From the NCBI GenBank assembly GCA_021841025.1, contig JAKBWA010000088.1, positions 1-52,969 of the forward strand: a stretch of DNA of 52,969 nt, given 5' to 3'. Every line of letters begins with the position of its first letter. Within the stretch, counting starts at the first letter, position 1. Source of the stretch: Bacillota bacterium (GTDB lineage: Bacteria; Bacillota; Sulfobacillia; Sulfobacillales; Sulfobacillaceae). Shown one piece after another: positions 1-52,969 of this stretch. The translations under genes and the position numbers were made by a program. The notes under the pieces were generated by a model. That model did not search any database. It saw nothing but the letters and a program-made list of their open reading frames with translations, and was not told the DNA's origin.

Positions 1-36
1 GTCTTGGATACGGAAATAATTGGGTATGTACACCAT
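1..36 (-). CDS. 5' end of a PaiB-like FMN-binding protein (cut by window edge)
   Basis: Only the first 12 codons lie in the window, reading MVYIPNYFRIQD. An ATG follows a GAGAGGGA ribosome binding site by a few bases. The MYIPxxF opening is typical of the PaiB / FMN-binding split-barrel family, whose members act as transcriptional regulators or flavin-binding proteins. The rest of the gene lies left of the window. The identification rests on a short N-terminus and is tentative. Confidence 0.4.
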   Translation of the reverse strand, partial: MVYIPNYFRIQD

Positions 37-146
37 GCTTCCCTCTCTTCTTGGGGTGATTCTCCACCGGCATTTATAAACTATGCCAATTCGTCTCATC
101 ATAAAGGCGCTGTTCACAATGATGACACCAATTGCGTCGCTTACGG

Positions 147-2201
147 CTAGTCACTTTTCGGAGCTAAACCCAATTGCCGAAACTGAAAAGTCCAAATATC
201 CGCTTCTTCTTCGATTTGCTGACGCCGGCTTTTCCCGATTCCGTGACCAGCCTGAGGCTCTATGCGAAGAAAAGTCGGATGCTTGGAACCTGACTCCTTT
301 TGCAAACGCGCTGCCATTTTTCGAGCATGCAAAGGGTGTACCCGGTTGTCATGAGAAGAGGTAAAAATAAATGCGGCAGGATATTTGGTGTGCGGAACAA
401 TGTGATGGTAGGGCGAACATCGTTGAAGCCACTGCCAGTCCACGGGATTAGCAGGATCGCCATATTCGCTTCTCCACAAAGCCGCGACCAGGAAGCGGTC
501 ATAGCGGAGCATATCCAAAAGCGGAACCCCAATGACAGCGGAAGCAATAAGTTCCGGGTGTTGGGTCATCACAGCACCTGTCAGCAAGCCTCCATTGCTC
601 CGTCCGGTTATTCCCAGCATAGAAGGTTTTGAATAGTTTCGCGCGGACAAATATCGCAGTACCAAGGTCATGGCGTCGAAAACGTTCTGTTTTTGCTCCC
701 GCATGCCTCGTTGATGCCACTGTTCACCAAATTCGCTTCCTCCCGGAAGACCGGCCACCACATACAAACCGCCGGATTTTAACCAGAGATGAATTCCCGG
801 AGAATAAACTGGCGAATAGGCTATGTTAAAGCCGCCATAACCGCCAACAATGGCTGGTCTAGGACTTACTGACATTTGTGTGTCTTGTGCCAAAAAAATG
901 GGAATTACCGTCTTATCATCAACCGGGACAAATTCCTGCCAAATGCGAATACCCGCAAGAAGGGCATTATGCGTTCCCCATTCTTCCAAACCGTTCGCAG
1001 GGATATGCCATGCGTATACCCTAAGAGGCTGATCAAATGAAGTCCATTCAAAAAACACCGTGTTTCCCCGATAATCGGCTGACAATCCTTGCACTGTGCC
1101 GATACCTCCATGAGGCAAGTCGATTTCTTGTAAATCGCCTTTATGGCTAAGATATTCGAGGCAATAACGCGCATCTTTCATCTGCACCATCACAAATCCG
1201 GAATCGATCGCTACCGCTTCCTTAATCGGTTGGGTTGGCAATGTGGAAAATACCGTGGACCAATCCCGGGATCCATTCCATTTCTTAATCTCATCACCCG
1301 TGGTGGCATCATGATAGAGTCCATACAGTTCCTGGTTGTCCCAAAAAGGCTCCATGTGCTGGGACTCTCCGTCGAACACCATTTGAGCCGTTGTCCCCTC
1401 AACAGTGAAATCCAAAAGACTCAGTTGGTTGCGACTCCACCCCCGGTGGGTGGAAATTACAAGCCGGCGGCCGTCCTTACAGCCAGATAATGAAAATGTT
1501 GCAGTCGGGTCAGAGTCGGAAAATATCTCAATGTCTGTTTCTGTTGCAGTTCCCAGTTCGTGTCGAAAAACCCGTTGGGAATAAAATTTCCGCTCTCCGG
1601 AGCTCTGTAGAGGATACTTCGTATAATAGAAAAAACACGCGTGGGGAGGCATATACACAGAGGACCATCTCGCACCCGGAATAGTGTCGTCTAATATCTT
1701 TTGGGTGTCGCTATCGTAGATATACAAAGTACTCCATTCGTCACCTTGTTGAGAAATCCCGAAAAACACATAACGGCCATCCTCGGACAGAAAAAACCAG
1801 TCAATTGCACGCGGCGGTGATGCGTTGCTGGGATCATAGACCGTCACGATGTCCAAGGATCCAGCAGGAATAAACTGCAGAATATATTGTTCGGTTTCAG
1901 GCGGACGCCTAAGATAGGCCAGTGAACCCTGACGAATCTTGGGGGAATGCCATTCGTCATAACGGCTCAACTGGTTCAAGTGCTTCAACAGAAACCGCCA
2001 ATACGGATCTGAACGCATGGCATCTAAAGTGCGGCGATGTTGTTCTTGTTCAAAAAGCCGCGTGTTCTCACCTTCTTCTTCCAACCAGCAAAATGGGTCA
2101 TTGATATGCACACCTTTGGTGCTGCCGTCGTAACCAGACGTACTCTGTCCCTCCTCATCATGGAGTTGGCGGTCGATAAAACGGATTTTGGTGACCACCA
2201 A
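147..2201 (-). CDS. Prolyl oligopeptidase family serine peptidase (S9A)
   Basis: A 684-residue protein with the layout of S9A prolyl oligopeptidases, which cleave short peptides after proline in the cytoplasm. It opens with a DPFCWLEEEG segment, the family's usual DPYRWLED N-terminal signature, followed by a probable beta-propeller region (about 70-420) and a C-terminal alpha/beta-hydrolase domain. The catalytic triad is visible: Ser535 in GRSNGG, Asp618 in SSHDNRV and His653 in AGHG. Length matches the family (about 690-710). The only starts upstream of the DPFCW signature are a TTG and a GTG with no clear ribosome binding site, so the exact start is uncertain. No signal peptide is seen. The gene diverges from the MFS gene 63 bp away. 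Confidence 0.9.
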   Translation of the reverse strand: MVVTKIRFIDRQLHDEEGQSTSGYDGSTKGVHINDPFCWLEEEGENTRLFEQEQHRRTLDAMRSDPYWRFLLKHLNQLSRYDEWHSPKIRQGSLAYLRRPPETEQYILQFIPAGSLDIVTVYDPSNASPPRAIDWFFLSEDGRYVFFGISQQGDEWSTLYIYDSDTQKILDDTIPGARWSSVYMPPHACFFYYTKYPLQSSGERKFYSQRVFRHELGTATETDIEIFSDSDPTATFSLSGCKDGRRLVISTHRGWSRNQLSLLDFTVEGTTAQMVFDGESQHMEPFWDNQELYGLYHDATTGDEIKKWNGSRDWSTVFSTLPTQPIKEAVAIDSGFVMVQMKDARYCLEYLSHKGDLQEIDLPHGGIGTVQGLSADYRGNTVFFEWTSFDQPLRVYAWHIPANGLEEWGTHNALLAGIRIWQEFVPVDDKTVIPIFLAQDTQMSVSPRPAIVGGYGGFNIAYSPVYSPGIHLWLKSGGLYVVAGLPGGSEFGEQWHQRGMREQKQNVFDAMTLVLRYLSARNYSKPSMLGITGRSNGGLLTGAVMTQHPELIASAVIGVPLLDMLRYDRFLVAALWRSEYGDPANPVDWQWLQRCSPYHHIVPHTKYPAAFIFTSSHDNRVHPLHARKMAARLQKESGSKHPTFLRIEPQAGHGIGKSRRQQIEEEADIWTFQFRQLGLAPKSD

Positions 2202-2264
2202 AAATTTCGTTACAGTGTCTATTCGCCACGATTTGGAAAAGTTCCTTGCCCACGTACATAGATT

Positions 2265-3449
2265 TTGACTGTGATTCCCATGCTAAGAGCCATGACTTCC
2301 AAACTTAAAGAGTCGGGAGGTGGTGAGGCTATTTCAGAAAGAAGGCGACTGCATGCGTTGTGGTATTTTGGACAGACCTTCGTTATCGGTCTTGATCTAT
2401 ATATCGTTTCCCCGTTATTACCGGCGATTTCCCGGCACTATGGTCAGCCAGCCAGTCGCGTCAGTTTTTTAATCACGGCTTTTGCACTGACTTATGCGGC
2501 CTTTTCCCCTATCTGGGGTGTGTTTGCCGATCGTTATCCACGCCGCCTTCTCGGCCTTCTGAGCTTGAGTCTATTCCAGGCGGGGGACGTTATTACCGCT
2601 TTACAGCCAGCCTTTGCCTGGCTTGTTTTTAGCAGATCATTGGCTGCCGCCGGTGCTGCTGGCTTTACGCCCACTTTATATGCGTACATTGCCGACACGA
2701 CCCCTTTAGAAACACGGGGAGGAACGATGTCCGTAGCGTCGGCGGGATTTTCCACGGCCACGTTTTTGGGTATCCCTATAGGACTCATGATTGCCAACAT
2801 ATGGTCTTGGCCCGCTGCCTTTTGGCTCGTATTCGTCCTGAGTCTATTTTCCTGGATGGTAAGTTGGAGAGTATGGAAGCCCACCCCACTCCCCCAAGCT
2901 TCCCACCCTCCCCGCATCTGTCCTGCTCCCGAACTGGCATGGAATTATGGACTGACCGTTTTGGCGTTTGCCAGTTTTGGCTCTGTATATACCTATCTTC
3001 CTTTAGATTTAATCAGGCATCATCATTTTGCGACCACTCAACTCACCTGGTTCATGACCGCTTTTGGTCTCTTTGGGCTCTTGGGAACCCTGGCAGCGGG
3101 CTATCTGAGTGACAGAGCAGGCCGCGTGACAGTCATTCGCTTTGGCCTGATGGCCGAAGTGCTCTTGCTCCTAGGACTGCGGCAACATTGGCGGGGAAGC
3201 CTCCTTTGGGTCAATTTGCTTCTGTTTTCCATGGTAACGTCATATACCCCCGTGCTGAAGGCTTTAGCGAGCTCCAAAGGAGCGAAAGGATTGGCTTTGT
3301 CGTGGAATAATGCGGCAATGTATTTTGGACTTTCAGCAGGATCTTGGGCAATGGCCGCCGTCTGGACTCGGGGCATGTCTGCTATCTATTTAGGCGCAAC
3401 CGTGTTCACCACAGGAGCATTTGTTCTGTCTCTCCGCTTACGTACATAG
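2265..3449 (+). CDS. MFS transporter
   Basis: A 394-residue, strongly hydrophobic protein of the major facilitator superfamily with about 12 predicted membrane helices. Loop motif A is visible twice: GVFADRYPRRLLG between helices 2 and 3, and LSDRAGRVTVIRFG in the second half. Such proteins are proton-coupled exporters or importers; the substrate cannot be read from the sequence. The annotated start is TTG. GTG 2271, ATG 2280 and ATG 2292 are alternatives, and none has a good ribosome binding site, so the N-terminus is uncertain by about 10 residues. The gene diverges from the prolyl oligopeptidase and lies 65 bp before the LysM hydrolase, which has its own ribosome binding site. Confidence 0.85.
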   Translation: MTVIPMLRAMTSKLKESGGGEAISERRRLHALWYFGQTFVIGLDLYIVSPLLPAISRHYGQPASRVSFLITAFALTYAAFSPIWGVFADRYPRRLLGLLSLSLFQAGDVITALQPAFAWLVFSRSLAAAGAAGFTPTLYAYIADTTPLETRGGTMSVASAGFSTATFLGIPIGLMIANIWSWPAAFWLVFVLSLFSWMVSWRVWKPTPLPQASHPPRICPAPELAWNYGLTVLAFASFGSVYTYLPLDLIRHHHFATTQLTWFMTAFGLFGLLGTLAAGYLSDRAGRVTVIRFGLMAEVLLLLGLRQHWRGSLLWVNLLLFSMVTSYTPVLKALASSKGAKGLALSWNNAAMYFGLSAGSWAMAAVWTRGMSAIYLGATVFTTGAFVLSLRLRT

Positions 3450-3520
3450 ACATTTATGGGTCTAATTTCCATATTTGGATCATATTATAAAACAAGAACA
3501 GTAAGTTTGGAGGTATGCGA

Positions 3521-4384
3521 ATGATTCAAAACCCCGAAATCCGTACCTGGATCCGGCGTAAAGCTCGTTGGTCGGAAAACGTCGTAGCCGGTCTATTGCT
3601 GCTGCTTATCGCCGTAATGATCAATGTGAGCTTGCCTCGTGCGATTTCTCACCCGGGAAACCCGACCTTGCCCACCAATTCACCACAACCTGTCCTCGCG
3701 TCGACATCATTATCTTCCGTCAAACCATTGCCAAAGACGCCCATAGCCGCCCCATACACCTACCACACTCGCTGGGGAGACTCGTTATGGTCCATCGCCA
3801 ATCGTTTTCATGTGTCGATTCACGACCTGAGAGCGGCCAACCATTTAACGTCGACAACCATCTATGCGGGGCAGACATTGGTCATTCCCTCCTCTAACGC
3901 AACACAAATTCAAGACACACCAAGTCGCAGGGATCGCCAACACCCTTTGGCAACCGCAAGCCAAGATGAACCTTCGGTCTGGGAATCTCGGGACTCGCGG
4001 GCCGAGAGCACACCCTCAACAATTCTATACTCGCGCCAAGATTTACGTCTTTTGGCCCACTTGGTTCATGCAGAAGCCGGAACTCAGCCCTTTCTGGGCC
4101 AGGTAGCAGTCGCAGCAGTGGTCATTAACCGAGTAAAAGCTCCAGGGTTCCCAAAAACGATTTCTCAAGTCATCGAGGAGCCGGGGCAATTTGAATCCGT
4201 AACGAACGGCTCCATATGGGAAAGAGCCAATTCTACCGCTTATCGAGCAGCCGCCGCAGCCCTAAAAGGATGGGACCCGACCCACGGCGCCCTCTATTTT
4301 TACAATCCGTCTTTGCCTTTCAGCCGCTGGATGAGCACCTTGCCAATTACTTCAACCATTGCCGGCCAATTATTTTGCCGTTGA
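3521..4384 (+). CDS. LysM plus SleB-type cell wall hydrolase
   Basis: An exported peptidoglycan hydrolase of about 287 residues. One N-terminal membrane helix or signal anchor (about 24-42) is followed by a proline/serine-rich linker, one LysM domain (about 80-128, with WGDSLWSIANRF and AGQTLVIP) that binds glycan strands, a second linker, and a C-terminal hydrolase_2 (SleB/CwlJ) domain (about 175-287). The hydrolase holds the family signature LLAHLVHAEAG and the VAAVVINRV segment. SleB-type enzymes degrade spore cortex during germination or act in wall turnover. Two ATGs lie at 3515 and 3521. The TTGGAGG site ends one base before the first, so the second (spacing about 7) is preferred. It converges on miaA with 2 bp between stops. 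Confidence 0.88.
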   Translation: MIQNPEIRTWIRRKARWSENVVAGLLLLLIAVMINVSLPRAISHPGNPTLPTNSPQPVLASTSLSSVKPLPKTPIAAPYTYHTRWGDSLWSIANRFHVSIHDLRAANHLTSTTIYAGQTLVIPSSNATQIQDTPSRRDRQHPLATASQDEPSVWESRDSRAESTPSTILYSRQDLRLLAHLVHAEAGTQPFLGQVAVAAVVINRVKAPGFPKTISQVIEEPGQFESVTNGSIWERANSTAYRAAAAALKGWDPTHGALYFYNPSLPFSRWMSTLPITSTIAGQLFCR

Positions 4385-4386
4385 GC

Positions 4387-5328
4387 TCAATTGAGCAGAT
4401 GCTCTTTGACATCATGAACAATGTGTTGGATAACCCGTTGTGGGCTTAGGAATGACAGGTCCAGCCACCGAGCACCCTTTTCTGAACGAAACCAAGTCAA
4501 TTGACGTTTGGCATATTGCCTCGTGTGCCTCACGATTAAGAGATCGCGTTCTTCTTCCGTTGCTAAGCCAAAGGCCCACTTCACTGTCTCTTTATAACCA
4601 ATGGCGGATAAGGCCTGGGAAGATGGGCTGACACCATTATGTAATAAGGCCAGTACCTCGTTTGGCAATCCCTGCCTGATCATTTCGCGGGTACGAAGAC
4701 CAATTCTCTCATACAATTCCGTCAGAGGGCGAGTCAGCACCCAATACGACACCCGGTAGGGGCTTTCTTGGGGATCACGCGGCAAAGGCTTGCCCGTTGT
4801 CCAAAACACCTCCAGCGCACGGGTTAAACGATTGTAATCCTGGGGAGCAATTGCGTGATAACTAGCCGGATCCACTGTGTTCAAAATGCTGCGGACGATG
4901 TCCCAGCCATGCTCGTCTCCTATCATGCGGATGTGCTGACGGATCACCCGCGAAATTCTCGGTTCTTGAGGCGAAAACAGATAGTTTTGAATCAGAGCCC
5001 GAATCCACAGACCTGTGCCACCCACCAAAATGGGGAGCTTACCCTGCTGCACGATTTCCGTAATTGCTGGCTGAGCATAGTGTTGGTAGTCGGCCACAGA
5101 AAAAGGCTCATGCGGATCGATAATATCAATGCCGTAGTGAGGAATTCCTCGGCGAGCTTCCGTCAACAGTTTGGCTGTGCCGATATCGAGCCCTCTAAAG
5201 ACCTGTGCGGAGTCGCAGGAAATCACGGCGCCATTCAGTTCATGCGCAATGGCCAAACTGATTTCAGTCTTACCCGCTGCCGTGGGCCCCGCCAATATTA
5301 ACAAAGGGTGTTTACCCCTTTCGTCCAA
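4387..5328 (-). CDS. miaA: tRNA dimethylallyltransferase MiaA
   Basis: A 313-residue enzyme that transfers a dimethylallyl group to N6 of A37 in tRNAs reading codons that begin with U. The P-loop GPTAAGKT lies near residue 14, followed by the family segments SCDSAQVFRGLDIGTAK and GGTGLWIRAL, and by QDYNRLTRALEVFWTTGKP. The start is a TTG preceded by GGAGGAGG, and it overlaps the end of mutL by 17 bases. This places miaA last in a translationally linked Ppx-like/mutS/mutL/miaA operon; miaA next to mutL is a common bacterial arrangement. Length is normal. Confidence 0.95.
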   Translation of the reverse strand: MDERGKHPLLILAGPTAAGKTEISLAIAHELNGAVISCDSAQVFRGLDIGTAKLLTEARRGIPHYGIDIIDPHEPFSVADYQHYAQPAITEIVQQGKLPILVGGTGLWIRALIQNYLFSPQEPRISRVIRQHIRMIGDEHGWDIVRSILNTVDPASYHAIAPQDYNRLTRALEVFWTTGKPLPRDPQESPYRVSYWVLTRPLTELYERIGLRTREMIRQGLPNEVLALLHNGVSPSSQALSAIGYKETVKWAFGLATEEERDLLIVRHTRQYAKRQLTWFRSEKGARWLDLSFLSPQRVIQHIVHDVKEHLLN

Positions 5329-7036
5329 AGCGCCGGTCCACCTCCTCCAATGTCAGGTGCAGCATCGTCGGGCGGCCGTGAGGGCATCCTCTGGGGTCCT
5401 CCACGCTCGCCATCATATCCACCAAAGCCTGCATTTCCGCCATCGTCATCACCCGGTAGGCCTTAATGGCGGCTTTGCATGCGGCCAGAGCGTATTTTGC
5501 TTCCTGCGTCCAAAATATAGGATGGCCATGAGAATGAGCACCATCACTCAGGGATTCTAGAACGGTGTGCACAATCCCGCCTGTGTCCCTGCCCGAATTG
5601 ACAATACCTTGAGGCACAGCCCGAACCATTAATGTTGTGCCGCCAACTTCAGCAATATCGAACCCCATTTCCCCAAACATATCCCGGTATTCGCGCCATT
5701 TCGCCCACTCATCCGGCAAACACGTATAGCTGAATGGAATCAATAGTGGTTGTGCGGCAAGAATGTCCTGACCCATACGCCTAAACTGTTCATAATATAC
5801 ACGTTCATGGGCCGCATGCTGGTCGATTAAATACAGTCCCAACGGACCTTGGGCAATAATGTACTTGGCTTGCCACTGTGCCAGAGGAGTAAGAGAAGTA
5901 TACTCATCATGCAAAACGACTCTGCCTTCTTTGGGTGTGATGTCCCCTGGCCACGTAATTTGCGAAACTTTGAAGGCTGATTCAGGCTCTCTAGCGTGAA
6001 ATTCTGCTTCACCAGATGAAGAAGGTACACTTAAAGGTTCCGATGGTGACTGTTGAGTCAGAACTTTCTCCACAGCCCGGAAAAGTTTTCCGGCTATGTA
6101 CCGCTCGCGATCAAGCCGTACTTCTTGTTTGGTAGGGTGAGCATTAGGGTCGACTTCAAAAGGTTTAACTGTTACGAAAAGCCAAAAATACGGATATCTG
6201 CGTTCCGGAAGATGGGGTTTGAAGGATTCTTCGACAGCATTGCGCAGGACCCAATTGCTCACCCACCTGTGATTCACAAAGAGACTTTGTCCTTGTCTTG
6301 TTCCCCTGTTCTTCACGGGAGGGCAAATGTAACCAGTAATACTCAAATCCTCATATTCCGCATGAACTGACAAGAGGCTATTGCCAATGTCTTGTCCGTA
6401 CAATAGTACAATCGCGTCCTCAATCTTACCGTTTCCAGACGTGGCCCACAGGACTTTGTTCTGATCCTTTAACGAAAGTGCTACATCAGCATACCCTATG
6501 GCATAATGGTGTAGCAGTTGCTGGACCGCTCCGAGCTCGGCAGAAGTGGATCTGAGAGTTTTCAGTCTAGCAGGCACATTGAAAAACAAGTCTTCCACGC
6601 GAATTGTGGTACCCTCTGCCATAGGCGCCGGAGTTAATTCGCCTACGCGTCCTCCTTCCACCACTAATTGAAATCCATAAGGTTCACCCTGAGGCCTAGA
6701 CCACAAACGTGTGCGACTCACTGCCGATATTGCTGCCAAAGCCTCCCCGCGAAACCCTAAGGTGAGGGTACGAGACAGATCATCCAGCACGTGAATTTTG
6801 GACGTGGCATGGCGCCGTACGGAGAGAACCAAATCATCTCCATCCATGCCGTGCCCATCATCCTGCACAGCAATAAGCCGTCGTCCTCCATCGTCAATTG
6901 TTACGCTGATGCGCTTGGCTCCTGCATCCAAACTATTTTCCACCAATTCCTTTACCACCGACGCCGAACGCTCGACCACCTCTCCGGCTGCAATTTGGTC
7001 GGCGACTAAAGGATCGAGAATATGTATACGACTCAT
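5312..7036 (-). CDS. mutL: DNA mismatch repair protein MutL (endonuclease type)
   Basis: A 574-residue MutL. The N-terminal GHKL ATPase shows IAAGEVVERSASVVKELVENS, DDGHGM and GFRGEALAAIS. The C-terminal domain carries the nicking-endonuclease motif DQHAAHERVYYE (about 405-416), with ACKAAIK near 519 and CPHGRP near 551, the metal-site motifs of MutL proteins from bacteria without MutH. It should therefore nick the unmodified strand itself after MutS recruitment. The start is ATG 7036, six bases after AAAGGAG; an in-frame reading extends 20 codons upstream but lies inside mutS and is unlikely. The ATG overlaps the mutS stop in an ATGA, suggesting translational coupling. Confidence 0.96.
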   Translation of the reverse strand: MSRIHILDPLVADQIAAGEVVERSASVVKELVENSLDAGAKRISVTIDDGGRRLIAVQDDGHGMDGDDLVLSVRRHATSKIHVLDDLSRTLTLGFRGEALAAISAVSRTRLWSRPQGEPYGFQLVVEGGRVGELTPAPMAEGTTIRVEDLFFNVPARLKTLRSTSAELGAVQQLLHHYAIGYADVALSLKDQNKVLWATSGNGKIEDAIVLLYGQDIGNSLLSVHAEYEDLSITGYICPPVKNRGTRQGQSLFVNHRWVSNWVLRNAVEESFKPHLPERRYPYFWLFVTVKPFEVDPNAHPTKQEVRLDRERYIAGKLFRAVEKVLTQQSPSEPLSVPSSSGEAEFHAREPESAFKVSQITWPGDITPKEGRVVLHDEYTSLTPLAQWQAKYIIAQGPLGLYLIDQHAAHERVYYEQFRRMGQDILAAQPLLIPFSYTCLPDEWAKWREYRDMFGEMGFDIAEVGGTTLMVRAVPQGIVNSGRDTGGIVHTVLESLSDGAHSHGHPIFWTQEAKYALAACKAAIKAYRVMTMAEMQALVDMMASVEDPRGCPHGRPTMLHLTLEEVDRRFGRKG

Positions 7037-9591
7037 CCGCGGCTCCTTTCCTGTGCCGAAGAACGTTTGAGTCTCTCCTGCCAGGCTTGTAACCATTCCC
7101 AGGCCTCACGAGGGGCTATCTCATCCAAGTCAAGTTGTTTTAAGGCTGCCAGTAATTCTTGGCCTAGAGGATCTGGTCTAAACCACGTAACCTGTTGCAC
7201 GGGTTCCGTCAATTCTCTGGTTTGTTCTTCCCACATCTTCAGTAAATGTCTCGCTCGAGTTAAAATAATTTTGGGAAATCCTGCTAATTCGGCTACTTCC
7301 ACGCCATAAGATCTTGAGGATACTCCGGGAATTATCCGGTGGGTAAAGACCAACCGGCCGGTCTTCGCATCGTGAATCACTTCCACACTGAAATTTCTCA
7401 TACGGGGATGGGTTTCGGCCAACTGCGTCAACTCGTGATAATGCGTAGCAAACAGCGTCAGGGGGGAAGACTCTTGGCCCAATCGCTCTACCACAGCCTG
7501 CGCAATGGCCATGCCGTCGAATGTCGATGTGCCCCGCCCCAACTCATCCAGAATCACGAAACTTTCGTGATCTGTTTGCCGGAGAATCCATGCCATTTCC
7601 TCCATTTCAACCATGAACGTGCTTTGCCCGCGGTAAATATCATCGTCCGCGCCAATACGCGCATACATTCCCGAAAATACCGGAAGAATCAGTTCTTCAC
7701 AGGCTACTGGGGCCCCTATATGAGCCATAACCACATTCAGCGCCAAGGCTCGCATGAATGTCGATTTCCCACCCATATTCGGACCGGTTATCAGCATCAC
7801 CCGCAAGTCTTCTGGAATGGACACTGAAGAAGGAACAAATTGCGTGGTCATCGTCTCTAAGACAGGATGGCGTAACGCCTTGGCTTTGATATCGCGGCAA
7901 CTACCATCCTGCCACTGGGGAAAGTGATAGGAACGCTCATAGGACACCTCGGCCAAAGCCGTGAACACGTCGAGTTCTGCCAACCACCAAGAGACCTGAT
8001 TCAAAACACCGCTGTGATCTCGTACCAAATCCACCAGTGCCATGGCCTTTTCCTGTTCCAGTGTTTTTAGTTTATCCAAAGCTTCGAGAATGTCTCTTTC
8101 CAAATCTAACAAAGCATCACTGGTGTACCTCGTGGCATTAACCATGGTCTGTCTTTGCCTCCAGTCACTGGGAACTTTATGGTCTTGTCCCCGACTGACT
8201 TCCAAATAATAGCCAAAGGTGCGATGGTATCCTACCTTCAAGGTTTTGATGCCTGAACGTTCTTTTTCTTGGTGCTCGAGTTTGGCCAAGGCTTCGCGCT
8301 GGTTGTTTACCAAGGATCTAAGGCGGTCAATTTCGCCGTCCACACCATCTTTCATGATACCTCCCTCATCCCATTTGGCAGGTGCGTCAGCGGAAACCGC
8401 ATCCAGATGGACAAAGATCTCTTGCAATACATGATATGGCGGCATCTTAGTCTGTCCCGAAAATTCCCTTTCTTGGACCAACTGCATAAGATCAAATGTC
8501 GTATCCAAAGCCTTGCCAATTGCCACAAGGTCTTTCGGGGTCGCCATACCTAGAGCCACCCTGGAAACCTTCTTGGAAAGATCGCCAATTCTGCGAAGCA
8601 AGCGCCTAATGTCCTGGCGTGGCTTCAACGCCTCCATAAACCACCGGATCGTCCTTTGACGCCCGTCAATTTCCTCTAAAGACGTAAGAGGTCTCTCCAA
8701 CCATGAAAACAACAACCGTTCTCCCATGGGTGTTCCTGTCTCATTTAATATCGAAAACAAACTGGCGTCCGACGAAGGCAACACGTGCAATTGCCGCAAA
8801 GTTCTTGTACTCACCGCCATGTGTTGGCCAGGGTGGTACCATAAAATATTCGTAAGATGAATCGGTTCCCGGCGTTCAAGAGAGGTGAGATAACTCCAGA
8901 GAACAAAAACAGCAATTTTTGCGGTTGGATGGTCTGTTAGTCCAAAGGTTCTTAATCCAGCGGTGCCGAATTTTTGTGCTAAATAAGTCTCCAGTTCGCG
9001 TGCACCAGGCACATGGTCGAACCATCCTTCGCTAGGCACCTGACGACCCGCCAACAAAGGGTCAACGTCCCAATTCGTTAAAAATTCGTGGGGATGCCAA
9101 CGCTCCCATTCCTCCTGGATCCGTTGTGACGAACGGGAATTCATCGTCTGTTCCGTCAAGTACACTGACCCCGTGGCCAGTTCTGCCACCGCAAGCGCCC
9201 ATTCTCGTTTGGCGACGTAGAGCACTGCTAATCGGGCCGCATGGGTATCTGCTTCGTCGACAAACGTTCCCGGGGAAATAACGCGAACAATCTGCCGTTC
9301 CACCAATCCTTTGGTTAGGCGGGGATCCTCCATTTGTTCCGCGATGGCTACAGTCAGTCCTTTTTCCACTAACTTACGCAAATACTGATCGACTGCATGA
9401 TAGGGAACCCCGCACATCGGGGTCACCTTATCACGTGTTGTCAACTGTACATCCAAGATGGGAGCTGCCACTTCTGCATCTTCACCGAACAACTCGTAAA
9501 AATCGCCTAGCCGAAAAAATAATAACGCCCCAGGATTTTCCTTCTTCAAACGTTGGTATTGTTCCTGCATTGGCGTGATTTTGGTTTTCAT
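7033..9591 (-). CDS. mutS: DNA mismatch repair protein MutS
   Basis: An 852-residue MutS, the normal length. The N-terminal mismatch-binding motif RLGDFYELF is present, and the C-terminal ABC-type ATPase has Walker A GPNMGGKST near 605, a Walker B FVILDELGRGTSTFDG and the downstream FATHYHEL. It recognises mispairs and recruits MutL. The start is ATG 9591 behind an AGGAGGG site; the open frame runs 61 codons further upstream, but that stretch is arginine/proline-rich and overlaps the preceding gene. The ATG overlaps the stop of the Ppx-like gene as ATGA. Confidence 0.97.
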   Translation of the reverse strand: MKTKITPMQEQYQRLKKENPGALLFFRLGDFYELFGEDAEVAAPILDVQLTTRDKVTPMCGVPYHAVDQYLRKLVEKGLTVAIAEQMEDPRLTKGLVERQIVRVISPGTFVDEADTHAARLAVLYVAKREWALAVAELATGSVYLTEQTMNSRSSQRIQEEWERWHPHEFLTNWDVDPLLAGRQVPSEGWFDHVPGARELETYLAQKFGTAGLRTFGLTDHPTAKIAVFVLWSYLTSLERREPIHLTNILWYHPGQHMAVSTRTLRQLHVLPSSDASLFSILNETGTPMGERLLFSWLERPLTSLEEIDGRQRTIRWFMEALKPRQDIRRLLRRIGDLSKKVSRVALGMATPKDLVAIGKALDTTFDLMQLVQEREFSGQTKMPPYHVLQEIFVHLDAVSADAPAKWDEGGIMKDGVDGEIDRLRSLVNNQREALAKLEHQEKERSGIKTLKVGYHRTFGYYLEVSRGQDHKVPSDWRQRQTMVNATRYTSDALLDLERDILEALDKLKTLEQEKAMALVDLVRDHSGVLNQVSWWLAELDVFTALAEVSYERSYHFPQWQDGSCRDIKAKALRHPVLETMTTQFVPSSVSIPEDLRVMLITGPNMGGKSTFMRALALNVVMAHIGAPVACEELILPVFSGMYARIGADDDIYRGQSTFMVEMEEMAWILRQTDHESFVILDELGRGTSTFDGMAIAQAVVERLGQESSPLTLFATHYHELTQLAETHPRMRNFSVEVIHDAKTGRLVFTHRIIPGVSSRSYGVEVAELAGFPKIILTRARHLLKMWEEQTRELTEPVQQVTWFRPDPLGQELLAALKQLDLDEIAPREAWEWLQAWQERLKRSSAQERSRG

Positions 9592-10346
9592 TCGTCTATC
9601 CCTCCTGCCCCGACACCATCCCTGCCCAAAGATGCCGTCAGCCAGATCCCTTGCAAAAACCCTTGGGAGCTGTATCTCAGTTCCTGCCACTGATAGTGCT
9701 CCATCACTGCCCTTACTACGGCAAGCCCTTGGGGGAAGACTTGGCGGCGCACCAAATCCATGGAGTCGAGCCATTTCGGATGTTCTGTTATTTCGTGTTG
9801 GATACGTTTCACCGTGTCCAGTGTGATGATGGGATCTCCTGTTAATATCCTGATCGCATGGGCAGTGCCTCCCACCGCATAAGGCGCCTCGGCATGAATA
9901 TCCTGAGGCCAGTCTATGTTCATGTTCGGGGCGGCCGCGCCAATTGGGAGACTAACCGTTCGGCTGGCAGAAGCCAGTTCTGTGCTTCCACCCCCAATAT
10001 CAATCAGCCAGTCCATATCAGGTTCTTGAGCCTTCACCGCAAACCATGATAAGCGCCCTTCCCATGGCCCATCGGGAATCCATAAAGGCCAACCTCTGCT
10101 GTCCAGAGAGTTACGCAAATTTGGAAACTGACGCAAAGCTTGACCGCCTGCGGCCAGCCGCTTGTGACAGGACAGGCGTTCAACCATCTGCGTAAAGTAC
10201 CCCACGGTCTTATCTAACTGAAGTTCGGCATCAGGGTCAAAGAGATTTATCACGTGTTGTTCAACGGCAAGAGGGGATGACAAATTTTTAGCTATCAATA
10301 AAGAAGTGGTCGTCGACCCAATTTTTAATACCGCAACTGCGCTCAT
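9588..10346 (-). CDS. Divergent Ppx/GppA phosphatase-like protein
   Basis: A 252-residue protein with the ASKHA fold of exopolyphosphatase / pppGpp phosphatase. The clearest motif is DIGGGSTELAS near 130, the phosphate-2 loop. It is shorter than usual (about 300-510), and other motifs have drifted. The N-terminal DIGSNS-type loop reads KIGSTTTSLL, with Lys in place of the metal-linked Asp. The usual TSALREAxN stretch reads AGGQALRQFPN. A Glu remains in the region corresponding to GEEEARL (PWEGRL). It may be weakly active, or a nucleotide or polyphosphate sensor. ATG 10346 follows TAGGAGATGCT. It heads the mutS-mutL-miaA operon with a 4-base overlap. Confidence 0.7.
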   Translation of the reverse strand: MSAVAVLKIGSTTTSLLIAKNLSSPLAVEQHVINLFDPDAELQLDKTVGYFTQMVERLSCHKRLAAGGQALRQFPNLRNSLDSRGWPLWIPDGPWEGRLSWFAVKAQEPDMDWLIDIGGGSTELASASRTVSLPIGAAAPNMNIDWPQDIHAEAPYAVGGTAHAIRILTGDPIITLDTVKRIQHEITEHPKWLDSMDLVRRQVFPQGLAVVRAVMEHYQWQELRYSSQGFLQGIWLTASLGRDGVGAGGIDE

Positions 10347-10443
10347 AGCATCTCCTAACCTTAATGACAGAATGATAGATTGCTCACGTTCTCCTAGTGT
10401 GTCAGTATTATAACAAATTCTTGATTGGAGGCAGGTATTCGGC

Positions 10444-10962
10444 ATGACAGGCGACGAACGTCGAGAATGGCTCAAAGACCACCTCAAAGCAACGACACCG
10501 ATAGCCGGACACGAACTGTCCGCGTTATTGAAAGTGAGCCGCCAGGTTATTGTGCAAGACATCGCCTTATTGCGCGCAGAAGGCTATCCAATTATTGCTA
10601 CTCCGCGAGGATATCTGGTCTGGGAAAAACCTACAGGCAGCATTCGCAGCGTGGTTGCTGTCAAACATCCCCCGTATCCTGACGCTGTTCGAGACGAACT
10701 GACAACGATGGTCACAAGCGGAGTGAGCGTTGTCAATGTGATCGTGGCCCATCCATTATATGGAGAGCTGGTGGGCAATTTAAACTTGAGCAGTCTCGAT
10801 GACGTGGACCGTTTTATGCAAAACGTCGAAAAACTAGGAGCCAGTTTGTTGTCGGAACTAACCGATGGAGTGCACCTTCACACTGTGGAAGGGGCCCCAG
10901 AAATGATCGAGCGGGCTAAAATAAAGCTAACCCAAAAAGGGTTTTTATTACAACCAAGCTAG
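10444..10962 (+). CDS. niaR: NiaR-like transcriptional repressor (HTH_11 + 3H domain)
   Basis: A 172-residue protein. Residues 1-58 form a winged HTH of the HTH_11 type (ELSALLKVSRQVIVQDIALLRAEG), and residues 65-170 form a 3H domain with the three conserved histidines visible in VAVKHPPYP, VIVAHPLYGE and GVHLHTVEG. This architecture is that of NiaR (YrxA), the nicotinate-responsive repressor of NAD synthesis and niacin uptake genes. No NAD gene is adjacent, so any targets must lie elsewhere or be the gene itself. The ATG follows TTGGAGGCAGG. It diverges from the Ppx-like gene across 97 bp. Confidence 0.85.
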   Translation: MTGDERREWLKDHLKATTPIAGHELSALLKVSRQVIVQDIALLRAEGYPIIATPRGYLVWEKPTGSIRSVVAVKHPPYPDAVRDELTTMVTSGVSVVNVIVAHPLYGELVGNLNLSSLDDVDRFMQNVEKLGASLLSELTDGVHLHTVEGAPEMIERAKIKLTQKGFLLQPS

Positions 10963-11383
10963 ACACACCTTGTGATCCTCCTCATGCATCTTGGTGAATT
11001 ATTTTTGCCCACTAAGTACTCCAAGTGTGCAAACTTCTATGTTCGACAAGAAAGCCAGGGGAGTTATGGTTTCGGAGAACCCGTCGTCCCCGCAGGATCC
11101 AAAGAGTAACTTAGCTTTGGTTCCATAACAGCATCTTTAGCTCCAGACAAGCAAAACCGTCTTACCAATAATTAGCATTCTTTGTGCCGACGACAGAACT
11201 TGCAAGGTTTTATTTCGTCTTTGTGCCTGTTAAAATGTCCAGACTATGCTCTTTGTCTGGCCCAAGATCGGATCATCGCCATCTATTCAGCATTTTCTCA
11301 TGCAAGTCTAGTAAAATTTCTTTATTCTTTTTCTCGTTACGCCGAATCGATGAGCCGGGCCAATAGATGAAAATAAAGGAGAT
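10963..11383. other. Intergenic region, no gene recognised
   Basis: A 421-bp stretch between the niaR-like gene and the DedA gene. Short open frames at 11182-11370 have no good ribosome binding site and read as unlikely proteins. No tRNA, riboswitch core or strong hairpin with a T-tract was seen. It presumably holds the DedA promoter. Confidence 0.4.
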
Positions 11384-11986
11384 ATGCGGGTGGCAATTTT
11401 TCATAGCATGGCAAATGCCCTGTTAGGTTTGGGAGTTATGGGGGTCTTCATTGGAATGTTTCTTGAAAGCGCATACATTCCTGTACCCTCGGAAATTATT
11501 TTACCCTATGCTGGGTATCTCGTATTTTTGCACCGCGCAACGTTATTGGAAGCGATGCTGGCCGGACTGCTAGGCGGCCTGTTCGGAGCCGTTTTCGGTT
11601 ATTGGATTGCACGTTATGGAGGCCGTCCTTTAGTGGAACGCTACGGCAAATATGTCTTTATCCATCAGCGTCAAATTGATCGTGCCGAAGAATGGTTTCA
11701 ACGGCACGGAGACGGCGCTGTTTTCTTCGGCCGACTGTTGCCAGGAATTCGTACATACATTTCCTTGCCTGCTGGTGTAGCGGAAATGACATTCGGTCGA
11801 TTCTTTTTCTTTTCCCTTCTAGGCGCCGTGCCATGGACTGTATTGCTGACCTATATGGGATTTGTGTTAGGACAGAATTGGCACCATCTTGGAAAACTAA
11901 CCACCTATTTCGCAGGGGTGGTCATTATTTTGTTTATCGCTTGGGTGGCCATGTTGTGGCGTAATCGCGCCAAAGTCGGTCACTGA
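11384..11986 (+). CDS. DedA family membrane protein (VTT domain)
   Basis: A 200-residue integral membrane protein of the DedA/VTT family, implicated in lipid scrambling (including undecaprenyl phosphate recycling) and envelope homeostasis. The family signature near residue 30, FLESAYIPVPSEIILPYAGYL, is present, as is the GRLLPGIRTYISLPAG loop near 125. About five hydrophobic segments are visible. AAAGGAG sits only two bases from ATG 11384, so the in-frame GTG at 11390 may be the true start. The 3' end overlaps the convergent membrane gene by 53 bp. Confidence 0.88.
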   Translation: MRVAIFHSMANALLGLGVMGVFIGMFLESAYIPVPSEIILPYAGYLVFLHRATLLEAMLAGLLGGLFGAVFGYWIARYGGRPLVERYGKYVFIHQRQIDRAEEWFQRHGDGAVFFGRLLPGIRTYISLPAGVAEMTFGRFFFFSLLGAVPWTVLLTYMGFVLGQNWHHLGKLTTYFAGVVIILFIAWVAMLWRNRAKVGH

Positions 11987-12524
11987 TCTCCCACCATAAC
12001 AGCCAGGGAATCATCCACCACACGTAAGGCCAAGGCGGCCATGATGCTGGCCATAACCCATGAGCCAAATCTTCTAGTCCAACAGCGCCTAAGCTCACAG
12101 TACGCAATATATCGGTCCAATCTTGCCACGGACGCAACCAATCCTGAAATCCCGAGACGAGAACAGCTCCGGAAAAAAAACCGGCAATTACCGCCGCCAT
12201 ATTGCCGCTACCTACAATAAGTACAAACAATGTGCCCATAGCCTCTAAAGGCTCGGCCCATGTGGACTGAAAAATACGGTGAGCAGACTGGTGGTAACGA
12301 AGGTCTTGAAAGGCCTTCGTTACCAATATAATTCCCGCGCCAATCCACCATCCTTGCAAAGAAATATTTCCGGTCGTGTGCCATAAGAGGAGCAATAGGA
12401 TAAAACCTAAAGGCCATGCGAAAACAATAGCCCAGCTGTGCGCAATTTGTCTTTGACGATGTAGAACTGACCCCGCTTCGAATCCCACAAGCAAGCTCAA
12501 TGCCAAAATCCAAAAGTCATTCAC
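11934..12524 (-). CDS. Predicted multi-pass membrane protein of unknown function
   Basis: A 196-residue hydrophobic protein with about five predicted membrane helices and a tryptophan-rich C-terminal half (PWQDW, PWPYVWW, PWLLWWE). I do not recognise a family. A GTG start lies 9 bases after the stop of the GH18-like gene, so the two are likely cotranscribed. The last 53 bases overlap the 3' end of the DedA gene on the other strand, an antisense arrangement at the end of both genes. Confidence 0.6.
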   Translation of the reverse strand: MNDFWILALSLLVGFEAGSVLHRQRQIAHSWAIVFAWPLGFILLLLLWHTTGNISLQGWWIGAGIILVTKAFQDLRYHQSAHRIFQSTWAEPLEAMGTLFVLIVGSGNMAAVIAGFFSGAVLVSGFQDWLRPWQDWTDILRTVSLGAVGLEDLAHGLWPASWPPWPYVWWMIPWLLWWEISDRLWRDYATTWPPKR

Positions 12525-12533
12525 ACTACTCGC

Positions 12534-13592
12534 CTACTTTCTTGGGAGTACAGACCAAAATCCAGGCTCTTCATACCCTAAGCGCCAAAGTGAAATTCCA
12601 CCAAGATGATAATGGCGGGCTAATTGCACTCGGATGTTTGCCGATCGTGTACCCATGTAATACACAATATGCCTTATCCCCCCTTGAACATAAGTAAACG
12701 AATTTTGTGAGTCGGAAGGGTTATACTTTGCTCGCACTTTATAGCGATAAAGCAAACTGCCTACGCTTTTATCCGGCATTGTCAGAGCCGGTCCCGGTTT
12801 GCCGTTATCCACCCAGTCATATCCATACATACCAATCGCCAAAATGATCTGATGAGCCCGAACCTGCCCTAAAGCTGCAACAACATTGTTCTTAACCCAG
12901 CCGAATGGTGCCACTGGTCCCGGTACCCCTCCACTGTAGTGATGATCATAAGTCATCACGACCAAATATTCTGCATTGTGAGCGAGAGCCCGGTAGTCAT
13001 AAGGTGCATTGATGGAGGGCGGTACGCCCACGAGGGGAAAGACACACACGCCAATCGTTTTGTGCAGAGGCTTTAATTTCTGGGCCAGTTGCTTGACAAA
13101 TAGAGACAATTCGGCCCGGACGTCTGGTTTCAACAACTCAAAATCAATATCCACTCCATTTAGATGATATTGCTGCACAACGTGTGTTATCGCTCCCACG
13201 GCATGGCGCCTTGCAGCCGGATTCAGCAAAACCAGAGAATTTCCGCCTGTGTTAACAAAGAGAGGCACCAAGGCAACATGGTGCACATGGATTAGATGAG
13301 CCACCGTAGAATCGTAACCCGTATCCGTGACAGACCCGTTTGAGTTGACTGAAAACCATTGGGGACTGACCGTGGTCAGTTGCTCAATATGGGCAGCCAA
13401 TGCAGAGCGAGAACCCGATTGGTTCGGCGAATGATTTACATAGAATCCGATTACTTTAAAGGGCTGAGAGGTGCGGGTAGATCGATGCCAAACCAGCGCG
13501 CCAGCTATCAAAATTATGAGCATAACTCCAAGAATCCACGCGACATGGTGCTTATGCCTGTTCCACCAAATCTCCCATGCGCTATCAACCAT
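12534..13592 (-). CDS. Membrane-anchored GH18-family glycoside hydrolase-like protein
   Basis: A 352-residue protein with an N-terminal membrane anchor (about 18-36) and an extracytoplasmic glycosyl hydrolase 18 fold. The GH18 active-site signature is LNGVDIDFELL, giving Asp148, Asp150 and the acid Glu152. FKVIGFYVNH (strand 1) and VVMTYDHHYSGG (the usual MTYD) also match. Members in spore formers, such as YaaH/SleL types, cut the spore cortex or peptidoglycan; others act on chitin. No LysM domain is present here, unlike YaaH. The ATG has only a weak site (GGGGGCG). It is followed at 9 bp by a small membrane protein. Confidence 0.82.
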   Translation of the reverse strand: MVDSAWEIWWNRHKHHVAWILGVMLIILIAGALVWHRSTRTSQPFKVIGFYVNHSPNQSGSRSALAAHIEQLTTVSPQWFSVNSNGSVTDTGYDSTVAHLIHVHHVALVPLFVNTGGNSLVLLNPAARRHAVGAITHVVQQYHLNGVDIDFELLKPDVRAELSLFVKQLAQKLKPLHKTIGVCVFPLVGVPPSINAPYDYRALAHNAEYLVVMTYDHHYSGGVPGPVAPFGWVKNNVVAALGQVRAHQIILAIGMYGYDWVDNGKPGPALTMPDKSVGSLLYRYKVRAKYNPSDSQNSFTYVQGGIRHIVYYMGTRSANIRVQLARHYHLGGISLWRLGYEEPGFWSVLPRK

Positions 13593-13671
13593 GAAATGCC
13601 TTCGCCCCCATAAAATTGTGCCGTTCTTATAGCGAATAGTATGGGCGAAAGGATTTGCTTCATTCAGAGTT

Positions 13672-13890
13672 TCAGCGGCTCCCCATGTTCTGGCGATGGC
13701 GTAAGCATGAACGCAATCGGCAATTTTCTTGCTCTAAGCGCCTAATGTACTGCTGCCGACTACGATCTTCGGTGGTTAGCAATTGCAATAATACTCGACG
13801 GCTAGATCTCAAACGAAGCAGTTTTTCGTGGAGATGATTAATTTCTTCAATCAAGCGTGCAATTTCATAATCTTTATCGGTATACATCAT
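13672..13890 (-). CDS. Small coiled-coil protein of unknown function
   Basis: A 72-residue charged protein with heptad-like Leu/Ile spacing across almost its whole length (EIARLIEEINHLHEKLLRLR, then RLEQENCRLRSCLRH), so it probably forms a helical coiled coil. No family is recognised. Tandem ATG codons follow AGGAGCGGGAGACGCT, a credible ribosome binding site, which supports translation. It could be a structural or regulatory small protein. It lies 79 bp upstream of the GH18-like gene on the same strand. Confidence 0.55.
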   Translation of the reverse strand: MMYTDKDYEIARLIEEINHLHEKLLRLRSSRRVLLQLLTTEDRSRQQYIRRLEQENCRLRSCLRHRQNMGSR

Positions 13891-13989
13891 AGCGTCTCCC
13901 GCTCCTCTTGGTAGGTCGTGGTTCCTTCGAAGTTAGTATACCGCTTAGATTGGGAAAATATTCCTGGCGAAATGGGATGTTGGCCTGCG

Positions 13990-14023
13990 AAAAAGCCTAC
14001 GTGTTATGTCACAACACGTAGGC
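13990..14023 (-). terminator. Rho-independent terminator of leucyl aminopeptidase
   Basis: A perfect 11-bp stem (GCCTACGTGTT with its complement, 7-base loop) lies 28 bp after the pepA stop and is followed on the minus strand by TTTTTCGC. Confidence 0.85.
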
Positions 14024-14051
14024 TTGGCTGAATTTTACTTCATAATTTGAG

Positions 14052-15518
14052 TCAAGATATATTGTGGGCCAGGTCAACGAAAGTGCGTACCATGACTCCG
14101 GTGGCACCGTCCACTTTATTGAGTGGTCCTTCTTTAGTCCAGGCAGTACCGGCAATATCAAGATGGACAAATGGAATGCCCCCGGCGAACTCACGAATAA
14201 TCATGCCCGCCGTAATTGTGCCGGCATCTCGGCCCGGTGAATTTTTGATATCTGCCACTTTGGATTTGTACAAGTCTTTGTATTCCTCATATGTCGGCAA
14301 TCGCCAAATACGCTCTCCAGCGGCCTCTCCACTGCGAATCACTTGATCTGCCAGGTTATCGTCATCAGCTACCATACCCGTAGCTTCGTGTCCCAGAATA
14401 ACCAGTACGGCGCCCGTCAATGTTGAGGTTTCGACAATCCAGTCAGCGTGCAGGTGAGCAGCATAGCTAACCGCATCGGACAATGCCACCCGGCCTTCTG
14501 CATCGGTGTTGGTAACCTCAATAGTTTTGCCATTAAACGCACGAACCACATCGCCTGGCTTATAGGCCGACCCCGAAGGCATGTTCTGGGCCAAGGCCAT
14601 AAGACCAATGACGTTGACGTGCGGTTTGGTGTCGGCGATAGCACACATCGCCCCTAGAACAGCACCAGCTCCCAGCATATCGTATTTCATTTCTTCCATG
14701 CCTTGGGGAGGTTTGAGGCTAATACCCCCAGAATCGAAGGTTATTCCTTTGCCGACCAACGCCAAGGTCTTATCCGCATGGGCCTCGTAACGCATGATGA
14801 CCAGGCGGGGTGGATAAATGCTCCCCTGGCCCACGCCCAGGAGTGCACCCATGCCTAATTCGCGCAGTTTATTTTCATCAAACACTTCGACACTGAATCC
14901 GTGACGGTTTCCCGCCCGGATGGCCTCTTCTGCAAATAATTCCGGGTACAACATGTTGGAAGGCCGATACCCCAAATCCCTGGTCAGGTTTTGTGCGCTG
15001 GCCACAATATTGCCATAGTCAAGGGCTTTTTGAGCTGAATCGGGTCGAGTTACATCACTGATATGCAAATCCGGCAAATTCTGTTCTTTTGGCTCTTGAT
15101 GATATCCTGCAAATTGCCATGATCCTAAAAGCCAACCTTCTGTGGCAGCCGTAACGGCATCTTCCTCGCTAAAGGGTCCTTTGGGCACGGCCATGGCCAC
15201 CGTTTGGATTTTCATTTTTTCCGTAATCTGCGCAAGCTGCCCAAAAACTTTCCGCACGCTGTGCACAGTCATTGCATTCTCAGGACCCAAGCCGATAAAT
15301 AAGATCCGGCGAGAGGGAGAAAGAGGTGCAGGCAGAGCACTCAGAGTTTGCAGCAGCCTTCCTTCAAATTCTCCCCGTGCCACCGCATCATCTAACAATC
15401 TTTGATAGTCCTGGGAAATATGTTCTATACGAACGGTGGTGTCATGTTGGTAGACACCAACGACAAACAGTTCAGCTTGAACGGAAAAAAGATCGGCCGT
15501 CTGAATATGTACTTTCAC
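14052..15518 (-). CDS. pepA: Leucyl aminopeptidase (family M17)
   Basis: A 488-residue cytosolic aminopeptidase that removes N-terminal residues, usually as a hexamer with two metals. The metal and active-site segments VGKGITFDSGGISLKP and NTDAEGRVALSDA are intact, as is KYDMLGAGAVLG between them. The start is taken as GTG 15518, because AGGAGG lies 7-8 bases upstream of it. The upstream in-frame ATG (15539) would place the ribosome binding site inside the coding region. It is followed by its own terminator and preceded at 36 bp by the dipeptidase gene on the same strand. Confidence 0.95.
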   Translation of the reverse strand: MKVHIQTADLFSVQAELFVVGVYQHDTTVRIEHISQDYQRLLDDAVARGEFEGRLLQTLSALPAPLSPSRRILFIGLGPENAMTVHSVRKVFGQLAQITEKMKIQTVAMAVPKGPFSEEDAVTAATEGWLLGSWQFAGYHQEPKEQNLPDLHISDVTRPDSAQKALDYGNIVASAQNLTRDLGYRPSNMLYPELFAEEAIRAGNRHGFSVEVFDENKLRELGMGALLGVGQGSIYPPRLVIMRYEAHADKTLALVGKGITFDSGGISLKPPQGMEEMKYDMLGAGAVLGAMCAIADTKPHVNVIGLMALAQNMPSGSAYKPGDVVRAFNGKTIEVTNTDAEGRVALSDAVSYAAHLHADWIVETSTLTGAVLVILGHEATGMVADDDNLADQVIRSGEAAGERIWRLPTYEEYKDLYKSKVADIKNSPGRDAGTITAGMIIREFAGGIPFVHLDIAGTAWTKEGPLNKVDGATGVMVRTFVDLAHNIS

Positions 15519-15554
15519 GCTGTCTCCTCCTAAAGTCATAAGTCCACGTAGCGA

Positions 15555-16517
15555 TCAGTGCCAGACTCGCATGAGAAACTCCAAATAGTTTTGCCCAAAA
15601 ATCCGGTAAATCGTCTCATCTGCAATTCCTCGTTCACTCATACGGTCTGCCAAGTGAGTTAAAGCCGTGACATCCTCCAATCCGGCTACCGGAACCTGGA
15701 CACCATCAAAATCAGACCCCAGCCCGAGGTGTCGATCATCCCCGACTAAATCAAGGTGATGTTGCATATGATCAACAACACGTTCCACGTCTTGATTTCC
15801 GCCTAAAAATTCCCGGACAAAGGTGATGCCTTGAATCCCCTTTTGCCTGACTAAAGCCAAGATTTGCCCATCGGTGAGATTTCGCCTGTGCTCAGCCAGC
15901 TCTCGGCAATTCGAATGCGATGCGATCACCGGCTTGTGTGAAATCTCTATCACGTCCCAAAAACTCGTGTGACTTAAATGCGAGACGTCCACGATAATAC
16001 CCGTTCGGTTCATTTCTTGAATTATCTCCCGACCGGCACGGCTCAGTCCTCCACCCCCAGGGTCTTCACCGGCTCCATCTGCCAAGGCATTGCGTTCATT
16101 CCAGGTCAAACTCATCAGGCGGAATCCCAGTCGGTATAAGACACGTACCATAGCGGGATCCGTTCCTACAGCTTCAGCGCCTTCGATGGACATCACCACT
16201 CCCATCTTATCAGAAGCCAGCACTTCATTCAGTGATGACCGGTCAAGAACTTGGACGACGCCCGACGAAGGCGCTTCAATTTCTTGATAGAATTGATCCA
16301 CAAACGCTAACTGTCGCCTCAAAGCTCGCTCTGGTTTATATTGAGGCTCTACCCAGCATGACAAGAATTGCAATTTGTGACCGACTTCCCGCATTCTTGG
16401 AAAGTCAAGCTGTCCTTCGCCGGTTGATTCATACAAATGGCGCTCTCCCTTTAACGCGGCTAACAAGCTGTCAGCATGCGTATCCACAATGGGAATTTCA
16501 TGATCATGCCACCACAC
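15555..16517 (-). CDS. Membrane dipeptidase-like zinc peptidase (M19)
   Basis: A 320-residue metallopeptidase of the renal dipeptidase family. The N-terminal VDTHADSLLAAL supplies the HxD ligands. A central VDVSHLSHTSFWDV and HKPVIASHSNCRELAEHRRN carry the other conserved histidines and the substrate arginines. The late GLGSDFDG motif is also present. It hydrolyses dipeptides, often in peptide or cell wall recycling. The GTG start follows GAGGGGAG. It lies 12 bp after the ymdB stop and 36 bp before pepA, so ymdB, dipeptidase and pepA probably share a transcript. Confidence 0.92.
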   Translation of the reverse strand: MWWHDHEIPIVDTHADSLLAALKGERHLYESTGEGQLDFPRMREVGHKLQFLSCWVEPQYKPERALRRQLAFVDQFYQEIEAPSSGVVQVLDRSSLNEVLASDKMGVVMSIEGAEAVGTDPAMVRVLYRLGFRLMSLTWNERNALADGAGEDPGGGGLSRAGREIIQEMNRTGIIVDVSHLSHTSFWDVIEISHKPVIASHSNCRELAEHRRNLTDGQILALVRQKGIQGITFVREFLGGNQDVERVVDHMQHHLDLVGDDRHLGLGSDFDGVQVPVAGLEDVTALTHLADRMSERGIADETIYRIFGQNYLEFLMRVWH

Positions 16518-16529
16518 GCTTGTCTCCCC

Positions 16530-17309
16530 TCATTCCATGTAGAATATTCTCTTAAGTTCCCTACAGCGGCCGCTTGCCTCGTCGATATCCACGATAAGTC
16601 CCCCAAACTGACCGGGCCCGCCAGCCGTTTCAAACCGAACCGGCATCTGCGTGCGGAGTTTTTGAATGACCAACTCGGTTTTCACGCCAATGACTGAATC
16701 TCTCGGCCCCGTCATACCTAAGTCGGTAATAAATCCCGTACCGCGAGGCAGAATCCGTTCATCCGCTGTCTGGACATGGGTATGCGTGCCAACCACCACC
16801 GAAACTTTCCCATCAACATACCAAGCAAGAGCAGATTTTTCGGATGTGGTCTCAGCATGAAAGTCCACCAAAATTACGCGCACTTCCGTGTCCAGACTAT
16901 TCAACACCCTATCTACGGCAACAAACGGGTCGTCATAGCTAAATGACATAAATGCGCGGCCAGCCACGTTAATAACCGCCACCGGCACTTGGTGGCGGCT
17001 TGTCACCACGTAACCATGGCCTGGGGTAGCCTCGGGTAGATTTAACGGGCGTAGCAACGACGGAACGTCATCCAAAAAATCAAACACTTCTTTTTTGTCG
17101 AAAATGTGGTTGCCGGACGTAATGACATCTACGCCTGATGACAACAATTCGTCCAACACTTCATGTGTCAGTCCGTTGCCTCCGGCGGCATTTTCGCCAT
17201 TTACCACAACCAGGCTAACCTCATTCTCGTCCCTTATCACGGGAATGGCCGACTTTAACATTCTCCGGCCGACCTTCCCCACCACATCTCCTACCAAGAG
17301 AACCTTCAT
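16530..17309 (-). CDS. ymdB: YmdB-family metallophosphoesterase
   Basis: A 259-residue protein of the TIGR00282/YmdB family, dinuclear metal phosphodiesterases that act on 2',3'-cyclic nucleotides and influence biofilm and motility decisions in Bacillus. It shows LLVGDVVGKVGRR, VVVNGENAAGGNGLT, VITSGNHIFDKKE, DFHAETTSEK and GTHTHVQTAD, all of the family's metal and phosphate loops. The open frame continues 12 codons upstream, but ATG 17309 gives the conserved MKVLLVGD start. It has no strong ribosome binding site of its own. Instead its ATG overlaps the stop of a 25-codon leader ORF. The rny gene that often precedes ymdB is absent here. Confidence 0.92.
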   Translation of the reverse strand: MKVLLVGDVVGKVGRRMLKSAIPVIRDENEVSLVVVNGENAAGGNGLTHEVLDELLSSGVDVITSGNHIFDKKEVFDFLDDVPSLLRPLNLPEATPGHGYVVTSRHQVPVAVINVAGRAFMSFSYDDPFVAVDRVLNSLDTEVRVILVDFHAETTSEKSALAWYVDGKVSVVVGTHTHVQTADERILPRGTGFITDLGMTGPRDSVIGVKTELVIQKLRTQMPVRFETAGGPGQFGGLIVDIDEASGRCRELKRIFYME

Positions 17310-17383
17310 CGTATACGTGCGGGAAACCCCCAGCCAATGACCCACGGAGGGATAGCACCGTTCCCGCTTCTCCTTTCTCTCAT
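17306..17383 (-). CDS. Putative 25-residue leader peptide overlapping ymdB
   Basis: ATG 17383 follows CAGGAGATAGC (AGGAG, spacing 5) and opens a 25-codon frame that ends in a TGA sharing the ATGA overlap with the ymdB start. The peptide begins MRERRSGNG, is basic and contains two Trp. The ymdB start itself lacks a good ribosome binding site, so ribosomes ending this frame could reinitiate at ymdB. The sequence shows the frame, site and overlap; the coupling is an inference, and a chance short frame is possible. Confidence 0.4.
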   Translation of the reverse strand: MRERRSGNGAIPPWVIGWGFPARIR

Positions 17384-17541
17384 GCTATCTCCTGCAGGCA
17401 AGGTAGCAAATCTACTTCATGCCTCCCTGTTGGCTCCCCTTAGCCAGATTAAGAGAGGAAATAAAAGAACAGATCGTCCGTACCCCGGAAGACGTGGGGT
17501 TAGGATAATTGCTTGCGCCGTCGCTATTCATTCCCTGCGCT

Positions 17542-18054
17542 CTAGGTATTAAACACGACTACCCGACCTTCATCCCGTAGTGCCACCAAATGACCATGGG
17601 CATCTTGACTGAGGGCTTCTAGATTTGCCTGGATGGTTTCTTCTTGAAGCATAAGCTCTTCTTCCAACAGATCATGCGTGTCCGTCACAACATCTTGCTC
17701 AAACCAGTCATGCAGGATTTCAATCATCATGCCCACTTCCTCAACCGAAACTGTGTCAATGTCACGGTGCAATTCCACGATGGTCGCGGTGTCCCAATCC
17801 AAGCGGTCCAATTCTATAATTGACAGAGGGCGACTAGTGACCCATCGGTAAGTTTGCAACACATTCACGAGCTGATCATTCAGATTAGACCATGTCTCGT
17901 CGGACAGTGTCTTGCGAATAATAAACGTCATATTCAATGTGCGATCATCCGGGTTAAACTGAACACTGTTAATTTCCGGATAGCGCATCATAACTGTAAT
18001 TAGTGCTCCGAGCCCTCGTGTGCTGCTTCCCCAACCTGACGATGATAGGTTCAT
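17542..18054 (-). CDS. Acidic protein of unknown function
   Basis: A 170-residue protein without a recognised family. The first third is mixed (RYPEINSVQFNPDDRTLNMT resembles a strand pair). The remainder is strongly acidic and helical, with a possible coiled coil near DLLEEELMLQEETIQANLEAL. No signal peptide or membrane segment is seen. The ATG follows GGGAGGG with good spacing, so it is very likely translated. It occupies the place between recA/recX and ymdB where Firmicutes commonly carry rny (RNase Y), but it shows no KH or HD motif. Confidence 0.65.
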   Translation of the reverse strand: MNLSSSGWGSSTRGLGALITVMMRYPEINSVQFNPDDRTLNMTFIIRKTLSDETWSNLNDQLVNVLQTYRWVTSRPLSIIELDRLDWDTATIVELHRDIDTVSVEEVGMMIEILHDWFEQDVVTDTHDLLEEELMLQEETIQANLEALSQDAHGHLVALRDEGRVVVFNT

Positions 18055-18157
18055 TCGGCACCCTCCCTTTCCGGTGGTTAATCATCCTTGAGGTTATCAT
18101 ACGTATCATTCACCGATTCAGTTAGTTTTTCCTGTACCTGATGCGCGCAACACACCA

Positions 18158-18448
18158 TCACAATACAGAAGCTTTCCACTTGTCGGTGTTTGCCAACATG
18201 TTCTGAGGATGGAGTGACAAAAATTTTTCCTTTAATTGAATGGGTGTCTCGGCATATCGATCATCCCGCACGCAGGCCTCTACGGGACAAACCTCAGCAC
18301 ATTGCTGAGTGCCGTAAAAGCCATAACATTCTGTACAGCTGCTAGGGTCGATAACATAAAGGCATTCGGCTTCGCTTATGGCTTCGTTAGGGCATTCCGA
18401 TTCGCAAGCTCCGCAAGAAATGCATTCGTCAATGATCTTCAAAGCCAT
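18158..18448 (-). CDS. YfhL-type 2[4Fe-4S] ferredoxin
   Basis: A 96-residue ferredoxin. Cluster one uses C9, C12, C15 and C19 (CISCGACESECP). Cluster two uses C38, C41, C50 and C54, with extra cysteines at C29 and C59, and CTECYGFYGTQQCAEVC has the long spacer of the Alvin/YfhL type. It transfers low-potential electrons in the cytoplasm; its partner is unknown. The start is ATG 18448 after GGGGAG; an upstream extension of 55 codons lies inside recX and is not credible. The short tail after the clusters (about 35 residues) is typical of the group. It follows recX by 5 bp. Confidence 0.92.
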   Translation of the reverse strand: MALKIIDECISCGACESECPNEAISEAECLYVIDPSSCTECYGFYGTQQCAEVCPVEACVRDDRYAETPIQLKEKFLSLHPQNMLANTDKWKASVL

Positions 18449-18453
18449 AATTG

Positions 18454-18933
18454 CTATTGCTCCCCTTCCGTCCCCTGATCTGCCCAACCCGCCAATTTCC
18501 AAGCCAGAGCAACGGGGAATCCCCGACGAATCAAATAGCGGCCAAATCGACGGCGACCCTTGGGTTCGTTCATATCGTACCGCTCTCGGAGAGCTTCGGC
18601 AATCTTCAGCCAATCTATATCCGAAACACGCTGCTCGAGAACCGGTTCATAAACCTCCGAAGGCAATCCCTTAGAAACCAACTGATGACGAATCAATGCC
18701 GGGCCCATAGTTTGAGACTGGACACAATGCTCAATGACGCGATAGGCCAGTCGGGTATCGTCAATCCACCCCTCCCGAACTAATCGATCAACCGTGTCAT
18801 CTGCAAGCCCTGGATCATATCCGGAGCGCCGTAAGCGCTCCGTCATCTGCGCCCGGCTGTAATCCCGGTATCCCAGCCAATGCAACGCACGAATATAAGG
18901 ATCCTTACTCGGCACCCTGACCGTCCAAATCAC
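18454..18933 (-). CDS. recX: Regulatory protein RecX
   Basis: A 159-residue protein of the RecX family, three-helix repeats that cap and inhibit RecA filaments. [39 protein letters not shown] and [19 protein letters not shown] correspond to the repeats. A GTG start at 18933 overlaps the end of recA by 29 bases, and a second GTG at 18915 is possible; neither has a clear ribosome binding site, which fits coupling to recA translation. The recA-recX pair is widespread. Confidence 0.85.
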
Positions 18934-19936
18934 GCGCAGCTACCGATCCCGCCTGAAAATGCTGACGAATTTTTGTGTCCAGTTCACGCGTCAATTCAGA
19001 ATTAGTCTTGAGAAATTCACGGGTGTTTTCACGTCCCTGACCCAGGCGCAAATCCCCGTAGGCGTACCATGCACCACTCTTTTGTACAAGCCCAATTTCC
19101 ACTGCCAGATCCAGAATGCTTCCTTCCCTTGAAATCCCTTCACCGTATAAAATATCAAATTCAGCTTGTTTGAATGGCGGTGCCACCTTATTTTTCACAA
19201 CTTTTACCCGGGTACGGTTGCCTACTACATCCGTACCTTGTTTCAAGCTGTCTATCCGGCGCACTTCTAAGCGGATCGATGAATAGAATTTCAGAGCTCT
19301 TCCCCCCGGTGTGGTTTCGGGGTTGCCAAACATTATTCCCACTTTCTCCCGAAGCTGGTTAATAAATACGGTTACCGTATTCGACTTGGAAATCGCCCCA
19401 GTGAGTTTGCGCAAGGCTTGGGACATGAGACGGGCTTGCAACCCAACATGCGCATCTCCCATCTCCCCTTCAATCTCCGCGCGCGGAACCAAGGCGGCCA
19501 CCGAGTCGACAACCACTATGTCCACCGCTCCGGACCGAACCAGGGCCTCAGCAATTTCTAAAGCCTGTTCTCCAGTGTCCGGTTGGGAAATCAACAAGTC
19601 ATTGAGATTGACTCCCAGCTTGCTCGCATATAAAGGATCCACTGCATGCTCTACATCAATAAACGCGGCCACCCCTCCTGCTTTTTGAGCTTCGGCAATG
19701 GCATGTAAAGCTATTGTCGTTTTCCCTGATGATTCTTGTCCGTAAATCTCTACCACTCTGCCACGGGGCAATCCACCCACCCCCATGGCTATGTCGAGTG
19801 GAAGACATCCCGTGGAAATAACATCGATGGCCGTTTGTGATGACGCTTCTCCCAACCGCATGATCGAACCCTTGCCAAATTGCTTTTCAATTTGCGCAAG
19901 CGCTAGATCCAGTGCCTTATTCCGGTCCATCGCCAT
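18905..19936 (-). CDS. recA: Recombinase RecA
   Basis: A 343-residue RecA, which forms ATP-dependent filaments on single-stranded DNA for recombination and SOS induction. Walker [10 protein letters not shown] (66-74), [11 protein letters not shown], and the [22 protein letters not shown]2 region are intact. The C-terminus is short and ends [12 protein letters not shown] 19936 follows GGGGAGGAAGGG. I saw no LexA-type CGAAC-N4-GTTCG box in the 70 bp before it. recX overlaps its 3' end; the helicase and cinA genes lie upstream on the same strand. Confidence 0.98.
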
Positions 19937-20006
19937 ATTGGCCCTTCCTCCCCTGCTAACCTACCTAGTAAAAGTATTCGTCTTAACCGCCGCAATGCGT
20001 TCCTGG

Positions 20007-21593
20007 TTATCTAGGCCGGGCTGGTTCCATATTAACCGACTTGCCCCGTATAACAATTGAGCCCATGTTCTGCAACACTTTCGCAGCGGCATCCTTGGGC
20101 ATTTCTACAAACGTGAAGCGATCGTAGATGTCAATCAATCCAATCACACTGCCGGAAATTCGCGCGCCTTCGGCCAGTCCTCGAACAATATCCGCGGGAG
20201 ATACACGGTCCATACGTCCCATGTTCAGAAACATTCTAACCATTCCCGGTTCGGCTCCCGTCTCGCCAAATTCTCCTGCTGCGCTTTGGTCATGCCCTTT
20301 GTCTAGCATAAGGCGCAATGCAGCGGCAGCAATGTCTACGCTATCATAGGACTCAGCCAATTCCATGACAATATCTTGATATGCTGGTAACACGCCACGT
20401 TCGATTTCGTCGGCCAATCGGTTTTTCAAAGCCTCGCGCTGCTTCTCGGCAACATCTTCTTGAGTTGGCAGAGGACGCCTTTGCAAGCGAACTCGCAAAA
20501 TCCTTTCCATTTGGCGAAATTGCCGAAATTCCTTAGGCAACACCAACGTAACTGCTGTTCCGCTACGCCCGGCCCGTCCTGTACGGCCAATGCGGTGGAC
20601 ATAAGCCTCCGTGTCTTGAGGCAGGTCGTAATTGATAACATGGGTGACGTTGTCAATGTCCAGTCCCCTGGCAGCCACATCCGTCGCAACCAAAATTTCA
20701 CTCGCGCCATCTTTAAACCGCTTTAGGACGCGATTACGTTGCACTTGGTTCAAATCACCATGGGTAGCCTCCGCAGAATAACCACGAGCTTGCAACCCTT
20801 CCGCCAATTCGTCTACCCGTTTTTTGGTCCGGCAGAAAATAATTGTTCGTTCGGCACTCTCCATATCCAGAATCCGTGATAGTCCATCCAGTTTTTCATG
20901 TTCTCGAATCTCATAATACACCTGCTCGATTTTGGGAACCGTTAGCCTTTCCGGACTAATCGAGATATGTTTCGGCGTTTTTAGGTATTTTCGCGCCAAC
21001 CGCGCGATAGCTTCCGGAACAGTTGCAGAAAATAGCATGGTTTGCCGCTCGTTAGGGATGTTTTGCAAAATAAATTCCACATCTTCAATAAATCCCATAT
21101 CGAGCATTTCATCGGCCTCATCCAGAACCACCATGCGAACAAATTCCAATTTCAAGGTCCCCCGGCGGATGTGGTCCATCACCCGGCCCGGAGTGCCAAT
21201 TACGACTTGAGCCCCGTGTTCCAGGGCTTTTAACTGCCGGTCATAGGATTGACCGCCATATATGGGCACGACTTTCACTCCGGCATGACGCCCGATTTTA
21301 GTGATTTCTTCCGACACCTGAATCGCCAGTTCTCGGGTGGGGGCCATTACCAATGCTTGCACCTTCTTACTCCGGTGATCCAAACGTTCTACAATAGGCA
21401 CTCCAAAGGCAGCCGTTTTCCCGGTACCGGTTTGCGCTTGACCAATCAAATCATGTCCTTCCAGGATTAAAGGAATGGTCCTCACTTGAATAGGAGAGGG
21501 CTCCTCAAATCCCATTTCTTCCAGAGCCTTTAATACGGGCGCAGACAACCCCATGCTCTTAAATGTTTCCAGTTTTACGGATTCTTGTTCCAT
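20007..21593 (-). CDS. DEAD-box RNA helicase with C-terminal DbpA-type RNA-binding domain
   Basis: A 528-residue helicase. Q-motif region then motif I GQAQTGTGKT (about 52), motif II VLDEADEMLDMGF, motif III FSAT, and in the second RecA domain FCRTKKRVDEL, VATDVAARGLD and YVHRIGRTGRAG. The last 75 residues (RMFLNMGRMDRVSP to VNMEPA) form a DbpA/CsdA-like RNA-binding domain, so the protein resembles DeaD/CshA and should remodel rRNA or mRNA. ATG follows AAAGGAG. Its placement between cinA and recA, which are often adjacent, suggests insertion into that operon. Confidence 0.95.
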   Translation of the reverse strand: MEQESVKLETFKSMGLSAPVLKALEEMGFEEPSPIQVRTIPLILEGHDLIGQAQTGTGKTAAFGVPIVERLDHRSKKVQALVMAPTRELAIQVSEEITKIGRHAGVKVVPIYGGQSYDRQLKALEHGAQVVIGTPGRVMDHIRRGTLKLEFVRMVVLDEADEMLDMGFIEDVEFILQNIPNERQTMLFSATVPEAIARLARKYLKTPKHISISPERLTVPKIEQVYYEIREHEKLDGLSRILDMESAERTIIFCRTKKRVDELAEGLQARGYSAEATHGDLNQVQRNRVLKRFKDGASEILVATDVAARGLDIDNVTHVINYDLPQDTEAYVHRIGRTGRAGRSGTAVTLVLPKEFRQFRQMERILRVRLQRRPLPTQEDVAEKQREALKNRLADEIERGVLPAYQDIVMELAESYDSVDIAAAALRLMLDKGHDQSAAGEFGETGAEPGMVRMFLNMGRMDRVSPADIVRGLAEGARISGSVIGLIDIYDRFTFVEMPKDAAAKVLQNMGSIVIRGKSVNMEPARPR

Positions 21594-21617
21594 TGATAAC
21601 TCCTTTAACGTTGTTGA

Positions 21618-22883
21618 TTAGTTTGTAAATCCTTGGGATCCGGGACGGTAGATATCGGGCAGCTCCAACATTTCCCATAACAGAGTCAATGCCAATTCTA
21701 CTGCAGCTTCACGCACCCCTTGGCGATCCAAGGCTATAACTCGCCTTTTCACCCGGCTAGCTTTGGGGCCGGCGACAGCGGTATAAAAAGTGCCCACGGG
21801 ATTTTCTTCATTACCCCCCTCAGGGCCAGCGTAACCAGTGGTGCTGATGCCCCAGTCTGTGTCGTAGTTATGCCGTATGGCCTCCGCCATAGCCTCGGCA
21901 CATTTTTGGCTAACTGCCCCTTCTTGTTCGAGAATACTCAAGGGCACGCCAAAGAGATTTTTGATACGATCAGTATACGCCACGGCGCCTCCAGCCACAC
22001 AAGCTGAAGCTCCAGGGACATTAATCAACCGCGCCAAGAATAATCCTCCCGTTAGTGACTCCATAGCGCTGAGGGTTTGCCCCCGCAAAATCATAGTTTC
22101 CACCAATACGTGGGCACGATCACCCTGGTTCAATTCGTACAGCCGCCCAGAAATCTGTCCCCGGATCCACGCCACGGCCCGTTCGCTCAATACCCATTGT
22201 TGGGGAGATGTTAAAGATTCTATTCGCACTTCAACATTCCCAGGCCTAGAATAAACACCCATTTTGGGGTGCTGTCCTGACAAGAGCGGGAGTAGTTGAT
22301 GCGCAAGTGCTGACTCACCAGTCTCAAAGGATGTTAGCGTTCGGCGAATTACCGGTTTTGACACCGGATCTTGCTGAAACCACGGCAACAAAAAATCCCG
22401 GACCAACCCTTCTAGTTCTCGCGGAGGTCCCGGCAAAAGAATGGTTACCCCCTGAGACCCCTGGATAAGTTGCCCCGGCGCCTGCCCGTTAGAATTTTGC
22501 CAGACTGTTGCTCCCTCAATGATTTGAGCCTGTCGTGAGACGGATTCCTGCCACCCGGCACTTCGTCCATGATGGGCGGCAATATGGTCCGCTGTCGCCG
22601 AGTCGACAACTAATTCCCTGTGATAGTAGTGCGCTACCGCATCTTTCGTGAGGTCATCGGCGGTGGGACCCAACCCTCCCATTACAATCACGAGATCTAC
22701 CTGCGCATGCATCCATTCTAATGCTTGCACTATGGCTGTCACATCATCTCCAACAACCAGGTGCCATTTGGTATGAATCCCGACCGATAACAGTTGGTGT
22801 GCCAACCACGCGGCATTGGAATTGATGACTTCTCCGCTTAACACTTCATCGCCTACCGCCACGAGGCCGGCAACATTAAACAT
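21618..22883 (-). CDS. cinA: CinA family protein (competence/damage-inducible, NMN amidohydrolase)
   Basis: A 421-residue CinA. The N-terminal MoCF-like domain (about 1-170) has GLVAVGDEVLSGEVINSNAAWL and VIVMGGLGPTADDLTKDAV. The C-terminal PncC-type amidase domain (about 260-410) has AMESLTGGLFLARL, GAVAYTDRIKNLFGV and STTGYAGPEGGNEENPVGTFY. Such proteins hydrolyse NMN and ADP-ribose-type pyridine nucleotides. The usual ESCTGG reads ESLTGG, keeping the nucleophile Ser. ATG follows CGGAGGGAC. It lies 24 bp before the helicase gene and is first of the recA cluster. Confidence 0.92.
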   Translation of the reverse strand: MFNVAGLVAVGDEVLSGEVINSNAAWLAHQLLSVGIHTKWHLVVGDDVTAIVQALEWMHAQVDLVIVMGGLGPTADDLTKDAVAHYYHRELVVDSATADHIAAHHGRSAGWQESVSRQAQIIEGATVWQNSNGQAPGQLIQGSQGVTILLPGPPRELEGLVRDFLLPWFQQDPVSKPVIRRTLTSFETGESALAHQLLPLLSGQHPKMGVYSRPGNVEVRIESLTSPQQWVLSERAVAWIRGQISGRLYELNQGDRAHVLVETMILRGQTLSAMESLTGGLFLARLINVPGASACVAGGAVAYTDRIKNLFGVPLSILEQEGAVSQKCAEAMAEAIRHNYDTDWGISTTGYAGPEGGNEENPVGTFYTAVAGPKASRVKRRVIALDRQGVREAAVELALTLLWEMLELPDIYRPGSQGFTN

Positions 22884-23015
22884 GCCTGTCCCTCCGTACT
22901 ATCAGGTGTTATGATCATGCCATATTTAGGATGGAAATACAACTGCCCGGGGTATTAGCGGGTCAGTTGGAACCGACACTCTGCTCCGGATGACCTTGGG
23001 GAAACTCCGGAAAAC

Positions 23016-24485
23016 TTAAGACGCCACAAGCGATCGCACCTGGTCTCCAGACAATGTCTCATGCTCCAACAGGGTATCAGCCAATCTTAACAATTTTTCC
23101 CGGTGTTCCATAATCAAAGCGTCCACGATGTCTTGCTGTTCTGTAATAATATCCCGAAGCGTCTGATAGAGAAGGTCTTGGGATAAGGCTTCTTCTTTAA
23201 TCACACCTAGCGATGAAATCCCTGAAAAAACCATTTGGCGGGCTATGTCCCACGCCTTCTCAAAGTCATTGGCCGCGCCTGTACTTCTTTCACCCAAAAT
23301 CATGCGCTCGGCGGTAGATCCTCCTAACAACACTTGGATATCAGCTTTCAACTCAGAGACCGTTTGTAAAAGTCGATCGTCGTCAGGGGCGTGCCGAACA
23401 AACCCTAGAGCCATGCCGCGAGGAGCAATCGTTACCGAAGAGACAGACCCAGGGGCCACTAACTCGCCGATTAAAGCATGTCCGCTCTCGTGAATCGAGA
23501 CACGTTTAATGTCATCCACGCGAAGCGTCCGGTCCATTCGTTCTCCCAGCATGACTTTGTCCACAGCCTGTCTCAAATGCTTGGTCCCAATGGTTTCAGA
23601 TTCCTCGCGCATTGCTAAAATCGCAGCTTCATTACAAACACTCTCCAGGTGAGCTCCTGAAAAACCAAAGGTTTCCCGCGCAATCGCCTCAAGATCCGCG
23701 TCAACATCGAGCGGCTTGTTACGCGTATGCAATTTCAAAATGCTTAGCCGCCCTTCCCGGTCAGGCAAATCCACGCTGACTAAACGATCAAATCGTCCAG
23801 GACGCATGAGCGCTTGGTCCAGCAAATCTACCCGGTTCGTAGCCGCCATAACCAAAATCCTAACATCATCATCGTGTACGGGCATACCGTCCATCTCAAC
23901 TAGCAATTGATTTAAAGTTTGATCGTATTCAAGATGGGATTGGTTGCTCCCTCTTCGTCCAGCCATTACTTCGATCTCGTCGATAAAAATAATAGCGCTC
24001 GATTTCGACTCCTTACGCGCCATATTCCTGGCTTCCTGAAAGAGCTGACGCACTCTTTGTGCTCCTACACCTGCATACATTTCCACAAATTCAGATCCAG
24101 ACGCCGACAAAAATACGGATTCGGTATAATGCGCTGCAGCCTTGGCCAACAAGGTTTTCCCGGTGCCAGGAACACCGGTGAGCAATATCCCCTTTAATGG
24201 TCTTATTCCCAGGCGACTAATCACATCAGGTTTCAAAATGAATTCGAGAGCTTCTTTCAATTCATTTTTGGCCATATTCTGCCCGCCGATATCCTGAAAG
24301 GATGTTGTAACCTGGCTCACTTGCACTTTACGCACCGTGCGTGTGCCTAGACGGTTGAAAATACCTGACGCGTAAATCGCGCCGCCTAGCCCGAGCAACA
24401 AGACAATCGGCCATATATCCACACCATCGAGACCCAAAAATACTAACAGAGCTAAGACGAACCCTATAATTACTTCTCTAATCAT
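23016..24485 (-). CDS. Compact FtsH-like ATP-dependent zinc protease
   Basis: A 489-residue AAA plus M41 protease. Two hydrophobic segments (about 4-19 and 25-41) are joined by only five or six residues, so the extracytoplasmic domain of normal FtsH (about 70-80 residues) is missing. The AAA domain has Walker A GVPGTGKT (104-111), Walker B FIDEIE, pore loop FVEMYAGVGAQRVR and the ATNRVDLLDQALMRPGRFDR region. The protease has HESGH (332-336) and the third ligand Asp407 in TGAANDFEKA. All catalytic residues are kept, so it should be active. ATG 24485 (or GTG 24488) overlaps the stop of the upstream membrane-protein gene. A standard ftsH may lie elsewhere. Confidence 0.9.
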   Translation of the reverse strand: MIREVIIGFVLALLVFLGLDGVDIWPIVLLLGLGGAIYASGIFNRLGTRTVRKVQVSQVTTSFQDIGGQNMAKNELKEALEFILKPDVISRLGIRPLKGILLTGVPGTGKTLLAKAAAHYTESVFLSASGSEFVEMYAGVGAQRVRQLFQEARNMARKESKSSAIIFIDEIEVMAGRRGSNQSHLEYDQTLNQLLVEMDGMPVHDDDVRILVMAATNRVDLLDQALMRPGRFDRLVSVDLPDREGRLSILKLHTRNKPLDVDADLEAIARETFGFSGAHLESVCNEAAILAMREESETIGTKHLRQAVDKVMLGERMDRTLRVDDIKRVSIHESGHALIGELVAPGSVSSVTIAPRGMALGFVRHAPDDDRLLQTVSELKADIQVLLGGSTAERMILGERSTGAANDFEKAWDIARQMVFSGISSLGVIKEEALSQDLLYQTLRDIITEQQDIVDALIMEHREKLLRLADTLLEHETLSGDQVRSLVAS

Positions 24486-25002
24486 CACCCGGCCCCCCTA
24501 ACTTCAAGGGCATTACTTCGTCCAACCAATGGTTTTGGGATTTCAGTGCAACAAAAATGTGGTGATTGCTCAATTGGACCGTCGCTTGCATGTGATGGTC
24601 CTGGGCTAGGCGCTGAATAGCTGCGTTCATGGATACATAATGTCCTGTGGCTTCCCCTTGCGCTACGATTAATCGCAGGGAATTCACGAGACCATTCATG
24701 GCGGCATTGGCATGGTTGTGAATAACCAGTTTGGTCAAAACATGACCTGTAACATTCTTGCTTGCGTTTTGTATAGCCTCGTAACTACTCATGAGATTTG
24801 CGTTTTTTGTCAAAGTTACCGTGACGCTTTCGTGAGGATTTACGACAACCTGACTAACTCGGTGGAGGCGGATGATGGCCTGTTTCAGAGGCGAGCGCAC
24901 TGCTGAGCGCACATAAACCCATTGAGCTCCGCGCAATATACCCAATGCGACAACAAATACCGCAAAAACTATGAAAACTTGCCTCACCGAAAACTTCATC
25001 AT
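24478..25002 (-). CDS. Single-pass membrane protein of unknown function, partner of FtsH-like gene
   Basis: A 174-residue protein with an N-terminal membrane helix (about 8-28) and a predicted extracytoplasmic domain. The region NPHESVTVTLTKNANL looks like beta-structure, followed by helical stretches. No family is recognised. Tandem ATG codons follow AAAGGAGGCGAG, a strong site. Its last codons overlap the start of the FtsH-like protease gene, so the two are translationally linked. It could be the protease's membrane adaptor, a substitute for the missing FtsH loop, or a substrate; this is inference from position only. Confidence 0.65.
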   Translation of the reverse strand: MMKFSVRQVFIVFAVFVVALGILRGAQWVYVRSAVRSPLKQAIIRLHRVSQVVVNPHESVTVTLTKNANLMSSYEAIQNASKNVTGHVLTKLVIHNHANAAMNGLVNSLRLIVAQGEATGHYVSMNAAIQRLAQDHHMQATVQLSNHHIFVALKSQNHWLDEVMPLKLGGPGDD

Positions 25003-25147
25003 TGCAACTCGCCTCCTTTACCTGGACTTTTTGCCCCGCATGGTCATAATGCCGCCGAACACTGGGCAGTATATCATAGGAGAGGTATTTGTGAGTGCGT
25101 CAAAGGTTGTCTCTAGAGGAGGAATTCGACAATACTAACGATTTCTT

Positions 25148-25660
25148 TCAATTTTTTGGCCAATAGTGGTAAAAGTATTCGCCACCTGTCCAAACTGTAA
25201 GAACAATGGCCACACCCCATAAAAGGTCCGGAATCCAACCTATCAACACCGCGGAGGCCCCCAAGGCAAATAACTGAGCGGTTGTTTTCCATTTTGCGGG
25301 GTAACTCGCCGCCATAGTGGTTCCGGGGGGCAACACCGAGCGTAGTCCCGTAATCGCTAATTCGCGCAACAATATGACAAACACAATCCACATAGACAGA
25401 CGACCTCCCGAAACGAGAGCCAGACTGCTCCCCAAAACCAGGATTTTGTCTGCCAAGGGATCGAGATAAGACCCAATACGTGTAGTATGGGCTGAATATC
25501 TTGCGAGCCGCCCATCGGCAAAATCGGTTAAGCCCGCAACAATGAACACGACAAGCCCAATCCAATGCCATTGACTTGAGGGCGCGACCCAACACGCCAT
25601 AACAACAGGTGTCAAGACAACCCGCGATAACGTCACATAATCGGCGACCTTCACATTCAC
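25148..25660 (-). CDS. pgsA: CDP-diacylglycerol-glycerol-3-phosphate 3-phosphatidyltransferase
   Basis: A 170-residue membrane enzyme of the CDP-alcohol phosphotransferase family, making phosphatidylglycerol phosphate from CDP-diacylglycerol. The full active-site motif is present between residues 46 and 68: DFADGRLAR followed at the correct spacing by GSYLDPLAD. About five membrane helices are expected. The GTG start overlaps the rimO stop as GTGA, indicating coupling. pgsA following rimO is common in Firmicutes. Confidence 0.92.
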   Translation of the reverse strand: MNVKVADYVTLSRVVLTPVVMACWVAPSSQWHWIGLVVFIVAGLTDFADGRLARYSAHTTRIGSYLDPLADKILVLGSSLALVSGGRLSMWIVFVILLRELAITGLRSVLPPGTTMAASYPAKWKTTAQLFALGASAVLIGWIPDLLWGVAIVLTVWTGGEYFYHYWPKN

Positions 25661-26967
25661 GCCTCCGCTATCAGGTCATACTCCTGTGTGCCCACAATCT
25701 GCGCCGAAATTACCTGCCCAGGAGTATATTGCCCTTTCACATACACGACCCCGTCAATACCTGGAGCATCCATCCAGCTGCGCCCAACGCTCACCGTATC
25801 TCCTGCCTCTTCAATTAACACAGGAACAATTCTCCCGACATGCCGACCCCGTACTGATCCGACCAACCTGCGTTGCGCCAGCATCGCTTCTCGGCGCCTG
25901 GTGCGTTTAGTCTCCTCAGGAACAAGATCCCCTAGATTTTCTGCTCGCGTGCCTTCTTCATGGGAATATGTAAAGACACCCACATGGTCGAATTGCATCA
26001 TATTTATGAAGTCCAGCAACGTGGCAAAATGTTCATCAGTCTCCCCGGGAAATCCGACAATAAACGTGGTTCTCAGGGTCACGTCGGGCACAGCATCTCG
26101 TATCATTTTTAACACGCGGTCAGTCTTTTCGCGCCGAAAAGGGCGTCCCATTCGTTGCAGCAACTCAGGATGAGCATGCTGCAACGGCATGTCAAGGTAC
26201 TTAGCTACCACCGGCAAATCCCGCATAGCGCGAACAAAATCAGGGGTAATTTGAGTAGGATAACTATACATGATGCGGACCATCGTCAAGTCCGGAATTT
26301 CTTGTAACGCGTATAAAAGACGCGGCAGATTGGGTTTTCCATAAAGATCATGGCCCCACAGGGTGGAGTCTTGGGCAATGAGGACCAGTTCCCGTGCTCC
26401 ATTATGAACAAGTTGCCGTGCTTCTAGCACAATGTCCTGTAATGGCCGGCTCCGGTAACCTCCCCGCATTTGCGGTATGGCACAAAAGCTGCAGCTATGG
26501 TCACATCCTTCAGCTATTTTCAAATAGGCTGTATACTCTGGAGTGGTCAGTTTCCGGGTGCTTCTTACACCAGATACAGGCATTTCGCCCCAAAAATGAG
26601 GTCGTGTTCCGTGTAATGCCCCTTCCACCGCTTCCACGATCCGGTGAAACTCTCCGGTTCCTACCATGGCATCCACTTCCGGCAAGTCGTTCCACAGGGT
26701 CTGTTGGTAACGTTGGGAAAGGCATCCAGCCATAACAAGAGCCCGAAGACGGCCCTTTTCACGATATTGATTCATCTCCAAAACCGTATCGATTGATTCT
26801 TCTTTAGCGGAATTAATAAATCCGCAGGTATTCACAATCAATATGTCCGCATCGGTAGCTTCTGGAGTTAATTGATATCCTGCTTCCTGCAAGAGTCCTA
26901 GCATCACTTCCGAATCCACGCGATTTTTGGGACACCCCAATGACACCATGCCAACCTTAGTCGTCAA
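25657..26967 (-). CDS. rimO: Ribosomal protein S12 methylthiotransferase RimO
   Basis: A 436-residue radical SAM methylthiotransferase that modifies the conserved Asp of ribosomal protein S12. UPF0004 domain with Cys12 in VSLGCPKNRVDSE and NTCGFI; radical SAM CDHSCSFCAIP near residue 150; C-terminal TRAM domain. The GCPKNRVDSE context distinguishes RimO from MiaB. The start is taken as TTG 26967, six bases past GAGGTG; the frame runs 62 codons further but that leader is not conserved-looking. It diverges from pdaB and overlaps pgsA by 4 bases. Confidence 0.93.
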   Translation of the reverse strand: MTTKVGMVSLGCPKNRVDSEVMLGLLQEAGYQLTPEATDADILIVNTCGFINSAKEESIDTVLEMNQYREKGRLRALVMAGCLSQRYQQTLWNDLPEVDAMVGTGEFHRIVEAVEGALHGTRPHFWGEMPVSGVRSTRKLTTPEYTAYLKIAEGCDHSCSFCAIPQMRGGYRSRPLQDIVLEARQLVHNGARELVLIAQDSTLWGHDLYGKPNLPRLLYALQEIPDLTMVRIMYSYPTQITPDFVRAMRDLPVVAKYLDMPLQHAHPELLQRMGRPFRREKTDRVLKMIRDAVPDVTLRTTFIVGFPGETDEHFATLLDFINMMQFDHVGVFTYSHEEGTRAENLGDLVPEETKRTRRREAMLAQRRLVGSVRGRHVGRIVPVLIEEAGDTVSVGRSWMDAPGIDGVVYVKGQYTPGQVISAQIVGTQEYDLIAEA

Positions 26968-27119
26968 TACAATCACCTCGCACGTATCATAGCGTAGCGA
27001 GGCGGGAAAATAAAGAGGCAAACGTTTTGCGTCTTTGCTATCGCCAGTGATCTGTTTGCCCATTTTTAACTGACTTCCTCGAGATCCTAATAAACGATCC
27101 CGAAAGTGAGTAGGAGGAG

Positions 27120-27890
27120 ATGAGTTTTGTGACAAAATTTGGCTCCCGATCAATTTGGTTGACCGTTATGACCCTCATTACCACCACTACTGTAGGCAGT
27201 GCAAAATTTCCAGCACAGCACATGATTTCCTGGAAAAATGCCTCTGTAACTACCCTGTCTGCGCAGGACCGATATTCTCTGCGAGATGTGGAAACCACGA
27301 AAAAAGTTGCGGCATTGACATTTGATATTTCATGGGGTACAGTCATGCCGCCGAAAGTCTTGGCCCTACTCAAAAAGAACCATGTTGCCGCGACCATTTT
27401 TGTTTCCGGCCCGTGGGCCAAAGAGCACACACAAATCGTGAAAGGTTATGCTCAAGCGGGAGCAGAGATAGAGTCTCATGGATGGGCTCATGTCAACTAT
27501 TCGCAATTGTCCAATCGCCGCATTGTGGACAATCTCATGAAAACCAATAATGTCATTCAAGAGATTACAGGGACTAAACCCACTTTTGTCAGACCACCCA
27601 ATGGAGACTTTAACAGTCGCTCCATTTTGGCGGCCCGATCGGTGGGATACACGACGGTAACATGGGGAACCGACTCACTAGATTGGATGAATCCCGGCGT
27701 CTCCACCATTGTTCAACGGGTTACGAAACGAATTCATCCGGGCGATATTGTATTAATGCATGCGTCGGATACGTGTAAGCAGACTGATATCGCCCTTCCC
27801 GCGATCCTTCAGTCACTGAAGGAGAAAGGTTATCAACTCGTCACTTTAAAGCAGTTATTGACCTATGGCAAACCTATCTACCGTGGTTAA
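27120..27890 (+). CDS. PdaB-like polysaccharide deacetylase
   Basis: A 256-residue NodB-domain protein with an N-terminal signal or anchor segment. Motif 1 is LTFDISWGT (Asp69), where the second Asp of the canonical TFDDGP is replaced, as in the sporulation protein PdaB. Motif 2 is SHGWAHVNY (His120, His124) and motif 3 is RPPNGDFN. The late LMHASD supplies the final His. PdaB is required for spore cortex in Bacillus, which fits a spore former. AGGAGGAG abuts ATG 27120 directly; the in-frame GTG at 27129 has better spacing and may be the true start. The 3' end overlaps the convergent dacA gene by 17 bp. Confidence 0.88.
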   Translation: MSFVTKFGSRSIWLTVMTLITTTTVGSAKFPAQHMISWKNASVTTLSAQDRYSLRDVETTKKVAALTFDISWGTVMPPKVLALLKKNHVAATIFVSGPWAKEHTQIVKGYAQAGAEIESHGWAHVNYSQLSNRRIVDNLMKTNNVIQEITGTKPTFVRPPNGDFNSRSILAARSVGYTTVTWGTDSLDWMNPGVSTIVQRVTKRIHPGDIVLMHASDTCKQTDIALPAILQSLKEKGYQLVTLKQLLTYGKPIYRG

Positions 27891-29019
27891 GCCAGCATTT
27901 CAGCCATTTCCAGGAAAACCGACCTTGACGGATCCCGTCCGCACGCATAGTCCTTAATGGTGCAATCTCAGGGGGCTGTCCTGGAGTCACAACCGAGACA
28001 AATCCCGCAGGCTGCCGGAGACTGACCGGAGCGGCCAGTCTCCGGGGCCTTATCATCAGATCGTAGGTTTCCTGATTGGGTAGTGTTATCCATATCGGAC
28101 GTGCCACAGTGACAGGAACTACTGAATTCTGTCCCTGCTGAACAGGAATGCGAGTAACCATTTGATTCGGTTGCAGTACCTCCACAGTAGACCAATGCTC
28201 AAATCCCCAGGTCAAAAGATTTTTAGCATCCCCATAGCGGTCCTGACTGTTTAGCACCACGGCAATCAATTCTTGCCCATTGCGATTGGCGGATGCTGCC
28301 AAGCATTTTCCGGCTGCATCAGTAGTTCCGGTCTTTATTCCCGTGGCATTAGGAAAACTTTCTAAAAGTTGGTTGGTATTGTGAAGAGTGCGGTGATGAT
28401 GGTGCCGGTCTTCAACAATGACGTAATGGTGGGTCCCAACAATTTGACGAAACAAGGGAAGAGACATAGCCTTGCGAGCGATCAGAGCTAAGTCATAGGC
28501 GGTTGAAAAATGTCCTGGCTTCGTTAGGCCGTTAGGGTTTTCAAATTGCGTGTTGAAAGCCCCTAATTCCTGAGCTTTCATGTTCATTTGCGCCACAAAT
28601 TTGTGCACGGATCCAGCTTCGGCTTGTGCCAGTGCCACAGAAGCGTCATTCCCCGAACGCATTAATAGACCATATAACAAGTCGCGCACGGTATATTTTT
28701 GCCCAGACACGATATGTAACGAAGACCCAGGCACTGCAGCTGCAGTCCGAGACACTGTCACCATTTGGGACAAATGACCATGTTCAATGACAAGCAATGC
28801 CGTCATCATCTTGGTGACACTGGCCGGATCCAACTGACGGAAGGCATCTTTTTCATACAAAATGGCACCAGTTCGCTGATCCATGAGAATAGCGGAACGA
28901 GCTGTGATATGAGGCCCTTGCTGCGATATGACAGACTTTAAGGCATAACGGCCAGGAGACTGAAACACGGTTGGTAGACTCATACCAACCGCTAGAAACA
29001 TGAATATTGGTTTCCACAT
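27874..29019 (-). CDS. D-alanyl-D-alanine carboxypeptidase (S11, DacA-like)
   Basis: A 381-residue secreted penicillin-binding protein. A signal peptide (about 1-22) precedes the transpeptidase-like domain with SVTK (Ser67 and Lys70), SGN (122-124) and KTG (229-231), all intact, followed by a beta-rich PBP5 C-terminal domain (about 260-340). It trims the terminal D-Ala from peptidoglycan stem peptides. ATG follows GTGAGGGA. It is a single gene between the convergent pdaB and the RodZ-like gene upstream; a DacA or DacF role cannot be separated by sequence alone. Confidence 0.93.
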   Translation of the reverse strand: MWKPIFMFLAVGMSLPTVFQSPGRYALKSVISQQGPHITARSAILMDQRTGAILYEKDAFRQLDPASVTKMMTALLVIEHGHLSQMVTVSRTAAAVPGSSLHIVSGQKYTVRDLLYGLLMRSGNDASVALAQAEAGSVHKFVAQMNMKAQELGAFNTQFENPNGLTKPGHFSTAYDLALIARKAMSLPLFRQIVGTHHYVIVEDRHHHHRTLHNTNQLLESFPNATGIKTGTTDAAGKCLAASANRNGQELIAVVLNSQDRYGDAKNLLTWGFEHWSTVEVLQPNQMVTRIPVQQGQNSVVPVTVARPIWITLPNQETYDLMIRPRRLAAPVSLRQPAGFVSVVTPGQPPEIAPLRTMRADGIRQGRFSWKWLKCWLNHGR

Positions 29020-29080
29020 GTTTTTCCCTCACTGTCGGTTTTTCATTATTCTGACCGACTGAAGAAAAAGCATGCCTTTT

Positions 29081-30007
29081 TCACCCTTGGAATGTCATAT
29101 CAAGCACATAGCTAGGACTGGGCAAAGAGACCCGGTTCCCGTCGACACGCACACTTACGGCATGCGATCCCAGAATCACGTCAACAGAGTGTGTTCCGGT
29201 AAAAGAAACTTTTTGACCGCTATAATACATTTTCCCCGGTTGCGTCACTCCATTAATCACAGCATCCGTCCAACAGGCTCCTGTAAAGCTCAGATCAACT
29301 TTCACAGGCGTTTTGCTAACCAGATAAGTGGCATAAAAAAGTTTTCCGCTTTGAGATGTTTTCTGCAACTGAATATTCACCGCGTTCACAGCACTCGTGG
29401 TGGGGTGCTTACGCACTGCTTTCTTAGTTGGTGTTGCTGTTATATGACGTGTCCTCGGTTTTTTGGATGAGGATTTTTTCGTTTGGCCCGCCGCTACAGG
29501 GTGGCGAGATGGATGATGGGACGATCGAGCCAAAAGGTATAGTCCTCCTACAAACAACACCAATAAAGCGCCCAACAGCCAGATTAAGCTAGATGGGCTG
29601 GAATAATCGGGCGCCTCTGTCTTCTCACGGCGGGTTGGGCGTTTTCTGGGTGAAGGTTGCGACGAGGCCGAGGATCTGTCCGTCGATTGCATATATAGAC
29701 CCGTTCGGCTCAACGGTTCCAACGGAGTAATTGGCGGGCGGTCCACTGGTTGCCCGATTTGCCGCCGGCGTTCTTCAACCAAAGCCTCTCCATCAAGATC
29801 AAGATACCGCGCATAGTTTTTCAAGAATCCTTGAGCATACACTTCTCCAGGCAAGTCATCCCATCGATTTTGCTCTAAAGCCAGAAGGTAATTACGCCGA
29901 ATATGTAAAGCATTGCTGACTTCATCAACCGATAGACGCCGCCTGATGCGGGCCTGATTCAAAACTTCGCCAATATTAACCGGTCCGTTATTGGCTGACG
30001 TATCCAA
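29081..30007 (-). CDS. RodZ-like protein (HTH_25, membrane segment, DUF4115)
   Basis: A 308-residue protein with cytoplasmic Cro/CI-like HTH_25 (about 10-75: NIGEVLNQARIRRRLSVDEVSNALHI, with YLLALEQNRWDDLPGEVYAQGFLKNYA), a Ser/Lys/Arg-rich linker, one membrane helix near 140-158 and a C-terminal extracytoplasmic DUF4115-type beta domain. This is the layout of the cell-shape protein RodZ and of related YmfM proteins that sit near pgsA and cinA in Firmicutes. The start is taken as TTG 30007, eight bases after AAGGAGG; the frame also opens at a TTG eight codons upstream. Confidence 0.85.
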   Translation of the reverse strand: MDTSANNGPVNIGEVLNQARIRRRLSVDEVSNALHIRRNYLLALEQNRWDDLPGEVYAQGFLKNYARYLDLDGEALVEERRRQIGQPVDRPPITPLEPLSRTGLYMQSTDRSSASSQPSPRKRPTRREKTEAPDYSSPSSLIWLLGALLVLFVGGLYLLARSSHHPSRHPVAAGQTKKSSSKKPRTRHITATPTKKAVRKHPTTSAVNAVNIQLQKTSQSGKLFYATYLVSKTPVKVDLSFTGACWTDAVINGVTQPGKMYYSGQKVSFTGTHSVDVILGSHAVSVRVDGNRVSLPSPSYVLDMTFQG

Positions 30008-30099
30008 TTGATTTGCCTCCTTCGCAATCAAAAATGTGAGTTGCAGTGCACAAAAAGCTTCCAGGATGCGTCATGAACCTATGGGAAAGCCCACTTCGG

Positions 30100-31392
30100 T
30101 TAGGGCCATACACGGTTCAAAGTTCTGGGGAATGGAATAGTTTCTCGAACATGCTCCAAGCCGCAAATCCAGGCGACAACGCGTTCTAACCCCAGGCCAA
30201 AACCACTGTGCGGAACACAACCATATCGCCTCAGATCGGCGTACCAGTTATACACTTCAGGGTCGAGATGATGACGGCGCATCCGCTCCTCTAGAAGTTC
30301 CAGATTATGAATACGCTGGCTGCCGCCAACAATCTCCCCATACCCTTCAGGCGCTAACATATCAGCGGCAAGCGCCAGCTTGGGGTTGCTAGGATCAGGC
30401 TGCATATAAAAAGCTTTTAAGTCAGCGGGATAATGGGTCACAAAAACTGGCCGGTCAAACATTTCTGCCAGCGCTGTTTCATGGGCGGCTCCCATATCCT
30501 CACCCCACTTTAGATCGAACCCCTTAGCCTGAAGTCTTTCTAAGGCTTCATCATAACTGATTCGGGGAAAAGGCACCTTGACAGTGCGTAAACGCAACGT
30601 GTCTCTTTCGATAGTTTTCAGTTCCTGTTGGCGTGTTTCCAAAACGTATTCGACCACATAGGCAACGAGTTGTTCTTGCCATATTAAATTTTCCTCGAAC
30701 TCGCAAAATGCCATCTCGGGCTCGACCATCCAGAATTCCATGAGATGGCGGCGCGTCTTGGATTTTTCAGCTCGAAATGTGGGACCGAATGAGTATACTC
30801 GTCCCAAAGCCATGGCTAGAGCCTCGAGATAGAGTTGCCCAGATTGCGACAAGTAGGCTCGTTCATCGAAATAGTCAAGAGAAAATAAGGTAGTGCTTCC
30901 TTCGGCAGCTGCCGGAGTAATTACAGGAGGATCCGCTACGATAAATCCATGGCGGTCCAAAAATTCGCGAATGGCATGAATGATTGCGGCCCGGATGCGC
31001 AAAATGGCTGCCTGCTTGGGACTTCTTACCCATAAATGACGATGATCGAGCAAGAAATCCACTCCGTGTTCCTTGGGGGCAATCGGGTAGTTCGCGCTGG
31101 GACCGATCACTTGCAGCGATTGAACTTCCAATTCCACACCAATAGGCGCCCTACTATCAGCGTGGAGGACTCCTGTCACTCGAACGGCTGTCTCTTGGTT
31201 TAGCTCTGAGAATTGACCGATGCCTTCCACAGGCATATTGGCACTCTTGATCACACACTGGAGTACTCCCGAACCATCCCGTATCACCACGAAGTGAATT
31301 TTTCCAGATGAACGGTAATGAGTAACCCAACCTTCAACAACAACGGACTGTCCGACATAGGCGGCGCTTTCGTCAATGTACACCTTCCTCAT
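30100..31392 (-). CDS. asnS: Asparaginyl-tRNA synthetase
   Basis: A 430-residue class IIb synthetase charging tRNA-Asn. An OB-fold anticodon-binding domain (about 1-100, VVVEGWVTHYRSSGKIHFVVIRDGSG) is followed by the catalytic core with motif 2 TFRAEKSKTRRHLMEFWMVE and motif 3 GFGLGLERVVAWICG. The motif 2 region with MEFWMVEPEMAF is characteristic of AsnRS rather than AspRS. Length is as expected. The start ATG lies 6 bases after the stop of the acyl-CoA dehydrogenase, whose last codons contain GGAGG. I saw no T-box leader, consistent with its second place in a transcript. Confidence 0.95.
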   Translation of the reverse strand: MRKVYIDESAAYVGQSVVVEGWVTHYRSSGKIHFVVIRDGSGVLQCVIKSANMPVEGIGQFSELNQETAVRVTGVLHADSRAPIGVELEVQSLQVIGPSANYPIAPKEHGVDFLLDHRHLWVRSPKQAAILRIRAAIIHAIREFLDRHGFIVADPPVITPAAAEGSTTLFSLDYFDERAYLSQSGQLYLEALAMALGRVYSFGPTFRAEKSKTRRHLMEFWMVEPEMAFCEFEENLIWQEQLVAYVVEYVLETRQQELKTIERDTLRLRTVKVPFPRISYDEALERLQAKGFDLKWGEDMGAAHETALAEMFDRPVFVTHYPADLKAFYMQPDPSNPKLALAADMLAPEGYGEIVGGSQRIHNLELLEERMRRHHLDPEVYNWYADLRRYGCVPHSGFGLGLERVVAWICGLEHVRETIPFPRTLNRVWP

Positions 31393-31398
31393 TGGAGT

Positions 31399-32577
31399 CT
31401 AAACGCCTCCATGATTCATGTTTCGAAAAATAACCAACCTTTGTATTTGATTCGTACCTTCGTAGATCTGGGTAATTTTGGCGTCCCGCATCATGCGTTC
31501 GACCGGATAGTCGCGTATGTATCCATATCCGCCAAGCAATTGAACGGCATCTGTTGTCACACGCATTGCCGTATCAGAACACATAAGTTTCGCCATTGCT
31601 GAATACCGAGTCACTTCTGGAGTCGCATGGCTTTCAAATCCTGCTGACTCAATGATTTCCGCTGCACGATATAATAACTGGCGACTGGCTTCCACTTGAG
31701 TTTGCATATCAGCCACCATAAATTGTAATCCTTCAAATTGACTTAACGGGGTACCAAATTGCTGTCTTTGATATAAATAATCCACCGCCACATCCAGTGC
31801 ACCTTGCGCTATACCTAAAGCCTGGGCTGCAATCCCGGGCCGGGTGCGGTCCAATGTACGCATGGCAATCTTGAATCCTTCGCCTTCTTGTCCCAAGCGG
31901 TTTGAGGCCTTGACCCGGACATTGTCGAAAAGCAACTGAGCGGTTTGAGAACCGCGGATTCCCATCTTGTTTTCAATGCGGCCGACCGATACCCCTGGCT
32001 GATCCAATTCCACAATGAAAGCCGAGATTCCCCGCGTTCCCAAAGACGGATCGGTGGAAGCAAACACGACCATGGTTTTGGCCAAACCACCATTGGTAAT
32101 AAACACCTTGCTGCCCGTCAACACGTATTCATCGCCATCGCGAACAGCCCGTGTTTTGGTACCCCCAGCATCGGACCCGGCTTCCGGTTCCGTCAACCCA
32201 AACGCAGAAAGTCTATCTCCCTGCGCAACGGCTGGCAAATACCTTTGTTTTTGCTCCTTATTCCCTGCAATAAGGATAGGCATCGCTCCCAAGTGCTGCG
32301 CTGCGATAATAAGAGATGAAGTAGCGCAAACCTTTGCTACTTCTTCCACCGCAATACAAAACGTCAGCAAATCAGCTCCGCCACCCCCATATTCTTCAGG
32401 CATTGCTACACCCATTAGTCCGTATTCTCGAAAGAGTTCAACAATATCCCACGGAAAGTCTCCGCTTTCATCAATATCTGCCGCACGCGGTGCTATTTTC
32501 TCTTGAGCCATCCGCCCTACGGTCTCGCGAAACATTTGCTGCTCGTCGCTCAAACCAAAAGTTGTTAAGTTAGTCAT
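31399..32577 (-). CDS. Acyl-CoA dehydrogenase
   Basis: A 392-residue flavoprotein of the acyl-CoA dehydrogenase family, which oxidises acyl-CoA to the 2-enoyl form in beta-oxidation. LTEPEAGSDAGGTKT and GSKVFITNGG contact FAD and substrate; the catalytic base is Glu373 in QIYEGTNQIQR, the position used by short/medium-chain enzymes. ATG follows GGGGGATG. Chain-length preference cannot be fixed; the short- or branched-chain type is most likely from the C-terminal Glu. Confidence 0.93.
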   Translation of the reverse strand: MTNLTTFGLSDEQQMFRETVGRMAQEKIAPRAADIDESGDFPWDIVELFREYGLMGVAMPEEYGGGGADLLTFCIAVEEVAKVCATSSLIIAAQHLGAMPILIAGNKEQKQRYLPAVAQGDRLSAFGLTEPEAGSDAGGTKTRAVRDGDEYVLTGSKVFITNGGLAKTMVVFASTDPSLGTRGISAFIVELDQPGVSVGRIENKMGIRGSQTAQLLFDNVRVKASNRLGQEGEGFKIAMRTLDRTRPGIAAQALGIAQGALDVAVDYLYQRQQFGTPLSQFEGLQFMVADMQTQVEASRQLLYRAAEIIESAGFESHATPEVTRYSAMAKLMCSDTAMRVTTDAVQLLGGYGYIRDYPVERMMRDAKITQIYEGTNQIQRLVIFRNMNHGGV

Positions 32578-32969
32578 GGGTACATCCCCCTATCCGCCAA
32601 ATATCCGTGTTTATTGTAGCATTTTTTGTTTTGTCTCACGGTCATGCTAAACATTTTGAGGACCAAGCTACTTATTGCGGCGACGCCATTTCATTATTTC
32701 ACGCATATAACATCATGTATCATGTGACTCATAAAATTAGTCTCTTTAGATGTTTTACTTCATGACCTCACAATGTGGTTGTGACGAATGCTTTGGGGAG
32801 GGAATCCAAATCTTGCTGCCATACCGAAAATTGACCAAGATAATTGTTGTGCCCCGGGCAATTCTTTTTGTGCGTTTTCGCAGAATTCGGTAAAATAAGT
32901 ATGAGTCCCATATTTGGAATAGGGATATGTAGCCAGTCCATTCGAGAAACGTCTATAGGGGGTGGCGTA
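32578..32969. other. Intergenic region between divergent acyl-CoA dehydrogenase and LON-domain genes
   Basis: About 390 bp. It is AT-rich and should hold promoters for both flanking genes. A small inverted repeat, CACAA-N5-TTGTG (about 32770-32785), is visible. No gene with a convincing ribosome binding site was found; an in-frame extension of the LON gene to 32844 is not supported. Confidence 0.4.
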
Positions 32970-33593
32970 ATGCCTGCAAGTCGAGAAACGATTAGTATGC
33001 CAATTCTGCCAATCAAAGGGATTCTTTTCCCCGGAGCCAAGACCCAGCTCAGAATTGAGAATCCGGCACACAAGCTAATGATAACGTACTGCATTCAGCA
33101 AGACACGGCACTGTGCGTCTGCAAAGAACGGGTTGGCGACGACTTGCAGTCCACCGATCATGACATCGAGCCTTCCAACATTGGTACGTCAGCACGTGTC
33201 CTGCAGGAACAGGAAGCCGACGATGGTGCAATGGAATTAGAACTAACCGGGATCAGTCGAATTAGCCTCTTGTCATATCGGCATGGCAACAAATACATGG
33301 TTGGCCAATTCAAATATTTGCCAGATCTCGACGATTCTGTGCCGGCGTTGCTGATTGATGAAGCCACCGCATTAAGTTCTGAAATTTGGAGTTTTATTCA
33401 GAGTGAGCGAACTCGCCCACAATTGCCTACTGAGCCTGAAGCCTTGTCCTATTGGATTGCCGCGCATGTACCGCTGCCGGTGGATTCTCAACAGGAACTT
33501 CTGGAATTGCGCACGACTCGCACGCGTCTGGCCAAAGAGGTATCCATTCTGAGAATGCTCATGGACCGTATCCGTACGGAGCAAACCAGTTGA
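32970..33593 (+). CDS. Stand-alone LON substrate-binding-domain protein
   Basis: A 207-residue protein matching the N-terminal domain of Lon protease (LON/PUA-like) without the AAA or protease domains. The opening ISMPILPIKGILFPGAKTQLRIEN is the Lon LPLxxxVLFPGxxxPLxIF signature, and the last third is a helical hairpin (QQELLELRTTRTRLAKEVSILRML). Such proteins exist in many bacteria; they may present substrates or act as regulators, but their function is not settled. ATG 32970 follows AGGGGGTGG, and an in-frame ATG at 32844 would add 42 unconserved codons. It converges on the Trp-rich gene with 5 bp between stops. Confidence 0.8.
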   Translation: MPASRETISMPILPIKGILFPGAKTQLRIENPAHKLMITYCIQQDTALCVCKERVGDDLQSTDHDIEPSNIGTSARVLQEQEADDGAMELELTGISRISLLSYRHGNKYMVGQFKYLPDLDDSVPALLIDEATALSSEIWSFIQSERTRPQLPTEPEALSYWIAAHVPLPVDSQQELLELRTTRTRLAKEVSILRMLMDRIRTEQTS

Positions 33594-33598
33594 GCGTA

Positions 33599-34975
33599 TT
33601 ATGACAGCTCCGTATTTGAAACCAGTTGCTCGAGAAGAGGCAAGATGCGATACGCTATAATTGCAGCCCAATAGCGGCGGTTAAGCGAAAAGCGATCAAT
33701 TTCAGAACGCGGATCAAGGTCGTGCAAACTGGCCGAAATTTGATTTCGAAACGTCACGGTGAGGTTTCCGGCATGGTTTTTCCGGGGCCAGTAAATTTGA
33801 ACGGTTAAGGGAAGAGACTGATGTTTAACAGTCCACATTCCCGGATGGGAACCCAAGCGGTCTACTGCCCATGAAGGACTCAAGCGTATTCGCTGTGGGA
33901 TGTGCATAAACTGTGGCCGTGGCCATGAATAACTCTTCAACTTGTAGGTAATCCGCTCTTTCCATTGGCTGGCTCTGGATCTTTCCACCAGGGCAGCCCA
34001 ACCATGAGCGGTGTGAATCGACTCAGAGGTCATAACAGGATGAATATGAAATATAGGAAAACGGTGCATCTCTTGGCGAATAATTCGTACAGCGTCTTTC
34101 GTCAGGGGTCTTTCGTTCAACGTGTATTGGGCCTCTAAACGTGTTCCTTGTTTCCATCTCTTCAGCGAAACACGAGTGGACCAGCACGCATTCCACTGTG
34201 GACTGAACCAATGCATTATCGCCCGCAAATGCCGTGGCTCGGGCCAGTGAAGCACGGCTGGCCAAAAGCCAGGCTCATCGCCCGATATCTGTATTCCCGC
34301 GGATGCCAAGCGTATGGGAAGACCTAAAATCTTATGCGGATCGTCGGATTGTTCTTTTCGCCAGCTAACTTTTACGGGACGGCTGCCAAGGTGTTTAGCC
34401 AATTGTTGCCACCAAACCTCCAGAGTCGAGCCAAAATCACGATGGACACGAATCCTCCACTCTTCCATCCCGTAGGGATGCTGCCATTGCTCAAACAATC
34501 CCCATTCAGTACGAGCTGCCTGTTGCAGACGGCCATGTTCCCACCACTCCACTCTTTCTTCTACGGGCCATGCTGCGGGATCCCAGCTATCCGTAACGTA
34601 AGACCAGATCCATGAATGATGAGGTGCACGTACGACAATGCGTTCCGGACTCCATTGAACAGTGGCATCCGACCCGAAAGGAATAAGGAGACTCTGAGGA
34701 CCCGAATTCGCTAGAAATTCGATCAGATAACGCCAGGTTGGCTGGATGTCCATCGGATCCAGCCATCCTTCTACCTCAATAGGAGAACGCAACCATGGCA
34801 GCCACGGCTCAAGTTGTGCCATGGTTCTACCTTTGAGAAGCAAGGTTCTATGCGTAATTTTCTTATCAAGTGCCCGAAGCCACTCTTCAGTTTGGTTCAT
34901 GTCCGCCCAAAATCCTCGCTGGATGGTTGGCATGTTTGGCGAAAACTGTGCGAGTAATTGCAAGGAATCCCCCAC
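33599..34975 (-). CDS. Very tryptophan-rich protein of unknown function
   Basis: A 458-residue protein with 32 tryptophans (7%), spread over the whole length, and many prolines, arginines and histidines. I recognise no family, signal peptide or membrane helix. The regular W-rich segments (WLPWLRSPIEVEGWLD, HHSWIWSY, EEWRIRVHRDFGSTLEVWW) suggest a globular beta-rich fold. GTG 34975 or TTG 34963 could start it; GGTGGGGGATTCC precedes the latter. Codon use and length argue for a real gene. It stands alone on the minus strand, convergent with the LON-domain gene. Confidence 0.65.
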   Translation of the reverse strand: MGDSLQLLAQFSPNMPTIQRGFWADMNQTEEWLRALDKKITHRTLLLKGRTMAQLEPWLPWLRSPIEVEGWLDPMDIQPTWRYLIEFLANSGPQSLLIPFGSDATVQWSPERIVVRAPHHSWIWSYVTDSWDPAAWPVEERVEWWEHGRLQQAARTEWGLFEQWQHPYGMEEWRIRVHRDFGSTLEVWWQQLAKHLGSRPVKVSWRKEQSDDPHKILGLPIRLASAGIQISGDEPGFWPAVLHWPEPRHLRAIMHWFSPQWNACWSTRVSLKRWKQGTRLEAQYTLNERPLTKDAVRIIRQEMHRFPIFHIHPVMTSESIHTAHGWAALVERSRASQWKERITYKLKSYSWPRPQFMHIPQRIRLSPSWAVDRLGSHPGMWTVKHQSLPLTVQIYWPRKNHAGNLTVTFRNQISASLHDLDPRSEIDRFSLNRRYWAAIIAYRILPLLEQLVSNTELS

Positions 34976-35340
34976 CTATAACCTTGATGACGTGACGATA
35001 TGAACAGTATATCAAAGTCCAGAACTAGTGACGGAGAAAAGTCTTCGGGCAAACAACCGAAGAAAAGTTGGAAGCGGAACTACGACAGGGCCTTTGAGTT
35101 ACCTTGTTTCCAAATATTGTTTTCTTAACGCGGAAGTTAGATTTTTTGTCTATTGTTTTATTTCTCCGAATAACCCTGTCAAACAGCCCCCCAGTCGACA
35201 CCCAGGAGGAAGCCGCCGCATTTTAGGAAGTGTTCCTGAGCATTCACGGGAAGAGGATCTTTTACCTTACCCGTGGTAGACGAATTCCCAAAAGGAAAGC
35301 GTTAGCTTGTTTCTCAGATTTTGTGCGCTTCCACAAGCCA
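34976..35340. other. Intergenic region with a weak hairpin
   Basis: About 365 bp between the FetB-like gene and the Trp-rich gene, both on the minus strand. A 7-bp stem TCTTCGG-N8-CCGAAGA at 35042-35063 is flanked by GAAAAG and AAAAG, giving a T-tract in both directions; it may be a weak terminator after the FetB-like gene or part of the Trp-rich gene leader. A short frame at 35230-35412 has no supporting features. Confidence 0.35.
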
Positions 35341-36120
35341 TCATCTAGTAGATTGCCTATTTTGCTCAATCCTTATCAGCTGTTGAGAAGGGGTAAATGC
35401 TACACGAGATAAAATATATCCCAGAACAGTACTCGTAATCATTACCGCTGTGGCCAAAACCAACATGACCATAATTTGCAATTCCACGGCGCTTAGGGGA
35501 TTGTCGCCCGCCAAAATTGCTCCGGTCATCATGCCGGGAAGAGTGACCAGCCCTACGGTTTTCATAGAGTCTACGGTAGGTATCATGCTGCCTTTAACGG
35601 ACGGAGACAAAACATGGCTAATGGCCAAGTCGGGCGAAGCACCCAAACTCAAATACGTTTCGACCCATTCCCGTTTAATAATCAGATCTTCCAGAAACCG
35701 GTTTAACACCAGTCCAGACGCAATCATGGAATTGCCAATAATCATGCCCCCCACGGGAATGATATAGCGGGGAGAAAATTGAATAATTTTCAAACCCAAC
35801 AATAGCGCCATGGTCACCGAAATTCCGCACGCAATGGCAATTCCCACCCAGCCAAAAACGCCTGGTACACCTCGTCCGCGGCGGCTTGCATTTTGGGTTG
35901 CGACCAAAACCATGACCGCCAGCATAAGCACGGTCCAGTACCAGTGATTTGCGCGAAATATGGCATTGAGCACGAAACCCACGACAAACAATTGAACAAA
36001 AGTGCGAATAGTGCCTTCCAGCAAATCGCGTTCAAGTCCATAACGGCGAATGCGTGAAATGATCAGACTAACCCCAATCAATACCAGTAACAAGATCAGC
36101 TTGTAAGGTGCCAACTGCAT
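35341..36120 (-). CDS. UPF0014 / FetB-like ABC transporter permease
   Basis: A 259-residue membrane protein of the UPF0014 (YbbM/FetB) family with about six to seven hydrophobic segments. Conserved family stretches are visible: RTFVQLFVVGFVL, PVGGMIIGNSM, LSLGASP and STVDSMKT-like PTVDSMKTVGLVTLPGMMTGAILAG. In E. coli FetAB is an exporter linked to iron homeostasis and peroxide resistance. Start choice is open: ATG 36120 is used, GTG 36138 is in frame, neither has a strong ribosome binding site. The ATPase gene lies upstream on the same strand after a 310-bp gap. Confidence 0.85.
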   Translation of the reverse strand: MQLAPYKLILLLVLIGVSLIISRIRRYGLERDLLEGTIRTFVQLFVVGFVLNAIFRANHWYWTVLMLAVMVLVATQNASRRGRGVPGVFGWVGIAIACGISVTMALLLGLKIIQFSPRYIIPVGGMIIGNSMIASGLVLNRFLEDLIIKREWVETYLSLGASPDLAISHVLSPSVKGSMIPTVDSMKTVGLVTLPGMMTGAILAGDNPLSAVELQIMVMLVLATAVMITSTVLGYILSRVAFTPSQQLIRIEQNRQSTR

Positions 36121-36267
36121 CCGCAACCAGCAGCCCACTCAGGCATCAATGCCGGAACGATGGCCGCCTTCCTCCCTTCGTTTTAAGCACTGCCGAAATT
36201 GTAGAACATCCTGCGAAATAGAGTGGGAACCATTTTTGACTGTCCTTTAACCGAAGCCCGATGAGAT

Positions 36268-36295
36268 GGAGGTTTCGCCTCACCTCGAAACCTCC
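36268..36295. promoter_or_regulatory. 10-bp perfect hairpin between FetA-like and FetB-like genes
   Basis: GGAGGTTTCG, eight bases, CGAAACCTCC: a perfect 10-bp inverted repeat. On the minus strand the stem starts with GGAGG and ends with CCTCC. No T-run follows on either side, so it is not a standard terminator. It could be an mRNA processing or regulatory structure, or a protein-binding dyad, within the 310-bp gap. Confidence 0.4.
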
Positions 36296-36430
36296 GGATC
36301 GTGGTTACATCACTACGACCAATGCTTTTAACCCCTCTTTTTGTAACGAGACAGAAAAATGCTATGAACTGATGGCCCATTTCATCACGATAAGCTGACA
36401 ATCGGCACACTACAGTCAGACGCAACAGTG

Positions 36431-37180
36431 TCAGAAATCCCCCCGACCTTCGGCACGGTTTTTTTTAAAAAAGCGCTGTGTAATCTCGTTGCCAACGTTA
36501 CCCCAGTGCCCGTCAAGAATCATCGTCCCTTCTTCCAGATATAAGACCCTATCCGCATAACGTTCTACTTCGTCCAAAAAGTGGCTCACCCATACAACTG
36601 TTAACCGATCCTGCCATTGCTGAAACAAATCCCGGATCAAATTTCCGATTTCCACCCGACTACCAGGATCCAGTGACGCGGTTGGCTCGTCCAAAAGAAG
36701 CACGTCAGGATGATTTGCCAAGACTCGGGCAAGAGCCACGCGGTGCCTTTCTCCTCCGCTTAATTCTCGAGCTGGTCGTATTAAGTAACTGGATGGCAAA
36801 TGTACCATATCGGCATATTCTTGCGGATCAACCTCTTCTTTCCAAATCTTTGGTCCTGCAAGTATGTTATCCTCAACCGTTCCTTCCAACATTATGGCTC
36901 CTTGAGTGGCAAGGCCGATGCGTTTGCGTAACTCTGGAATAGGCCATTGTTCATAGCGTTTCCCCCTAAACCATCGTTGTCCTCTGTCAGGGTCTTCTAA
37001 TCGGGTTAGCAACCGCAAGAGTGTGCTTTTTCCGGTTCCAGACGGGCCCACGATCATGACTAATTCCGAAGGATATACTTCAAAGGAGATGTCATGAAGA
37101 ATATCCTGGGATGCTCCTTTGTGGCGAAATCCTAAATTTTCGCAGTGAATGATGTTCGATTCGTCAGAAATCCACCCCAA
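36431..37180 (-). CDS. FetA-like ABC transporter ATP-binding protein
   Basis: A 249-residue ABC ATPase. Walker A GPSGTGKST (45-53), signature LSGGERHRVALAR near 140, Walker B DVLLLDEPTASLDP, and a switch His in VWVSHFLDEVERYADRV. The Q-loop reads GLATQGAIMLEGTVEDN, as in FetA/YbbL proteins that pair with UPF0014 permeases. Together with the FetB-like gene downstream it probably forms an exporter tied to metal or redox homeostasis. TTG 37180 follows GGGCGGGAG with short spacing; the start is not certain. Confidence 0.87.
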   Translation of the reverse strand: MGWISDESNIIHCENLGFRHKGASQDILHDISFEVYPSELVMIVGPSGTGKSTLLRLLTRLEDPDRGQRWFRGKRYEQWPIPELRKRIGLATQGAIMLEGTVEDNILAGPKIWKEEVDPQEYADMVHLPSSYLIRPARELSGGERHRVALARVLANHPDVLLLDEPTASLDPGSRVEIGNLIRDLFQQWQDRLTVVWVSHFLDEVERYADRVLYLEEGTMILDGHWGNVGNEITQRFFKKNRAEGRGDF

Positions 37181-37303
37181 CTCCCGCCCTTCCCCCTTCT
37201 CGAACCTTTTGGCTTAGAACTTTGGGCAATTCCTTCCAACTCTCCAAATCCGCTGCCTTAACAAATAAGATGCGTTAACATGGTGGCAAGGAGATGACTT
37301 TCG

Positions 37304-37693
37304 ATGGCAGGATTTGACCAAAAGGAGCTCAGCTTGTGGCGCGAATTTTTTTCCCAGCATCCCATCGCTTACCAATTAATAGTCCATACAAAACGCTATG
37401 GCCCTGATACGCCCACCATTGTACATAAAAGACTCTTAGGCCACCGAAGCGGATTAAGTATAGAAGAAGTCCGGGAGAATTATCAACTTCTCGTGGATTT
37501 TGGCCTGGTGGAAAAAACATCTGGGAAAGAACTAGACCGCCATGATTTGACGTCTTCAGTTAAGAAAACCCTTAAGCGCCGGCAAAAGTACCATACGCCT
37601 CGCAAAACGCACACCTACTACCAACTTTCGCGTAAGGGAGAACTCTTGGCTAGGGCTCTTCCTCAAAATGTAACAGAGGGAAACAACACGTAA
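37304..37693 (+). CDS. DUF2250-like winged-helix protein
   Basis: A 129-residue basic protein. Residues 20-75 look like a winged helix (IVHTKRYGPDTPTIVHKRLLG, then SIEEVRENYQLLVDFGLVEKT), as in DUF2250 proteins. The C-terminal part carries THTYYQLSRKGELLARAL, the helix and wing common in PadR/MarR-like regulators. It is probably a small DNA-binding regulator; no ligand domain is seen. ATG follows AAGGAGATGACTTTCG. It diverges from the FetA-like gene and lies 147 bp before the dioxygenase gene, which has its own promoter-like signals. Confidence 0.65.
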   Translation: MAGFDQKELSLWREFFSQHPIAYQLIVHTKRYGPDTPTIVHKRLLGHRSGLSIEEVRENYQLLVDFGLVEKTSGKELDRHDLTSSVKKTLKRRQKYHTPRKTHTYYQLSRKGELLARALPQNVTEGNNT

Positions 37694-37743
37694 ATTTCTA
37701 TCTCACCGATTCCCGAGTTAAAACTTTTTCGGCTCTTATCACT

Positions 37744-37774
37744 CATTTACGAGCATTTACGCGTACTTTATTAT
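37744..37774 (+). promoter_or_regulatory. Candidate promoter with repeated CATTTACG before the dioxygenase
   Basis: TTTACG (37746-37751), a 17-base spacer, then TATTAT (37769-37774) gives a plausible sigma-A-type promoter. An exact direct repeat CATTTACG lies at 37744-37751 and 37754-37761, 10 bp apart and over the -35 region, as an operator might. The dioxygenase start is 67 bp downstream. Confidence 0.45.
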
Positions 37775-37840
37775 AGCTCTTGTGACATTTATGGCCGCAT
37801 GTAATACTAATTATCAAACGACAGGGTAGTAGGTGAAGCA

Positions 37841-38542
37841 ATGCTTTTAGCATCCCAGCGATTTGAATACGTAAACTGGTCTAGCGTGGAGTGGGATATC
37901 CGGCAAAAAGGGTACTCGGTTATTCACAGATGGTTGACTAAAGCAGAAAGCGTAATGCTTAGAGATGTATGGCAAAATCCCCAAGACTTTGGCCCGACGG
38001 TGGATATGGAGCATCATCATTTTGGTCACGGACAGTATCGCTATTTTCGTGACCCCCTGCCTGAATTTCTCACGCAATTGCGTACAAAAATGTACCCATA
38101 TTTGCGGGATATAGCTCATCATCTCTGGGATACTCCGAAAAGCAACCACTTCCCAGATTCTCTAAATGAATTTCTAGCAATGTGTCATGATGCCGGACAA
38201 AACCAACCTGGGGTAATGATGCTGTATTATCCAACAGGAGGATTTAACATATGGCATCAGGACCGTCACGGTTCAGTCCTTTTCCCTTTACAAATTATCA
38301 TCGTATTGAGCGAATCCGGTCACGATTTTGAAGGGGGAAAGTTGCTGGTCCAAGAGGAATATTCGCATAAGCCCCCGGAGCGCCACATTATCGGAGGCAA
38401 TATTGGTGACGTGGTCGTATTATGCACCACCAGCCGTCCCAAAAGAGGACATGGCCCCAAAAAATCAGAATTTTATCATGGCGTGTCCAAGGTTACCACA
38501 GGTGAGCGCTATTCGTTAAGTTGCCTTTTCCACGATGAATGA
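37841..38542 (+). CDS. 2OG-Fe(II) dioxygenase family protein
   Basis: A 233-residue protein with the jelly-roll iron site of 2-oxoglutarate dioxygenases: His139 and Asp141 in IWHQDRHG, distal His213 in FYHGVSKV, and Arg223 in GERYSLSCLF in the usual 2OG-binding place. PLQIIIVLSESGHDFEGGKLLVQE and GDVVVL are core strands. It resembles a family of stand-alone bacterial 2OG-Fe(II) oxygenases (COG3826-like); the substrate is unknown. ATG follows GTAGGTGAAGC. Confidence 0.8.
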   Translation: MLLASQRFEYVNWSSVEWDIRQKGYSVIHRWLTKAESVMLRDVWQNPQDFGPTVDMEHHHFGHGQYRYFRDPLPEFLTQLRTKMYPYLRDIAHHLWDTPKSNHFPDSLNEFLAMCHDAGQNQPGVMMLYYPTGGFNIWHQDRHGSVLFPLQIIIVLSESGHDFEGGKLLVQEEYSHKPPERHIIGGNIGDVVVLCTTSRPKRGHGPKKSEFYHGVSKVTTGERYSLSCLFHDE

Positions 38543-38622
38543 CCATTAGATTAGAAACGGGCTTGGTCTCGGTCTAACAGAAGATCACGATTAATCCCAT
38601 TCAATGTTGAACATGGTGCCCT

Positions 38623-38660
38623 CTTGATCCCTTCTCTGCCGGATCCGAGAGAGGATCAAG
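38623..38660. repeat. Imperfect inverted repeat, possible hairpin
   Basis: CTTGATCC at 38623-38630 pairs with GGATCAAG at 38653-38660, and an inner TCTCT/AGAGA extends the stem with a two-base bulge. There is no T-run. It may be a weak terminator for the dioxygenase gene 80 bp upstream or the subterminal palindrome of a decayed IS200/IS605 element. Confidence 0.4.
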
Positions 38661-38726
38661 CGGGCGGTATCCTGGAGAGATGCCGCATCTGTTTCGGAAT
38701 TGGCGCATTCACCGAAGGATTTCCTC

Positions 38727-38867
38727 ATGCTGAACGGCTGTAAGTTTCGTTTCAGTTGTATCCCGACGAAAGCCCAATACCAGATTTTACCCCGCTGCTA
38801 CCTAACGCTTTGTTCCAAAAGCAGGACAGCATTCAAAACTCCAGAAAAAGTCGGCGCGGCAGGGTGA
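38727..38867 (+). pseudogene. Possible decayed 5' end of an IS200/IS605 tnpB gene
   Basis: A 46-codon frame, preceded by AAGGA, begins MLNGCKFRFSCIPTKAQ and continues with a leucine/cysteine stretch. TnpB-type nuclease/transposase proteins commonly begin MLxGYKFRxYPTxEQ followed by a leucine-containing helix, so the similarity is in the right order and at the right place. The frame ends at a TGA, and the following sequence (reading CFRAF in another frame) may be further remnant. No RuvC motifs remain. The match is short and could be chance. Confidence 0.28.
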
Positions 38868-39362
38868 CTCAACCCACGAATTGTTTCCGCGCCTTTGTCA
38901 ATGGATGATCAGACTCACGAGATCACAGCATGACAGTTGGTCCTGGGAACGAAGAAGTCGGGGTATCCCTGACCGGGCGCAATGTATGGCGCGTTATGGG
39001 GTCAAAGGCTGTGCTATCCCTTAAGCCTCTACAATCATCATTGACCGACATCCGAGTGCACCAATCCTTCCCCCGGACTTATGACTCAAAAAATTCACAC
39101 TGAACATCCCTCTTTCTAATGATTGGCATGCTCTTGAACATTGGGATGTACATGACATGAGCAATACTTGATCGGCGCCGATATAAGCTAATGACACAGT
39201 GCGATATTTCAGGACGATGACACCACAATTACTTTTTCCGCAGAAATAGGCATTTATTCAGTCTGTCAATAAAGTCTACAAATACTATTGCCTTTCTAGA
39301 CAATATCCCATAAGATGCTGGGGAGGGATGGATTAACATCTTGAACCAAGGGAGAATGTTCC

Positions 39363-40994
39363 ATGCACACCATCGAAATAACCAAACGAGAAAGCCGGCA
39401 TTTGCGAGGGCGACTGTATGAAGATGTGTTTCTTAGCCGTGACACAGGCGTTGCCGAAGACAGTCGACAGTTGCTCAAGTTTTTTGGAATGTACCAACAA
39501 CAGGATCGGGATGTCAAGAAACAATTAGGACGCAAGACTCCTTATACATTCATGATCCGAGTGGCTACAGCCGCCGGGGTATTGACTAGCGAGCAATACC
39601 TCACTCTTGATACTCTGAGCCGAGATCTGGCTCAGGCTCAGATGCGCCTGACAACCAGGCAGGCGGTACAAATTCATGGGGTGACCAAAACCCGTCTCGC
39701 ATCTTTTGTCACCCGACTGACGGAAATGAACCTTACAAGTCTGGCTGGGTGCGGAGATGTCGTAAGAAATCTGGTGGCGTGCCCTTTGCCGGATCACCAA
39801 GGTGATCGTGATAGATTGCGAGCCATCGCCCTCCAATTGTCCAGACACCTTAGGCCAAAGACCCATGCCTACCTGGAACTCTTCGTTGACAGGGAAAAAG
39901 TCTTCGACATTGTTGAAGAAGAATCTCTTTACGGAGAACAATACCTGCCTCGCAAGTTCAAAATCGGCATGACTATTGCGGGTGATAACTGTGTGGACAT
40001 TTATAGCCATGACCTGGGACTGGTCTATCATCCCTCGACGGAGATGTGGACTCTCTTGGTGGGCGGCGGACTAGGGCAGTCTCACGGATTACCCAAGACC
40101 CATGCGTTGTTAGCCAAGCCTTTGGGTCAGATCCCGATGCAGATGATTACCAAAACGGTGGAAGCTGTTATTAGCATCCAAAGAGATTTTGGCAATAGGA
40201 ACGACAGGCGGTTTGCCCGCATGAAATATTTGGTGGAAACATGGGGACTTGACCGCTTTCGCACGGCTGTCGAGGAACGTACCGGTATGCTTTTTGAGCC
40301 TTCTGTGGAACTGGAATGGGAAAAGGCCACCGATCACCTAGTGAATGAGGATCCCTCGATCTTAGGGGTGAAACTCCCTCATGGACGCATCCAGGATAGC
40401 CATGCACTCGCCATTCGCACGGTTGTTGAATCCTTACGGCCTGTCATACACATCACTCCTCAGCAAAATATTTTGTTAACCGGTCTTAACTCTGAAGCCA
40501 AGGCCGAAGCAATAAAGATTTTGCGGATGTACGGTGTGAAACCTCCCCAGGAGCTATCCCCTTTCCATCGCTATGCCTTGGCTTGCCCAGCTCTCCCCAC
40601 TTGCACTCTGGCCCTGGCCGAGTCTGAGCGGGTCGTAGATCATGTCGTAGACACGATTGAATCCTGTTGGGCTCACGTCGGGCTATCCCCCCTTGATTTG
40701 CGTATCCGTATGACGGGATGCCCAAACAATTGTGCCAGGCCATTTCTTGCTGAAGTGGGATTGGTGGGAGCTTCTCCCGGGCGATACCATATCTATGCTG
40801 GCGGAAGCGCTCGCGGTACTCGCCTGGCACGTCTTATTGCTGAACGGGTGTCGATAGAAGACCTGGAAGAGGTTTTACTGCCGATATTTCGCCAATATCG
40901 CGCAACTAGACGCAAAGATGAATTATTTGGAGACTGGTTCGCCCGTTGTGACATAGCCCCTCTGCAAGTTGGTCAGAAAATGAAGGAGGTTTAA
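39363..40994 (+). CDS. Assimilatory sulfite reductase, siroheme/4Fe-4S hemoprotein
   Basis: A 543-residue sulfite/nitrite reductase family protein reducing sulfite to sulfide. Two ferredoxin-like halves are present (RLTTRQAVQIHG near 98; TPQQNILLTGL near 360). The cluster and siroheme ligands are Cys408 and Cys414 in CPALPTC and Cys453 and Cys457 in GCPNNCARP. The operon context with APS reductase and ATP sulfurylase decides for sulfite over nitrite. No flavoprotein (CysJ) gene lies beside it, so electrons probably come from ferredoxin or an unlinked reductase. ATG follows AAGGGAGAATG. Confidence 0.92.
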   Translation: MHTIEITKRESRHLRGRLYEDVFLSRDTGVAEDSRQLLKFFGMYQQQDRDVKKQLGRKTPYTFMIRVATAAGVLTSEQYLTLDTLSRDLAQAQMRLTTRQAVQIHGVTKTRLASFVTRLTEMNLTSLAGCGDVVRNLVACPLPDHQGDRDRLRAIALQLSRHLRPKTHAYLELFVDREKVFDIVEEESLYGEQYLPRKFKIGMTIAGDNCVDIYSHDLGLVYHPSTEMWTLLVGGGLGQSHGLPKTHALLAKPLGQIPMQMITKTVEAVISIQRDFGNRNDRRFARMKYLVETWGLDRFRTAVEERTGMLFEPSVELEWEKATDHLVNEDPSILGVKLPHGRIQDSHALAIRTVVESLRPVIHITPQQNILLTGLNSEAKAEAIKILRMYGVKPPQELSPFHRYALACPALPTCTLALAESERVVDHVVDTIESCWAHVGLSPLDLRIRMTGCPNNCARPFLAEVGLVGASPGRYHIYAGGSARGTRLARLIAERVSIEDLEEVLLPIFRQYRATRRKDELFGDWFARCDIAPLQVGQKMKEV

Positions 40995-40997
40995 GTC

Positions 40998-41672
40998 ATG
41001 CTTGATGTCGAAACGCTAGCAAAGAAGTGGGAAAATTCCGATCCGTTTGTCATACTGCAAAACGCTGCTAACCTGGGACTGAACTGGACCCTCGCGATGA
41101 GTTTTTCACGGGAAGACACGGTAATTTTGCACTGGCTCAGTCAGATTTGGCAACCTGTAGATGCGTTTTGGCTAGATACGAATCTTCTGTTTCCAGAAAC
41201 TTATGCCTTTCAAGATAAGTTGCGCGTCCAATACCCCGTCAATCTGCGCCGTATTCAGCCCTCTTTCTCCCTGAAGGAACAAGCACAACATTACGGCCAG
41301 GAACTATGGAAACAAGATCCACATCAATGCTGCCACCTTCGCAAGGTCGAACCATTGTTCGAAGCCTTAAAAGGATACGGCGGATGGATTACGGGTATTC
41401 GCCGCGAACAAAGTCCGACACGGGCTCACACCCCCATCATTGAGTGGGACAACCGCCATGAATTGTATAAGCTCAACCCCTTGGCCAGATGGTCCACCGA
41501 AGAAGTGCAGAATTATGCCGAAGAGAACCATGTGCTGGTTAATCCTCTTCATGGCAAAGGTTATCCGAGTTTTGGGTGTTATCCATGCACACGGCCAGTA
41601 AAGCCGGGAGAGTCAATTCGAGCAGGTCGCTGGGAAGGGTGGGATAAATTCGAATGCGGCATTCATCAGTAA
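40998..41672 (+). CDS. Adenosine 5'-phosphosulfate reductase (CysH family, 4Fe-4S type)
   Basis: A 224-residue thiol-dependent reductase turning APS into sulfite and AMP. The PP-loop-like opening AMSFSREDTVILH is at 33-45. The Cys111-Cys112 pair and Cys194, Cys197 in FGCYPCTRP are the four [4Fe-4S] ligands that mark APS-using rather than cluster-free PAPS-using enzymes. The catalytic Cys220 is in the terminal ECGIH. The absence of an APS kinase gene nearby fits APS as substrate. ATG follows AAGGAGGTTTAAGTC and lies 3 bp after the sulfite reductase stop. Confidence 0.93.
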   Translation: MLDVETLAKKWENSDPFVILQNAANLGLNWTLAMSFSREDTVILHWLSQIWQPVDAFWLDTNLLFPETYAFQDKLRVQYPVNLRRIQPSFSLKEQAQHYGQELWKQDPHQCCHLRKVEPLFEALKGYGGWITGIRREQSPTRAHTPIIEWDNRHELYKLNPLARWSTEEVQNYAEENHVLVNPLHGKGYPSFGCYPCTRPVKPGESIRAGRWEGWDKFECGIHQ

Positions 41673-42787
41673 AAGCGAGTGAATTTCGGGCTACAATCAG
41701 GCTGGATGATATTCGAACCTGGGACGCAGCATGCTTGCATCAAGGCGTATATGCCCCGTTGAACACATTTATGGGCCAAGAGGATTATGACCGGGTACTG
41801 AAATCAATGCGCCTAGCTTCAGGAACATTATGGCCTCTTCCAATTACCTTGCCTGTGCCCCATGATATATACGCCGCAGTACAGCCAGGGTGTATACTCC
41901 GGCTTCAGGGTACTGATGGATTTTTGGCACGTTTAACGGTAACAGAAAAATTTTGCCGCAATCTTTCCTATGAAGCACAACAAGTTTACGGAACACAAGA
42001 TCCTTCGCACCCGGGCGTTAACCGGCTCTTCACTGAACCAGAAGGCGTTCTCTCGGGCAAGATTGATCTTCTCCGGCTCCCTGATCAGGGATATTCCGAA
42101 CCTTACTGGCCGCACCAAGTCCGAGGCATCCTCAAGGACAAAGGGTTTCGCTCCGTAGCCTTCTTTCAGACCCGCAACCCCTTGCATCGAGCCCACGAAG
42201 CCTTGCAAAAAACCACTTTGGAACTGGTGGATGGATTGGTCGTTCATCCTTTAGTGGGTCCGACTAAAGCCGACGATGTGCCGACTCATGTACGCATGCA
42301 GACGTACCGCCAGGTTCTAGACCGCTATTTTCCCCGCGAACGCGTAACCTTGGCAGTCTTCCCTTCGGCTATGCGTTATGCGGGACCTAAAGAGGCCTTG
42401 TTTCACGCAATCACCCGCAAAAATTATGGCGCGACACATTTTGTAGTGGGACGCGATGCGGCGGGTGTCGGCAATTTTTATCTTCCGGATCAGGCGCTTA
42501 ACCTGGTTGCGTCTCACGCTCAGGAAATCGGCATTACTCCTCTGACATTTCGACCCTTTGGCTATTGTCCGGTATGTGATGCAATCGCTTCAGCCAGAAG
42601 TTGTCCTCATCAGGACAAATGGCTGTCGCTATCGGGAACTGAACTGCGGCGGCGCTTGCAGCAGGGAATCGAGATCCCTCCACAAATTCTACGGCCAGAC
42701 GTCGCCGAAATTCTCGAAAAGGCCTATCGCAGTCAAGACTCTTTTGACCAAGGCGACCAACCCAACCCAAAGGAGGCTTCGTCGTGA
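41654..42787 (+). CDS. sat: Sulfate adenylyltransferase (ATP sulfurylase)
   Basis: A 377-residue enzyme making APS from ATP and sulfate. QTRNPLHRAHE (172-182) carries the ATP-binding HxxH. The second signature, normally GRDHAGxG, reads GRDAAGVG (266-273), with Ala269 where His is nearly always found. A C-terminal YCPVCDAIASARSCPH looks like the zinc-binding motif of bacterial enzymes, followed by LSGTELRRRLQQG and RPDVAEIL. The ATG overlaps the APS reductase gene by 19 bases. No APS kinase domain is fused. Confidence 0.92.
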   Translation: MRHSSVKASEFRATIRLDDIRTWDAACLHQGVYAPLNTFMGQEDYDRVLKSMRLASGTLWPLPITLPVPHDIYAAVQPGCILRLQGTDGFLARLTVTEKFCRNLSYEAQQVYGTQDPSHPGVNRLFTEPEGVLSGKIDLLRLPDQGYSEPYWPHQVRGILKDKGFRSVAFFQTRNPLHRAHEALQKTTLELVDGLVVHPLVGPTKADDVPTHVRMQTYRQVLDRYFPRERVTLAVFPSAMRYAGPKEALFHAITRKNYGATHFVVGRDAAGVGNFYLPDQALNLVASHAQEIGITPLTFRPFGYCPVCDAIASARSCPHQDKWLSLSGTELRRRLQQGIEIPPQILRPDVAEILEKAYRSQDSFDQGDQPNPKEASS

Positions 42788-43275
42788 GCTTTTTCCCCGT
42801 GCTGGTAAATACCTCTGGACGACGTGTCATTGTGGCGGGAGGCGGAGAGCAGGCCGCATGGAAAGTCGATCGCCTGGTTCAAGCTGGGGTGCGGGCCACG
42901 GTTGTCAATACGGAGTTTCGTTCACCGTTCGACAAGTGGCGTGATCATCCGCTAATCACCACAAAACATTCTGTCGTTGACATTTCTGACCTGACCCCGG
43001 GCGCTTTGGTGTTTTTGGCTGACGAGGCCCGTGAATATGCCGAAAAATTCCGGGCGTACTCAGACAAATCTGGGGCATGGCTCAATGTTGTTGACAAACC
43101 TGATTGGTGTGACTTCTATTCGATGGCCCAAATCCGTCGCGGGGATTTGGTTGTAGCCGTAGCAACCTGTGGCAAAGCGCCACAGGTTGCTAAAAATCTA
43201 AAAAACTTTTTGGAGCCGATCGTGGACAATGCATGGACCTCAATAGGGAACAGAACAGTCCACCAAGAGGTCTAA
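42784..43275 (+). CDS. Siroheme synthase domain: precorrin-2 dehydrogenase / ferrochelatase
   Basis: A 163-residue protein equivalent to the CysG N-terminal/Met8p domain that oxidises precorrin-2 and inserts iron to make siroheme. The NAD-binding opening VIVAGGGEQAAWKVDRLV and the conserved NVVDKPDWCDFYSMAQIRRGDLVVAVATCGKAPQVAKNL are clear. It is shorter than typical Met8-type proteins (about 200), lacking most of the C-terminal helical region. The uroporphyrinogen methyltransferase must be encoded elsewhere. The GTG overlaps the sat stop as GTGA after AAAGGAGG. It supplies the cofactor of the first gene of the operon. Confidence 0.9.
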   Translation: MSFFPVLVNTSGRRVIVAGGGEQAAWKVDRLVQAGVRATVVNTEFRSPFDKWRDHPLITTKHSVVDISDLTPGALVFLADEAREYAEKFRAYSDKSGAWLNVVDKPDWCDFYSMAQIRRGDLVVAVATCGKAPQVAKNLKNFLEPIVDNAWTSIGNRTVHQEV

Positions 43276-43368
43276 GTACTCGTCTCGAGAATCCGGTCGC
43301 GTTTTATCTTCTCTCTGGTGTGAGAAGTTAAGCTATAGGCTTGGCTTGATAAGGCATCTGCTGCACAG

Positions 43369-43412
43369 CAAATCACAGTGAACAACCAGAAGGGTGTGTT
43401 CACTGTGATTTG
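43369..43412. terminator. Strong bidirectional terminator after the sulfate assimilation operon
   Basis: A perfect 16-bp stem (starting CAAATCACAGTGAACA, 12-base loop) lies between the siroheme synthase gene and the convergent eqolisin gene. The arms end in AAA and TTT, giving short T-runs in both directions. Confidence 0.8.
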
Positions 43413-43449
43413 TTGATCGTTGCGTGGCCAACACACTTCTTATTCGAAA

Positions 43450-44457
43450 TTATAGGCTAATTCCTCCCCACAGGCCTTGAGGTACCCGGATAACAATCGA
43501 ATGCGACAACGGAGACCACCCCCCTGAAATGCCTAACCCACCATCACCGCTGGCGCTGCGGGACGTTGTAATGGAAAAGCCTGGACCACTGATGTGAAAC
43601 TCTCCGCCCTGTCGCTGCCAAATGATCCCATTTCCCGGTCCCCAACTGTTCACGGGAAACGGTCTGCGGAAGGAACCTCGCACATCTTGTATCGTGAAGG
43701 CACCTTTTTTCATCATGGTGGGTTCAACTCTCGGTTGTCCTGCTCGGCCAGTCATAATCAAAGCACTAGCGGTCCCAATAGCTTGACCATTGGCTTCAAC
43801 ATGACCAAAAGTGACTGGGTTGGTCTTACCCAAATGGTATAAGGAGCCCTGCGTATTTGCCGGATCCTCAAAAATCCATTCCGCAGACGTTTCCATACCT
43901 TGCGCATATCTGGGCGATATATTCATTGTTACACTCTTGTTCCGAGTCTGCCCATTGTATGTTGCGCTGACACTTAAAGTCCACTGGTTGTTTCCTGCTG
44001 GAGTAATGGAAGCTGATATTTTTGATCCTAACGGAACCGACATGACGTTTTGTGCATGATTCGGCAGTTTTTCGACAAAGACATCGGCAGTAGGATTTCC
44101 ATTCGCATGTTTTTGCTCGATGGTGCCGGTTTGCACGAGTTCATGACTGTTTACACCGCCCAGTCCAATCCACTGTGCTGCCACGCCGCGAATACTGGTC
44201 ATTTGAGGGACTTGCCATGACGCAGAGACACTTTTATACGTGTTTGCAGTAACCTCATATCCAGCCCAATTTCGAGAATTTTGCACCGAGGCCAATTTAG
44301 TCACCGGTACATAGTGGACATTATTTGCTTGTTTGGGTGAGGCCGTGGTGGTCGGGTAGCGGTTCAATAAGCCCCCATGACCGTATAATAGCAGGGCTTC
44401 GACACCAACTAAGACTCCACCAGCGATAATCTCTTTGGTCAGGCGTGTAATCATCAT
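43450..44457 (-). CDS. Secreted acid peptidase, eqolisin family G1
   Basis: A 335-residue protein with an N-terminal signal segment (about 10-28), a short linker, and a G1 peptidase fold. The catalytic dyad is visible: Gln109 in SHELVQTG (after AAQWIGLGG) and Glu193 in TSAEWIFEDP. NSRNWAGYEV begins the mature fold. Eqolisins are pepstatin-insensitive endopeptidases active at low pH, best known in fungi but also in acidophilic bacteria, so this fits an extracellular acid habitat. Tandem ATG codons follow GGAGGTTGAT. It converges on the sulfate operon across a terminator. Confidence 0.92.
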   Translation of the reverse strand: MMITRLTKEIIAGGVLVGVEALLLYGHGGLLNRYPTTTASPKQANNVHYVPVTKLASVQNSRNWAGYEVTANTYKSVSASWQVPQMTSIRGVAAQWIGLGGVNSHELVQTGTIEQKHANGNPTADVFVEKLPNHAQNVMSVPLGSKISASITPAGNNQWTLSVSATYNGQTRNKSVTMNISPRYAQGMETSAEWIFEDPANTQGSLYHLGKTNPVTFGHVEANGQAIGTASALIMTGRAGQPRVEPTMMKKGAFTIQDVRGSFRRPFPVNSWGPGNGIIWQRQGGEFHISGPGFSITTSRSASGDGGLGISGGWSPLSHSIVIRVPQGLWGGISL

Positions 44458-44489
44458 ATCAACCTCCCCATTCAGGTTGCATCTGGTAA

Positions 44490-44532
44490 CGTTAACTCTA
44501 TATTAACTGCTTAATCGTTACAAAACTGTTAA
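44490..44532 (-). promoter_or_regulatory. TTAACA-like repeats upstream of the eqolisin gene
   Basis: On the minus strand TTAACA, GTAACG, TTAATA and TTAACG occur in order; starts of the first two and of the last two are 11 bp apart, with 15 bp between the pairs. Such 11-bp tandem hexamers resemble PhoP-type boxes of Firmicutes. The site lies 33 to 75 bp before the start codon and likely overlaps the promoter. Confidence 0.4.
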
Positions 44533-44575
44533 CAATCGGCGTAATAAGCTGAGATTTGGCTGAATCGTTTTGATG

Positions 44576-45568
44576 TCACAAAACTTGGGCCAAAAGCGAC
44601 AATGAGCGGTCAAAACGGTGATTCGTGTGAAAATGGCCTCCTGGGAAGAGTTCGAAGACATGGTCAATCTGGTGTTCATGGAGTTTTTGATCTAATTTGA
44701 CAGCACCATATTGAAGTTGAAACTCGTCTTCACGGCCTGCATCAAAGTACAAAAGTTTTAATGACCGCAAACTTTCCTGAATATCCTTGCGGTCCACCAA
44801 ACGAACAGGATCCCACTTCAGCCACCTTCGCCATACCCAAGACTTCAACTCCAAGGTGTCAAAGTCCAAGGGAAAATCTGCCATAAACCCCTGAGCATCT
44901 ACATTCGGACTATAGACAGCAGCCATGCAAATGATATTCATTGCGCTAATCCATGATCCCGGTTTGTTTTCGCTTTCCTCAAAAGCCTGAATAAACGGGA
45001 CAACTCCCCCTTGACTTTGAATAACTTGATAGGCTTTAGGAAAATCCGGGAGGTATGACCATTCAAAAAGCATGTCTCCCGAATGGGATACCAAGCCTTG
45101 GAATAAACCGGGGCGCAAGGCCACGGCCGCAAAAGCGCCAAATCCTCCTGATGATTTTCCCATTACCGTACGGAACGAGGACACGAATCGGGATTCAATA
45201 TAAGAACGCAATTCGTCCCATAAATACGTCGCATAATGGCCTGTCACCGGAGAATCCAAATATTGACTGCCTCCCAGGTTGGTAAAACAGTCGGGCAGAA
45301 CAGCCCTTACTGCAGGCATGCCATTTCTTCTCAGTCGACTCAAGCGCTCATAAAAATTCTCCTGCCATGGACTGTGATTCAAATATGAGAGGCCACGGCC
45401 GGTATATCCGCTTAAGACCCAAATCGTCGGCAAAGCATAGTCATCGGGAATGTCACTGGGCGCTATCACGACCGTTGTCCTTGCTGCAGGATCCCCCAAA
45501 AGATTGTCCTTCAAACACTGACTCTCATGGGAAATAAAGTGGACCGTGTACATATCATTACTGATCAA
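44576..45568 (-). CDS. Putative esterase (alpha/beta hydrolase, esterase D-like)
   Basis: A 330-residue alpha/beta hydrolase of the putative esterase family. Nucleophile Ser139 is in VMGKSSGGFGA; the acid is likely in YFDAGREDEF and the base in GGHFHTNHRF. No signal peptide is seen, so it is probably cytoplasmic. Substrate is unknown; relatives include S-formylglutathione hydrolases and mycolyl-type acyltransferases. TTG 45568 (after GAGGGATC) or ATG 45553 starts it, overlapping the TPR gene's stop, so the two are cotranscribed. Confidence 0.82.
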   Translation of the reverse strand: MISNDMYTVHFISHESQCLKDNLLGDPAARTTVVIAPSDIPDDYALPTIWVLSGYTGRGLSYLNHSPWQENFYERLSRLRRNGMPAVRAVLPDCFTNLGGSQYLDSPVTGHYATYLWDELRSYIESRFVSSFRTVMGKSSGGFGAFAAVALRPGLFQGLVSHSGDMLFEWSYLPDFPKAYQVIQSQGGVVPFIQAFEESENKPGSWISAMNIICMAAVYSPNVDAQGFMADFPLDFDTLELKSWVWRRWLKWDPVRLVDRKDIQESLRSLKLLYFDAGREDEFQLQYGAVKLDQKLHEHQIDHVFELFPGGHFHTNHRFDRSLSLLAQVL

Positions 45569-46010
45569 TACTAGATCCCTCGCTTTTCAATTTACTTTGA
45601 GCCCAACTAATGATGCGATCATCCCCGGGCTGCACAGGCGCGGTGTGTGCAATTTTACTCCATGTCTTTATTAGCTGATCATGATAGCCCAGAGCTTCGT
45701 ATGCGCCCGCCAGAGCTTGTAATACTTGGGCTAAAGAGTACTTATCTTCATCGGGAACGAGAATGCGTTTCCATTTCCGTTTCTGGGAGGTAATCTCAAT
45801 AGCCTTCTCGTATTGTTGTATAGCATCTTGAATTCTTCCCAGACAAATAAATAAGTCACCCAAGCGCTTGCGTGCGGGAATTAAATCCTTTTTTATACGA
45901 TTAGCCATTCGGTATTCACGTATAGCATCATCAATCCGCCCTTGATTTTCATAATCAACGGCCCGAAGATAATGAGGTTCAGCTTTGTCGGAAAATTTTG
46001 TGGCCAACAT
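45558..46010 (-). CDS. Tetratricopeptide repeat protein
   Basis: A 150-residue helical protein with about three TPR units: YLRAVDYENQGRIDDAIREYRMA, ARKRLGDLFICLGRIQDAIQQYEKA, and ALAGAYEALGYHDQLIKTWSKIA. It is presumably a protein-protein adaptor. ATG follows AAAGGAGACGG. It overlaps the esterase start by 11 bases and follows the lipoprotein-side gap. Confidence 0.82.
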   Translation of the reverse strand: MLATKFSDKAEPHYLRAVDYENQGRIDDAIREYRMANRIKKDLIPARKRLGDLFICLGRIQDAIQQYEKAIEITSQKRKWKRILVPDEDKYSLAQVLQALAGAYEALGYHDQLIKTWSKIAHTAPVQPGDDRIISWAQSKLKSEGSSIDQ

Positions 46011-46037
46011 CCGTCTCTCCTTTGCATCATTTTATCA

Positions 46038-46412
46038 TCATGAAGAAGAGGACAGAGCAGTGTGACTGACTAATGGGCGCCAGTGCTTCTGGTGCGGCAG
46101 TTGATAGTAAATTCGCCCCATCCACTTAGGACGCTTGGGGTTCACAACAATTCCCACCAGAGTGTTTCTAGGCAAAGATCGACCCATCAATTTCACCTGT
46201 CGGCGCATGATGTAAACGGTCATGGGATGATGCCCGGGAGATCGGCTTAGCCCGATGAGCAAAATATAATCCTTAGGCGAGAGCCTGTGATCGACCCAAG
46301 CCGTAACTTTCGAATAGCCTCCCGAACCGATACGAGGCGCCAGGACTGCTCCACACCCGGCAAGAAGGAATACAAGAGCTAATGATGCCCCCCACGAGCT
46401 CACCTTCTTCAT
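46038..46412 (-). CDS. Small lipoprotein of unknown function
   Basis: A 124-residue protein starting at ATG 46412 with a lipoprotein signal: KK, a hydrophobic stretch and the lipobox LAGC (Cys20). The mature part is short and basic (RRQVKLMGRSLPRN, PKRPKWMGRIYYQLPHQKHW) and unrecognised. The open frame extends 51 codons upstream but the lipobox and GGGGACAGAAC support this start. It is followed by the TPR gene upstream on the genome but transcribed away from it. Confidence 0.6.
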   Translation of the reverse strand: MKKVSSWGASLALVFLLAGCGAVLAPRIGSGGYSKVTAWVDHRLSPKDYILLIGLSRSPGHHPMTVYIMRRQVKLMGRSLPRNTLVGIVVNPKRPKWMGRIYYQLPHQKHWRPLVSHTALSSSS

Positions 46413-47367
46413 GTTCTGTCCCCTTCCTTCCCTATTGACACAATTATCACTATTTTTGGGGTTGCTTTCTCTCCGCCCGAAATGCCCAACTTCCCTTAAC
46501 CTGAGAGTCAAAAGGTGACAAGCCACCATGAATTTTAGGACCATCATTTGCACAGAATTTGCCACAAATCTTGACCATTCGCGCCGATTTTACACTTCAA
46601 TTTTAACCCGCGCACCAATGATATCGCTACTGTAGACGAGAGTGCGCGAATGAACATGTGCCATCCCATCTTGGACGCTGTTCTCAAGAGACACGCCTTG
46701 GGGCCGAGCAAAAGATAAATCAAACCACCCCAAAGGCATTCCATAGAACAAAATGAATCCAAGCTATCTCATTGCGAGCATTCGCCCCTTATGGCAACTA
46801 GCCGCGTATTGCCGCCTTGCACTATCAAAATCTCGGCAGTTAGGCTCATTGCGGCACATGGAGCTTTATCGAACGCGCCGTTAAACCCTCACTTGAACCC
46901 GGGGGATATAAGGTTCTCGCCGTCAGGCGAATCTATTCCGAAAATTATTCCTCAGCTTGCGCAATCTGGGGTATGCTCAACAAGTGTTTGCTCGTAGACA
47001 ACTGGATGCATGAGCGAGTGTCTCCTGCAATGGTGGACAACGTAAAATGTACCGCGTCGTCAAGACCAGACGGAAACAGATGGGCGAATCACAACGCGAG
47101 TGAACGGTCTCCGTAACCACAGACTCGATGTCGAGCCGGTGGCAAGGGGTTTGGGCAAACCCCTTGCCGAGTAAATCACCTCAGTGGGCTTCTTGCAATA
47201 ATCCCCCGACTTGGCGTGGGAGAGTGTCAAAGGTGTGAAAAGAATCCATCCATTCCCTTGCACTTTTGGAGAAAGTCAATTCATGACCGTTTATGGAGAG
47301 AAAATGAGCCTTAACGGCCCCGCTAAACTACTCCTCTTGGTCTCGAAAACTTTAGGGATTAAGCCTA
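46413..47367. other. 955-bp gap with no convincing gene
   Basis: Between the lipoprotein and DedA genes. It includes the hairpin repeat at 47113-47172. Several short frames (46544-46762, 46791-46997, 47060-47263, 47211-47435) lack ribosome binding sites or familiar motifs; the last begins protein-like (MTVYGEKMSLNG) but overlaps the DedA gene on the other strand. It may be decayed mobile DNA. Confidence 0.4.
47113..47172 (+). repeat. Hairpin-bearing dispersed repeat, copy 1
   Basis: Starts GTAACCACAGACTCGATGT and contains a perfect 13-bp palindromic stem GGCAAGGGGTTTG (47141-47153) facing CAAACCCCTTGCC (47156-47168), with a minimal loop. A diverged inverted copy lies at 52888-52948. The first 19 bases are identical in both copies. 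Confidence 0.6.
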
Positions 47368-48024
47368 TTAAGGATTGTCTCTCATTTGTCCTGTGTCCGT
47401 GCGCTGTTTCCGTTTGTGGATGTAATGAAGGATAACTGGCAGAAATATGCCTAAGATCCCCACGACCATCAACGCGACATCTACCTGTTTAAAGCGTTCC
47501 ATCACGGCTAAAATTTTTTTGCTAAAGAAATATCCTGACAAGGCCCACGCAACTACCCAAAGACCCGCACCTGCAACATTCAAAGGGATAAACCGAGTCC
47601 ATGCAATGCCGTTGGCACCGGCAATCCATCCATTCAGTTGACGCAGACCATCTACAAATCGGGCCACAGCCACTAGCCACACGCCGCGATGAACGACCCA
47701 GTGGTTGATTCGGTGCAGCAGATCCTGATGCAATCCGACATATTTGGCAAATCGAACGAGAAGACGATGACCATAGCGCAACCCCAAAAAGTATCCTGCG
47801 GTGTCGCCAACAATCCCCCCAAGAGTTGCGGTCACAATGACGTCCACGATGTTGAAGACGTTTTGACCTGCCAGAATACTTGCCGTTAGCACGATAGTTT
47901 CTCCCGGCAACGGAACACCAAAGTCTTCCAGTAAGACGCCAAAGAAAATAGCAAAATATCCGTAATGGGTTAGAAACGGTGTCACAGCCTGAATAAAACT
48001 CGGCAGGGGAACATTATGATGCAT
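47368..48024 (-). CDS. DedA family membrane protein (second copy)
   Basis: A 218-residue DedA/VTT protein. ATG 48024 follows AGAGGAGGGATT, so the 16-codon upstream extension is rejected. The signature GVLLEDFGVPLPGETIVLTA is near residue 30-50, then GDTAGYFLGLRYGHRLL and ARFVDGLRQLNGWIAGANG. It resembles E. coli YqjA/DedA more than the first copy at 11.4 kb does (the ED-xGxPLPGE signature). Its role is presumably phospholipid or polyprenyl-phosphate flipping. The C-terminus is basic (HKRKQRTD). It diverges from the ArgA-like gene. Confidence 0.88.
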   Translation of the reverse strand: MHHNVPLPSFIQAVTPFLTHYGYFAIFFGVLLEDFGVPLPGETIVLTASILAGQNVFNIVDVIVTATLGGIVGDTAGYFLGLRYGHRLLVRFAKYVGLHQDLLHRINHWVVHRGVWLVAVARFVDGLRQLNGWIAGANGIAWTRFIPLNVAGAGLWVVAWALSGYFFSKKILAVMERFKQVDVALMVVGILGIFLPVILHYIHKRKQRTDTGQMRDNP

Positions 48025-48140
48025 AATCCCTCCTCTTCCCGCTCTGGGAAAGACGTAAATCAAATACTTCATTTCCTACTTATCATGCCAACTCATAGTG
48101 AGAAGCACATGAAAATTTACAGTATAAATTCCTGAATACG

Positions 48141-48169
48141 TTGCATAAAAATGCGTATTGGCGTACACT
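48141..48169 (+). promoter_or_regulatory. Candidate promoter with ARG-box-like site before the ArgA-like gene
   Basis: TTGCAT (48141-48146), a 17-base spacer and TACACT (48164-48169) form a plausible promoter. Overlapping the -35 element, TGCATAAAAATGCG (48142-48155) matches the ArgR/AhrC box core TGNAT-W4-ATNCA at all but one fixed position. The gene start is 27 bp after the -10 element. The position suits repression by arginine. Confidence 0.5.
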
Positions 48170-48196
48170 GATAAAAAATTTCAAGGAGCGATTAGG

Positions 48197-48700
48197 GTGC
48201 TCATTCGGCCTGCCCGGTTCGAGGACATCGAAGACATTCATCAACTAGTGATGTATTATGCCAATCAAGGAGCGCTATTGCCCCGGAGTCGAGAATCTCT
48301 GGTAGAGCATTTGTCTCAACTGTCTGTAGCCTATGATAAGGGAACAATAGCTGGAGTGGTTGCGCTCCACCGTTTGGAATCTCATGTGGGCGAGGTTCGT
48401 TCTTTAGCGGTCCTTCCACATTTTCACAAACAAGGAGTCGGACAAAAGCTCGTCACTTATGCAGTCTCGCAGGCGGAATTGTTAGGTTACCATAAAGCTA
48501 TTGCATTTACCCGGCAGGTGCGTTTTTTTGAGCGGTGCGGTTTTCAGCCGGTAGCACGGGAAACAATTCCTGCCAAATATTTTCGTGACTGCATGGGATG
48601 CCCGATGTTGACGCACTGTGATGAGATTGCGGTGGAACGTGTTTTACTCGTTCCCACTGCTCGACGAAATCCAGCCGAACACCCTGCCTCTCTTCCCTAG
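48197..48700 (+). CDS. ArgA-like GNAT N-acetyltransferase
   Basis: A 167-residue GNAT protein close to the stand-alone N-acetylglutamate synthase type, the first step of arginine synthesis. IRPARFEDIEDIHQLVMYYA, GALLPRSRESLVEHL, GEVRSLAVLPHFHKQGVGQKLV (acetyl-CoA loop) and FFERCGFQPVARETIPAKYFRDCMGCPMLTHCDEIAV all follow that family's order. GTG 48197 is chosen because AAGGAGCG lies 7 bases upstream; an ATG 13 codons earlier lies within the promoter. The ARG-box-like site upstream supports an arginine role. Confidence 0.82.
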   Translation: MLIRPARFEDIEDIHQLVMYYANQGALLPRSRESLVEHLSQLSVAYDKGTIAGVVALHRLESHVGEVRSLAVLPHFHKQGVGQKLVTYAVSQAELLGYHKAIAFTRQVRFFERCGFQPVARETIPAKYFRDCMGCPMLTHCDEIAVERVLLVPTARRNPAEHPASLP

Positions 48701-48788
48701 TAAGGCCTAACACCATAAGAAAATTCTTGTTCGGGCATCCGGTTAATGAATTATCTAATCTTTTGCCTTTTTTAATGAAGACAAAGTT

Positions 48789-48812
48789 AGCGGCGCGGAA
48801 ATCCACGCCGCT
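48789..48812 (-). terminator. Terminator-like hairpin after copZ
   Basis: A 7-bp GC-rich stem AGCGGCG/CGCCGCT with a 10-base loop lies 4 bp after the copZ stop; the following minus-strand bases AACTTTGTC give only a weak T-run. Confidence 0.6.
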
Positions 48813-48816
48813 GGAA

Positions 48817-49023
48817 TCATTTAACCTCATAACCCGCAGCGACAACGGCTTGTTTTAACTGGTCCAAAGAAGTTTTACTGTCATCGTAGGTTACCTTTGC
48901 TGTCTCCTGTGTGAGGCTTACAGAAGCGTTCTTCACCCCGTCGACATTTTTCAACGCATTCGTCACTGTTGATACACAGTGATCGCAAGTCATCCCTTTT
49001 ATTTCGAAAGTAACACGCTCCAC
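48817..49023 (-). CDS. copZ: CopZ-like heavy-metal-binding chaperone
   Basis: A 68-residue ferredoxin-fold HMA domain. The metal site is GMTCDHC (Cys13, Cys16) with the conserved AGYEV end. It carries Cu(I) in the cytoplasm, usually to a CopA P-type ATPase; no copper ATPase gene is in this window. The GTG start follows GGGAGG. A copper chaperone suits acid, metal-rich habitats. It stands alone with a terminator after it. Confidence 0.92.
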   Translation of the reverse strand: MERVTFEIKGMTCDHCVSTVTNALKNVDGVKNASVSLTQETAKVTYDDSKTSLDQLKQAVVAAGYEVK

Positions 49024-49462
49024 AGATGCGAATCCTCCCTTTTGTGAGCCGTCGAACTGACTCCCTTCGCAGCTTCCTCTTTAAGCCAGTTCTCGGCGGC
49101 CGATCGATTCTGGCGATGTCAAATATCAGCCACACACTCCCAAAGCTATTGTAGCCTAAAAATGTTAACAAGTTTACATTCCAGGCCAACCAAGGTGGTA
49201 TATCGGTCTTATATGTATCATTATTGCCTGAGGCGCGGAACTGGTCTTTGGATAACATTCTCCCGCCCCAGGTCAGCTTCACCTTTCTTGTTCTATTTTG
49301 TGGAGCAGCAGCGGTATTTATCAAGTTATGAACGTTCGTGCCTCACCATTCGCACAAAGTTCTCTATTCTGCCTTTTCAATTATCTGTATAATGAAACTG
49401 TTGAGACGGTTAACTTTTGCCCCGGGGCTTATTTGTCGTGTATCTTCGAGGAGGGATAGTCA
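49024..49462. other. Intergenic region between copZ and the acyl-CoA synthetase
   Basis: About 440 bp. It should contain the divergent promoters of copZ and the synthetase. A TATAAT hexamer lies at 49388-49393, 70 bp before the synthetase start, but no good -35 is at the usual distance. No CsoR or CueR palindrome was recognised. No gene is apparent. Confidence 0.4.
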
Positions 49463-51043
49463 ATGGAATTACCGATGCTACCGATACGCTTCTTACACCG
49501 TGCTGAGTCAATATATTCAAAGAAAACAGCCGTGATTTGCCGTGATATAGAGGAGTCCTACCAAGAGTTTGCAGAAAGAGTCAATCAATTGTCACGCGCC
49601 TTGGAGCACTCCGGCGTTAAGCAAGGAGATCGTGTAGCTTATCTCGCCTTGAATTGCCACCGAATGGTGGAAGGCTATTACGGAGTCCCTCAGATTGGAG
49701 CTATCCTGCTATGCCTCAATATTCGCCTCCATCCTACCGAAATTGCCTATATCATCAATGACGCCACGCCCAAACTTCTAATCTTGTCCCCGCAATTCTT
49801 GCCGCTATGGAAAGAGATTGCAGGGCAATGTCCTAGTGTGAAATACGTCTGGCTCATGGAGCCCAGCGACTCAGCGGATGGTTTGCCGACCTTCGACGAC
49901 ATGATTGCCCAGGAATCGTCCCAACCCCCAGATGTCCCGGCTATCAACGAAAATGATGTCGCCGAACTATTCTATACATCCGGAACAACTGGTGCTCCCA
50001 AAGGCGTGATGATGACTTACCGAAATCTCTACACCCATGCCATGAGTTCCTTAACGACGCTGGGTCTTAACGATCAAGTCGTGCAAATTGTCGGAACCGT
50101 TCCGTTATTTCATGTGAATGCCTGGGGATCCCCTCATTATTTAGTGGCCGTCGGGGCTACGCAAGTGGTGGTACCGCGGTTTGATCCCGAACTCTTCGCC
50201 CAATCTGTTCAGCAAAGCCGAGCGACCCATGCGCTAATGGTTCCGACTATGCTCAACAGTTTGTTAAACTCCCCGGTTCTTGACCGTTTTGACTTGTCAT
50301 CGTTACAACAGATCATTCTGGGCGGGGCCGCTACCGCTTATTCTTTGATTGAGGAAGCTCGCAAGCGATTAAAATGTGAATGCCTGGTGGGTTATGGCTT
50401 AACGGAAACTTCTCCCATTGTTTCGGTGGCTTATGTGAAATCCTCTTTAAAATCGCTGCCGGTCTCAGAACAAAATCGTTTGCAAGCCATGACGGGACTT
50501 CCGGCAGTCGGCATTGAGGTGGAAATATTCGATTCAGAGGCGCGTTCTTTACCTCACGATGGTCAGCATCCTGGTGAGCTCGGCGTTCGGGCGGACAGCG
50601 TGACGAAAGGGTACTGGAACCGTCCGGAAGAAACCGCGCGCGCATTTAAGAATGGCTGGTTTCTCACGGGCGACGTGGCAGTCATTGACGAAGAAGGCTA
50701 TATCAATATTGTTGATCGCAAAAAAGACATTGTTATCTCGGGGGGTGAAAATATTTCCAGCCTTCATGTCGAAGATGTCCTCTACTCCCATCCCGATGTG
50801 CTGGAAGCCGCTGTTATAGGAGTTCCTGATTCCAACTGGGGAGAAATTGTACATGCCATCATCGTGCCCAAGCCAAGCCGCCAGTTGGACATCCAGGAGC
50901 TGGAAACATTTTGTCGTCGGAAATTAGGCGGCTTCGAGGTTCCCCGGTCATGGGAAATTGCTAGCGAACTACCCAAGACCGGAACGGGCAAAATTATGAA
51001 ACATGTCCTCAGACAACAAAGGCAATCGACTTCCCTTAACTAA
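49463..51043 (+). CDS. Acyl-CoA synthetase (AMP-forming)
   Basis: A 526-residue member of the ANL superfamily activating a carboxylic acid to its CoA ester through an acyl-AMP. A3 motif ELFYTSGTTGAPKGVMMTYRN near 170, A5 VGYGLTETSP near 308, A7 GWFLTGDVAVIDEEGYINIVDRKKD near 398, and the catalytic Lys in PKTGTGKIMKHVL near the C-terminus are all present. The medium- or long-chain fatty acid type is likely by overall resemblance; the substrate is not proven. ATG follows CGAGGAGGGAT. It converges on murI. Confidence 0.93.
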   Translation: MELPMLPIRFLHRAESIYSKKTAVICRDIEESYQEFAERVNQLSRALEHSGVKQGDRVAYLALNCHRMVEGYYGVPQIGAILLCLNIRLHPTEIAYIINDATPKLLILSPQFLPLWKEIAGQCPSVKYVWLMEPSDSADGLPTFDDMIAQESSQPPDVPAINENDVAELFYTSGTTGAPKGVMMTYRNLYTHAMSSLTTLGLNDQVVQIVGTVPLFHVNAWGSPHYLVAVGATQVVVPRFDPELFAQSVQQSRATHALMVPTMLNSLLNSPVLDRFDLSSLQQIILGGAATAYSLIEEARKRLKCECLVGYGLTETSPIVSVAYVKSSLKSLPVSEQNRLQAMTGLPAVGIEVEIFDSEARSLPHDGQHPGELGVRADSVTKGYWNRPEETARAFKNGWFLTGDVAVIDEEGYINIVDRKKDIVISGGENISSLHVEDVLYSHPDVLEAAVIGVPDSNWGEIVHAIIVPKPSRQLDIQELETFCRRKLGGFEVPRSWEIASELPKTGTGKIMKHVLRQQRQSTSLN

Positions 51044-51058
51044 GTCGTAAGATATTTC

Positions 51059-51100
51059 GGGCTGCCTTGCCTTATCACAAGACTCGGTGCTCGGCAGCCC
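51059..51100. terminator. Terminator-like inverted repeat between acyl-CoA synthetase and murI
   Basis: GGGCTGCC and GGCAGCCC form a perfect 8-bp stem with a 26-base loop in the gap between two convergent genes. No T-run follows, so function as a terminator is tentative. Confidence 0.35.
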
Positions 51101-51112
51101 CTGCTCCATAGA

Positions 51113-51925
51113 CTATAGCCGGCTTTTCAATCCTTCAGGTGTCCACGTAATACTTTTTGCTTCAATGATCGCATCTGGCCACAGAGACGATGAGATACGG
51201 TTAAAATCCTTTTCATTTCCTGTTGTAAAAAATTGTATCGATCCACCCGGCCCCGACGACAGTGGTCCTAGAACCTGGGGCAAGTGTCTGGCGGTTTCAT
51301 AACCCGGATCGATAATTGTTGCCCGCTCACCTACTTCTTCATAGAAAATTCGTTCCATGTGAGGAAAGTGCGTACACCCGAGAACCACGGTATCCACTTC
51401 ATGCGGAAAAATCATATTCAAACATTCACGAACAGCTTCACGCGCTTGCTGAGTCTCTGTATGCCCCAATTCCGCCATGGTAACCAGGACCGGACAAGGC
51501 CACTGAACCACTTGAGCCTTTTGGCCGTACTGTCCAATGGCCCGGCGATAAATCCCGGACTTATAGGTCGCGTAAGTTGACAGTACGCCAATACGGCCGT
51601 TTACCGTCGTTTTTACAGCCCTTTCGGCCCCAGGGTAAACGACACCAATCACCGGGACCGGGCAGATCTCCTGTGCCATTTCCAGTGCGGCTGCCGTCGC
51701 GGTATTGCAAGCAATGATCACGGCTTTTACATCCTGAGCGATAAAAAATTCCAAGAAACGAAGAAACAATGTCCTGACTTCAGACAACGAACGAGAGCCA
51801 TAGGGAAAATGATTAGAGTCTGCGCCATAAATGAAATGTTCACCCGGATATAGCGCCCATGCTCGTCGCAGGACCGTTAATCCTCCTGCTCCCGAATCGA
51901 AGACAGCAATGGGTCTATTGGTCAA
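51113..51925 (-). CDS. murI: Glutamate racemase
   Basis: A 270-residue cofactor-independent racemase making D-glutamate for peptidoglycan. VFDSGAGGLTVLRRA, the first catalytic Cys73 in IACNTATAAALE, the second Cys184 in VLGCTHFPHM, and the SNHFPYGSRS loop are intact. TTG 51925 follows AGGAGG at eight bases, so the start is well supported. It lies 63 bp downstream of the truncated MFS gene on the same strand. Confidence 0.95.
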   Translation of the reverse strand: MTNRPIAVFDSGAGGLTVLRRAWALYPGEHFIYGADSNHFPYGSRSLSEVRTLFLRFLEFFIAQDVKAVIIACNTATAAALEMAQEICPVPVIGVVYPGAERAVKTTVNGRIGVLSTYATYKSGIYRRAIGQYGQKAQVVQWPCPVLVTMAELGHTETQQAREAVRECLNMIFPHEVDTVVLGCTHFPHMERIFYEEVGERATIIDPGYETARHLPQVLGPLSSGPGGSIQFFTTGNEKDFNRISSSLWPDAIIEAKSITWTPEGLKSRL

Positions 51926-51987
51926 AAGAAATCCTCCTAATAATGCCGAACATATAATTTATTATACCAACTCGCGTCTCTTTCCGC

Positions 51988-52707
51988 TCATCCTCCACCT
52001 GATTTGGGAGCACAATGGCCAAGAGCAGGCGGTTTTGAGGACTGTTTATTTTCCTCAGGAGGAGCAATATGCCGAAATGCCAAATAATAGGCAATGACAC
52101 TAAGGCTCATAAAGAATACCGCTCCATAGACCGGAAAATCCAAGAATGATTCCATCTCGCTGCCACCGATAACAGGAGAGATCATGGCCGTCAATTGTGA
52201 CGGCAAGTTGCTAAAGGCTGCTACCCGGCTCCGGTAAAGGGGATTGGAAACTCCCATAGCGTATGACTGTCGCGCCAGCATCCCTATTGAATTAAACACC
52301 ATCCGCAAGAGATAACTCAACCCCGCTAGCCAAAATGTGGGCATAAAAGACATCACTGCAAGACAAGCAATGCTGATTGATCGGGTATAGGTTACGGCCC
52401 TGACTGCTCCCAAGCGGTGTGAAACTCTGGATGCCAGAAGATAGGGAATCGCCGTGGCCAGATTAATGATCGTGTATAGCACACCCAACTCGGCTGGTCC
52501 GGCTCCATAGCGGCGGTACAGCCAGTAAGTGAGAAGAGGGCCCAAAAATCCGAATCCTAGACCGTTTGAGGCGTTGGTCAATCCAAGTCTTCCGGTTAAT
52601 TGTCTTACGTTAATGGGGGGCGGCTCACCATTATAATCATCTTCCGAGTTTCTTTGCTTTTCTCGTATCGGCGACGCCACTAATATCATTAGCAAGGTTG
52701 ACACTCC
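51988..52707 (-). pseudogene. MFS transporter C-terminal half, truncated by a MITE-like element
   Basis: The surviving reading frame starts a few bases from the inverted-repeat element at 52708 and encodes about 238 residues. Its first residues (LLMILVASPIREKQRNSED) look like the end of helix 6 followed by the central cytoplasmic loop of an MFS protein. After them about six helices follow (TGRLGLTNASNGLGFGFLGPLL, with RVSHRLGAVRAV as the loop motif between helices 8 and 9). The N-terminal six helices are missing, and the sequence beyond the element does not encode them. A GTG at 52704 could start a short product, but without the N-terminal half it is probably non-functional. Confidence 0.75.
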
Positions 52708-52859
52708 GGGGCTGTCTCAAAAGGCTTTAGTCCTAAAATTTTCTCCCACTTGACCCCTAAAAATGAGGAGGAAAGTGACCTACTTTCTCCACTACGTGGG
52801 GTAAAAGGGGCACATTTTAGGGACGGCATCACGGCCGACATACCTTTTGAGACAGCCCC
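52708..52859. mobile_element. MITE-like element with 17-bp perfect terminal inverted repeats
   Basis: GGGGCTGTCTCAAAAGG at 52708-52724 is matched by its exact reverse complement at 52843-52859. The 152-bp interior has no coding capacity and is itself an imperfect palindrome (CCTAAAAT near 52732 faces ATTTTAGG near 52815; an inner GGAAAGT/ACTTTC hairpin), so it could fold almost entirely. The GGCTGTCTCAAAA terminus is common to several IS families (for example IS1182-like), so it is probably a non-autonomous derivative moved by such a transposase. No clear target duplication is visible. Confidence 0.75.
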
Positions 52860-52887
52860 ATCCTTGCGAGGGACTTAGATGAGCTGG

Positions 52888-52948
52888 ACTCGCAAAGGGT
52901 TTGCCAAAAGCCCCCTACCCACTCGCGCAACATCGAGTCTGTGGTTAC
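52888..52948 (-). repeat. Hairpin-bearing dispersed repeat, copy 2 (diverged)
   Basis: Reverse complement of the repeat at 47113-47172: the opening GTAACCACAGACTCGATGT is identical, the middle GTGGGTAGGGGGCTTTTGGCAAACCC is a diverged version of the hairpin, and the end CTTTGCGAGT matches CTTGCCGAGT. The palindrome is degraded here. It lies 28 bp from the MITE-like element. Confidence 0.55.
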
Positions 52949-52969
52949 TTTGGCGTAGGATGTGCGCGG

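Follow-up and report, generated by a model that had tools for sequence, protein, structure and literature searches.

Two overlapping genes lie on the minus strand of the window, which is the whole analysed stretch of 52,969 nucleotides. One encodes an FtsH-type protease of reduced length, called short FtsH here, and the gene directly upstream encodes a small membrane protein, called the partner. The features of the pair are as follows.

24478..25002, minus strand: partner, 174 amino acids, a single-pass membrane protein with a predicted ectodomain of two alpha/beta subdomains
23016..24488, minus strand: short FtsH, 490 amino acids from a GTG start, or 489 from an ATG three bases on
24357..24473, minus strand: membrane hairpin of short FtsH by hydropathy, helix 1 at residues 6-22 and helix 2 at residues 28-44
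24153..24176, minus strand: Walker A motif GVPGTGKT of short FtsH, its Lys invariant in 77/77 and 61/61 relatives
23976..23981, minus strand: Walker B Asp170-Glu171 of short FtsH, invariant in aligned relatives
23478..23492, minus strand: zinc site HESGH (His333, Glu334, His337), assigned from invariance and the Peptidase_M41 match
23265..23267, minus strand: Asp408 of short FtsH, invariant in aligned relatives
25064..25078, minus strand: element TATGATATACTGCCC of the extended -10 type, TGnTATACT, upstream of the pair

The first-pass annotation had described the upstream gene as overlapping that of short FtsH and as encoding a single-pass protein with its own extracytoplasmic domain. The open reading frame is confirmed, its end overlaps the start of short FtsH by 11 bp (8 bp counted from the ATG), and one membrane helix and an ectodomain are predicted for its product.

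Domain structure of the short FtsH

Short FtsH carries the Pfam domains AAA, AAA_lid_3 and Peptidase_M41, and AAA and Peptidase_M41 are both found in 77/77 members of its family. It has the features of AAA+ proteins of the FtsH/M41 family, namely Walker A and B motifs, arginine fingers and an aromatic pore residue, together with the HExxH motif and downstream Asp of M41 peptidases. In two alignments, Lys111, the pore Tyr138, Asp170, Glu171, Asn218, Arg229, Arg232, His333, Glu334, His337 and Asp408 are invariant in 77/77 and 61/61 relatives, which bears out the earlier reading that all catalytic residues are kept; the Walker, pore, arginine-finger and zinc roles are those we take these residues to have, Asp408 presumably being the third zinc ligand. 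The outside domain of FtsH, FtsH_ext, has no Pfam match in the short FtsH of the window and is absent from the 24 families matched at E <= 0.001 by the 77 members. The match to NCBIfam TIGR01241 starts at profile position 141 and scores 438.8 bits, below the curated cut-off of 600. Judged by its domains, short FtsH is thus a member of the FtsH/M41 family that lacks the defining feature of canonical FtsH, FtsH_ext. The Peptidase_M41 match (window 23016-23510) covers only 161 residues against a 191-position Pfam profile, suggesting that a stretch usual in FtsH is absent there too.

The two membrane helices are separated by about five residues according to hydropathy, and by about 75-96 residues in 34/34 full-length FtsHs, that of E. 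coli included. The turn holds a conserved Gly22 (71/77) and Pro27 (74/77), and the length of the hairpin is constant in 76/77 rows of alignment A5 and in 55/61 rows of alignment A2, the remaining six being longer by two residues. The proposal that the extracytoplasmic domain is missing and the helices are joined by a turn, put at about six residues, is confirmed, with a turn of about five residues. The host genome also proved to contain the full-length FtsH that the first-pass annotation had suggested looking for, in two copies with open frames of 613 and 607 amino acids; both have FtsH_ext above the curated cut-off, and the FtsH_ext matches of this genome are confined to them.

Predicted structure of the partner protein

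Proteins of the partner family are typically about 177 residues long. The window partner has one N-terminal membrane helix, with the N-terminus predicted inside. A charge count finds the N side of this helix richer in K/R in 194/231 partners, which favours the N-inside orientation. AlphaFold2 predicts a long helix (residues 6-44) followed by beta-beta-alpha-beta, two helices and three strands, the pLDDT being 91.6 over the full chain and 95.3 over the ectodomain; one of the two runs used 78 rows including L213, a fragment of a frameshifted FtsH, and both A6 and the partner profile used in the later searches omit that row. The AAA and FtsH matches of one member of the partner set were traced to this same L213, the first part of the frameshifted protein.

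No Pfam or NCBIfam family fits the partner, whether the window protein or the alignments of 78 and 61 members are used. Band_7 has no match in the window partner at E <= 1 and is not among the 25 families listed for the 78 partners or the 25 listed for the 61. A Foldseek search with the predicted structure gave no match at E <= 0.001, the best VIA-align results are Z 9.2 over 62 residues and Z 8.6 over 72, and sequence comparison with solved structures gave unconvincing matches only. The structural matches appear to reflect common alpha/beta arrangements only. The order of secondary structure elements fits the ring-building motif, which we take to be an alpha-beta-beta-alpha-beta domain common to PrgK and FliF; the corresponding Foldseek rows, 4oyc and 8zds, are weak and are outranked by metal-transporter and acyl-CoA synthetase domains. 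On the basis of these searches, the partner appears to be a new protein family coupled to short FtsH.

When the partner profile was compared by hhalign with that of the outside domain in 34 canonical FtsHs, the score was 32.7 and the probability 63%; 90 decoys reached at most 24.0, and 30 column shuffles at most 12.3. The probability ranges from 39 to 73% over variants of the comparison, yet is 6.8% with the ectodomain profile alone. The alignment is collinear and places the first ectodomain subdomain opposite FtsH_ext. The Pfam FtsH_ext profile reaches a best E of 0.011, in 2/78 partners, and is not among the 25 families listed for the 61 partners; FtsH periplasmic domains are not among the 50 structure matches listed for the partner, a listing that excludes nothing. 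Part of one partner helix is aligned with a segment of FtsH_ext that we take to be a strand, and for this reason the resemblance of the first subdomain to the FtsH outside domain, at a borderline profile level, is taken as suggestive and not as homology. The idea that the partner could replace the lost FtsH domain is therefore only suggested: its ectodomain is in place by prediction, and the similarity that would tie it to the lost domain is borderline. A 92% profile match between A4 and A5, that is, between partner and FtsH, was discarded as an artefact of the wrong row L213.

Pairing of the two genes

In the class to which the window belongs, 117/125 loci have a single-pass open reading frame of about 177 residues directly upstream of short FtsH under strict ORF rules. 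The remaining loci are as follows: in G041 and G028 the partner is present though missed by the strict rule, in G020, G111 and G085 the contig ends within the partner, in G004 the partner is found at the end of another contig, in G101 a degenerate copy lies beside short FtsH, and in G025 a truncated copy adjoins FtsH with an intact one 1.75 kb upstream. The G025 locus (L142, oriented 2662-6023) shows tandem decay, with one intact and two truncated partner copies and small-gene insertions separating the intact partner from FtsH; the intact copy has been kept despite the collapse beside FtsH. In G101 (L087, oriented 5544-7485) a partner without its helix stands in one open frame with FtsH, probably a pseudogene or an assembly error, and this sole candidate for a natural fusion of the two genes was rejected.

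The 80 named loci comprise 76 with the partner directly upstream, L213, in which FtsH is frameshifted, and three cut by a contig end, so that the partner is directly upstream in 77/77 uncut loci; two of the three cut loci show partial partners. In 60 further loci, chosen by hand among those listed for the phylum so as to represent many families, the partner is always on the FtsH strand and in 59/60 lies within 200 bp, the one exception being G323 with a distance of 3.4 kb. The reading frames overlap in most class and named loci, most commonly by 4 or 8 bases. G066 (L146 and L147) and G119 (L135 and L139) each carry the pair twice.

Profile searches of a 299-genome sample of the phylum found short FtsH in 214 genomes, three of them with broken pieces only, and the partner in 207. 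Of the short-FtsH genomes, 205/214 have a partner by profile, and the nine without one at E <= 0.001 comprise eight with a diverged partner directly upstream and one cut at a contig end. A partner without short FtsH occurs clearly in G359 and doubtfully in G190 (E 7e-4). The first-pass annotation had proposed that the FtsH is coupled to its membrane partner and had held that coupling would fail if the genes were apart as often as together or if the small protein occurred where no such FtsH exists; the former is not seen in any of the locus sets, and the latter is confined to these two genomes. The recurrence of the arrangement across the phylum implies that it is not due to chance. The lone partner gene of G359 (L293, oriented 4675-5290) lies directly upstream of genes that look by eye like rplU and rpmA, and the SpoIVA match of that genome is weak (E 1.5e-11).

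Coupling between the membrane helices

Direct couplings between partner and FtsH were computed by a mean-field method from 231 related pairs, which are few for such an analysis. Among the top 20 inter-protein couplings, 10 fall in one block formed by partner residues 5-30 and FtsH residues 3-21 (the initial Met is not counted). This block corresponds to the partner helix and FtsH helix 1 and occupies 4.8% of the area tested. The count is steady, at 9-11 of the top 20, over nine parameter settings. With 14 other FtsH segments at most 6 of the top 20 fall in any block of equal size, and 12 trials of random pairing likewise gave at most 6 in any block. A stricter permutation, which swapped the FtsH ends among the three or six nearest relatives and so kept most shared ancestry, yielded no more than 8 in this block, and no more than 9 in any block, in 92 trials. 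The block follows from the membrane coupling proposed by the first-pass annotation, yet it was chosen once the top pairs were known, so that the any-block count (10, with a maximum of 9 in the 92 permutations) is the more reliable measure. The strengths of the couplings in the helix block are no higher than those of implausible ectodomain-cytoplasm pairs, and only their concentration is special. Because pairs that are unable to touch reach the same individual strengths, the analysis provides moderate evidence, and not proof, that the partner membrane helix contacts FtsH helix 1. Together with the phylum-wide adjacency and the near-perfect co-occurrence, it upholds the proposed coupling of the two proteins.

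Distribution and evolutionary origin

In a 151-genome sample of the class, short FtsH was found in 126 genomes (three with fragments; the listing was read by eye) and the partner, by a single-sequence search, in 92. A scan with a 40-residue signature over one genome per species revealed at least 579 relatives, and the 80 loci kept from it include Sulfobacillus, Alicyclobacillus, Desulforamulus, Sporotomaculum, Syntrophomonas, Dethiobacter, Tepidanaerobacter and Halothermothrix. Among the matches listed, the closest named relative is a MAG of Sulfobacillus benefaciens, with about 90% identity in short FtsH.

In a 66-row tree built by a quick method, from which two short and nine full-length rows were omitted, their Walker A lying outside the search pattern, 41 short forms are on one side of a branch with an SH-aLRT support of 100% and a stem of 1.64 changes per site, and 25 canonical FtsHs, that of E. 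coli among them, are on the other. The single, fully supported clade and its long stem suggest that the short FtsH had one old origin and was passed down mostly vertically. L193, whose contig is titled Desulfovibrio sp., carries a short FtsH that groups with Bacillota, on the Dethiobacter side, and is probably a misnamed or mixed MAG.

Two other origins or roles were considered and rejected. A mobile or plasmid origin does not fit, as the partner has no match in 72,556 plasmid records and the FtsH matches there are distant (<60% identity). The PADLOC matches that would point to a phage-defence protein (IetA, TRIP13) fall solely on the shared AAA domain.

Expression of the pair

Upstream of the pair, TGATATACT is identical in 7/7 genomes of the genus; it precedes the start of the partner gene by about 60-75 bp. 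A promoter scan matched the upstream element with its TG; it gave 6 sites in the region, with a mean of 4.1 in shuffled sequences. The element is likely to be the pair's own promoter, and its conserved extended -10 form hints at ordinary vegetative expression.

Proposed mechanism and alternative explanations

The pair probably constitutes a two-component FtsH whose outside module is provided by a second subunit that touches the protease within the membrane. The two genes would then yield one membrane-bound, ATP-dependent zinc protease made of two different subunits. Its catalytic subunit would be a paralogue of FtsH with a minimal hairpin as its anchor, most likely forming a hexamer that, like FtsH, draws substrates through the pore into the protease chamber. 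The partner would be inserted with its N-terminus inside, its single helix packing against FtsH helix 1 and its ectodomain held outside the membrane above the protease ring. There the ectodomain may stand in for the outside domain of FtsH and, as an adaptor, recruit or gate membrane substrates. The displaced intact partners of G025 and G323, the degenerate partner of G101 and the lone partner of G359 count against this reading, as do the unexceptional coupling strengths.

A bolder reading is conceivable but rather doubtful: an ancestral FtsH copy may have lost the outside domain from its chain, the domain persisting in trans in the partner, and an exchangeable ring of partners would cap the bare protease hexamer. 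The partner would then consist of a membrane helix, an FtsH_ext-like subdomain and an added C-terminal subdomain. The same genetics and the same helix contact would also be expected if the partner were an inhibitor or a regulated substrate, binding the hairpin and keeping the protease off until an outside signal changes it. The much faster evolution of the partner agrees with such a role, since 24/60 partner relatives are at <=20% identity to the window protein, and 0/60 FtsH relatives are below 48%. However, an inhibitor need not be retained by essentially every carrier, and the translational overlap and fixed gene order suggest joint assembly, so that this role seems improbable.

A device active in spore formation only is an equally improbable identity for the pair. 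SpoIVA is present in 209/214 short-FtsH genomes and in 41/85 genomes without short FtsH; however, since these genomes are related, the association does not amount to independent evidence and an exact test overstates it. The pair is absent from 41 SpoIVA genomes and present without SpoIVA in two near-complete ones, G225 and G252 (97% and 100% complete), and it is therefore neither confined to sporulation nor needed for it; the conserved upstream element, resembling an ordinary extended -10 promoter, also speaks against a sporulation device. Finally, the two genes might be neighbours merely through a stable pgsA-cinA-recA region, with no functional link. The locus is indeed conserved: of 180 loci, some of which are truncated, 135 have cinA and 120 have recA downstream, and 104 have rimO upstream. 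However, pgsA was found upstream in only 38/180 (by a single query sequence, which would miss diverged copies), the reading frames overlap in most loci, partner and short FtsH co-occur across the 299-genome sample, and the coupling pattern weakens once the FtsH ends of near relatives are swapped, all of which makes mere neighbourhood very hard to credit.

FtsH is the model membrane-protein quality-control protease, and since its outside domain is part of the same chain as the protease, what that domain does is difficult to test. In most sampled genomes of the phylum, outside module and protease are seemingly encoded by two genes, beside an ordinary FtsH. If the two-component reading is true, the outside module could be deleted, exchanged or titrated while the protease is left intact. 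The findings point to a membrane protease that is widespread in Bacillota and apparently undescribed, and that annotation probably files as a plain FtsH and a hypothetical protein.

Comparison with known systems

Literature searches covering few subscription journals revealed no description of a bacterial FtsH without a periplasmic domain or of this pair. For the Bacillota acidophiles that it studied, one report counts 2-3 ftsH copies (PMC10490939). Short FtsH shares with canonical FtsH (TIGR01241; E. coli FtsH) the AAA+ and M41 domains, the two N-terminal membrane helices and the ATPase, pore and zinc residues, which are invariant. It differs from canonical FtsH in having a turn of about five residues in place of FtsH_ext between the helices, in scoring below the TIGR01241 cut-off, in forming a separate clade and in its shorter M41 match (161 residues against 191 positions).

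In Bacillus subtilis, the membrane protein YqgP is described as serving FtsH as an adaptor (PMC7231995), and in this it resembles the role proposed for the partner. However, YqgP is itself a rhomboid protease and the FtsH on which it acts is canonical, whereas the partner has one helix and belongs to no known family. The FtsH-HflK/C system of E. coli provides another comparison. There, the periplasmic domain of FtsH itself touches HflK (PMC12048511); short FtsH, in contrast, has no periplasmic domain available for binding. The window partner differs from HflK/C in having no Band_7/SPFH match at E <= 1 and in being one gene and not two; the host genome has two Band_7 proteins. The pair as predicted resembles the FtsH-HflK/C system in that the extracytoplasmic mass is carried by membrane subunits distinct from the membrane AAA protease itself (PMC12048511).
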